NCBI GenBank assembly: GCA_019455045.1 | Contig: JACFND010000022.1 | Coordinates: forward strand, 8,774 to 40,964 | DNA from: Flavobacteriia bacterium | GTDB taxonomy: Bacteria > Bacteroidota > Bacteroidia > Flavobacteriales > Weeksellaceae | Direction: 5' to 3' | DNA length: 32,191 bases | In this document: piece by piece, positions 1 to 32,191 of the stretch | Layout of the letters: each line of letters begins with the position of its first letter | How positions within the stretch are numbered: position 1 is the stretch's first letter | Program-made: the position numbers and the translations under genes | Notes under the pieces: model-generated | What the model saw: only the letters and a program-made list of their open reading frames with translations | What the model was told of the DNA's origin: nothing | Database searches by the model: none

Positions 1-761
1 TCGTCCCAAAAGGTTTCTTCCACCGCAATGCTTTTTCTGATACGGTTCGGATTGACTTCTGACAGATGGATTCCTCTGACCACATTGAAAAAATGTTTGC
101 CCGATTTGCCAAACAGACTGACCATCTCATTCAATGTTTTTTGTTTCAGATCTTTTCCGTTGAAAATTCCCAGTGAATTCATTCGGGTTGCAGTAACTTT
201 TCCAACGCCGTAAAATTTTTCGATTGGAAGTTTTTCAAGGAATTCAATCACCTGATCGGGATGTATCGTTTTTTGTCCGTTGGGTTTGTTGATGTCTGAT
301 GCAACTTTTGCCAGAAATTTATTGATCGAAATTCCTGCTGATGCAGTCAGTCCGGTCTTTTCAAAAATTTCTTTTCTGATTTCTCTTGCGATGTCGTTTG
401 CGGAATCAACTCCTTTTTTGTTTTGGGTTACATCCAGATAGGCTTCGTCCAGAGACAAAGGTTCGACCAAATCGGTGTATTCAAAAAATATATTTCTGAC
501 CTGTTTTGAAACTTCTTTGTATCTGCCAAATCTCGGTTTGACGATGATCAGCTGAGGACATTTCTCCAATGCAATCCTGGTGGGCATGGCAGAACGGACA
601 CCAAATTTTCTGGCTTCATAACTGGCTGTGGTCAAAACGCCTCTGTGCATACCGCCGACTGCGATTGCTTTTCCTCTCAATTCGGGATGATCATGCTGCT
701 CCACGGATGCATAGAATGCGTCCATGTCCACATGTATGATTTTTCGAATCGGGAAATCCAT
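1..761 (-). CDS. dinB: DNA polymerase IV (Y-family), N-terminal part, cut by window edge
   Basis: Error-prone lesion-bypass polymerase of the Y family. Reading the minus strand from the ATG at 761 gives 253 codons with no stop before the window edge, so the C-terminal little-finger region lies outside. Visible motifs are HVDMDAFYASVE near residues 10-21, where D12 is a metal ligand, and SLDEAYLDV around 103-111, where D105 and E106 are the other catalytic acidic residues. A helix-hairpin-helix-like stretch (GVGKVTATRMNSLG) follows at about 190-205. The start at 761 is chosen because the family normally opens with a few residues before the HVDMD strand. The gene is divergent from hpt, with 163 bp between the two starts. 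Identification is firm; only the missing C-terminus limits it. Confidence 0.95.
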   Translation of the reverse strand, partial: MDFPIRKIIHVDMDAFYASVEQHDHPELRGKAIAVGGMHRGVLTTASYEARKFGVRSAMPTRIALEKCPQLIIVKPRFGRYKEVSKQVRNIFFEYTDLVEPLSLDEAYLDVTQNKKGVDSANDIAREIRKEIFEKTGLTASAGISINKFLAKVASDINKPNGQKTIHPDQVIEFLEKLPIEKFYGVGKVTATRMNSLGIFNGKDLKQKTLNEMVSLFGKSGKHFFNVVRGIHLSEVNPNRIRKSIAVEETFWD

Positions 762-900
762 GATACAAATCTACAAATTCAGTCCGTCGGGGCGAGCCGG
801 GAAGCGCTGAATTATACCGAAATTAACAACGCTGATATTATTCATACAGTCAGTCAGTTATTTAATCCGATAAATCAATCTCTGATTGACAAAAAAAATG

Positions 901-909
901 TAATTTTGC
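901..909 (+). promoter_or_regulatory. Candidate Bacteroidota -7 element upstream of hpt
   Basis: TAATTTTGC matches the Bacteroidota -7 consensus TANNTTTGC and lies 15 bp before the hpt ATG, which would leave a leader of only about 10 nt. No TTG sits at the ideal 19-bp spacing; the nearest, at 886-888, leaves only 12 bp. The call therefore rests on the -7 box alone. Confidence 0.4.
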
Positions 910-924
910 TCTCCATAAATTTTT

Positions 925-1467
925 ATGAAGGAAATCAAGATACACGACAAGATTTTTGTGCCCTATATCACTTTTGAGGAAATAGAGCATGCGATCAAAA
1001 AGGTGGCGAACACGCTTTATGAACAGCACAAAAACGATGTGCCTGTCTTTGTCGGCGTGCTCAACGGTGTCATTATGTTTATGAGTGATTTCCTGAAACA
1101 TTATCCGGGCGAATGCGAGATTTCATTTTTGAAACTCAAATCTTACGAAGGCACACATACCACCGGAAAGGTCGAAATGGAAATGGAAATTCCGATGGAT
1201 CTGAGCGGTCGGCATGTGATTATACTCGAAGACATCGTCGATACCGGAAACACATTGGAAGCGCTTTATGAAATTCTGAACAAAAAGAATGTGAAAAGCG
1301 TGAAGATTGCGACCTTGCTGTTTAAGCCGGATTCATACAAAAAGGATCTTCCGATCAATATGGTTGCAATCAGCATCCCCAACCGATTTGTGGTGGGATA
1401 CGGACTGGATTATGACGGATTGGGCAGAAATCTGCCGGATATTTATCAAATTAAATTAGAAGAATGA
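925..1467 (+). CDS. hpt: Hypoxanthine phosphoribosyltransferase
   Basis: Purine salvage enzyme that transfers the phosphoribosyl group of PRPP to hypoxanthine or guanine; cytoplasmic. The 180-residue length is normal for the bacterial family. The PRPP-binding loop is visible as VIILEDIVDTGNT at residues 98-110, preceded by a beta strand. The N-terminal FVGVLNGVIMFMSDF segment at 42-56 matches the family's first loop, and the C-terminal PNRFVVGYGLDYDG contains the usual purine-pocket region. The stop codon overlaps the start of adk in an ATGA arrangement (1464-1467), so the two purine-nucleotide genes are likely co-transcribed and translationally coupled. The first ATG of the frame is used; no upstream Shine-Dalgarno sequence is seen, as expected in this phylum. 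Confidence 0.93.
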   Translation: MKEIKIHDKIFVPYITFEEIEHAIKKVANTLYEQHKNDVPVFVGVLNGVIMFMSDFLKHYPGECEISFLKLKSYEGTHTTGKVEMEMEIPMDLSGRHVIILEDIVDTGNTLEALYEILNKKNVKSVKIATLLFKPDSYKKDLPINMVAISIPNRFVVGYGLDYDGLGRNLPDIYQIKLEE

Positions 1468-2048
1468 TCAACATCGTATTATTTGGCCCTCCGGGCAGCG
1501 GGAAAGGAACTCAGTCAAAATATCTTGAGAAAACCTTTAATCTGAAACAGCTTTCAACCGGTGATATGTTCAGATACAATCTGAAACACGACACCGATTT
1601 GGGAAAACTGGCGCGTTCATACATGGACAAAGGCCATCTGGTTCCGGACGAGGTGACGACCGATATGCTGAGAGCAGAACTGACAAAACACAAAGGTTTT
1701 GACGGTTTTATTTTTGACGGCTATCCGAGAACCACCGCACAGGCTGAATCGCTTGATCAGATTCTGAAAGAAGATATGGATGAGGAAGTGACCATCTGTC
1801 TTTCGCTGAGAGTGGATGATGAGATTTTGGTTTCGCGTCTTTTGGAAAGAGGAAAAGAGAGCGGTCGGGCAGATGATGCAAATGAGGAAATCATCAGAGA
1901 AAGGATTCGCGAATACTATCAGAAAACCGATGAAGTAGCTGAATTCTACAAAGCACAAAATAAATATGTGGAAATCGACGGTGTGGGCAATATCGATGAG
2001 ATTGCCGAAAAACTGAGCTGTCAGGTTGAACTGCATATTTCAGAATAA
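1464..2048 (+). CDS. adk: Adenylate kinase
   Basis: Interconverts ATP + AMP and 2 ADP; cytoplasmic. The P-loop GPPGSGKGTQ lies at residues 8-17, followed by STGDMFR (AMP-binding region, about 32-38), FDGYPRT (about 84-90) and LLERGKESGRADD, which is the family's LID-proximal arginine region. At 194 residues this is the short form: after RADD the chain goes directly into the C-terminal helix, without the roughly 30-residue zinc-ribbon-like LID of long bacterial forms. That is seen in other Bacteroidota and is not a truncation. It overlaps hpt by 4 bp and is followed 20 bp later by a strong hairpin terminator, so hpt-adk forms a closed two-gene operon. Confidence 0.94.
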   Translation: MINIVLFGPPGSGKGTQSKYLEKTFNLKQLSTGDMFRYNLKHDTDLGKLARSYMDKGHLVPDEVTTDMLRAELTKHKGFDGFIFDGYPRTTAQAESLDQILKEDMDEEVTICLSLRVDDEILVSRLLERGKESGRADDANEEIIRERIREYYQKTDEVAEFYKAQNKYVEIDGVGNIDEIAEKLSCQVELHISE

Positions 2049-2067
2049 ATTTCAGTTGAGATACAGA

Positions 2068-2099
2068 CAGCCGTTCAGAAATGAGCGGCTGTTTTTTTT
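2068..2099 (+). terminator. Intrinsic terminator of hpt-adk
   Basis: A 9-bp stem (CAGCCGTTC pairing with GAGCGGCTG, with one G-U pair) with a 6-nt loop is followed by eight T residues. It sits 20 bp after the adk stop on the plus strand. Confidence 0.85.
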
Positions 2100-2145
2100 C
2101 GGTAAAATTTTTTACTTTCGATTCTTCAACCAATTTTTATAAATC

Positions 2146-2673
2146 ATGTTTTTTCTGCTGTTTGGACTTTTTTTACTGCTTCTGATCCTGGTCCCAATTG
2201 GGATTGCTTATCTGATTTTCAGATTTTTGTCAAAAAAAGGATACAAAAAAATCGGGCTGATTGTTTTGTTTTCTGTCATCGTCGGGATGATTTATATAAT
2301 TTATACTGCGATTTATCCGACAGACAGTTTCTACAAAGATGAATTTGAAAACTTTACCGAAATTGAATTTCCAAAATCAGCAAAAATTGTTTGGAAGGAT
2401 TCGAGTTATCCGGATATTCACGGTGACTATCAGGCAGGTATGATATTTATTGCTGACAGTGCGGATTATGAGAATTTACTGAACCGGATTAAAAATAATT
2501 CCAAAGTCAGTACAGATACAATTAATTATCGGTTTGAAGAAGGAGAGATTACTTTCGCAAAAGAGAATTCAACCCGATTTTCATCTGTTTGGTCAGATGA
2601 TGAAAGACTGCCTTTTACCCTGATATTCAGATCCGACGGTCATTACATTTATTTTTCAGGAGCAAACCTGTAA
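2146..2673 (+). CDS. Small membrane protein of unknown function
   Basis: I do not recognise this 175-residue protein. The first 60 residues form two hydrophobic segments (about 2-28 and 38-58) separated by a short basic stretch (KKGYKK), which is typical of a two-pass inner-membrane anchor. The rest is a soluble acidic domain rich in aromatic residues, with short beta-like strands such as SAKIVWKDSSYPD and LPFTLIFRSDGHYIYFSG. Two closely spaced helices with a positive loop would place that domain on one side of the membrane; the sequence alone does not settle which side. It stands alone between the adk terminator and a convergent minus-strand gene whose stop is 25 bp away. Codon use is ordinary for the window, so it is probably a real but lineage-restricted gene. 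Confidence 0.75.
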   Translation: MFFLLFGLFLLLLILVPIGIAYLIFRFLSKKGYKKIGLIVLFSVIVGMIYIIYTAIYPTDSFYKDEFENFTEIEFPKSAKIVWKDSSYPDIHGDYQAGMIFIADSADYENLLNRIKNNSKVSTDTINYRFEEGEITFAKENSTRFSSVWSDDERLPFTLIFRSDGHYIYFSGANL

Positions 2674-2698
2674 AAAGTTTAAATCAATTTTTCAGAAA

Positions 2699-3082
2699 TC
2701 ACTCACCCGACTTTTTAATCTCAGTCAGTTTTGTTTCTTTTTTATTGCAGATTTCAAATACAAAATCATAGGATTTCTGTTTTCGATAGGTCGCACGATA
2801 AATTCTGCAGGGTTCGGCTCTGACCTCGTCAGTACCGAAATTTGTGATTTCGCTTTTCCCGAACAGTTCGTCATACACAAAAATGCTGTCCAGTTTTTCG
2901 GATTTTATAAATTCCGTAGCTTCATCCGAATAAACAATCGGATAAATCTTTGCTTCTTCAAGCGTTCTCGAATTGGGCAGATACGAACACTGTGCTGCCT
3001 TTGAACCAAAAAAGAAAGCCACAAACAGCAGCCCGATTCCAAAGCCGATCAGATAAAAACGAAGTCTTCTGAGAAAACTCAT
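2699..3082 (-). CDS. Small single-pass membrane protein, possibly DUF4258-like
   Basis: 127 residues. The N-terminus has a basic patch (LRRLRFYL) followed by one hydrophobic helix (about 10-27, IGFGIGLLFVAFFFG). Then comes a soluble domain with cysteines at the CSYLPNSRTLEEAK motif and at the PCRIYRATYR and EICNKKE segments. The start at 3082 gives a short basic N-terminus directly before the helix. It lies 23 bp behind ald in the same direction, so it is probably the last gene of the porX-tsaE-ald unit. The layout resembles small proteins annotated as DUF4258 that are often found next to alanine dehydrogenase in Flavobacteriia. That assignment is from memory of the family, not from an alignment, and no function is claimed. 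Confidence 0.65.
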   Translation of the reverse strand: MSFLRRLRFYLIGFGIGLLFVAFFFGSKAAQCSYLPNSRTLEEAKIYPIVYSDEATEFIKSEKLDSIFVYDELFGKSEITNFGTDEVRAEPCRIYRATYRKQKSYDFVFEICNKKETKLTEIKKSGE

Positions 3083-3105
3083 AAGATTTGAAAATTAGTC
3101 TGCAA

Positions 3106-4311
3106 TTATACGATTAATAAATTGATGTCGTGAAAATTCAGATCAAACCATTCGCTGACCTGCTGATTGGTCACTCTGCCGTGAAACAAATAGATGCCCT
3201 CTCTCAGCCCCATATCCGATTTGACCACTCTTTCAAAACCGCCTTCGTTAGCGATTTTCAGCAGATAAGGCATAAAGAAATTGCTCATCGCTTTGGTTGC
3301 GGTACGTGCCACACGCGAGGTGATATTGGCAACGCCATAGTGAATCACACCGTGTTTGATCACAATCGGATTGTCGAGGGTTGTAATTTCAGAAGTTTCA
3401 AAGCAGCCGCCGTTGTCTATGCTCAGATCGATGACCACAGCGCCAGGTTTCATGTTTTTAACCATCTTTTCGGTCACCACACAGGGCGCACGGACTTCGC
3501 CTCTCAGCGCACCGATCGCAACATCACATCTTTTTAATGACTTTGCCAGTTCTTTCGGATCGAGCATTGAAGTTGAAACTCTGACACCCAGATCGGTTTG
3601 CAGTCTTCTCAACCGGCTGAGCGAATCATCAAAGACCCGAACGCTTGCACCCAGTCCCAATGCTGCTTTTGAAGCATATTCGCCAACCGTTCCGCCGCCG
3701 AGTATCACCACTTCTGTCGGTCTGATTCCTGCCACACCGCCCATCAGTATTCCGTTTCCGCCGTTGGTGTTTGACAGCAGTTCGCCTGCAAGCAGTATGG
3801 AAGCGGTCCCCGCAATCTCGCTCAGCAGTCTGACAATCGGCAGATAACCGTGTGAATCTTTGATAAATTCAAAACCGATGGCAGTTGTTTTTTTTGCAGA
3901 CAGTTTTTCGAAATAAGTCCTTGTCTGCATATTGATCTGAACCGTTGAAACCAGAAATGAATCAGGATTCAGCATTTCGATTTCTTTGTCGGTCAGCGGA
4001 TTGACTTTGAGCACGACAGGTTTTGAAAAGACTTCTTTCGGATCATAAGAAATCTTTGCACCTGCTTCGGAATATTCGTTATCGGAATAATTTGCACCTT
4101 CGCCGGCACCCGATTCAACTGTGATTTCATGACCGTTTGAAACCAGTACCTGAACCGCATCGGGATTCAGACAAACTCTTTTTTCCTGCAGATGAATCTC
4201 TTTGGGTATGCCAATGCTCAGATTGCCGCCTCTCAGTTTCACTTCCAGTCTTTCTGCCTTCGGAATGAGCTCCTGACGCGAAAATGGTGTATAGACTCCG
4301 GTACTTTCCAT
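3106..4311 (-). CDS. ald: Alanine dehydrogenase
   Basis: NAD-dependent enzyme that interconverts L-alanine and pyruvate plus ammonia; cytoplasmic. At 401 residues it is slightly longer than the classical form (about 370), with a 30-residue N-terminal extension before IGIPKEIHLQEKRV. That motif contains the substrate-binding Arg/Lys pair typical of Ald/PNT. The Rossmann dinucleotide-binding loop is visible as VVILGGGTVGEYASKAA around residues 202-218, followed by an acidic residue in VFDDS. SLDNG-type residues in VVIDLSIDNGGCFETS match the family's late motif. It follows tsaE by 9 bp and precedes a small membrane protein by 23 bp, all on the minus strand. The extended N-terminus (MESTGVYTPFSRQELIPKAE) is common in the Bacteroidota version, so the ATG at 4311 is kept. 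Confidence 0.9.
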   Translation of the reverse strand: MESTGVYTPFSRQELIPKAERLEVKLRGGNLSIGIPKEIHLQEKRVCLNPDAVQVLVSNGHEITVESGAGEGANYSDNEYSEAGAKISYDPKEVFSKPVVLKVNPLTDKEIEMLNPDSFLVSTVQINMQTRTYFEKLSAKKTTAIGFEFIKDSHGYLPIVRLLSEIAGTASILLAGELLSNTNGGNGILMGGVAGIRPTEVVILGGGTVGEYASKAALGLGASVRVFDDSLSRLRRLQTDLGVRVSTSMLDPKELAKSLKRCDVAIGALRGEVRAPCVVTEKMVKNMKPGAVVIDLSIDNGGCFETSEITTLDNPIVIKHGVIHYGVANITSRVARTATKAMSNFFMPYLLKIANEGGFERVVKSDMGLREGIYLFHGRVTNQQVSEWFDLNFHDINLLIV

Positions 4312-4320
4312 TCTATAAAA

Positions 4321-4725
4321 TTAATCAAAAAAAATGTTTCTGATACCTTCTTCCGAAATAATTTTGACCCTATGAAAGTCCTCCGGAAGCAATCCGCTGA
4401 TCCGGTCGGGCCACTCGATAAAACAGGGATAACCCGAGTCGAGATATTCGTCCGTGCCAAAATCAAGCGCTTCCTCTTCTGATTTGATCCGATAAAAATC
4501 AAAATGATAAATCTTACCGGCTGGACAGTCATATTCGTTGATGATTGAAAAAGTCGGACTGCTGACTTCGTCTTTTGAACCCATCTTTTTGACCAGTGAT
4601 TTGATCAGTGTGGTTTTGCCAGCGCCAAGCTCGCCTTCAAACAAAACGACCGGATATTTGAATTCTGCCATCAGTTTTTCGGCTGCTTCGTCGAGCTGAT
4701 CGAGTGAATGAACCTGAATTGTCAT
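4321..4725 (-). CDS. tsaE: tRNA threonylcarbamoyladenosine biosynthesis ATPase TsaE
   Basis: Small ATPase that works with TsaB and TsaD in forming the t6A modification at position 37 of ANN-decoding tRNAs. The 134-residue length fits the family. The Walker A loop GELGAGKTTLIKSL lies at residues 31-44, followed by the SSPTFSIINEY switch (about 54-64), HFDFYRI (about 74-80) and the CFIEWPD motif (about 100-106). All of these are hallmarks of YjeE/TsaE. It sits 12 bp after porX and 9 bp before ald on the same strand. The porX-tsaE-ald order ties a translation-fidelity gene to a T9SS regulator only through shared transcription; no functional link is claimed. Confidence 0.93.
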   Translation of the reverse strand: MTIQVHSLDQLDEAAEKLMAEFKYPVVLFEGELGAGKTTLIKSLVKKMGSKDEVSSPTFSIINEYDCPAGKIYHFDFYRIKSEEEALDFGTDEYLDSGYPCFIEWPDRISGLLPEDFHRVKIISEEGIRNIFFD

Positions 4726-4737
4726 TGAGACCGATTT

Positions 4738-6288
4738 TTAAGATTTCGGGCTCAAAGTTATGAAAGGAATGATTAATTCTTCCATAGAAATTCCGCCATG
4801 CTGATAAGTGTCTTTGTAATAATTTACAAAATGGTTGTAATTTTTTGGGAACGCCAGAAAGACATCCTCTTTTGCAAAAATATATTTTGAACTCACATTG
4901 ACCCTTGGCAGATAATAGCCTTCCGCATCTTCGATCACAAACACATCATTGTCGTCATACTGAAGTTTTCGACCCATTTTGTATCTGATGTTGGTGCTGG
5001 TTTCGCGGTCGCCGATCACCTGAGACGGTTTTCTCACGAAGATGGTTCCGTGGTCTGTGGTCAGCAAAACTTTCATTCCTTCTTCCTGCGCTTTTTTAAT
5101 GATTTGAAGCAGATATGAATTTTCAAACCAGCTTTTTGTAATCGAACGATAGGTTTTGTCGTCACGAATCATCTGACTCACAATCTGATTGTCGGTTTTG
5201 GCATGAGAAAGTATATCGATAAAGTTATAAACGATGACCGTCAGATTTTTGTTTTTGTATTTGTGGAAATCATCAAGCACTTTCTTTTCAAAATCAGAAT
5301 TCAGGATTTTATAATACTGAGTGGTCAGATCTGACAGACCGAGTCTTTTCATCTGATCATCAAGAAATTCTTTTTCAAACTGATTTTTATTTCCGTCTTC
5401 GTTGTCATTCAGCCATTTGTCCGGAAATCTTTTTTCGATTTCTGACGGCAAAAGCCCTGAGAACAATGCGTTTCTTGCATATTGGGTCGCTGACGGAAGT
5501 ATGCTGTAATACATTTGTTCTTTTTCGATATTGAACATATTTGAAAACAGCGGTTCAATCGTTTTCCACTGGTCAAATCTCAGATTGTCAATCACAATCA
5601 GCATGGTGTTTTTGTCTTTTGACAAATGCGGTTTTGCATATTCTTTGAAAACGGTATGCGAAAGAACCGGTTTGTCGTCGGTGTGCAGCCAGTCGTGATA
5701 ATTTTTCTTTACAAATTTAAAAAAGGCTGCATTTGCTTCTCTTTTCTGGTCTTCGAGTATGACCGCCATCTGGTTGTCTTCAATGTTTTCGAGCTCCAAT
5801 TCCCAGAAAACCAATTTTTTATAAATGTCTTTCCAATCGTCATAATCTCTTGCATTCATCAGATCCATTGCAATTTTTCTAAATTCCTGCTGATAGTTGA
5901 CCACTGTTTTTTCGGTAATCAGTTTGTTTCTGTCCAGAATTTTTTTCAGACTGAGCAAAATCTGATTCGGGTTGACCGGTTTGATCAGATAATCGGCGAT
6001 ATGCGCACCGATCGCTTCTTCCATGATGTGTTCCTCTTCGCTTTTTGTAATCATCACCACAGGAAGCTGGGGTTTGATTTCCTTAATTTTCATCAGCGCC
6101 TCCAGACCGCTCATTCCGGGCATGTTCTCATCGATGAGGACTGCTGCAAAATTTTCGTTCGGAATAATTTCGAGTGCATCGGTTGCATTGTTGATCATTT
6201 GGGTTTCGTAACCTTTCTTTTCAAGAAAAATTGAATGCGGTTTCAGGAGTTCAATCTCATCATCTATCCATAAAATCTTTATCGCCAT
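4738..6288 (-). CDS. porX: PorX: response regulator with PglZ phosphatase-like domain (T9SS regulation)
   Basis: Two-domain regulator. Residues 1-120 form a receiver domain with acidic residues D9/D10, the phospho-acceptor D53 in LIDENMPG, T81 after VVMI, and K103 in YLIKPVNP. The C-terminal half is a PglZ/alkaline-phosphatase-superfamily domain, with the metal-ligand strand LIVIDNLRFDQW (about 230-241), a nucleophile-type Thr in PSATQYARNALFSG (T268), and LLTTDHGTIFVRKPS near residue 430. In Porphyromonas gingivalis PorX partners with the kinase PorY and the sigma factor SigP to control T9SS genes; that role is inferred here from the family. The start at 6288 is chosen because MAIKILWIDDE begins the receiver fold exactly, whereas the frame's upstream extension to 6387 has no domain and runs into the divergent HD gene. 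The length of 516 residues fits the family. PorY is not in this window. Confidence 0.92.
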   Translation of the reverse strand: MAIKILWIDDEIELLKPHSIFLEKKGYETQMINNATDALEIIPNENFAAVLIDENMPGMSGLEALMKIKEIKPQLPVVMITKSEEEHIMEEAIGAHIADYLIKPVNPNQILLSLKKILDRNKLITEKTVVNYQQEFRKIAMDLMNARDYDDWKDIYKKLVFWELELENIEDNQMAVILEDQKREANAAFFKFVKKNYHDWLHTDDKPVLSHTVFKEYAKPHLSKDKNTMLIVIDNLRFDQWKTIEPLFSNMFNIEKEQMYYSILPSATQYARNALFSGLLPSEIEKRFPDKWLNDNEDGNKNQFEKEFLDDQMKRLGLSDLTTQYYKILNSDFEKKVLDDFHKYKNKNLTVIVYNFIDILSHAKTDNQIVSQMIRDDKTYRSITKSWFENSYLLQIIKKAQEEGMKVLLTTDHGTIFVRKPSQVIGDRETSTNIRYKMGRKLQYDDNDVFVIEDAEGYYLPRVNVSSKYIFAKEDVFLAFPKNYNHFVNYYKDTYQHGGISMEELIIPFITLSPKS

Positions 6289-6342
6289 AAGACTGTTTTT
6301 TGCGTTAAATTTGTAAATTAATATTTGGTAAAATTCTGAATT

Positions 6343-7566
6343 TTGGAGTTCGTAAACAAGCTCAAGGTATTTAACGATCCGGTGCACGGTTTTATTAGCA
6401 TACCCAGTGAATTAATTTTTGATATCATCCAGCATCCGTATTTCCAGCGACTGCGAAGAATATGCCAAACCGGTCTGACCGAACTGGTTTATCCGGGTGC
6501 GAGACATTCGCGATTTCATCATGCTTTGGGTGCTATGTTTTTGATGCACAAAGCATTGGATACGCTTGAAATTAAAGGAATAAAAATTTCTGATGAAGAA
6601 AAAAATGCAGCACTGATTGCAATTCTTCTTCACGATATCGGTCACGGTCCTTTTTCGCATGCATTGGAACATACGATCATGGAAGATTGGCGGCACGAAG
6701 AAATTTCTCTCCACATCATGGAAATGCTGAACAATGAATTTTCGGGTCAGCTTGAATTGGCAATCAAAATTTTCAAAGGCGAATACAAAAGAAAATTTCT
6801 GACCCAACTGGTTTCGAGTCAGCTGGATGTCGATCGGTTGGATTATCTGAAAAGAGACAGTTTTTTTACCGGCGTGGTGGAAGGAAACATCAATCCAGAC
6901 CGGATCATTTCGACAATGAATGTAAATGATGATCAGCTGGTGATTGATTCAAAAGGAATTTATTCGATTGAAAAATATCTGATTGCACGGATGTTTATGT
7001 ACTGGCAGGTTTATAACCACAAAACTTCTGTAACTGCTGAAGTACTTGCCATTGAAGCGTTGAGACGTGCAAAAGAACTCAGTCGTTCAGGTGAGAAATT
7101 GTTTGCAACACCCGCTTTGGAATATTTCCTGAAAAACCCAAAATCACCCGATTGGGCAGAACGGCTTGAGTATTTTACAAAACTGGATGACAGCGATATT
7201 TGGACCTGTCTGAAACAGTGGCAGCATCATGACGATAAAATTCTGGCTTACATTTCATCTGCATTGGTCAACCGCAGACTGCCGGTTTCAAAAATTTACA
7301 GCAAAAAAGTTTCAAACCAAAAAATTGAAGAATTGACCGAAGAGGCAAAGACGATTGTGGGTGTTGACGACGGCAGTTATTTTGTGCACCAGACACGCAT
7401 CAGAGTAGCGCCTTATGACAGCGGACATTCGCCGATTTATATCATGAACAAAGACAAAACGCTGGATGAAATTTCTGATTCACCGCTTCAGATTTTGTCG
7501 CATCATCTTCTGAATCCGATCAAAAAGTATCACCTATGTTATTTGAATGTTAAGAAAAAAGCATAA
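6343..7566 (+). CDS. HD-domain phosphohydrolase (dNTPase/HD superfamily)
   Basis: 407-residue HD-superfamily hydrolase. The conserved metal motif is split as expected: HSRFHH (H55, H59, H60), the HD pair in LLHDIGHGPFSHALEH (H97, D98), and the late Asp in LDVDRLDYLKRDS. Proteins of this build resemble SAMHD1/dGTPase-type nucleotide triphosphohydrolases, but the actual substrate is not readable from the sequence. The start is a TTG at 6343: an in-frame TGA lies two codons upstream at 6337, and the next possible start, a GTG, falls inside the conserved NDPVHGFI motif. The gene is divergent from porX, with only 54 bp between the two starts, so their promoters must overlap or be very compact. It ends 42 bp before the lpxD start. 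Confidence 0.88.
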   Translation: MEFVNKLKVFNDPVHGFISIPSELIFDIIQHPYFQRLRRICQTGLTELVYPGARHSRFHHALGAMFLMHKALDTLEIKGIKISDEEKNAALIAILLHDIGHGPFSHALEHTIMEDWRHEEISLHIMEMLNNEFSGQLELAIKIFKGEYKRKFLTQLVSSQLDVDRLDYLKRDSFFTGVVEGNINPDRIISTMNVNDDQLVIDSKGIYSIEKYLIARMFMYWQVYNHKTSVTAEVLAIEALRRAKELSRSGEKLFATPALEYFLKNPKSPDWAERLEYFTKLDDSDIWTCLKQWQHHDDKILAYISSALVNRRLPVSKIYSKKVSNQKIEELTEEAKTIVGVDDGSYFVHQTRIRVAPYDSGHSPIYIMNKDKTLDEISDSPLQILSHHLLNPIKKYHLCYLNVKKKA

Positions 7567-7594
7567 TTCAATCGGCAGATATATCCAAAATTTA

Positions 7595-7603
7595 TATTTT
7601 TGC
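7595..7603 (+). promoter_or_regulatory. Candidate -7 element at the start of lpxD
   Basis: TATTTTTGC fits the Bacteroidota -7 consensus TANNTTTGC and ends only 5 bp before the lpxD ATG at 7609. Transcription would then begin at or next to the start codon, giving a leaderless message. No TTG lies at the ideal upstream spacing, so support is partial. Confidence 0.4.
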
Positions 7604-7608
7604 AGTCT

Positions 7609-8643
7609 ATGGAATTTAGCGCGTTAGAGATTGCTTCTTTTTTGGAAGGGAAAATAGAGGGGAATCCGGAGGTTAAAGTAGAAACCCTTTCCAAGATTGA
7701 AGAGGGCAAAGCCGGGTCAATTTCGTTTTTGGCCAATCTCAAATATGAGAACTATCTGTACAGCACGGGTGCGTCGATTGTAATCGTCTCAAACGGCTTT
7801 GTTCCCAAAAAAGAGGTGACTCCAACACTAATTTATGTGGACGATGCCTACCGTTCGTTCACCCGACTTCTGAATCACGCCAATCATCTGAGAAGCAAAA
7901 GAAAAGGAATCGAAGAAAATTCATTTATCAACGAATCCGCAAAAGTCGGAAAAGATGTGTATGTGGCGAATTTTGCATACATCGACAGAGATTCTGAAAT
8001 CGGTAATGATGTGATGATATTCTCAAATGTTCATGTTGGTCAGAATGTAAAGATCGGCGAGGGCAGCATCATCCATTCGGGTGTCAGACTGTATCCCGAT
8101 ACGGTGATCGGAAAAAACTGTATCATCCATGCCAATACGGTCATCGGTGCGGACGGTTTTGGATTTACACCCAAAGAAGACGGTTCGTTTGAAAAAGTTC
8201 CTCAGATCGGAAATGTGATCATCGGTGACAATGTAGAGATCGGTTCATCCTGTACCATCGACCGTGCGACGCTCGGTTCGACTGTCATCCGTTCGGGTGT
8301 GAAACTCGATAATCAGATTCAGATTGCGCACAATGTTGAAATCAGTGAAAACACTGTAATCGCATCTCAGACCGGGATTGCGGGTTCTACCAAAATCGGC
8401 AGAAACTGTATCATCGGCGGTCAGGTCGGTATCATCGGTCATCTGAAAATCGGAGATTTTGTACAGATTCAGGCACAAAGCGGTGTAAACAGCAATCTGG
8501 CAGACGGAGCAAAAGTTTACGGTTCGCCTGCGATGAATGCGGCTGACTTTAGAAAATCTTATGTATATTTCCGTAATTTTCCTGAAATCGTCAGAAAATT
8601 GGAAGAACTCGAAAAAGAAATTAAACAAACAATAAAGGAATAA
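7609..8643 (+). CDS. lpxD: UDP-3-O-(3-hydroxyacyl)glucosamine N-acyltransferase
   Basis: Third acyl step of lipid A synthesis: adds a 3-hydroxyacyl chain from ACP to the 2-amino group of UDP-3-O-acylglucosamine. 344 residues. The N-terminal uridine-binding domain (about 1-100) is followed by a long left-handed beta-helix of hexapeptide repeats (I/V-G-x-N/D-x-x pattern, about 105-310), which includes [15 protein letters not shown] and IQIAHNVEI. The His of the latter matches the family's catalytic base. A C-terminal helical tail ([11 protein letters not shown]) closes the trimer. The start at 7609 (MEFSALEIA) is preferred over the TTG three codons upstream. The stop overlaps the next ATG by one base (TAATG at 8641-8645), so translation is likely coupled to lpxC/fabZ. 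Confidence 0.95.
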
Positions 8644-10037
8644 TGTCTGATAAGCAAAAAACACTTGCCGGAGACTGCGTATTGAACGGAGTGGGATTGC
8701 ACACCGGTTGTAAAGTGAATCTGACTTTGAAACCGGCACCGGTCAACACCGGTTTTGTATTTGTCAGAACCGACCTTGAAGGTATGCCGCATGTGGAGGC
8801 AGATGCAAATTATGTGACCAACACAGAAAGAGGCACCACCATCGAGAAAAAAGGAGTTGAAATCCATACCACCGAACACCTGCTTGCAGCACTGACCGGA
8901 ATGGATTTGGACAATGTCTATATTGAAATCGACAATGACGAAATTCCGATTTTGGACGGTTCGGCAAAACTGTTTGTTGATGCGATTCAGAAAACCGGAG
9001 TCGTCGAGCAGGACAAAGCAAGAGAATATTTTGTAATCAAAGAGATCATCACTTATACCGATCCTGCGACAGGGTCCGAGATCACTGCGATACCTGCAGA
9101 TAATTATCAGGTGACCACCATGGTTGATTTTGGAACCAAAGTTTTGGGGACCCAGAATGCATCGATCAAAAATATTTCCGAATTCAATACCCAGATTGCA
9201 AATGCAAGAACTTTCAGCTTTCTGCACGAACTTGAATATCTGCTTGATTCGGGACTGATCAAAGGCGGAGATCTGAGCAATGCGATCGTATATGTTGACA
9301 AAGAAATTACACCTGAGACAAAAAAGAAACTGACCAGAGCATTTAACAAAGAGGATGTAGCCATCCAGCAGAACGGTGTTTTGGATAATATCACGCTTCA
9401 CTATCCGAATGAAGCTGCGCGTCACAAATTACTGGACGTGATCGGAGATCTGGCATTGGTCGGCGTAAAGCTGAAAGCAAAAATCATCGCCAACAAACCC
9501 GGTCATAAGATCAACACTAACTTTGCAAAAAAATTGAGCAAACAGATTGCAATCGCAAAAAGAAAGAATGTCCCCGAATTTGATCTGACCAAAGATCCGA
9601 TTTATGACATCAACGATATTTTAAAAATTCTTCCGCACAGACCGCCTTTCCTGCTTTTGGACAAGGTGATTGAGAAATCAGAAAAATGTCTGGTCGGCGT
9701 AAAGAATGTAACCATGAACGAACCGTTCTTTGTCGGTCACTTTCCGCAGGAACCGGTGATGCCGGGCGTGCTTCAGGTAGAAGCGATGGCACAGCTGGGC
9801 GGAATTTTGGTGCTTGGCGAGATTGACGATCCGAGGGATTATTCGACTTATTTCATGAAAATTGAAAACGTGAAATTCAAAAGAAAAGTAATTCCGGGCG
9901 ATACGCTGATTCTCAGAGTCGAACTGCTTCAGCCGATCAGAAGGGGAATCGTACACATGCGCGGTTATGCCTACGTGAACGATACCATTGCTGCAGAAGC
10001 AGAGATGATGGCACTGGTTACAAAAGACAAAATCTAA
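8643..10037 (+). CDS. lpxC/fabZ: Bifunctional LpxC deacetylase / FabZ 3-hydroxyacyl-ACP dehydratase
   Basis: Natural fusion of two enzymes that draw on the same hydroxyacyl-ACP pool. Residues 1-305 are LpxC, the zinc deacetylase that commits UDP-acyl-GlcNAc to lipid A: HTTEHL at 75-80 (E78 and zinc ligand H79, same numbering as E. coli), DNDEIPILDGSA, and the second zinc site HKLLDVIGDLAL at about 261-272, followed by KPGHKINTNFAKKL. Residues 320-464 are FabZ: DILKILPHRPPFLLLDKV with its catalytic His, then FFVGHFPQEPVMPGVLQVEAMAQ with the catalytic Glu region. The fusion is a known Bacteroidota trait. It couples lipid A commitment to fatty-acid dehydration of the competing substrate. It is followed 10 bp later by lpxA. 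Confidence 0.96.
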   Translation: MSDKQKTLAGDCVLNGVGLHTGCKVNLTLKPAPVNTGFVFVRTDLEGMPHVEADANYVTNTERGTTIEKKGVEIHTTEHLLAALTGMDLDNVYIEIDNDEIPILDGSAKLFVDAIQKTGVVEQDKAREYFVIKEIITYTDPATGSEITAIPADNYQVTTMVDFGTKVLGTQNASIKNISEFNTQIANARTFSFLHELEYLLDSGLIKGGDLSNAIVYVDKEITPETKKKLTRAFNKEDVAIQQNGVLDNITLHYPNEAARHKLLDVIGDLALVGVKLKAKIIANKPGHKINTNFAKKLSKQIAIAKRKNVPEFDLTKDPIYDINDILKILPHRPPFLLLDKVIEKSEKCLVGVKNVTMNEPFFVGHFPQEPVMPGVLQVEAMAQLGGILVLGEIDDPRDYSTYFMKIENVKFKRKVIPGDTLILRVELLQPIRRGIVHMRGYAYVNDTIAAEAEMMALVTKDKI

Positions 10038-10047
10038 ATCGATCAAA

Positions 10048-10839
10048 ATGAGTCAGCCACTTGCTTATATTCATCCGGGTGCCAAGGTTGCAAAAAGCGC
10101 AATTATCGAACCTTTTTCAACGATCTATGATGATGTTGAAATCGGAGAAGGAACCTGGATCGGACCCAATGTGACCATTATGGAAGGTGCCAGAATCGGG
10201 AAAAACTGCAAAGTGTTTCCGGGTACTGTGATTTCTGCCGTTCCTCAGGATTTGAAATACCAGGGCGAAAAAACACAGACCATCATCGGTGACAATACGG
10301 TGATCAGAGAATGTGTGACCGTCAACAAGGGTACCAATGCGCTCGGTTATACCAAAATCGGCAACAACTGTCTGGTGATGGCAACCGCGCATATTGCACA
10401 CGACTGTGTAATCGGTGATCATGTGATACTGGTCAACGGTGTCGGACTTGCCGGACATATCGTGGTCGGAGATCATGCATTTGTTGGCGGAATGAGCGCT
10501 GTCCATCAGTTTACGATGATCGGTGAACATGCATTTATTGCAGGCGGTTCGCTGGTCAGAAAAGATGTGCCCCCCTATGTGAAGGCTGCAAGAAATCCGC
10601 TTTCCTATGCCGGAATCAATTCGGTCGGACTGAGAAGGAGAGGATTTACACACGAAAAAATTTCAGAGATTCAGAACATCTACAGAATCCTGTTTCAAAA
10701 AAATAAAAATACATCTCAGGCGCTTGAACTGATCGAAGCTGAATTTGAAGCGACCAAAGAAAGAGATCTGATCATCCAATTCCTGCAGAACAGTTCGAGA
10801 GGCGTGATGAAAGGATACAATCCGAGAGGAGAAATTTAA
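10048..10839 (+). CDS. lpxA: Acyl-ACP--UDP-N-acetylglucosamine O-acyltransferase
   Basis: First step of lipid A synthesis, transferring a 3-hydroxyacyl chain to the 3-OH of UDP-GlcNAc. The 263-residue length is standard. The left-handed beta-helix of hexapeptide repeats runs from about residue 10 to 185. The active-site loop ATAHIAHDCVIGDH places H118 at the position of the E. coli catalytic H125. GGSLVRKDVPPYVKAARNP and the C-terminal helical domain (GLRRRGFTHEKISEIQNIYRILF) follow. It lies 10 bp behind lpxC/fabZ and 22 bp ahead of efp. With lpxD and lpxC/fabZ immediately upstream, three consecutive early lipid A steps sit in one operon. Confidence 0.96.
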   Translation: MSQPLAYIHPGAKVAKSAIIEPFSTIYDDVEIGEGTWIGPNVTIMEGARIGKNCKVFPGTVISAVPQDLKYQGEKTQTIIGDNTVIRECVTVNKGTNALGYTKIGNNCLVMATAHIAHDCVIGDHVILVNGVGLAGHIVVGDHAFVGGMSAVHQFTMIGEHAFIAGGSLVRKDVPPYVKAARNPLSYAGINSVGLRRRGFTHEKISEIQNIYRILFQKNKNTSQALELIEAEFEATKERDLIIQFLQNSSRGVMKGYNPRGEI

Positions 10840-10861
10840 AATCAGAAATACAATTATTTAA

Positions 10862-11428
10862 ATGGCAACAACAGCAGATATAAGAAAAGGACTGTGTATC
10901 AATTGGAACAATGATACCTGGAAGATCGTTGAATTTCAGCATGTAAAACCCGGCAAAGGACCTGCATTCGTCAGGACAAAACTGAAAAGCATCACCACAG
11001 GCAAGGTGCTTGACAATACTTTTCCGGCCGGTCACAGAATTGACGAAGTAAGAGTTGAAACCCGAAAATATCAGTATCTGTACGAAGATGACAACGGTTT
11101 TCATTTTATGAACAATGACGATTATTCTCAGGTTTATCTGAACAAAAATATGATTGAGAATGCTCAGTTTATGAAAGCGGGCGATGAAGTAACCATACTG
11201 TTCAGAGCAGAAGATGAAATGCCGCTGTCGGCTGAGATGCAGCAGTTTGTGATTCTTGAAATCACTTATACCGAACCCGGACTGAAAGGAGACACCGCAA
11301 CCAATGCGATGAAACCTGCCACCACCGAAACCGGTGCAGAAATCAGAGTTCCGCTGTTTATCAACGAAGGAGACAAAGTAAAAATCAATACAGAAGACGG
11401 TTCGTATATGGAGCGGATCAAAGAATGA
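10862..11428 (+). CDS. efp: Translation elongation factor P
   Basis: EF-P relieves ribosomes stalled at polyproline stretches by binding beside the P-site tRNA. The 188-residue length is normal. Three beta-barrel domains are expected. The domain I loop carrying the modifiable residue is visible as KPGKGPAFVRTKLKS, with K32 at the tip. Domain III ends with the usual VPLFINEGDKVKINTEDGSYMER. The first ATG after the lpxA stop is used. It is the last gene of the lpxD operon and is followed 27 bp later by a hairpin terminator. Confidence 0.95.
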   Translation: MATTADIRKGLCINWNNDTWKIVEFQHVKPGKGPAFVRTKLKSITTGKVLDNTFPAGHRIDEVRVETRKYQYLYEDDNGFHFMNNDDYSQVYLNKNMIENAQFMKAGDEVTILFRAEDEMPLSAEMQQFVILEITYTEPGLKGDTATNAMKPATTETGAEIRVPLFINEGDKVKINTEDGSYMERIKE

Positions 11429-11455
11429 TTTTTTTATTTTAATAAAATAATTAAG

Positions 11456-11487
11456 CCTCATTGTCGGTCTGACAGTGAGGTTTTTTT
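11456..11487 (+). terminator. Intrinsic terminator of the lpxD-efp operon
   Basis: A 10-bp stem (CCTCATTGTC with GACAGTGAGG, one T-G pair) and a 5-nt loop are followed by seven T residues. The stem closely resembles the terminator at 15854-15890. Confidence 0.85.
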
Positions 11488-11629
11488 GATTATTTCAAAT
11501 TGAATGAAGCATTTAAACTATAAGGTGTAATGATTTTAAGCCAACCCATAATTCATCCAAAATAAAATCAAACCAATTTTCGGATATGGTTTTGAATCAA
11601 TTCTTTAAATAACTGTGCATAAAAAGACT

Positions 11630-11637
11630 TAAATTTG
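11630..11637 (+). promoter_or_regulatory. Candidate -7 element for fabH-prsW
   Basis: TAAATTTG matches TANNTTTG and lies 22 bp before the ATG at 11660. No TTG is present at the ideal 19-bp distance. The preceding 140 bp after the efp terminator contain no reading frame of note. Confidence 0.4.
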
Positions 11638-11659
11638 TGCTTTCTTTTAAAACTTTGAG

Positions 11660-12673
11660 ATGATAAAATCAATCATAACAGGCACCGGACATTATGTGCC
11701 TGAAAACACAGTGACCAATGATGACCTGGCCAAAGTAATGGATACCAACGACGAATGGATTCGTGAGCGTACCGGAATTGAGGAGAGAAGGCATCTTGGC
11801 AGAAATTCTGAACTGTCAACTTCCGATCTCGGTGTAAAGGCAGCCGAAATGGCAATGAAAAATGCTGGTCTGACCGCAAAAGACATCGACTTCATCATAT
11901 TTGCAACACTCAGTCCCGATTATTTCTTTCCGGGTTGCGGTGTGCTGCTGCAGCAGAAACTCGGCTGTGACACCATCGGCGCGCTCGATGTGAGAAACCA
12001 GTGTTCGGGTTTTATTTACGCGCTTTCAACCGCAGATGCATATATCCGTTCGGGTATCTATAAAAATATTTTGGTGGTCGGTGCAGAAGATCATTCTTTC
12101 GGTCTTGATATGACCACCCGCGGTCGGGGCGTTTCTGTCATCTTTGGTGACGGAGCCGGCGCTGCTGTCGTTTCTGCGAACGAAGAAGAGGGAAGAGGCA
12201 TCATCAGTACCAATATGCACAGTCAGGGCGAATATGCCGAAGAACTTGCGGTGCTGTTTCCGGGTACTATTTACGGCTGGTCAGATGTTCTTTTGGAAGA
12301 GGACAATCAGATTACTGCAGATCAGATTTATCCGCATATGAACGGAAATTTTGTGTTCAAACAGGCAGTTACCCGTTTTCCGGAATCGATCAAAGAAGCA
12401 TTTGAGAAATCGGGCGAAAAGATTGAAGATTTAAAACTATTTATACCACATCAGGCAAATCTGAGAATCAGTCAGTTTGTACAGAGACAGATGGGATTGA
12501 GAGATGATCAGGTATTTAACAACATTCAAAAATACGGCAATACCACAGCGGCATCTATTCCGATTGCGCTCAGCGAGGCGGTTCAGCAGGGAAGAATCCA
12601 AAAAGGAGATTTGATCTGTATGACTGCTTTTGGCAGCGGATTCACCTGGGGCAGCGTGCTGATGCGCTGGTAA
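11660..12673 (+). CDS. fabH: 3-oxoacyl-ACP synthase III family protein
   Basis: Thiolase-fold condensing enzyme. In the family, FabH starts fatty-acid synthesis by condensing acetyl-CoA with malonyl-ACP. The catalytic triad is complete: C115 in RNQCSGF, H264 in FIPHQANLRI and N294 in KYGNTTAASIP. The CoA-site Trp/Arg are in NDEWIRERTGI (about 30-40), and the C-terminal glycine motif is AFGSGFTWGSVLMRW. Length is 337. Bacteroidota often carry more than one FabH-like paralogue, and this one is not next to plsX/rpmF or other fab genes, so it could be a second copy with a different primer preference. It is followed 15 bp later by a PrsW-type protease and preceded by a candidate promoter. Confidence 0.85.
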   Translation: MIKSIITGTGHYVPENTVTNDDLAKVMDTNDEWIRERTGIEERRHLGRNSELSTSDLGVKAAEMAMKNAGLTAKDIDFIIFATLSPDYFFPGCGVLLQQKLGCDTIGALDVRNQCSGFIYALSTADAYIRSGIYKNILVVGAEDHSFGLDMTTRGRGVSVIFGDGAGAAVVSANEEEGRGIISTNMHSQGEYAEELAVLFPGTIYGWSDVLLEEDNQITADQIYPHMNGNFVFKQAVTRFPESIKEAFEKSGEKIEDLKLFIPHQANLRISQFVQRQMGLRDDQVFNNIQKYGNTTAASIPIALSEAVQQGRIQKGDLICMTAFGSGFTWGSVLMRW

Positions 12674-12688
12674 GAGCCGGTTCTGAAG

Positions 12689-13402
12689 ATGAATTTTTTA
12701 CTGTTCATATTGTCGGCACTGCTTCCGGTCGTTTTTTTCTGTTTTTTTATTTATCTGAGAGATACCGAAAAAGAACCGATTTGGATATTGGCTTTGAGTT
12801 TTCTGATCGGTGCACTGATTACGATTCCCATTGCCGGAATCGAATTCTTTTTGACTCATCTGCTGATCGATCTGGGAATCGGCGGCAGCCTGAAAAACTT
12901 TCTGAATGCATTTGCAATTGCGGGAGTTATTGAAGAAGGCATAAAATATATTGCGGTCTATTTATTTCTGAGAAGAAACCGGTTTTTTGACCAGTGTTAT
13001 GACGGGATTGTCTATGCTGCATTTATTTCGCTTGGTTTTGCATCGGTCGAAAATCTGCTTTATATCTGGCAGCTTGGTTTTGAAACTGCGATTGTCAGAG
13101 CGTTTATGGCAATTCCGGCGCATATGCTTTTTGCGGTCTTTATGGGTTATTATTTTGCACTCGGATTCAGAAGCGACCAGAAAAAAAGGACAAAACATTT
13201 TTTGCTTGCATTTATCGTTCCTGTAATTTTTCACGGACTGTATGATTTCTTCCTGTTCGATCTGGAGCAGTCACCGGTCATCTATTTTGTGATGATTACC
13301 ATTCTCTGTCTCAGTCTTTGGAGATACGGACTCAGGCGAATCCGAACCCTGATTGCATTTGACAATGAGCGAATGAATAATAAAGAAAGCAGAGTGGCTT
13401 GA
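12689..13402 (+). CDS. PrsW-family intramembrane metalloprotease
   Basis: 237 residues with about seven or eight hydrophobic helices. The family's motifs are visible: an acidic first-loop region (RDTEKEP), IEEGIKY with the EExxK signature (about residues 81-87), FASVENLLYIW with FxxxEN (about 116-126), AHMLFAVFMG (His, about 143-152), and the C-terminal HGLYDFF. In Bacillus subtilis PrsW cleaves the anti-sigma factor RsiW; the substrate here is unknown. The start lies 15 bp after the fabH-like stop, so the two genes are likely co-transcribed. No terminator follows directly. The 3' flank is the repeat array at 13413-13701, whose hairpins could act as one. Confidence 0.85.
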   Translation: MNFLLFILSALLPVVFFCFFIYLRDTEKEPIWILALSFLIGALITIPIAGIEFFLTHLLIDLGIGGSLKNFLNAFAIAGVIEEGIKYIAVYLFLRRNRFFDQCYDGIVYAAFISLGFASVENLLYIWQLGFETAIVRAFMAIPAHMLFAVFMGYYFALGFRSDQKKRTKHFLLAFIVPVIFHGLYDFFLFDLEQSPVIYFVMITILCLSLWRYGLRRIRTLIAFDNERMNNKESRVA

Positions 13403-13412
13403 TTTTTATTTT

Positions 13413-13701
13413 GAAATTTCTCAAGACCATAACATACTTAAAAAAAAATCATTCAATCACCTTTTAGGGCTGGGGAAAAATTGAATGATTTTTTTGAATC
13501 TGAAATTTCTTTTCCTTGACACTTAAATGTTTATCTTTCGAACTCGAAATTTCCTTTCCCCGACCTTATAGGGTGGGAAATTTCTCAAGACCATAACATA
13601 CTTAAAAAAAAATCATTCAATCACCTTTTAGGGCTGGGGAAAATTGAATGATTTTTTTGAATCTGAAATTTTCTTCCCCCGACTCTAAGGCGGAAAATTT
13701 C
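13413..13701 (+). repeat. Array of related palindromic repeat units in alternating orientation
   Basis: Two near-identical copies of about 95 bp start at 13413 and 13577 (offset 164). Each contains a hairpin with 16-bp perfect arms (13442-13457 with 13480-13495; 13606-13621 with 13643-13658) around a loop CCTTTTAGGGCTGGGG. Between and after them lie units bounded by inverted GAAATTTCC / GGAAATTTC-type arms (13546-13584 and 13665-13701), whose loops (CCCCGACCTTATAGGGTGGG, CCCCCGACTCTAAGGCGG) resemble the reverse complement of the first loop. The region from 13403 to 13764 has no gene. It separates prsW from the convergent T9SS-cargo gene. Confidence 0.85.
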
Positions 13702-13708
13702 TCAGCAC

Positions 13709-13743
13709 AAAAAATAAAAAAAGCCGGAAATCAATCCGGCTTT
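13709..13743 (-). terminator. Intrinsic terminator of the T9SS-cargo gene
   Basis: On the minus strand a 9-bp stem (AAAGCCGGA with TCCGGCTTT, 6-nt loop) is followed by a T-rich run. It lies 22 bp beyond the stop codon at 13765. Confidence 0.8.
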
Positions 13744-13764
13744 CATTTTATAATATTTCACTGA

Positions 13765-15231
13765 TTATCTGACAATCAGTTTTTGGGTTTGTTTTTGTTT
13801 TCCGTTAAAGAATTCAACCACATAAATTCCTTTTGGCAGACTGAAACGAATACTGTCACACGATTGGATGCTGTTTCTTTTCAGAACTGTTTTTCCGCTC
13901 ATATCTGTGATTTTAACCGTACCCGATTCTTTTGATTCGATTTGGAAGAAATCTTTTGCAGGATTCGGATAAATTCTGAATGCTGTTTTGTCCAGATCGT
14001 TTGTTGACATTTCGATTCCGCATTCAAACGGATCAAAGAAAACTTCGCCCAGATTCGGATCGTCGTTATTGTGGAAGATCACATCTTCAACTTCGGCTTC
14101 TGTTGACTGCTCGCCTTCAATCCAGCAGTTATGAAGCGCTTTGACTTCGTTTGCAGTATTGTTGTAAAGTGCATAAACCACACCTCCGTTTCCGTTTTCG
14201 CTGAACACATTCAGCCCCGGATTGAAATCATCGGGATCATCACTTCCCAGATTGATTTGTGCAGTTTCCTGTAGTGTAATTCCCCACAAATTTCTTCTGA
14301 TCTGGTTATTGGTCACATAAACCAGTGAGGTACTGTAAAGATTGATACCGCTTCCGCCCAGCATCGGTTCGCCTTCGGTGTCGTTGTCCTCAATGATGTT
14401 GTCCGCAATGATTCCCGAAGAAGCAGGACCCATTGATGTAATTCCGTATCGGTTGTCTCTGACTTCGTTTCCTTTAATCAGAATTTTGTTGGTAACACCG
14501 ACCAGACTCGAAGCTGAAATACCGCCCACTTTGGTCAGATCTCTGTCGCCGATTACAATATTGTTGATGATTCTGATGGTATCAGAAGTACCGCTCGGCC
14601 CCATATTGATCTGTGGTGCATTTCCGTTCAGCTGATGATTTCCTTCCAGGAAGTTTCCTTCGATCCATGCAGATACCGATGCATTTGCTGCAGAGCTCAG
14701 CGCCGGTTTGTCGTTAAAAAAGAAAAATGTATCTTTTACAATTGGACTTCCTTTTGAAAATGAAATTGCACCGCCGGTCGATGAACCTGCCGAATTTTCG
14801 GAAACTTCGCAATTGTACATTTGGAAATTAGCGGTTACAACCTTCAGACCGCCGCCGTATTCGATCATTGTATTTTTAAAATAAATTTCAGATTCATCAT
14901 AGAACCAGAATCCTTTGTAATGATCGGCCGGATCGACTGCCGTAATTTCAACCAGATCTTCTGCATCGCTTTTGAAATAGCCTTTCACACCGATTTCAAC
15001 ACCCGGAGCGATTTTCAGGATCAGATTGGTATTGAGCGACAGTGAATCGTTTTCCATCACCATCAGATCTTCATGAAGTGTATAAACATTTCCGTCAACT
15101 GTCACAGTGGTCGGCGAATCGGCAGCTATATCGTCGAGTGTCCAATCGACGCCTGTATTGGGTGTGGAATATTGGGCATTGAGACCATAAACTGCTAACA
15201 TCAAACCGATAGTAAGTATTTTGTTTTTCAT
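13765..15231 (-). CDS. Secreted right-handed beta-helix protein with T9SS sorting domain
   Basis: 488 residues. An N-terminal Sec signal peptide (MKNKILTIGLMLAVYGLNA, cleavage probably before Gln20) is followed by a beta-helix body. Repeated short strands with Asn-rich turns (NIVIGDRDL, NEVRDNRYGI, NIIEDNDT, NQIRRNLWGI) resemble pectate-lyase-like or NosD/parallel beta-helix folds. The last 75 residues, from about FRIYPNPAKDFFQIES to KQKQTQKLIVR, form a type A T9SS C-terminal sorting domain with the PNP and MSGK motifs. The product should cross the outer membrane by T9SS and be anchored or released. No catalytic residues are evident, so adhesin and polysaccharide-binding roles both remain open. 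PorX (4738-6288) is a regulator of this pathway, but the two genes are not adjacent. Confidence 0.88.
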   Translation of the reverse strand: MKNKILTIGLMLAVYGLNAQYSTPNTGVDWTLDDIAADSPTTVTVDGNVYTLHEDLMVMENDSLSLNTNLILKIAPGVEIGVKGYFKSDAEDLVEITAVDPADHYKGFWFYDESEIYFKNTMIEYGGGLKVVTANFQMYNCEVSENSAGSSTGGAISFSKGSPIVKDTFFFFNDKPALSSAANASVSAWIEGNFLEGNHQLNGNAPQINMGPSGTSDTIRIINNIVIGDRDLTKVGGISASSLVGVTNKILIKGNEVRDNRYGITSMGPASSGIIADNIIEDNDTEGEPMLGGSGINLYSTSLVYVTNNQIRRNLWGITLQETAQINLGSDDPDDFNPGLNVFSENGNGGVVYALYNNTANEVKALHNCWIEGEQSTEAEVEDVIFHNNDDPNLGEVFFDPFECGIEMSTNDLDKTAFRIYPNPAKDFFQIESKESGTVKITDMSGKTVLKRNSIQSCDSIRFSLPKGIYVVEFFNGKQKQTQKLIVR

Positions 15232-15308
15232 TTTGTAATTATTAATTTTGAATTCGGCCGCAAGTTAGAATAAATTGCCGAAATTTGCGGTCTAATGGAG
15301 TTTTGTTT

Positions 15309-15740
15309 ATGCTGACAAAAAGAGCAAAATACGGTTTGAAAGCGATGAAGTATCTGGCGGGACAGCCGGTAGGAGTTCCTGTTTTGATTTCTGAAATTTC
15401 GGAAAATGAGAACATTCCTTTTAAATTTCTTCAGGGGATACTTTTGAGTTTGAAAAAATACGGTTTCCTGGATTCGAAAAAAGGAAAAGGCGGCGGATAT
15501 TTTCTGAAAATGTCGGCAGAAGACATCAATATGGCATCACTTTTCAGGATTTTGGACGGTCCGATCGCATTGGTTCCCTGTGTAAGTTTAAATTATTATG
15601 AAAAATGTGATGACTGTCCGGACGAGTACACATGTTGCGTAAACCGGCTGATGGTGCAGGTTAGGGACCAAACGCTCAAGCTCCTTGAGAACGAAACTTT
15701 GGCTGATTTGATAAAAAGTCAAAAAAAATTTCCGGAATAG
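15309..15740 (+). CDS. Rrf2-family transcriptional regulator
   Basis: 143-residue winged-helix regulator. The N-terminus MLTKRAKYGLKAMKYLAG is the Rrf2 signature, and the recognition helix region lies at about 28-51 (ISEISENENIPFKFLQGILLSL), followed by the KGKGGGYFL wing. Cysteines C91, C100, C103, C109 and C110 form a CX8CX2CX5CC cluster that could ligate an Fe-S centre as in IscR and NsrR; the metal is inferred. The ATG at 15309 is chosen because it begins the fold exactly; a TTG eight codons upstream adds nothing conserved. It is divergent from the T9SS-cargo gene (77 bp between starts) and lies upstream of the ribosomal cluster, but a terminator at 15854-15890 separates it from rpsH. Confidence 0.88.
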   Translation: MLTKRAKYGLKAMKYLAGQPVGVPVLISEISENENIPFKFLQGILLSLKKYGFLDSKKGKGGGYFLKMSAEDINMASLFRILDGPIALVPCVSLNYYEKCDDCPDEYTCCVNRLMVQVRDQTLKLLENETLADLIKSQKKFPE

Positions 15741-15763
15741 TATACTAAATTGATAGACTTTTG

Positions 15764-15771
15764 TATATTTG
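15764..15771 (+). promoter_or_regulatory. Possible -7 element downstream of the Rrf2 gene
   Basis: TATATTTG fits TANNTTTG. Together with the terminator at 15854-15890 it could delimit a transcript of about 110 nt with no reading frame. The upstream TTG at 15750-15752 is too close (11 bp) for a canonical promoter, so this is weak. Confidence 0.25.
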
Positions 15772-15853
15772 TCGGCAGAAAAAGTCATTAACCAATCTGA
15801 ACTTTTCTAAAGTCTTAATTTTTTTTAAGATTATTTGTGTGTTAGTTATTTGG

Positions 15854-15890
15854 CCTCATAGTTGAACTCTCTACTGTGAGGTTTTTTTTT
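15854..15890 (+). terminator. Intrinsic terminator between the Rrf2 gene and rpsH
   Basis: A 9-bp stem (CCTCATAGT with ACTGTGAGG, one T-G pair) with a 10-nt loop is followed by nine T residues. It separates the Rrf2 transcript from the ribosomal operon. From 15891 to 16037 nothing is seen except AT-rich spacer. Confidence 0.82.
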
Positions 15891-16037
15891 GGCTCTGTTT
15901 TTCCAATTCCGAATTTTATTTTCTGACATTATATATAGGTGTCTTTGGATTGAAATATCAAATCATATTTCGAATTTGGATTTGAATTGATGAGATGCGG
16001 GTTGGCCGTCAAAAAAATAAAATACTTTATTCTTAAT

Positions 16038-16068
16038 TTGTCAAATAAAAAAATCTTCCTACATTTGC
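16038..16068 (+). promoter_or_regulatory. Promoter of the rpsH-infA ribosomal unit
   Basis: TTG at 16038-16040, exactly 19 bp, then TACATTTGC at 16060-16068. This is a perfect match to the Bacteroidota consensus TTG-N19-TANNTTTGC. Transcription would start near 16075, giving a leader of about 90 nt before the rpsH ATG. Confidence 0.85.
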
Positions 16069-16124
16069 ACGCCTAAAAGTATGCTGAATCATTGGCGGCT
16101 TTTGGGAAAGTTTAAGTTTAAAAG

Positions 16125-16143
16125 TAGAGCCAGAGCGGTTCTA
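16125..16143 (+). promoter_or_regulatory. Hairpin in the rpsH leader
   Basis: TAGAGCC pairs with GGTTCTA (7 bp, one G-U) around a 5-nt loop, 21 bp ahead of the rpsH start and inside the predicted leader. It has no T-run, so it is not a terminator. It could be a ribosomal-protein or processing site (inference). Confidence 0.4.
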
Positions 16144-16164
16144 TACTGTAAAATAAACGTATTT

Positions 16165-16566
16165 ATGTTAACAGATCCAATTTCAGATTATCTGACACGC
16201 ATCAGGAATGCGATGTCTGCAGGACACAAAGTTGTTGAGATTCCTGCATCTAACCTTAAAAAGGAAATCACAAAAATCCTTTACGATCAGGGTTACATTT
16301 TGAACTTCAAATTTGAGGACGGAAATCATCATCAGGGCTTGATCAAGATCGCTCTGAAGTATGACAGGATGACCAAAGAACCGGTTATCAGAAAACTGAA
16401 GAGAGTTTCACGTCCCGGATTGCGTCAGTACAAAGGCGCCGGTGAACTTCCAAGAGTTTTGAACGGACTTGGAGTAGCAATCGTTTCTACTTCAAAAGGT
16501 GTAATGACCGACAAACAGGCTCGTCAGGAGAATGTTGGAGGTGAAGTATTGTGTTTGGTATATTAA
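16165..16566 (+). CDS. rpsH: 30S ribosomal protein S8
   Basis: Primary 16S rRNA-binding protein of the small-subunit platform. 133 residues from [20 protein letters not shown], the usual S8 start. The frame continues upstream to 16081, but that extension lies within the predicted leader and has no S8 similarity, so 16165 is used. The C-terminal signature ([27 protein letters not shown]) is intact. It is the first gene of this transcription unit: rplE and rpsN, which normally precede it in the spc operon, are absent and replaced by a promoter, terminator and Rrf2 gene. In E. coli S8 represses its own operon by binding the mRNA near rplE; if that occurs here the target would have to be elsewhere or in this leader. 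Confidence 0.96.
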
Positions 16567-16585
16567 TGATTAAAAGAAGAAGAAA

Positions 16586-17131
16586 ATGTCAAGAATAGGA
16601 CACGCACATATCAACATTCCCGCCGGTACTACCGTTGAAATGAAGGACGGTGTTGTAACCGTTAAAGGGAAGAATGCAGAAATGACCCAGACCATCAAAG
16701 AAGGTTTTGAACTGAAAATCGAAGATGGCGTACTGACTGTTACCAGACCGTCTGAATCAAAAGAAGACAAAGCGCTGCACGGACTGTACAGATCGCTGAT
16801 CAACAATATGGTGATCGGTGTTTCTGAAGGATTTAAAAAACAGCTTGAACTTGTAGGTGTAGGTTACAGAGCGTCTCATCAGGGACAGATTCTGGATCTT
16901 TCACTCGGGTTTTCGCACAACATCATGATGGAACTTCCAAAAGAAGTAACAGTAGAAACCCTTTCTGAAAAAGGTAAGAATCCGGTGATTACACTGAGCT
17001 CGCACGATAATCAGCTTTTGGGCATGGTTGCTGCAAAAATCAGATCATTCCGTAAGCCTGAGCCTTACAAAGGAAAAGGAATTAAGTTTGTAGGAGAAGT
17101 ATTAAGAAGAAAAGCAGGTAAGACTGCATAA
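16586..17131 (+). CDS. rplF: 50S ribosomal protein L6
   Basis: Large-subunit protein near the factor-binding site. 181 residues, two similar alpha/beta domains. The N-terminus [33 protein letters not shown] and the second-domain [23 protein letters not shown] followed by the C-terminal signature [21 protein letters not shown] are all diagnostic. It starts 19 bp after rpsH and is followed 17 bp later by rplR. Confidence 0.97.
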
Positions 17132-17148
17132 TAAATTATAATCGAACA

Positions 17149-17496
17149 ATGGCACTATCAAAAACAGAAAAAAGACAAAAGATAAAAAGACGTGTTCGTC
17201 GTAATATCTTTGGAACTGCAGAAAGACCAAGATTGTCTGTGTATCGTTCCAACAAAGAGATTTACGCTCAACTGATCGATGACAACGCTGGCGTAACGCT
17301 TGCATCAGCATCGTCAAGAGAGAAGGCAGAAGGAACCACCAAAACAGAAATTTCTGCTTCAGTAGGTAAGCTGATTGCCGAGAAGGCAAAAGCTAAAGGA
17401 ATTGAAACTGTTGTTTTCGACAGAAACGGTTTTGTGTATCACGGTAGAATCAAAGCTTTGGCTGACGGAGCAAGAGAAGGAGGTTTAAATTTCTAA
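17149..17496 (+). CDS. rplR: 50S ribosomal protein L18
   Basis: 5S rRNA-binding protein of the central protuberance. 115 residues. The basic N-terminus ([43 protein letters not shown]) and the C-terminal [28 protein letters not shown] are canonical. Gene order rplF-rplR-rpsE matches the spc operon. Confidence 0.97.
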
Positions 17497-17508
17497 GAAG
17501 CGAAAATT

Positions 17509-18033
17509 ATGTTAGGATTCAAAAATATTGAAAAAGTAAAACCGGCGGGAATGGAACTGACCGACCGTCTGGTAGGTGTACAAAGAGTTACCAAAGTAAC
17601 CAAAGGAGGACGTGCATTCGGATTCTCTGCCATCGTTGTGGTTGGAGACGGAAACGGAGTCGTGGGTTACGGACTTGGTAAATCAAAAGAGGTGGCGAGT
17701 GCAATAGCAAAAGCAGTTGAAGACGCAAAGAAAAATCTGGTAAGGATTCCTTTGACCGGCAACACAGTACCTCATGAAAACGAAGCAAGATACGGAGGCG
17801 CTCAGGTGTTTCTGAGACCTGCTTCTGTTGGTACCGGTGTGATTGCGGGCGGAACTGTACGTGCGGTTTTGGAATCGGTTGGCGTACGCGACGTACTGTC
17901 AAAATCAAAAGGATCTTCAAACCCTCACAATGTGGTGAAGGCTACTTTCAAAGCATTACTCGAAATGAGAAGTGTTGGTGAAGTTGCCCGTCAGAGAGGA
18001 ATTTCTGTAACCAAAGTGTTTAACGGCAAATAA
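17509..18033 (+). CDS. rpsE: 30S ribosomal protein S5
   Basis: Small-subunit protein involved in decoding fidelity and mRNA unwinding. 174 residues. The double-stranded-RNA-binding-like N-terminal domain is visible ([47 protein letters not shown]), and the C-terminal domain has [45 protein letters not shown]. It follows rplR by 12 bp and precedes rpmD by 8 bp. Confidence 0.97.
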
Positions 18034-18041
18034 TTATTGAG

Positions 18042-18218
18042 ATGAGTAAAGTGAGAATCAAACAGGTACGCAGTGCAATCAACAGAGAGAAATCTCAGAA
18101 AGATACGCTGATCGCATTGGGACTGAGAAAGATGAATCAGGTGGTTGAACACGAAGCAACTCCGGCCATCGAAGGAATGATCAGAAAAGTTTCACACCTG
18201 GTAAAGGTTGAAAGATAA
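18042..18218 (+). CDS. rpmD: 50S ribosomal protein L30
   Basis: 58-residue large-subunit protein. It reads MSKVRIKQVRSAINREKSQKDTLIALGLRKMNQ, then VVEHEATPAIEGMIRKVSHLVKVER, which is the typical short bacterial L30 with its IxxxxxQKxTLxALGLRKxxxxV motif. It starts 8 bp after rpsE and ends 38 bp before rplO, its standard place in the spc operon. Confidence 0.95.
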   Translation: MSKVRIKQVRSAINREKSQKDTLIALGLRKMNQVVEHEATPAIEGMIRKVSHLVKVER

Positions 18219-18256
18219 TTATTTGTAATTCAAAGTACACTTAAAAAAGAAACAAA

Positions 18257-18715
18257 ATGAAATTAAATAATCTAAAACCCGCAGCCGGCTCTGTAAAGAA
18301 CAAGTTCAGAAAGGGCAGAGGACAGGCAAGCGGAAACGGAGGAACTGCCGGAAGAGGTCACAAAGGTGCCAAATCCAGATCGGGTTACTCGAGAAATGTC
18401 GGATTTGAAGGTGGGCAGATGCCGCTTCAGAGACGTGTTCCGAAATTTGGTTTTAACAACATCAACAGAGTTGAATACAACGGTATCAACCTGGATGTAA
18501 TCCAAATGCTGGTTGACAACAAGAAAATCAGCGACAGCCTGACAAAAGAAGATTTGGTGAAACACGGTCTTGCACACAAGAACGATCTGATCAAAATCCT
18601 GGGAAGAGGCGAATTGAAGGCAAAAGTCAATGTGACTGCCGACAAATTTACCAAAACCGCACAGGAAGCGATCGAGAAAGCAGGCGGCAAGGCAGAAACG
18701 ACCCAGGGCAAATAA
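18257..18715 (+). CDS. rplO: 50S ribosomal protein L15
   Basis: Large-subunit assembly protein. 152 residues. The glycine/arginine-rich N-terminus ([30 protein letters not shown]) threads into 23S rRNA in the family. [12 protein letters not shown] and the C-terminal [31 protein letters not shown] close the fold. It is followed by a 60-bp spacer with a hairpin before secY. Confidence 0.97.
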
Positions 18716-18727
18716 TCTAATTTTCAA

Positions 18728-18755
18728 CTGTCGGATGAGTTTTCATCAATGACAG
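18728..18755 (+). promoter_or_regulatory. Hairpin in the rplO-secY spacer
   Basis: CTGTC and GATGA pair with TCATC and GACAG around a 4-nt loop, with a 1-nt and 3-nt internal bulge. There is no T-run after it, so read-through into secY is expected. It could be a processing or attenuation site. Confidence 0.35.
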
Positions 18756-18775
18756 GAACACTTATTTAATTAACA

Positions 18776-20143
18776 ATGAAAGGTCTTATACAAACCATAA
18801 AGAATATCTGGAACATCAAGGAGCTGAGAGAAAAGCTGACCATAACTTTTATGTTTTTGATCGTTTATCGTTTCGGTTCTTATATTCCGCTACCGGGTAT
18901 TGACATCAACGAGGTGACCCGACTGCTTGCTGAGCAGACAGAATCACAAAACGGACTGCTCGGACTGTTGAACTCCTTTACCGGAGGTTCATTCAACAGA
19001 GCGTCAATCCTCGCTTTGGGAATCATGCCTTATATCTCTGCTGCGATTGTGATCCAGCTGATGCAGCTCGCTGTTCCTTATCTGCAAAAACTGCAGAAAG
19101 ACGGTGAGAGCGGCCAGAAAAAGGTGACTCAGATCACCAGATGGCTGACCATTGCGATCTGTCTTGTACAGGCGCCTGCTTATCTGACTCTGCTTCAGAC
19201 CCAGCTGCTGCCTTACAGCGGCGGATTCCATTCTGCCTATCTGCTTGCACCGACCAATTTCTGGTTCCTGGTGCCATCGGTGATCATCCTGGTAACAGGC
19301 TGTATCTTTACCATGTGGATGGGTGAGAAGATTACGGACAGAGGTGTCGGAAACGGTATTTCAATCCTGATTATGGTGGGTATTTTGGCCGATCTTCCTC
19401 AGGCGCTGTTGAACGCATTTGAGGTGGACACTACCGGAGGGATTGCATTTATGATGGAAATCCTCGGATTGCTGATCGCCATTTTCCTTTGTGTGATTTT
19501 GGTTCAGGCAGTCAGAAAAGTTCCGGTGCAGTATGTGAGAAGAGCTCAATCGGGAAGCAGCAGCTATATGAGATCTGTTACCGACTCGGTTCGTTCATAC
19601 ATCCCGTTGAAAGTTAATGCGGCAGGTGTGATGCCGATCATCTTTGCACAGGCGATCATGTTTTTGCCGGCTACACTGGTTGGACTGGTTTCTGATTCGA
19701 ATTCATCACTGATGATATTCTTCCAGAAAGTTTCCGATCCGTTCACCTGGCAGAACAATATAGTGTTTGCAATCCTGATCATCGTGTTTACCTTCTTCTA
19801 TACCGCGATTACCATTCCGGTCAATCAGATGGCGGACGATTTGAAGAGAAACGGCGGAATCATTCCGGGGATCAAACCGGGTAAGGATACGGCTGAATAT
19901 CTGGACGATATTTTGTCAAAAATCACTTTCCCCGGCTCAATCTTCCTGGTGCTGATTGCAGTTATGCCTGCAATCGTACACATGTTCGGAGTCGATCAGC
20001 GTCTGTCGATGTTTTACGGCGGAACTTCGCTTCTGATTATGGTGGCTGTAATTTTGGACACGGTACAGCAGATCAACACTTATTTGCTGAATCACCATTA
20101 CGACGGTCTGATGTCATCGGGTAGAGTTAGAAATGTAGCCTGA
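18776..20143 (+). CDS. secY: Preprotein translocase subunit SecY
   Basis: Channel of the Sec translocon in the inner membrane. 455 residues and about ten transmembrane helices. Family landmarks are the N-terminal amphipathic LREKLTITFMFLIVYRFGSYIPLPGID; the plug/TM2 region LGIMPYISAAIVIQLMQLAVPYLQKLQKDGESGQKK; the cytoplasmic loop RKVPVQYVRR; and the GIKPGKDTAEYLDDILSKITFPGSIFL loop. It sits between rplO and infA as in the spc operon; no adenylate kinase or map gene follows here because adk lies at 1464. It begins 60 bp after rplO. Confidence 0.97.
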   Translation: MKGLIQTIKNIWNIKELREKLTITFMFLIVYRFGSYIPLPGIDINEVTRLLAEQTESQNGLLGLLNSFTGGSFNRASILALGIMPYISAAIVIQLMQLAVPYLQKLQKDGESGQKKVTQITRWLTIAICLVQAPAYLTLLQTQLLPYSGGFHSAYLLAPTNFWFLVPSVIILVTGCIFTMWMGEKITDRGVGNGISILIMVGILADLPQALLNAFEVDTTGGIAFMMEILGLLIAIFLCVILVQAVRKVPVQYVRRAQSGSSSYMRSVTDSVRSYIPLKVNAAGVMPIIFAQAIMFLPATLVGLVSDSNSSLMIFFQKVSDPFTWQNNIVFAILIIVFTFFYTAITIPVNQMADDLKRNGGIIPGIKPGKDTAEYLDDILSKITFPGSIFLVLIAVMPAIVHMFGVDQRLSMFYGGTSLLIMVAVILDTVQQINTYLLNHHYDGLMSSGRVRNVA

Positions 20144-20164
20144 TAAAAGGTTGTCAAAAAGAAT

Positions 20165-20380
20165 ATGGCAAAACAAAAACATATAGAACAGGACGGTACG
20201 ATCATCGAAGCATTGTCAAATGCGATGTTCAAAGTTGAACTCGAGAACGGCCACATCGTCACTTCACATATTTCGGGAAAGATGCGTATGCATTACATCA
20301 AACTTCTTCCCGGCGACAAAGTGAAGATCGAGATGTCGCCTTACGATCTGACAAAGGGACGAATTACTTACCGTTACTAA
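20165..20380 (+). CDS. infA: Translation initiation factor IF-1
   Basis: Single OB-fold factor that binds the ribosomal A site during initiation. 71 residues: [61 protein letters not shown], ending [10 protein letters not shown]. All are diagnostic IF-1 motifs. It is the last gene of the rpsH unit, followed 20 bp later by a terminator. Confidence 0.96.
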
Positions 20381-20400
20381 AAAATAATTTGAAGGTCCGG

Positions 20401-20440
20401 GAGTTGTTTCAATTTTGAAGCAACTCTTTTGACTTTTTTT
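20401..20440 (+). terminator. Intrinsic terminator of the rpsH-infA unit
   Basis: A 10-bp stem (GAGTTGTTTC with GAAGCAACTC, one T-G pair) and a 6-nt loop are followed by two T-runs. It precedes the promoter of the rpmJ unit, so the ribosomal cluster is split here. Confidence 0.82.
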
Positions 20441-20497
20441 GAAATAATGAATTTCTGATCGAATTGACAGAAATTACTGACAGTTAGAGAAAAAATA

Positions 20498-20528
20498 TTG
20501 TGTGTAAATATTATTTTTGTACCTTTGC
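20498..20528 (+). promoter_or_regulatory. Promoter of the rpmJ-rplQ unit
   Basis: TTG at 20498-20500, exactly 19 bp, then TACCTTTGC at 20520-20528: a perfect TTG-N19-TANNTTTGC match, identical in spacing to the rpsH promoter. A second overlapping -7-like box (TATTTTTG) lies just upstream. The resulting leader is about 135 nt. Confidence 0.85.
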
Positions 20529-20546
20529 ACACCTTAAAGTCGACTG

Positions 20547-20606
20547 ATTTGACCGGATTTTTCAGAACTGATTGTGAATCAGATCATTGAAAAGAGAAAG
20601 TCAAAT
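20547..20606 (+). promoter_or_regulatory. Nested stem-loop in the rpmJ-operon leader
   Basis: Three nested helices: ATTTGAC (20547-20553) with GTCAAAT (20600-20606); TTTTC (20559-20563) with GAAAA (20589-20593); and CTGATT (20568-20573) with AATCAG (20577-20582) around a GTG loop. A separate GGCC-ATGT-GGCC hairpin follows at 20633-20644. It lies in the leader of the alpha-operon-like unit; in E. coli and B. subtilis that operon is controlled by S4 binding to leader RNA. The function here is inference. Confidence 0.5.
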
Positions 20607-20670
20607 TTCGAGATTTTAAATAAATGACAGGAGGCCATGTGGCCGGAGCAATAAATTAATAAAGAACTTT

Positions 20671-20787
20671 ATGAAAATCAGAGCATCAATTAAAAAAAGA
20701 AGTGCTGACTGCAAGATTGTGCGCCGCAAGGGCGTTTTGTTCGTGATCAATAAGAAGAATCCTAAATTTAAACAAAGACAAGGTTAA
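20671..20787 (+). CDS. rpmJ: 50S ribosomal protein L36, zinc-free form
   Basis: 38 residues: [20 protein letters not shown] then [18 protein letters not shown]. The fold and ends match L36 (MKxRASxK... NPxxKQRQG). Of the classical zinc-binding CxxC...C...H set only C14 remains; the other positions are Ser11, Asn27 and Phe33. It therefore should not bind zinc, a pattern usual for Bacteroidota. It starts the second ribosomal unit, 2 bp before rpsM. Confidence 0.93.
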
Positions 20788-20789
20788 TT

Positions 20790-21167
20790 ATGGCACGAAT
20801 TTCAGGAGTAGATTTGCCGAGCAAAAAAAGAGGTGTAATCGGACTGACTTACATCTACGGAATTGGCAAGAGCACAGCACAGAAGATATTGGCACAGGCA
20901 GGTGTCGATGAAGACAAAAAGGTATCGGACTGGAACGATGATGAGATCAACGCAATCCGTCTGGCAATTACCGAAAACTACAAAGTGGAAGGTGAACTTC
21001 GTTCTGAAGTTCAATTGAACATCAAACGACTGATGGACATCGGCTGTCAGCGTGGTATCCGTCATCGTATTGGGTTACCGTTGAGAGGTCAGAAGACCAA
21101 AAACAACTCAAGAACAAGAAAAGGTAAGAAGAAAACAGTTGCCAACAAGAAAAAGGCTACTAAATAA
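20790..21167 (+). CDS. rpsM: 30S ribosomal protein S13
   Basis: Small-subunit head protein that contacts the P-site tRNA. 125 residues. [38 protein letters not shown] carries the helix-two-turn-helix, and [25 protein letters not shown] is the C-terminal signature. The C-terminus is strongly basic ([15 protein letters not shown]). It starts 2 bp after rpmJ and is followed 10 bp later by rpsK. Confidence 0.97.
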
Positions 21168-21177
21168 TCAATGAGTT

Positions 21178-21567
21178 ATGGCAAAGAATCAAAAAACTGC
21201 AAAGAAGAGAAAAGTTGTTGTTGAAGCTACAGGTCAGGCTCATATCCAAGCCTCTTTCAACAATGTCATTGTTACTCTGACAAATAAAAACGGTGAAGTC
21301 ATTTCCTGGTCATCTGCCGGAAAAATGGGCTTCAGAGGATCAAAGAAAAACACTCCTTACGCTGCACAGGTAGCTGCACAGGACGCAACTGTACAGGCGC
21401 TTGAAGCAGGTTTGAGAAGAGTGAAAGTATATGTGAAAGGACCCGGCCAGGGAAGAGAATCTGCAATCCGTACAATTCACAACGGAGGTATCGAAGTAAG
21501 CGAAATAGTTGATGTGACTCCACTTCCGCACAACGGATGTCGTCCGCCAAAACGCAGAAGAGTGTAA
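21178..21567 (+). CDS. rpsK: 30S ribosomal protein S11
   Basis: Small-subunit platform protein. 129 residues. [44 protein letters not shown] and [42 protein letters not shown] are diagnostic. The start is the ATG at 21178 ([12 protein letters not shown]); an out-of-frame ATG lies 7 bp upstream. It is followed by an unusual 82-bp repeat-containing spacer before rpsD. Confidence 0.97.
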
Positions 21568-21576
21568 CAAATTGAA

Positions 21577-21641
21577 AATGCTGAATGATAAATGCTGAAT
21601 GAACTCATCATTTAAAATTCAAAATTCAAAATTCAAAATTT
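21577..21641 (+). repeat. Short tandem repeats in the rpsK-rpsD spacer
   Basis: Two copies of AATGCTGAATGA (21577-21588 and 21591-21602) are followed by a head-to-tail heptamer AAAATTC at 21614-21620, 21621-21627 and 21628-21634, with a degenerate fourth copy to 21641. The other gaps in this operon are short and repeat-free. Confidence 0.85.
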
Positions 21642-21649
21642 AGATTAAA

Positions 21650-22252
21650 ATGGCAAGATATACAGGACCAACAACAAAAATCGCTAGAAAATTCGGACAG
21701 CCGATCTACGGTGACGATAAGAGCTTCGAGAAGAAAAAATATCCTCCCGGACAGCACGGCGCCAACAAAAGAAGAGGTAAAAAATCAGAATATGCGATTC
21801 AGCTTGAAGAAAAGCAGAAAGCAAAATATACTTACGGTATTCTGGAAAGACAGTTTGCAAATATGTACAAAAAAGCAAACGCACATCCGGGGATTACAGG
21901 TGAGATTCTGCTTCAGCTTTGCGAATCAAGACTGGACAACGTGGTTTACCGATTCGGTATCGCACCCAGCAGAAACGCAGCGAGACAGCTGGTTTCTCAC
22001 AAGCACATCACTGTCAACGGAGAAGTGGTAAACATCCCTTCTTATCAGTTGAAAGCAGGTGATACAGTTGCTGTACGTGAGAAATCAAAAACACTGACCG
22101 CCATCAGTGATTCACTCAGATCGAAGTCGAATTACGAATGGCTGATCTGGAACGACGAAAAAATGTCAGGTACATTTAATTCGGCTCCGGAGAGAATTCA
22201 GATTCCGGAAGACATCAAAGAACAATTGATCGTCGAATTGTACTCTAAATAA
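21650..22252 (+). CDS. rpsD: 30S ribosomal protein S4
   Basis: Primary 16S rRNA-binding protein that nucleates small-subunit assembly; in model bacteria it also represses the alpha operon. 200 residues. [16 protein letters not shown], the basic [39 protein letters not shown] stretch, and the S4 domain ([48 protein letters not shown]) are intact. No zinc-binding N-terminal cysteine cluster is present. Its position before rpoA matches the alpha operon. Confidence 0.97.
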
Positions 22253-22327
22253 TCCTTTGGATTAACAGAGATTGTGTTTAAATAAGAAATCACTGCGGTT
22301 TCACTCAATAAAAAACTTTAAAAAAAG

Positions 22328-23320
22328 ATGACAATTTTAAACTTTATAAAACCGGACAAAGTAATCCTAATCGAATCAAATGAGCATTACGGCCAATTTG
22401 AATTCCGTCCTTTGGAGCCGGGCTACGGTCTGACCATCGGAAACGCGCTGAGACGGGTACTGCTTTCCTCACTGGAAGGTTATGCGATCACTTCGCTGAA
22501 AGTTGAAGGCGTTGATCATGAATTTTCCACCATTTCCGGAGTTGTAGAAGATGTGACCGAGATCATCCTGAATCTGAAAAAAGTAAGATTCAAAAGACAG
22601 ATCACAGAGACTGACAGCGAAACTGTCAATGTTTCTATCAGCGGTCAGGATCAGCTTACAGCCGGAGACCTGGGCAAATTCATTTCGGGATTCCAAATCC
22701 TGAATCCGGAACTCGTGATTGCCAATATGAACAAAAAAGTAAAACTCGATTTTAGTTTTACAATTGAGAAAGGTCGCGGATATGTGCCTGCAGATGACAA
22801 CAAAAAGCCAAATGCAGCCATCGGGACCATCGCAATCGATTCGATCTATACACCGATCAAAAATGTGAAATACAGCATCGAGAACTATCGTGTTGAACAG
22901 AAAACAGACTATGAAAAACTGATTCTGGAAATCACCACCGACGGTTCGATCACTCCGCAGGATGCGCTGACCGAAGCTGCCAAGATTCTGATCCACCACT
23001 TTATGCTGTTCTCGGATGAAAGAATCACACTGGAAGCTGAAGAAGTTGCATACGGCGATACTTATGACGAAGAAGCACTTCACATGAGACAATTGCTGAA
23101 AACAAAACTGATCGATCTGGATCTGTCTGTTCGTGCTTTGAACTGTTTGAAAGCTGCCGAAGTGGAAACACTCGGAGAGCTGGTTTCTTACAACAAATCA
23201 GATCTGATGAAGTTCAGAAACTTTGGTAAAAAATCTTTGTCTGAGTTGGAAGAACTGATCGACAACAAAGGTTTGAGCTTTGGAATGGACATCGCTAAGT
23301 ATAAATTGGACGTAGAATAA
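22328..23320 (+). CDS. rpoA: DNA-directed RNA polymerase subunit alpha
   Basis: 330 residues. The N-terminal assembly domain (about 1-230) shows [44 protein letters not shown] and [19 protein letters not shown] linker then leads to the C-terminal domain (about 255-330, [50 protein letters not shown]), which contacts upstream promoter DNA and activators. It starts 75 bp after rpsD and is followed 10 bp later by rplQ. Confidence 0.97.
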
Positions 23321-23330
23321 TTTTAGAAAA

Positions 23331-23939
23331 ATGAGACACGGTAAGAAAATAAATCCACTGGGAAGAACGGCAGCGCACAGAAAAGCGATGCTTTCAAATA
23401 TGGCTTCTTCTCTGATCACTCATAAAAGAATCAATACAACGGTTGCAAAAGCCAAATCTTTGCAGACCTATATTGAACCCCTGATCACCAAATCAAAGAC
23501 CGACGACACCCACAACAGGCGTATCGTTTTCAGCTATCTTCAGGATAAAGAAGCGGTAACCGAACTGTTCAGAGAGGTGGCGCCAAAGGTTGGAGATCGT
23601 CCGGGGGGATATACAAGGATCATCAAAACCGGATTCAGACTGGGTGACGGAGCAGATACTGCCATGATCGAACTGGTTGACTTCAACGAAACCTATACAA
23701 CTGCTAAACCTGAGAAGAAAACCAGAAGAAGCAGAAGAGGCGGTTCCAAAAAAGAAGAAGCTGAGGTGAAAGAAACCGAAGTGAAAGCTGAGGAAACTGC
23801 AGTTGAAGAAGCTCCCGAAGTTCAGGAGCCGGAAGCAGCGGTTGAGGAAACTCCGACAGCAGAAGAAACTGCTGAGGAAACCAAAGACCAGACTGCTGAT
23901 GATGCAACTGCTGAAGAGGAAAATCAGCCCGAAGCATAA
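23331..23939 (+). CDS. rplQ: 50S ribosomal protein L17 with long acidic C-terminal tail
   Basis: Residues 1-120 are a normal L17 ([63 protein letters not shown]). After a basic linker (about 121-141, [13 protein letters not shown]) comes a 60-residue low-complexity tail made almost only of Glu, Ala, Thr, Val and Pro (142-202). Tailed L17 proteins are known in Bacteroidota; the tail should project from the ribosome and its role is not established here. It is the last gene of the unit and is followed by a terminator. Confidence 0.95.
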
Positions 23940-23966
23940 TTCAAAACAAATTGAATTCAAATACAG

Positions 23967-23994
23967 AAGCAATCCGAAAGGGTTGCTTTTTTTT
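23967..23994 (+). terminator. Intrinsic terminator of the rpmJ-rplQ unit
   Basis: AAGCAATCC pairs with GGGTTGCTT (one G-U pair) around a GAAA tetraloop, followed by a T-run, 27 bp after the rplQ stop. Confidence 0.87.
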
Positions 23995-24023
23995 GTGTCT
24001 GAATTTTCCGGGCTTTCTTTATT

Positions 24024-24051
24024 GTAGAGCCGCACGGCCGTGCGTCTCTAC
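24024..24051. repeat. Palindromic repeat, copy 1
   Basis: A 28-bp near-perfect inverted repeat: GTAGAG, then CGCACGGCCGTGCG, then CTCTAC. A related copy lies at 27842-27868. It is intergenic, between the rplQ terminator and the M20 peptidase. The remaining spacer up to 24209 holds no gene. Confidence 0.8.
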
Positions 24052-24209
24052 CTTCTCCTCATATTACTGTTTCCAAATTCCCCAAATCGAACGATTCTGC
24101 ATCGATCAGATCGTATTCCTCTAAATTATATTAGAAACCCACATTTCCCGGATTCGGTTGATTATGCATTATGTTTAATCGATTTTTGAATACTAATTCC
24201 GGGAAGCTA

Positions 24210-24248
24210 TAAAAAAACTTTTCCAAAGTTTAGAACTTTGGAAAAGTT
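24210..24248 (-). terminator. Long perfect hairpin, probable terminator of the M20 peptidase gene
   Basis: Perfect 15-bp arms (AACTTTTCCAAAGTT and its complement, 24216-24248) flank a 3-nt loop. On the minus strand the hairpin is followed by seven T residues and lies 30 bp beyond the stop codon at 24279. The same AACTTT..CCAAAGTT palindrome type is often repeated in Bacteroidota genomes, so it may be both a repeat and a terminator. Confidence 0.75.
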
Positions 24249-24278
24249 AATCTATCCGATTCAAATGAATCTTAAATT

Positions 24279-25661
24279 TTATCCTTCTGTATAATATTTA
24301 AAGAAATACGGAATGGTCTCGATTCCTTTGTAGAAATTAAACAAACCGTAATTCTCATTTGGCGAATGGATGACATCCGAATTCAGACCAAATCCCATCA
24401 GTACAGATTTTGAGCCCAATTCTTTTTCAAACAGCGCCACAATCGGAATGCTTCCGCCGCTTCTTGTGGGCAGCGCTTCTTTTCCAAAGGTCTGTGTCAT
24501 CGCCTTTTTGGCTGCCAGATAACCTTTGTCGTCGGTTGGCAGCAGATAGGAATGTCCGCCGTGATGCGGTTTTACAACCACTCTGACCGATGAAGGCGCA
24601 AGGGTAGGGAAGTAATCTGTAAAAAGCTTTGTGATTTTGTCGGGATCCTGATTCGGAACCAGACGCATTGAGATTTTTGCAAATGCACTTGCCGCAATCA
24701 CAGTTTTTGCACCCGCACCGATGTATCCGCCCCACATTCCGTTCACATCTAAAGTTGGACGGATCGAGGTACGCTCGATGGTCGTATATCCTTTCTCACC
24801 CTGAATATCTGCAATTCCGACTGACTTTTTGTATTCTTCCAAATCAAACGGAATTTTCGCCATTTCAGCTCTTTCTTCAGCCGAAAGTTCGAGTACATCG
24901 TCATAAAATCCCGGAATCGTTATTCTTCCGTCTTCGTCATGCAGTTTTGCAATCATGGCCGAAAGCACATTCAGCGGATTTGGAACCGCACCGCCGTAAA
25001 CGCCCGAATGCATATCCATATTTGCACCGTGCACTTCAACCTCAACATAGCTCAAACCTCTCAGACCGACAGAAATCGACGGCTGATCTTTTGAGATAAT
25101 CTCGGTATCTGAAATCACGATGATGTCATTTTTTAATTTCTCTTTGTTGGCAGGAACAAATTCGCTCAGACTGCTCGAACCGACTTCCTCTTCGCCTTCA
25201 ATCATAAATTTGATATTGCACGGAAGCTCGCCGGTTTTGTTCATTGCTTCAAAAGCTTTGACCTGCATAAAGAACTGACCTTTGTCGTCTGCCGAACCTC
25301 TTGCAAAGATTGCTCCTTCCGGATGAATCTCTGTTTTTTTGACAATCGGTTCAAAAGGCGCAGATTCCCACAATTCGATCGGATCTGCGGGCTGCACATC
25401 GTAATGGCCGTAAACCAGTATGGTCGGTTTTGACGGATCGATGATCTTTTCGCCGTAAACAACCGGATAGCCGCTGGTTTCACAGACTTCAACATTGTCT
25501 GCACCTGCTTCTTTCAAAAATTCGGCTACTTTGTCGGCCGTATTCAAAACATCCTGATTAAATGCCGGATCCGCACTTACGGAAGGAATTCTCAGCAATT
25601 CAAACAGTTCGTTCAAAAACCGATCTTTATTATCATTGATAAACTTTTGGGTCTCGTTCAT
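24279..25661 (-). CDS. M20-family dipeptidase
   Basis: Zinc-dependent peptidase of the M20 family (carnosinase/dipeptidase-like branch). 460 residues. Metal-site motifs in order: VYGHYDVQP (H86, D88), RGSADDKGQ (D125), EGEEEVGS (158-165, general base plus metal Glu), SDTE (D186), and a late His in DVIHSPNENYG. The dimerisation/lid domain is inserted at about 195-350 and includes GLRGLSYVEVEVHGANMDMHSGVYGG. No signal peptide is seen, so it is cytoplasmic and probably cleaves imported dipeptides. It is monocistronic, with its own hairpin terminator, and divergent from the DUF4286-type gene. Confidence 0.92.
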   Translation of the reverse strand: MNETQKFINDNKDRFLNELFELLRIPSVSADPAFNQDVLNTADKVAEFLKEAGADNVEVCETSGYPVVYGEKIIDPSKPTILVYGHYDVQPADPIELWESAPFEPIVKKTEIHPEGAIFARGSADDKGQFFMQVKAFEAMNKTGELPCNIKFMIEGEEEVGSSSLSEFVPANKEKLKNDIIVISDTEIISKDQPSISVGLRGLSYVEVEVHGANMDMHSGVYGGAVPNPLNVLSAMIAKLHDEDGRITIPGFYDDVLELSAEERAEMAKIPFDLEEYKKSVGIADIQGEKGYTTIERTSIRPTLDVNGMWGGYIGAGAKTVIAASAFAKISMRLVPNQDPDKITKLFTDYFPTLAPSSVRVVVKPHHGGHSYLLPTDDKGYLAAKKAMTQTFGKEALPTRSGGSIPIVALFEKELGSKSVLMGFGLNSDVIHSPNENYGLFNFYKGIETIPYFFKYYTEG

Positions 25662-25774
25662 TATTAATTTTTATTTATACAAACGGCTAATTTATGAAAT
25701 TCAGCCTAAATTTTGGTTTTTTTCTTTTGACTTTCCAAAAATCGCTTATATTCGTCAATAAATTCAGTCAGACT

Positions 25775-26101
25775 ATGATTATTTACAGCGTTACCATCAG
25801 TGTGGATGAAACAGTTGAAGAAGAATTTGTCAGCTGGATGAGAAAGATCCATATACCCGATGTGATGAATACCGGCCGTTTTATTTCCTGCCGTTTTTCA
25901 AAACTGATTTCACACAAAGAAGAAGGCAGTGTCAGCTATTCTGCCCAATACACCTGTCATTCGGCCTATGATCTGAATGATTACAAAATGAATTATGCAA
26001 AGGAACTGCAGAAAAAATCACTCGAAAAATTTGCAGACAGCATGCATGCTTTCAGATCAGAACTGGAAGTGATTGAGGATTATTATTCGGTTTTAAGCTG
26101 A
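25775..26101 (+). CDS. DUF4286-like small protein
   Basis: 108 residues from MIIYSVTISVDETVEEEFVSWM. Secondary structure is expected to be a ferredoxin-like alternation of strands and helices, with strands MIIYSVTISV and GSVSYSAQYTC and helices EEEFVSWMRKIHIPDVM and ELQKKSLEKFADSM. This resembles the DUF4286 family common in Bacteroidota, which has no assigned function. The frame is open upstream to 25694, but the extra residues are hydrophobic and unlike the family, so the ATG at 25775 is used. The stop is 8 bp from the convergent nucleoside phosphorylase stop. Confidence 0.8.
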   Translation: MIIYSVTISVDETVEEEFVSWMRKIHIPDVMNTGRFISCRFSKLISHKEEGSVSYSAQYTCHSAYDLNDYKMNYAKELQKKSLEKFADSMHAFRSELEVIEDYYSVLS

Positions 26102-26109
26102 TTTTAAAC

Positions 26110-26982
26110 CTATTTCGTCAATTTCTCCAAAGCATACTGAATCATCAGATCAACGCTTTTGTGGGTGTCTTTGCTGAATTCTCCCTGCGCACGATTTGCA
26201 ATGATGCAGTTGATCGACAGCGCTTCGTGACCCATCATTGCCGAAAGACCGTAAATCGCAGAAGTTTCCATTTCAAAATTTGTGATTTTTAAATCTCCAA
26301 AACTGAATCCCGCCAGTATTTCGTTGATGTTTTCAGGCTCGGGCATCAGTCTGAGGTATCTTCCCTGCGGACCGTAAAAACCGATTGCTGTGGCTGTAAT
26401 TCCGGCTCCGGTCAAATTTGAATTCAATTTTTCAAACAGACGATTCGAAGCTTTGACCACATAAGGCATTGCTTTTTTTCGGTCCCAATCTGAATGATCC
26501 AAAAAAGCTTTTTCAATTTCGAGTGATCTGTATTTTTCGGAATCTTTATAAAAATGTAGCAGACCGTCAAAACCCAGACCGTGAGTGCCCAAAACATAAG
26601 AATCCACCGGATTTTCTTTGTGCAGCGCACCCGAAGTGCCCATCCTGACAAAACTGAGTTTTCTGAATTCGGATTTGATCTCGCCGGTTGACAGATCGAT
26701 ATTGGCAAGCGCATCGAGTTCGCTGAATACGATGTCAATATTGTCGGTTCCCATTCCGGTCGAAATCACAGTCATCCGTTTTCCGTTGAGCGTTCCGGTA
26801 TGTGTAACGATTTCTCTTTTTTGAGTTTTGAATTCGATATGATCAAAATATTTTGAAACCTCTTTGACACGATCTGGATCGCCGACCGTAATCACCAGAT
26901 CGGCAAGATGTTCGGGTCTGATGTTGCAGTGATAGATACTTCCGTCCGGATTCAGTATCAGTTCTGATGCGGCTTTGCTCAT
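26110..26982 (-). CDS. Nucleoside phosphorylase (PNP/UDP family)
   Basis: 290-residue enzyme of the purine/uridine phosphorylase family, which splits nucleosides with phosphate in salvage. Motifs: VITVGDPDRVKEVSKYF (phosphate-binding GDPxR, about 30-46), VISTGMGTDNIDIVFSEL, FVRMGTSGAL (phosphate/ribose site) and NFEMETSAIYGLSAMMGHEALSINCIIANR (ribose-binding Met-Glu). The FEMET motif and the late position of the substrate loop point more to uridine phosphorylase-like members than to classical PNP, but the base specificity cannot be fixed from the sequence. It is convergent with the small DUF4286-like gene. Confidence 0.88.
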   Translation of the reverse strand: MSKAASELILNPDGSIYHCNIRPEHLADLVITVGDPDRVKEVSKYFDHIEFKTQKREIVTHTGTLNGKRMTVISTGMGTDNIDIVFSELDALANIDLSTGEIKSEFRKLSFVRMGTSGALHKENPVDSYVLGTHGLGFDGLLHFYKDSEKYRSLEIEKAFLDHSDWDRKKAMPYVVKASNRLFEKLNSNLTGAGITATAIGFYGPQGRYLRLMPEPENINEILAGFSFGDLKITNFEMETSAIYGLSAMMGHEALSINCIIANRAQGEFSKDTHKSVDLMIQYALEKLTK

Positions 26983-27841
26983 GAATTGTTGAATTTATTA
27001 ATCAAAATTACATAAAATTAAGCGTCTGTTTCTATTTTACCGAAAAACAGTTTGAGGGTTCGACCGTCTTTTGGGCCTTTTTTTTGTGCAGTGGCATTTC
27101 TTGTAGCCGTAATTTTTTCGCTGTTGCAAAAGATGTTCAAATTTTGAACAGGTTGGATTAAAAAATGTATGGATTCAGAAAAATAAAGGGATTGAAAAAG
27201 AAATGTATTAATGATCTGCCCGGAAATAAGTTTTCTTATCCGGTTTTTTGGGTGGTTTATTTCATACACTATCTATGCTTTATCCATACACTATCCATAC
27301 ATGATCTATGGAGTATCTCAGCATCAGGGTTTTTTATTTTCAGGCTAAATTACTGACAAACAATTGAATATAAAAGTCATTGGAAATGACATTTGTGTCG
27401 ATTTGGTACGAAATGCGAAATCTGTGACCCAGACGGACATTTGTGCCGTTTTGTCGGTTTGGGGACATTTGAGACAAATTCTCTGCGGTGTGCCGTATTA
27501 TAAAAGTTTAAAAGTGAGATTTTTAAGAGGCGGGTTTCATCAATTATTTTTTTAAACTGTTTGACAAATGGGGATGTTTATCCTTTCATTTGGCCTTTTC
27601 GGATAAGGTTTATTCATCTTTTTAACCGGTGTACGGTTTAATTCGGAGTCTGAATTTTTTACTGATTTGATTCAGGCTGTTTTGTCACAGTTTTTGGTTT
27701 GCTTCGCGCCAAAAACAGCGCCAAAACATTTTCTATTGTGTTCTCTTTTGGCTACAAATATTCGATCCGCGCTGCGGATCGGTCGGAAACAAAACATGAT
27801 TGAAAGAATTTAATCAAGATGGTCAGGTCATCATTGTTTAT

Positions 27842-27868
27842 GTAGAGACGAACGGCCGTCCGTCTCTA
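27842..27868. repeat. Palindromic repeat, copy 2
   Basis: GTAGAGACG, then AACGGCCGTC, then CGTCTCTA: the same design as copy 1 at 24024-24051 (GTAGAG outer arms, ACGGCCGT centre), with one internal mismatch. Confidence 0.8.
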
Positions 27869-27919
27869 TTTTCGAAAAGTTTAACCAATTCTTTTCCTTT
27901 ACAATGAGGGCAAATTCCG

Positions 27920-28096
27920 GTATCACTAACTTTGAAACACGAACGCTTGCTTTTTTCCATTTTAAACGATTTAAAACATTCAAAAATATTTAGTGCAGGA
28001 TTACCCTGCTCCAAAATCTCTCTTTTTTATTTTAATATTCACTCAAATTCAATGGGTTACATCCTTTGTTTTATTGTATCACTAACTTTGAAACAC
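27920..28096. repeat. Perfect 21-bp direct repeat, 156 bp apart
   Basis: The words at 27920-27940 and 28076-28096 are identical (GTATCACTAACTTTG followed by AAACAC). The 135 bp between them carry no gene and do not begin and end as inverted repeats. The flanks differ, so this is not a larger duplication. Confidence 0.85.
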
Positions 28097-28205
28097 TGCC
28101 ACTTTTACAGGTGTACTGATTTGGTTGCGTTCTCTCAGCTCTGTCTTTCAACAACATATAATCCTCGTTTTTAAAAACAACACCTCTGATACACTATTTA
28201 CAAAA

Positions 28206-28826
28206 TTACCATTTCCAAAAAGGTGCTTTGCCGAATTTCAATCTTATCTTTTTTGCTTTCTTAAATTCTAAAAAACGCTTCTCATTCATGGGACCATATA
28301 TCGAATCTTTCTTTTTGTTGATGATATAATAATTGACCTGGGATTTAAAAATATTTTGATAAAAGGCCTCATTTTCAAATATCTTTTTTGCCACTTCTTG
28401 ATAGGTTTTTATGGAGTCCTTTGTCAGTTGAAATACGGAATCCAAATCTTTTTTGTACAGCTTACTGATTTGTTTATCGGTAACCAAATGGGGAAAAGAG
28501 ATGACAGGTGAATCATTTTCGTAGTGATAGGCATATAAGATTCGCAAACTACTTTCAATTCTCTCCAGCATTAAATCTCGATTCGGCTTTTGCATGGCGA
28601 TAATCCAGGAGCCATTTTCACCATACTTATCAACATCAGAATAGACCACAATAGTATCAAAGGTTTTATATCCCCAATGATTGTTATTTGATTTGTAGAT
28701 TAATGTACCATAGGGGTAACCGATATCCACTGATGTAAAGTCGTCTAAAAAATAATATCTTTCTTTATCTGATTGACAATTCAATATGAAAATATCTAAG
28801 AGCAGGAAAATTACAATTTTCTTCAT
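28206..28826 (-). CDS. Putative lipoprotein next to RHS tip, candidate immunity protein
   Basis: 206 residues, function not recognised. The N-terminus MKKIVIFLLLDIFILNC looks like a lipoprotein signal with C17 as the acylated residue; the residues before it (ILN) are a loose lipobox, tolerated in Bacteroidota. The next residues QSDKE resemble, but do not exactly match, lipoprotein export signals that send lipoproteins to the cell surface in this phylum. The rest is a charged, lysine-rich soluble domain. The start overlaps the stop of the RHS fragment by 4 bp (28823-28826), so the two are translationally coupled. Together with the strong AT bias this fits a cognate immunity or accessory protein. 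That role is inference from position only. Confidence 0.7.
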   Translation of the reverse strand: MKKIVIFLLLDIFILNCQSDKERYYFLDDFTSVDIGYPYGTLIYKSNNNHWGYKTFDTIVVYSDVDKYGENGSWIIAMQKPNRDLMLERIESSLRILYAYHYENDSPVISFPHLVTDKQISKLYKKDLDSVFQLTKDSIKTYQEVAKKIFENEAFYQNIFKSQVNYYIINKKKDSIYGPMNEKRFLEFKKAKKIRLKFGKAPFWKW

Positions 28827-30445
28827 TTTTTTAATTGAATTTGTGGATTTTTATAGTGAATATTATAAGTTCTAAACTTGTGATGATATTGCTCCATAGT
28901 CCTAGGGCGTCCGAAATCGGTAAGTAAATTTCTCACAAAAATTGCTATACTGGTATTTTTCAATATGTCATAATGGTAATCCTGATCCAACACTTCGACT
29001 ATCCCCTTTTCCACACTAATTATTTTAAAACTGGTTCCACCATAAGTAGCAGCAGTTTCATAAGGTAATTTTCGAAATGCTTCTACTGTCCCAATATAAA
29101 ATTCGTCTCCATCCTTGAGACCTTTTGGTATTTTTAATCCGGTCCAATCAATGTATTGATTATCAACTGTTATATCTTTTGCTTCAGTTACCCCCCAGAG
29201 ATCCGCTTCATCCTTTTGTAGTTTTCCATCACCATTTAAGTCCCAAGGTTTCGGGTCTTTCTGCTGACCCTTATCTCCTTTCTTCGGTTTTCCATTGTCA
29301 AAATCTCTTTCTGTATCGGTTACATTCTCCTCACCTCCATAATTTACATCGCCTCCCTCCGGATCCTCCGCACCTTCTGGCAAATTTAGCTTAATCCGCC
29401 ACCCGAGAAAATCAAATTCAACATAATTCGAACTTTCATCAAAGAACAGATCAATTTCTATATCTCCTTCCCATAGTCCGGTAGGATCATTAAAAGCAAC
29501 AGGGTTGTTGAAGGCAAATCTGTATGGACTCCAGTCAGGAGAAACCTCGGAGAGCAGATCCGGGTTGTGAAATCTGCCGACTGCCGGGTCATAGTTTCTG
29601 AAATCCATCGCATACCAATCCAGGTTATTGTCATCCTGCCATTCGCGGTTGTTGTATTTGTAATCATAACGCGCATGAAGTGAAACGACATCCAATGGGT
29701 TTTCCGGATTCACTGCTTTGTCTGTTTCATTGTTTATGGCTTCAATTCTTCCGGTTGGTGCTGAATATTTTTGATGCATTAATCCGAAAGGATAATAATG
29801 ATTTTCTTCCAGTATTTTCAGTTTCCCTGTCAGGTGATCCATTGAGTAAGACAGTCGTACATTACCCAAGTGGTCGGTATAGTTAAAAACATAACTGTAA
29901 GCATAGCCGGTAGGCGGAGCGCCGGGTGTAATATTTCCGGCCGGTGTTGCTCTCACATATCCCTCCGCAGTAGGAAAGAAATTCAGCATTTCACCCGCAT
30001 ACTGAAAACCGTCTAAGTAATCCACTTCTATTCTCACTTCGGGGGTGGCAGTTTCCTCAATAACCGTCTTTTTCAGTTTTACGCCTGCCGCATTGTAGGT
30101 ATATTCAATTGAGTTTGAATTTTCAAAAATAATCAACTCAGGCAGATTGAGATAGTTGTATGTGATAGAGGTGATTCCTTTGTTTCTGTCCTTTACCATT
30201 GAGCTTCGCTCGGTTTCTTCGCAAAAGACTTTCTCAAAGTCTTTTGCTCGAAAATCGTTTGCATCGTATTCATAATCGTCCAATGCCGGATTGGTATTGC
30301 CGTCCACAAAGCCCATGCTGTTTCCGGTGCTTACCGCATCGCTAACATTCAGAAGCAGGTTTGAGTTTCCGTTGCCACCCGAATAATCGTAGCTTAGTAT
30401 ATCCATGTCTATTCTCATTTCATTATTTGAGATTTTCATTTTCAA
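28823..30445 (-). CDS. Displaced RHS core with distinct C-terminal tip (orphan toxin module)
   Basis: 540 residues with no signal peptide. YD-repeat sequence begins at once (IDMDILSYDYSGGNGN, YEYDAN, ITYNYLNLPELI), followed by the RHS core (YDYKYNNREWQDD, NYDPAVGRFHNPD, SPYRFAFNNPVAFNDPTG) ending at residue 324. The tip (326-540) has an EF-hand-like loop DLNGDGKLQKDE (402-413) after a Lys/Asp-rich linker, and a C-terminus with MEQYHHKFRTYNIHYKN. I recognise no toxin family in it. The frame opens with TTG at 30445, overlapping the previous stop by 4 bp; ATG at 30439 is the alternative. Residues 64-82 are an in-frame insertion made of palindromes. Without an N-terminal export region it is probably a cassette that donates its tip to the full-length RHS gene. 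Confidence 0.8.
   Translation of the reverse strand: MKMKISNNEMRIDMDILSYDYSGGNGNSNLLLNVSDAVSTGNSMGFVDGNTNPALDDYEYDANDFRAKDFEKVFCEETERSSMVKDRNKGITSITYNYLNLPELIIFENSNSIEYTYNAAGVKLKKTVIEETATPEVRIEVDYLDGFQYAGEMLNFFPTAEGYVRATPAGNITPGAPPTGYAYSYVFNYTDHLGNVRLSYSMDHLTGKLKILEENHYYPFGLMHQKYSAPTGRIEAINNETDKAVNPENPLDVVSLHARYDYKYNNREWQDDNNLDWYAMDFRNYDPAVGRFHNPDLLSEVSPDWSPYRFAFNNPVAFNDPTGLWEGDIEIDLFFDESSNYVEFDFLGWRIKLNLPEGAEDPEGGDVNYGGEENVTDTERDFDNGKPKKGDKGQQKDPKPWDLNGDGKLQKDEADLWGVTEAKDITVDNQYIDWTGLKIPKGLKDGDEFYIGTVEAFRKLPYETAATYGGTSFKIISVEKGIVEVLDQDYHYDILKNTSIAIFVRNLLTDFGRPRTMEQYHHKFRTYNIHYKNPQIQLKK
29781..30072. repeat. Duplicated RHS segment, copy 1
   Basis: Aligns without gaps to 31900-32191 (offset 2119), with about 30 differences by eye, mostly silent. 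It encodes KTVIEETATPEV through ENHYYPFGL. Left of 29781 similarity stops abruptly. On the right, copy 2 continues to the window edge. Confidence 0.9.
30200..30256 (-). repeat. In-frame palindromic insertion inside the displaced RHS gene
   Basis: 57 bp (19 codons) between YEYDAN and MVKDRNKG, where the usual Bacteroidota RHS pattern reads continuously. It contains a perfect 12-bp inverted repeat with 3-nt loop (30221-30247, arms GCAAAAGACTTT) and a smaller GAGC-TTC-GCTC hairpin (30201-30211). Both reading-frame continuity and RHS motifs on either side are preserved. Confidence 0.7.
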
Positions 30446-30864
30446 TAATCTTCCAAAAACTTCCTTATTTCTTCTTTATCCACTGGTATTGGCAATTCTT
30501 TCCAGCCTTCGGGTGGTGCTTCTGTAATGCTATCAGGGACAACAAGAAACGGCAAAAGCACAGAATTCTTAGGTCTTAAACTGTCAAAAACGACAAAATA
30601 TTTTCCCAAAGGTAAATGTGCATATTTTCCTCTGCGTTCATAATAAAACCTGCCATTCATCTTTTTATCTTCTAAAAAATAATGGTAGCGATAGTGATTG
30701 CTTCTCGTTTCGTTTCTTTGTTGAGTAATTTCTCCTATGGTATATTTTTGGTTTTCATATATTTTAGATAAATTGTTTTTTGCATAAATATTTCCAAAGT
30801 ATATAAAAATTAAAAAGACGATAAAGCCAATAATAACCATTATAACATCTTTAAGAGTAGGCAT
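30442..30864 (-). CDS. Single-pass membrane protein between RHS modules, candidate immunity protein
   Basis: 140 residues, not recognised. One N-terminal hydrophobic helix (about 7-26, VIMVIIGFIVFLIFIYFGNI) is followed by a soluble basic domain with strands such as YTIGEITQQRNETRSNHYRYHYFLEDKKMNGRFYY and GKYFVVFDSL. The N-in/C-out orientation would put the domain in the periplasm. It starts 2 bp after the stop of the first RHS gene and overlaps the next RHS start by 4 bp. Its place directly downstream of a toxin tip is that of an immunity gene, but Bacteroidota RHS loci also carry such small membrane proteins as accessory genes. It is clearly AT-rich. Confidence 0.65.
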   Translation of the reverse strand: MPTLKDVIMVIIGFIVFLIFIYFGNIYAKNNLSKIYENQKYTIGEITQQRNETRSNHYRYHYFLEDKKMNGRFYYERRGKYAHLPLGKYFVVFDSLRPKNSVLLPFLVVPDSITEAPPEGWKELPIPVDKEEIRKFLEDY

Positions 30865-30866
30865 AA

Positions 30867-32191
30867 TTATTTAAATCGTGAATTAATAATTTCAGAATTC
30901 CCTTGTGTTTGAAAAGATTGAATACCATTTGAAAAAATGAAACTTCCAACCTTACTACTCCAGTCTGAACTTACTGCTGAAGTCCCCACTCCGGACAAGT
31001 TACCTAAATAGCCGCCGATTACTTTGGCTGAAGACTTTTGATAATCAACAGGCTTATCCTTTAAAATATTATTTTGTAAAACATCAGCCCCTTCACTCAT
31101 TATTGGCGACAATGCAGTCCCGGCTTTTCCCGGCAACACAGACCCGGCTACGGCATTACCCCAGTTCACGTCTCCGGTTATTGCATACTGAGCCGTAGCA
31201 TCAATCGCTATTTTTCCTGCTGTTTTCAAAACATATAAACCAAATTTGGTCTCAGCTATTACCGAGCCATACAAGGCTACTTCAGGAGCCAATACAACTG
31301 CAAATACTCCCACTGCAAACCATTCACCTTCTCTCTTTGCCAGTTGCATTTTTATATATCCGCCTCTGTTTTCAGGCGATAGCATATTTCTGTATGCACC
31401 GTGAATACTTTTTTCTCCATCGGCACCAAAAAGTCCTCTTGTTGCATTTAACCTGGGTAAGAACCCCCATGAAAATACAGAAGAACTTTCGGTTTTGGGT
31501 TTCTTTTCAGGAGCTTTAGCCGTAAGAACTGCTGTTTCCAAAACAATCGGCTCGTCCTCATTAAAGATATCATCTCCCGGGCCTACCTGCATTCCATCCG
31601 GGTCAATAAAATATACCGGATTATTGAGTGCATAGGTATAAGGACTGTGAGAAAAGTATTTAGGAGCCATCGGGTCTGTGACATTCCACCTCCCAATCGT
31701 CGGATCATAATTCCTTGCCCCATAGTCGTAGAAGTTCAACCCCAACTCATCTTGGAACTCTTTGCCGTTGTATTTATACTGATACTCCATTCTTGTCACA
31801 TAATCAAGCACAGGCGGCAGACCGGGTTCGGGTTCTATTCCGTCTCCGGGGTTTCTTGAGAAATCCAGTTTTGAGCCGGTTAAATAAACTTCGTGCCTCA
31901 ATCCAAATGGATAATAATGATTTTCTTCCAATATTTTGAGTTTTCCTGTCAGATGATCCATTGAGTAAGACAGCCATACATTGCCAAGATGATCGGTATA
32001 GTTAAAAACATAACTGTAAGCATAACCGGTAGGCGGAGCGCCGGGGGTAATGTTTCCGGTTGGTGTTGCTCTGACATATCCCTCGGCAGTAGGGAAGAAG
32101 TTCAGCATTTCACCGGCGTACTGAAAACCGTCCAAATAATCCACTTCTATTCTCACTTCGGGGGTGGCAGTTTCCTCAATAACCGTCTTTT
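30867..32191 (-). CDS. RHS-repeat protein, C-terminal part (open at window edge)
   Basis: The frame runs to the window edge without a start: residues before the internal GTG at 32156 read KTVIEETATPE, matching the other RHS copy. So the N-terminus lies outside. The RHS core is YQYKYNGKEFQDELGLNFYDYGARNYDPTIGRW, then SHSPYTYALNNPVYFIDPDG, which marks the end of the shell and usual autoproteolysis site. The tip of about 240 residues (coding 30867-31589) starts at MQVGPGDDIF. It contains an ETAVLTAKAPEKKP linker common in Bacteroidota RHS proteins and a small-residue-rich hydrophobic stretch (EWFAVGVFAVVLAPEVALYG). No nuclease, deaminase or protease signature is seen. Cells would release such a tip into neighbours or the envelope (family knowledge); the activity is unknown. 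Confidence 0.85.
   Translation of the reverse strand, partial: KTVIEETATPEVRIEVDYLDGFQYAGEMLNFFPTAEGYVRATPTGNITPGAPPTGYAYSYVFNYTDHLGNVWLSYSMDHLTGKLKILEENHYYPFGLRHEVYLTGSKLDFSRNPGDGIEPEPGLPPVLDYVTRMEYQYKYNGKEFQDELGLNFYDYGARNYDPTIGRWNVTDPMAPKYFSHSPYTYALNNPVYFIDPDGMQVGPGDDIFNEDEPIVLETAVLTAKAPEKKPKTESSSVFSWGFLPRLNATRGLFGADGEKSIHGAYRNMLSPENRGGYIKMQLAKREGEWFAVGVFAVVLAPEVALYGSVIAETKFGLYVLKTAGKIAIDATAQYAITGDVNWGNAVAGSVLPGKAGTALSPIMSEGADVLQNNILKDKPVDYQKSSAKVIGGYLGNLSGVGTSAVSSDWSSKVGSFIFSNGIQSFQTQGNSEIINSRFK
31900..32191. repeat. Duplicated RHS segment, copy 2
   Basis: Partner of 29781-30072. It runs into the window edge, so the duplication may be longer. Confidence 0.9.

Follow-up and report, generated by a model that had tools for sequence, protein, structure and literature searches.

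Four minus-strand genes at the end of the window (the whole 32,191-nucleotide stretch of DNA that was analysed) form two consecutive pairs, each made of an RHS core with a C-terminal tip and a partner gene, and the linkage of tip to partner is maintained across genomes. We read this locus as two displaced cassettes at the 3′ end of an array of RHS polymorphic toxins, in which tip 2 would be a divergent toxin resembling colicin M (ColM), the lipoprotein P4 would be its blocker and P2 would protect against tip 1; as a whole, we consider this reading moderately likely. Colicin M kills bacteria by destroying a cell-wall building block.

Table 1. Features of the RHS locus, in window coordinates.
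Feature	Coordinates	Strand	Description
RHS1	30867..32189	(-)	C-terminal part of RHS core plus tip 1; ORF 5′ open at contig end
P2	30442..30864	(-)	140 aa with a single transmembrane helix near the N-terminus; putative immunity partner of tip 1
RHS2	28823..30445	(-)	Displaced orphan RHS core fragment plus tip 2
P4	28206..28826	(-)	Predicted lipoprotein of 206 aa (Cys17); putative immunity partner of tip 2
Tip 1	30870..31592	(-)	241 aa after DPDG; candidate membrane-acting toxin
Tip 2 domain	28826..29293	(-)	156 aa (RHS2 residues 385-540); ColM-like, candidate lipid-II-directed toxin
EF-hand-like loop DLNGDGKLQKDE	29207..29242	(-)	Start of tip 2; from sequence
LDQDYHYD…VRN	28926..28990	(-)	Aligns with colicin M active-site motif (D226-K-Y-D-F-N…R); degenerate
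Segment bounded on each side by 55 nt that recur exactly at contig ends C2:1 and C99:40964	30018..30504	(-)	
In-frame insert of about 56 nt in RHS2 core	30201..30256	(-)	Perfect inverted repeat CAAAAGACTTT-GAG-AAAGTCTTTTG

The gene order and close spacing reported in the initial annotation proved to be real. Two base pairs separate the RHS1 stop from the P2 ATG, P2 and RHS2 overlap by 4 bp with the TTG at 30445 as start (an alternative ATG two codons on, at 30439, gives a 2-bp gap from P2), and RHS2 overlaps P4 by 4 bp (ATGA). The RHS motifs were likewise borne out: both cores exceed the 32.5-bit cut-off of Rhs_assc_core TIGR03696 (RHS1 59.6 bits, RHS2 51.5 bits), with the core-to-tip boundaries at DPDG (RHS1 residues 196-199) and DPTG (RHS2 residues 320-323), and the RHS1 core resembles the RHS cores of TcdB2/TccC3 and YenC2. 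When all four proteins were scanned against Pfam, NCBIfam, PADLOC and PHROGs, only the RHS core scored above cut-off. Since these tip-partner pairs recur in other genomes, the arrangement is not due to chance.

The initial annotation had proposed surveying RHS loci for each tip and the gene directly downstream, and both surveys upheld the pairing. By searching with tip 1 only among 320 genomes of the family we obtained 15 strong homologues in 10 genomes, every one directly followed, at −77 to +7 bp, by a gene of the P2 family. Whether partners occur equally often away from the tips had a divided answer: every strong tip-1 homologue is accompanied by a P2-family gene, whereas P2-type genes form a wider family in which 14 of about 35 relatives lie behind a tip-1 homologue and the rest stand without tip 1. 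In tip 1 a single stretch, VGVFAVVLAPEVALYGSVI, is strongly hydrophobic (peak 1.97 over 19 residues), and P2 has its hydrophobic peak at residues 8-26 and a conserved motif, VPDSI..AP..GWKELP; tip 1 probably acts at the membrane. No match to tip 1 was found in Pfam, NCBIfam, PHROG or PDB. A search of solved structures with tip 1 returned ankyrin matches only, which we discarded as chance, and a match of P2 to Chordopox_G3 fell below the cut-off.

For tip 2, a P4-like lipoprotein gene lies directly downstream of all four window-type homologues, found in the window, Flavobacteriaceae bacterium Ap0902, Flavobacterium limi and G458, a genome from the family of F. limi; these four loci are on different scaffolds, one of them a full-length RHS gene of 2194 aa. 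Across the tip-2 family, 12 of the 13 genes directly downstream of a tip encode an N-terminal hydrophobic stretch that ends in a lipobox-like Cys at 16-22. In G106, a homologue with 56% identity to P4 occurs without a tip-2 gene beside it. Three P4 homologues gave a sub-threshold match to DUF3997, for which P4 itself was below the cut-off, and a fold search with the P4 model (pLDDT 55) gave no meaningful match. Elsewhere in the window genome another RHS tip is a peptidoglycan hydrolase of the Amidase_3 type (E 5e-34) with a candidate lipoprotein adjoining, which suggests that RHS tips in this genome act in the periplasm. No VipB (T6SS sheath) was found in the window genome.

Because the window stops exactly at the contig end (40964 of C99), where the 5′ part of RHS1 is cut, it does not show RHS1 as a complete main toxin. 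Contig C2 carries an RHS gene of 1199 aa with a Sec-like start (judged by eye), together with a tip 1′ and a P2′. Comparing contig ends, we found that the dangling end of RHS1 has exactly 55 nt in common with the RHS2 core and that the terminal 55 nt of C2 also occur, without a mismatch, at the 3′ end of P2 in the window contig; none of the other contig ends of the genome carries either stretch. These shared ends suggest that the main gene is on C2, with RHS1 and RHS2 as two orphan cassettes behind it, and the segment bounded by the two shared stretches (Table 1) is probably a collapsed tandem repeat joining C2 to the window locus, an order derived from k-mer overlaps and not from reads. The layout first proposed, a main toxin followed by an orphan cassette, stands in part: there are two tip/partner cassettes, and the second, with a core fragment of its own, lies displaced behind the first, but RHS1, cut off by the contig end, is probably an orphan cassette as well.

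The DNA of the two cores is mosaic. Between 32191 and about 31771, RHS1 and C82 share 85-98% identity; past that point the figure drops to 50%, and 90-100% identity to C2 begins exactly where the C82 identity falls; as judged from these identities, the breakpoint shows a C82-like core joined to a C2-like tip 1. The RHS2 core and the C82 RHS gene are 78-100% identical between about 30385 and about 29794 and unrelated beyond that. At the level of DNA identity, this mosaicism shows tip exchange inside the window genome. Tip 2 also sits on unrelated scaffolds in different genomes; tips conserved across all strains and never exchanged, the case named at the outset as contrary, were not found. RHS2 has no export signal of its own. 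Its frame is open throughout, including the palindromic insert, which is absent from the C82 core and occurs in one copy in the genome by pattern searches.

The view that neither tip nor either partner matches a known family holds for tip 1, P2 and P4 at the cut-offs of the four scans, but not wholly for tip 2, whose wider family resembles the catalytic domain of colicin M by profile and whose own low-confidence model points to the pectocin M/colicin M fold. The best PDB match of the tip-2 superfamily profile was colicin M (E 0.01, residues 132-265, DKYDF aligned), hhalign of the tip-2 family against ColM gave 81.6% probability (0.1% for reversed ColM), and the family profile scored ColM at 20.1 bits compared to at most 9.8 in 5000 shuffles. 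A low-confidence model of tip 2 (pLDDT 58, pTM 0.52) had pectocins M2, M2 and M1 as its top fold matches, with colicin M also listed (VIA Z 4.0, 4.0, 3.7, 3.0 and 2.7, a Z of 4 being weak); the rmsd to the pectocins was 3.3-3.8 over 90-100 residues. The window's own tip-2 subfamily (A4) had no sequence match to ColM (probability 0.7%, rank 203 among shuffles), and Pfam Colicin_M (PF14859) matched neither tip 2 nor any of 12 family members. That this subfamily belongs with the wider family is indicated apart from ColM, since a profile built from the window and Ap0902 tips alone picks up G358 at 2.8e-5, and L070 is confirmed by tblastn with the window tip at 3e-8. The window and F. limi tips are 55-57% identical, and several family members have weak, sub-threshold EF-hand matches. 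Scanning the genome contigs with the single tip-2 sequence gave no relative, and the family was found neither on viral contigs nor on plasmids. One sub-threshold PF14859 match across 148 genomes of the phylum was to an unrelated protein, not akin to the tip-2 family.

The active-site motif of the colicin M family is DxYDx5HR (PMC5821083, PMC8469651), and activity of colicin M is lost on any change of D226 (PMC8469651). Window tip 2 does not have this motif: in its QDYHY…R, Gln aligns with the essential Asp226 and His with Asp229. The relatives L107, L108 and L111 retain DxYDF…R but without the His. Because the window motif is degenerate, our claim is for a distant ColM-like tip and does not extend to placing it in PF14859. 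The most likely target of tip 2 is lipid II or a similar molecule, reached in the periplasm, with the lipoprotein P4 blocking the attack.

In the mechanism we propose, displaced cassettes, each with an RHS core fragment, a toxin tip and an immunity gene, would be kept in tandem, and homologous recombination in the conserved core would move tip and partner onto the exported main RHS gene. This gene would be that of the 1199-aa protein, with the collapsed segment of about 490 bp between C2 and the window. In a rival's periplasm, the divergent ColM-like tip 2 would attack lipid II or an undecaprenyl-linked substrate closely related to it, and P4 would bind and block the tip there; with less confidence, tip 1 may act at the inner membrane, with the single-helix membrane protein P2 giving protection. 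More tentatively still, RHS toxins of Bacteroidota might include a hitherto undescribed clade of tips with the ColM fold and an EF-hand-like loop in front. Its window subclade, in which the catalytic Asp pair is replaced, may use another active site to cleave the lipid carrier or may have another undecaprenyl-linked substrate, with a novel family of lipoprotein immunity proteins blocking it; the whole of this we regard as possible but doubtful. The tip-2/lipoprotein family is unrecognised by Pfam and NCBIfam, and attack on a lipid-linked cell-wall precursor offers a testable mechanism for RHS tips with lipoprotein partners in Chryseobacterium-like and Flavobacterium genomes. Should this mechanism be true, the range of the ColM fold would extend to the RHS systems of Bacteroidota, where lipoproteins would provide the immunity. 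The tandem cassettes and sharp mosaic breakpoint also show how Bacteroidota swap tips.

The cassettes could be genuine and tip 2 some other beta-rich toxin, its ColM likeness arising by chance in the wider family or from the low-confidence model. The window subfamily alone lacks a ColM sequence signal, the catalytic Asp is not conserved, and the pLDDT of 58 and best Z of only 4.0 are consistent with this. We nevertheless think it rather unlikely, given that the family sequence profile and the window-tip fold both rank ColM relatives first, with the same C-terminal catalytic domain aligned, and that the G358 and L070 matches tie the subfamily to the wider family independently of ColM. It is improbable that RHS2 is a decaying remnant beside which P4 alone is maintained, to give orphan immunity against tip 2 deployed by neighbours. 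The missing export signal, the inserted palindrome and the solitary P4 homologue in G106 would fit such decay, whereas the open frame, the in-frame insert and the identity to the F. limi tip argue against it.

We give similarly little credence to the window order being an assembly artefact, in which the P2-RHS2 junction would be a wrong turn at a shared 55-nt k-mer and RHS2 and P4 would follow P2′ on C2. As the terminal stretch of C2 matches the P2 3′ end exactly, RHS2 might be assigned to one or the other; however, the RHS1 end has exactly 55 nt of the RHS2 core, neither stretch recurs at other contig ends, and a tandem array with one collapsed segment explains both ends at once. The tip-partner pairs are in any case independent of this junction. 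Adjacency alone does not discriminate immunity proteins from chaperones or delivery adaptors, but that the partners are of the latter kind is very unlikely: partner type varies with the tip and not the scaffold, P2 and P4 are of membrane or lipoprotein type, and relatives of both also stand alone, like orphan immunity genes.

An array of displaced toxin/immunity cassettes, the reading we favour, resembles the orphan Rhs toxin/immunity module behind the main rhs gene of Salmonella Typhimurium LT2, which likewise has a downstream core fragment, a different tip, its own immunity gene, no export signal and core homology permitting recombination (PMC3967940). The window locus differs in its Bacteroidota RHS scaffold with a DUF6443 N-terminus, in probably having two tandem cassettes and in its membrane and lipoprotein partners. 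To the colicin M family (PF14859; colicin M, pectocins M1/M2, PaeM), tip 2 shows a resemblance in the fold of the catalytic domain, as modelled at low confidence, and the wider tip-2 family keeps DxYDF…R (PMC5821083, PMC8469651). Colicin M-type toxins have membrane-anchored partners acting from the periplasm, as is predicted for the tip-2 partners, and in both cases one toxin family has many unrelated partner families. In contrast, tip 2 is an RHS tip without a receptor domain or Pfam match, is preceded by an EF-hand-like loop, has QDYHY in place of DxYDF in the window clade and is partnered by a lipoprotein. The available text of PMC11148199 presents DUF3289, with DUF943 immunity, as a divergent ColM-like effector, and that of PMC12419801 a ColM-fold toxin with a membrane-anchored BamE-like immunity protein. 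Like the ColM-like tip proposed here, both ColM-fold toxins stand apart from the classical ColM bacteriocins and have immunity proteins that are not of the Cmi type, but their carriers differ and these texts do not include the tip-2 RHS-tip family; Pfam scans gave no match of this family to DUF3289. The TANFOR polymorphic toxins of T9SS-bearing Bacteroidetes also combine variable C-terminal toxins with adjacent immunity genes, the toxin domain sometimes being encoded by the next gene, but have another N-terminal carrier, and their BaCT is a DNase (PMC7073777). For tip 1 and P2, the CDI ionophore toxins provide a model, with a hydrophobic tip and a membrane-protein immunity partner (PMC11630599). 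No sequence relation to them was seen, and their partners are hairpins of two helices and 72-100 aa, whereas P2 joins a single helix to a soluble domain of about 110 aa.

The four minus-strand ORFs described in the initial annotation were recovered in the order proposed, joined by one 2-bp gap and by 4-bp overlaps. The overlap between P2 and RHS2 requires a TTG start, and use of the ATG two codons later gives a 2-bp gap instead. The RHS identity of both large proteins was borne out: each scores over the curated threshold for the RHS associated core, and the core of RHS1 matches the solved TcdB2/TccC3 and YenC2 cores. The last base of the window (G000:C99:8774-40964) is the end of contig C99 (40964 bases), which truncates RHS1. 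The ~1.2 kb downstream of P4 (27000-28205) lack a convincing gene.

Features of the RHS locus
Feature	Position	Strand	Description
RHS1	30867-32189	-	C-terminal part of RHS core, tip 1
P2	30442-30864	-	candidate immunity gene of tip 1
RHS2	28823-30445	-	displaced RHS core fragment, tip 2
P4	28206-28826	-	predicted lipoprotein, candidate immunity gene
Palindromic insert in RHS2 core	30201-30256	-	in-frame, ~56 nt, perfect inverted repeat, DFRAKDFEKVFCEETERSS

The end of C99 shares 55 identical nt with the RHS2 core (30018-30072) and the end of contig C2 of the same genome shares 55 with the 3' end of P2 (30450-30504); neither stretch is present at the genome's other contig ends. This is most simply explained by a tandem repeat that a k=55 assembler has collapsed, in which case the order would be C2 main gene, P2' (the P2 homologue on C2), RHS1, P2, RHS2, P4. 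The candidate main gene on C2 encodes 1199 aa with a DUF6443 domain and, by eye, a putative Sec-like signal at its start. In this genome the T9SS sorting domain gave 60 matches, and VipB was absent. Of the main toxin and orphan cassette layout proposed earlier, RHS2-P4 stands as the displaced cassette; RHS1, cut by the contig end, is probably itself an orphan cassette, and the role of main toxin would fall to the C2 gene.

The aligned DNA is mosaic, showing that tips have been exchanged within this genome. RHS1 is 85-98% identical to an RHS gene on contig C82 (L003 778-3543) as far as ~31771, and beyond this point 90-100% identical to C2 up to the core end. Between ~30385 and ~29794 RHS2 shares 78-100% identity with C82, and after that it is unrelated. 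The C82 gene ends in an Amidase_3 peptidoglycan hydrolase domain (E 5e-34), so this scaffold also bears a cell-wall toxin; a candidate lipoprotein of 223 aa comes after it. The palindromic insert is single copy in this genome. A related insert, DYGAKSFHKVFGEHTKRSD, lies at another site in RHS cores of genome G083, in three copies (L049 ~4913 and ~6623, L050 ~4456), a pattern that resembles in-frame palindromic elements.

The pairing of tip 1 with its downstream gene held throughout a search with an alignment of tip 1 alone across all 320 genomes of the family: a P2-family gene lies at -77 to +7 bp from 15 of 15 strong matches, in 10 genomes. The C2 paralogue has the same tip (80%) followed by the P2 homologue, and contig C26 holds a divergent pair. 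P2 relatives form a wider family, with 14 of ~35 distinct relatives after a tip-1 homologue, 2 after other RHS tips and the remainder after other ORFs or none. At two loci (L013, L036) P2-like genes are adjacent in tandem, resembling polyimmunity loci.

The tip-2 domain also occurs in Flavobacteriaceae bacterium Ap0902 (a short ORF within an array of toxin/lipoprotein cassettes), in Flavobacterium limi (a 396-aa displaced cassette) and in G458, a second genome of the latter's family (the end of a 2194-aa RHS protein). A P4 homologue comes next in every case; one further P4 homologue, in G106, lacks tip 2. In the Ap0902 array (L041/L069) a lipoprotein gene follows each short toxin tip, and the tips include a second, distant colicin M (ColM)-like one and one with a metalloprotease-like HEG-H stretch. 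A small protein (L065 11099-11587) encoded immediately before the full-length G458 gene, on its upstream side, looks by eye like a T9SS sorting-domain protein whose start is YD-like. The wider tip-2 family is present in Chryseobacterium-like and other genomes with differing partners, 12 of 13 having a lipoprotein-like signal at the start.

Neither tip had been recognised initially. This stands for tip 1, which, like P2, had no match in profile libraries or solved structures, and no longer for tip 2, which resembles ColM by family profile and by a low-confidence model (pLDDT 58, pTM 0.52). Foldseek placed pectocin M structures best, without significance; VIA-align ranked pectocins M2, M2 and M1 on top (Z 4.0, 4.0 and 3.7; rmsd 3.3-3.8 over 90-100 residues within the catalytic half), with ColM at Z 3.0 and 2.7. 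When a profile built from 12 family members was run against all PDB sequences, its top five matches were ColM entries (E 0.01); the alignment covers residues 132-265 and keeps the DKYDF motif in register. Hhalign returned 81.6% for the family against ColM and 0.1% against reversed ColM; the score of ColM was 20.1 bits, compared with a maximum of 9.8 among 5000 shuffles. Since the window's subfamily by itself gave no ColM signal by sequence, the link runs via the wider family.

In several relatives DTYDF or DKYDF is retained and R-N comes after it; the window's clade has LDQDYHYD…VRN. In colicin M, D226, Y228, D229, H235 and R236 are each essential (PMC8469651), and the family includes degenerate motifs for some of which catalysis is doubtful (PMC5821083). 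Tip 2 thus probably works like a ColM domain, yet we do not assign it to PF14859 (Colicin_M) because its motif differs at essential residues, though degenerate family motifs exist. ColM-like effectors outside the classical family have already been described (PMC11148199; PMC12419801). Bacteroidetes are not mentioned in the ColM review (PMC5821083), and no account of RHS tips resembling ColM was found for Bacteroidota in the literature searched, whose coverage leaves out most subscription journals and preprints.

Tip 1 contains a single, strongly hydrophobic stretch, and P2 one N-terminal hydrophobic helix. We infer that tip 1 may be a membrane-acting toxin and P2 a membrane-anchored immunity protein, a reading modelled on the CDI ionophores (PMC11630599). 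The arrangement of the putative C2-C99 array agrees with that of orphan Rhs modules in Salmonella, whose deployment follows recombination with the main gene (PMC3967940).

What the first reader, a model, noticed from the sequence alone, without database searches (positions are those of the whole stretch)
30200..30256. In-frame palindromic element inside an RHS coding sequence
57 bp (19 codons) interrupt the otherwise normal motif YEYDAN / MVKDRNKG. The insert is two hairpins, one with perfect 12-bp arms, and keeps the frame. This resembles the in-frame Rickettsia palindromic elements in principle, in a different phylum.
Basis: partly seen in the sequence, partly recalled or inferred. Interest (0 to 1): 0.6.

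Follow-up and report, generated by a model that had tools for sequence, protein, structure and literature searches.

The report
Two-hairpin insert in RHS gene cassette
A short piece of DNA that folds into two hairpins has been spliced into a spare copy of a bacterial RHS (toxin-delivery type) gene, and a related piece sits at exactly the same spot in RHS genes of another bacterial genus, so it looks like a small targeted insertion rather than a widespread repeat.

Summary
The insert is real. On the minus strand, 19 codons (30200-30256) stand where three RHS paralogues in the same genome have two (Gly-Asn), a net gain of 51 bp in frame. It holds a perfect 12-bp hairpin and a 4-bp hairpin. 34 of 40 RHS places covering this codon lack it. 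The same element occurs at the same RHS codon in five Vaginella-group RHS copies, where it breaks the frame. The hairpin arms differ only in matched pairs. The RHS flanks group by genome, not by insert, and are less alike than the insert (63-66% against 80%). A second, longer hairpin insert of similar layout sits at another fixed RHS site in three genera. Best reading: a small non-autonomous palindromic element that repeatedly enters RHS cassettes at fixed sites. One old insertion with gene conversion of the flanks is the close rival. The mobilising enzyme is unknown; the in-frame state may be chance (about 9%).

The parts
30200..30256 (-). 57-nt insert (19 codons, DFRAKDFEKVFCEETERSS) replacing GGAAAT (Gly-Asn) of the YD-repeat motif YDANGNMVKD
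30221..30247 (-). hairpin 1: perfect 12-bp arms (30221-30232 / 30236-30247), triloop GAG on the coding strand
30201..30211 (-). hairpin 2: GAGC-GAA-GCTC on the coding strand (4-bp stem, GAA triloop)
   Evidence: GAAC-GAA-GTTC in Vaginella
28823..30445 (-). host ORF: 540-aa truncated RHS cassette (RHS core from about 50 aa before the insert, Rhs_assc_core at residues 258-324, then a variable C-terminal domain); TTG start uncertain, lacks the long N-terminal shell of the 1211-aa C2 copy
28206..28826 (-). 206-aa ORF directly downstream, position of an RHS immunity gene (inferred from position only)
   Evidence: no family match
30442..30864 (-). 140-aa ORF between two RHS cassettes, position of the immunity gene of the upstream cassette (inferred)
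   Evidence: no family match
30867..32189 (-). next RHS cassette upstream, cut by the contig end; its held part begins downstream of the insert site, so it says nothing about it

Best explanation
A short, non-autonomous palindromic element (54-56 nt: GATTTTCGAG - long hairpin - GAAGAAACC - short hairpin with GNA triloop) has inserted into a spare RHS cassette. Shown: it is a derived insert at one codon of the YD repeat; related copies occupy the same codon in Vaginella-group RHS cassettes; the hairpins are kept by paired changes; the insert is in frame here and out of frame there. Inferred: the element reached the same RHS target at least twice, moving without its flanks, either by an enzyme supplied in trans or by recombination limited to the element. 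It survives because truncated RHS cassettes tolerate inserts, and in this copy the product is a 17-residue longer turn of the RHS shell. It is not a genome-wide repeat family.
For: Insert absent from 34 of 40 RHS places that cover the codon, present in 6. Same site in four Vaginella massiliensis copies and one Weeksella sp. FF8 copy. Among 14 arm pairs, 4 differ between the two types; all 4 differ on both sides and 3 stay paired (chance that the right-arm changes fall on the same pairs: 1 in 1001), and one further outer pair is missing on both sides. Insert 43/54 identical, against 34-38/53 upstream and 171-179/271-277 downstream for the RHS flanks. The RHS-flank tree puts the window copy with its own C82 paralogue (99/88) and the other copies in the Vaginella clade (100/98): at least 2 changes forced, 0% of 200 bootstrap trees with one. 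A second insert type behaves the same way at another RHS site (58/61 identical between genera against 36/54-59 for the flank), and shares a GAG-triloop hairpin followed by GAAAC.
Against: No mobilising enzyme was found: Y1_Tnp is present in the window genome but absent from the three Vaginella-genus genomes searched. No target-site duplication; 5-6 nt of target are lost. No copy outside RHS. The insert-versus-flank difference is only marginal over the whole insert (Fisher p 0.058) and clear only for the ends, chosen afterwards (p 0.004). Gene conversion among RHS cassettes could produce the same tree from one old insertion.
Confidence: 0.5

Rival explanations
1. One old insertion in an ancestral RHS cassette, inherited in both genera; gene conversion with intact RHS paralogues later made the flanks genome-specific while the insert stayed, its hairpins kept by intrastrand correction or selection.
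For: Same codon, same lost GGAAA, same codon phase on both ends (both types read EETERSS before the RHS frame resumes). RHS cassettes within one genome are near-identical (93% window/C82, 90-97% among four of the five Vaginella-group copies).
Against: The insert is more alike than the flanks, although it should be the freer sequence. The second insert type is 95-100% conserved while the flanks of several pairs fall to 61-75%.
Confidence: 0.37
2. A dispersed repeat family of Rickettsia palindromic element or REP type that happens to have landed in RHS.
For: Palindromic, in frame, encodes a peptide. REPs inside ORFs are reported in several species (PMC3733652, passages). A dispersed repeat with a related short motif exists in G034 (9 places), but its link to this element is weak.
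Against: Single copy in the genome. 3 of 320 family genomes have the pattern, every match at the RHS site. No GTAG or CGTC tag.
Confidence: 0.06
3. A functional hairpin (attenuator or terminator) that silences the orphan RHS cassette.
For: Strong hairpin in the transcript; the Vaginella copies bring stop codons.
Against: No stop codon and no T-run in the window copy; weak fold in Vaginella (-5.4 kcal/mol); 34 of 40 RHS places lack it, truncated cassettes among them.
Confidence: 0.04
4. Ordinary length variation of an RHS loop without any element.
For: RHS shells are repetitive and vary in length (general knowledge, recalled).
Against: 57 nt with two hairpins, paired changes, identical site in another genus.
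Confidence: 0.03

Closest known systems
Rickettsia palindromic elements (RPE)
   Same: Palindromic DNA inserted in frame in a protein gene, adding a peptide (described in passages of PMC10969869).
   Different: RPEs are described there as about 150 bp, ten families, 44 insertions in unrelated genes of one genome; here 57 bp, one copy, RHS only, and out of frame in the other genus.
REP / GTAG- and CGTC-tagged palindromes, including intragenic ones
   Same: Short palindrome; some lie inside ORFs; CGTC repeats are reported in Bacteroidetes (PMC3733652, passages). Hairpin 2 has a GAA triloop like palindromes flanking this genome's Y1 transposase genes.
   Different: No GTAG or CGTC tag, not high-copy, not found beside the Y1_Tnp genes, and Y1_Tnp not detected in three Vaginella-genus genomes.
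MITEs
   Same: Small, non-coding in origin, palindromic, presumably non-autonomous.
   Different: No clear terminal inverted repeats, no target duplication, no parent transposon found.
Homing (site-specific) elements
   Same: Same conserved site in a conserved gene in different lineages; a GIY-YIG element does sit in other RHS cassettes of this genus.
   Different: No nuclease in the 57-bp element; the GIY-YIG element has other ends and sits at other RHS positions.

Membership tests
Rickettsia palindromic element | many copies in one genome, in unrelated genes | tested here: not met
Rickettsia palindromic element | in-frame insertion into protein genes | tested here: inconclusive
   in frame in the window, out of frame in the Vaginella-group copies; chance of an open in-frame insert about 0.09
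Rickettsia palindromic element | sequence similarity to RPE families | not tested
   no RPE sequence was fetched; the GTDB pattern scan lists no Rickettsia
GTAG/CGTC REP | GTAG or CGTC tag at the end of the palindrome | tested here: not met
GTAG/CGTC REP | high copy number, mostly intergenic | tested here: not met
REP mobilised by a RAYT (Y1_Tnp) | Y1 transposase in the genome, flanked by the same repeat | tested here: not met
   Y1_Tnp present in the own genome, but only chance-length matches to the element in the Y1 loci (11 nt at most); none in 3 of 3 Vaginella-genus genomes
MITE | terminal inverted repeats | tested here: inconclusive
   outer 8 nt GATTTTCG against GAGCTTCG, 6 of 8, by eye
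MITE | target-site duplication | tested here: not met
   flanks AACG / ATGG; 5-6 nt of target replaced
RHS orphan/silent cassette (host gene) | truncated RHS core with a variable C-terminus and a following small gene | tested here: met
   Rhs_assc_core TIGR03696 E 1.1e-13; truncated relative to the 1211-aa C2 copy; orphan modules as described in PMC3150448 passages

The most novel reading that the evidence does not exclude
RHS genes of Flavobacteriales are homing ground for a family of small hairpin elements: at least two structural relatives (this one at the YDANGN codon, a longer one before PFGLKH), each tied to its own conserved RHS site in two or three genera and spreading without flanking DNA. 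They would be targeted mobile palindromes specialised on polymorphic-toxin cassettes.
Probability: 0.28. Interest if true: 0.66.

Novelty: new variant of a known kind. Interest (0 to 1): 0.4.

Why it matters
If the recurrence at fixed RHS sites is real, it gives a case of a tiny ORF-less palindrome with gene-level target choice, in the gene family known for rearrangement. It would offer a testable system for how sub-100-bp palindromes move and how in-frame peptides arise inside proteins.

Tried and rejected
Dispersed copies in the own genome: none. Relatives: BLAST in 99 genomes gave only Vaginella over the full length; the other listed hits are short and of chance grade. Two-ended pattern in 320 family genomes: 3 with matches. 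GTDB scan: 14 stretches, 3 of them real, 11 judged chance by lack of a matching hairpin. 3' module in 395 order genomes: the own genome plus one hit, G433, judged chance because the hairpin arm does not match, with 4 control matches. Viral contigs: 0, 1 and 0 stretches for three patterns (the single stretch L201 was not examined). Plasmids: none for the window query; weak scattered hits for the Vaginella query. Phages: none. Rfam: nothing credible (one match, rliB, below its gathering score). Pfam gave no match to the four ORFs tested. RAYT as mobiliser: rejected for want of Y1_Tnp in Vaginella-genus genomes. Idea that the 57 nt are the joined ends of a GIY-YIG element: GIY-YIG loci carry other ends. 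A covariance model was not built because the only alignment obtained (A1) put the two stem types out of register. Structure prediction was not run. RPE source paper PMC186582 is not held. Papers were searched; nothing on RHS-site palindromic inserts was listed there.

Full report
What is there. On the minus strand the ORF 28823-30445 (540 aa, TTG start uncertain) is a truncated RHS cassette with an Rhs_assc_core domain (TIGR03696, E 1.1e-13). Between YEYDAN and MVKDRNKG lie 19 codons, 30200-30256. In the same genome the longer C82 and C2 RHS genes and the C72 copy read YDANGNM, YDENGNM and YDLNGNM, so 57 nt replace GGAAAT or its equivalent and the net gain is 51 bp. The insert holds a perfect 12-bp hairpin with a GAG triloop and a 4-bp hairpin GAGC-GAA-GCTC. 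Such perfect 12-bp inverted repeats are rare: two places in the window, 0.15 on average in 20 simulations.

Not a genome-wide repeat. The exact hairpin occurs once in the 2.59-Mb genome, 99.4% complete. BLAST at E<=10 finds only RHS flanks and chance-length matches. The 3' module with 2 mismatches gives ten matches against four of its control; apart from the insert the nearest has one mismatch. The two-ended pattern TTTCGAG-N12..42-GAAACCGARCGAAG is found in 3 of 320 genomes of the family: this one and two of genus g28. A GTDB scan gave 14 stretches; three are the Vaginella massiliensis and Weeksella sp. FF8 copies, and 11 show no corresponding hairpin. In 395 genomes of the order the 3' module is found only here and once in G433, where the short hairpin arm does not match. 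Vaginella belongs to the Flavobacteriales, Bacteroidota.

Same site in another genus. G032 carries four copies and G358 one, all in RHS cassettes, directly after the same Asn codon. They are two nucleotides shorter and out of frame. Of 40 distinct RHS places covering the codon in what was fetched, 6 have the insert (window, four G032, one G358) and 34 do not (grouped by hand from the printed rows). The RHS search behind this sampled 59 genomes, 14 of which had RHS matches at E<=1e-20. Extra stretches were fetched around matches, and G358 was added because of its insert, so the 6 of 40 is not a frequency estimate.

Paired changes. With the stems in register, 4 of 14 arm pairs differ between window and Vaginella. 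All four differ on both sides; three remain Watson-Crick (G-C to A-T twice, C-G to T-A) and one becomes G.G. If the two arms changed independently, the right-arm changes would fall on those same pairs once in 1001. The outermost C-G pair of the window stem is missing on both sides in Vaginella, which accounts for the length difference. This is a comparison of two sequence types only, and the register was set by hand.

Insert versus flanks. The insert is 43/54 identical between the types (42/54 for one copy); the RHS flanks are 34-38/53 upstream and 171-179/271-277 downstream. Over the whole insert the difference is marginal (Fisher p 0.058; binomial 0.01 against 0.64); for the ends only it is p 0.004, a subset chosen afterwards. 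A tree of up to 67 residues downstream, 26 rows, pairs the window copy with C82 (99/88) and puts the five other inserts with the uninserted Vaginella gene (100/98). The label needs 3 changes, starred branches force at least 2, and no bootstrap tree of 200 has one. Either the element arrived at the same codon twice, or gene conversion rewrote the flanks around an old insert. I favour the first only moderately.

A second insert of the same kind. Vaginella RHS copies also carry about 120 nt before PFGLKH. Its 61-nt core is identical in four Vaginella places while the downstream 60 nt are 41-58 of 57-60 alike; it is 58/61 identical in G001 (genus of the window), where the flank is 36 of 54-59. A third genus (G022, C43) has it 82% identical over 77 nt, again directly before PFGLKH. 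Read on the other strand it runs GATTTTGGAAATT-GAG-AATTTCC-AAATCGAAAC-TTGC-CAGC-GTA-GCTG, the layout of the window insert: long hairpin with GAG triloop, GAAAC, short hairpin with GNA triloop. In 872 kb of held sequence (overlapping loci included), 18 distinct GAG-triloop hairpins of 6 bp or more were found. Those followed by GAAAC were the window insert, four context variants of this second insert, and one unrelated 6-bp hairpin (L094). In reversed control sequence 0 of 19 carried both flanking motifs, but that control counted a stricter condition (both motifs) that only the window insert meets. The shared layout is therefore a lead, not a proof of common origin.

Is the window copy still a protein? 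Downstream of the insert, window and C82 differ at 21 synonymous and 4 non-synonymous codons of 135. Frame-broken Vaginella-group copies against the uninserted V. massiliensis paralogue show 14/7, 32/53, 23/20, 18/11 and 11/11. The contrast with the window pair is significant for three of the five (p 0.017, 0.026 and 6e-5) and not for two (p 0.30, 0.13). Two of the comparisons (C8b and G358) run past the alignable part or meet the second insert in the paralogue, so this is only suggestive. A chance insert of this length and composition is open and in frame with probability about 0.09.

Mechanism. Shown: insertion into an RHS cassette at a fixed codon, hairpins maintained, loss of 5-6 target bases, no target duplication. 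Inferred: non-autonomous, moved by an unknown enzyme or by short-tract recombination. The Y1 transposases of this genome have other palindromes at their sides and none was detected in the three g28 genomes. GIY-YIG elements sit in RHS cassettes of this genus (own C72, G001 C40) at two other positions, with CTGTCAAATAA-type ends unlike the insert. RHS cassettes therefore collect small elements, probably because truncated copies tolerate them.

Comparison with the known. RPEs are described in a 2024 review as about 150-bp elements inserted 44 times in unrelated genes of R. conorii, many in frame (PMC10969869, passages). GTAG/CGTC REPs also occur inside ORFs in several species, and CGTC repeats occur in Bacteroidetes (PMC3733652, passages including part of the abstract). 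Intragenic palindromes are thus known. What differs here is single copy number, confinement to RHS, and recurrence at the same codon in another genus. Orphan RHS modules are well described (PMC3150448, passages). None of the searches listed a paper on such RHS inserts; the library is partial.

Noticed in passing
L161 2118-2460 (own genome C72) and L160 1600-1900 plus L175 (G001 C40): A roughly 350-bp element encoding a GIY-YIG nuclease, with CCTGTCAAATAATTTTAAATTT at one end and TTATTTGACAGG or TTATTTGACGGG at the other, interrupts RHS cassettes at two different positions in two species of the genus; the G001 copy has a stop codon.
   Followed up: partly
L160 2086-2300 (G001 C40): A different in-frame insert of 22 codons (TEARGSRIPVGALATQLGNNEQ) sits after YLDGFQ in an RHS gene and starts ACCGAGGCACGAGGTTCG; in G001 C47 its copy is fused to the second hairpin insert, with the RHS stretch between them missing.
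   Followed up: partly
L063, L065, L066 (V. massiliensis), L159 (G001), L204 (G022): A hairpin insert of about 120 nt directly before PFGLKH in RHS cassettes of three genera; one V. massiliensis RHS frame of 778 residues ends at a stop codon inside it.
   Followed up: partly
L165 about 1500-1640 (G001 C57) and L158 about 1525 (own C26): A palindromic repeat with CACGCGATACAATCGCGCGG interrupts or abuts RHS cassettes.
   Followed up: no
L212, L217, L221, L224, L227, L229-L232 (G034): Repeat with CGAAACTCGTTCCTCG at 9 places (7 exact) of one genome of the family, weakly similar to the start of the second RHS insert; its surroundings were only glanced at.
   Followed up: no
L185, L188-L191 (own genome): Five Y1 (REP-associated type) transposase genes above the family cut-off and one match below it; several are flanked by short palindromes with GAA triloops such as GACCTC-GAA-GAGGTC.
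   Followed up: partly
window 24216-24245: The only other perfect inverted repeat of 12 bp or more in the window, between ORFs, probably a terminator.
   Followed up: no
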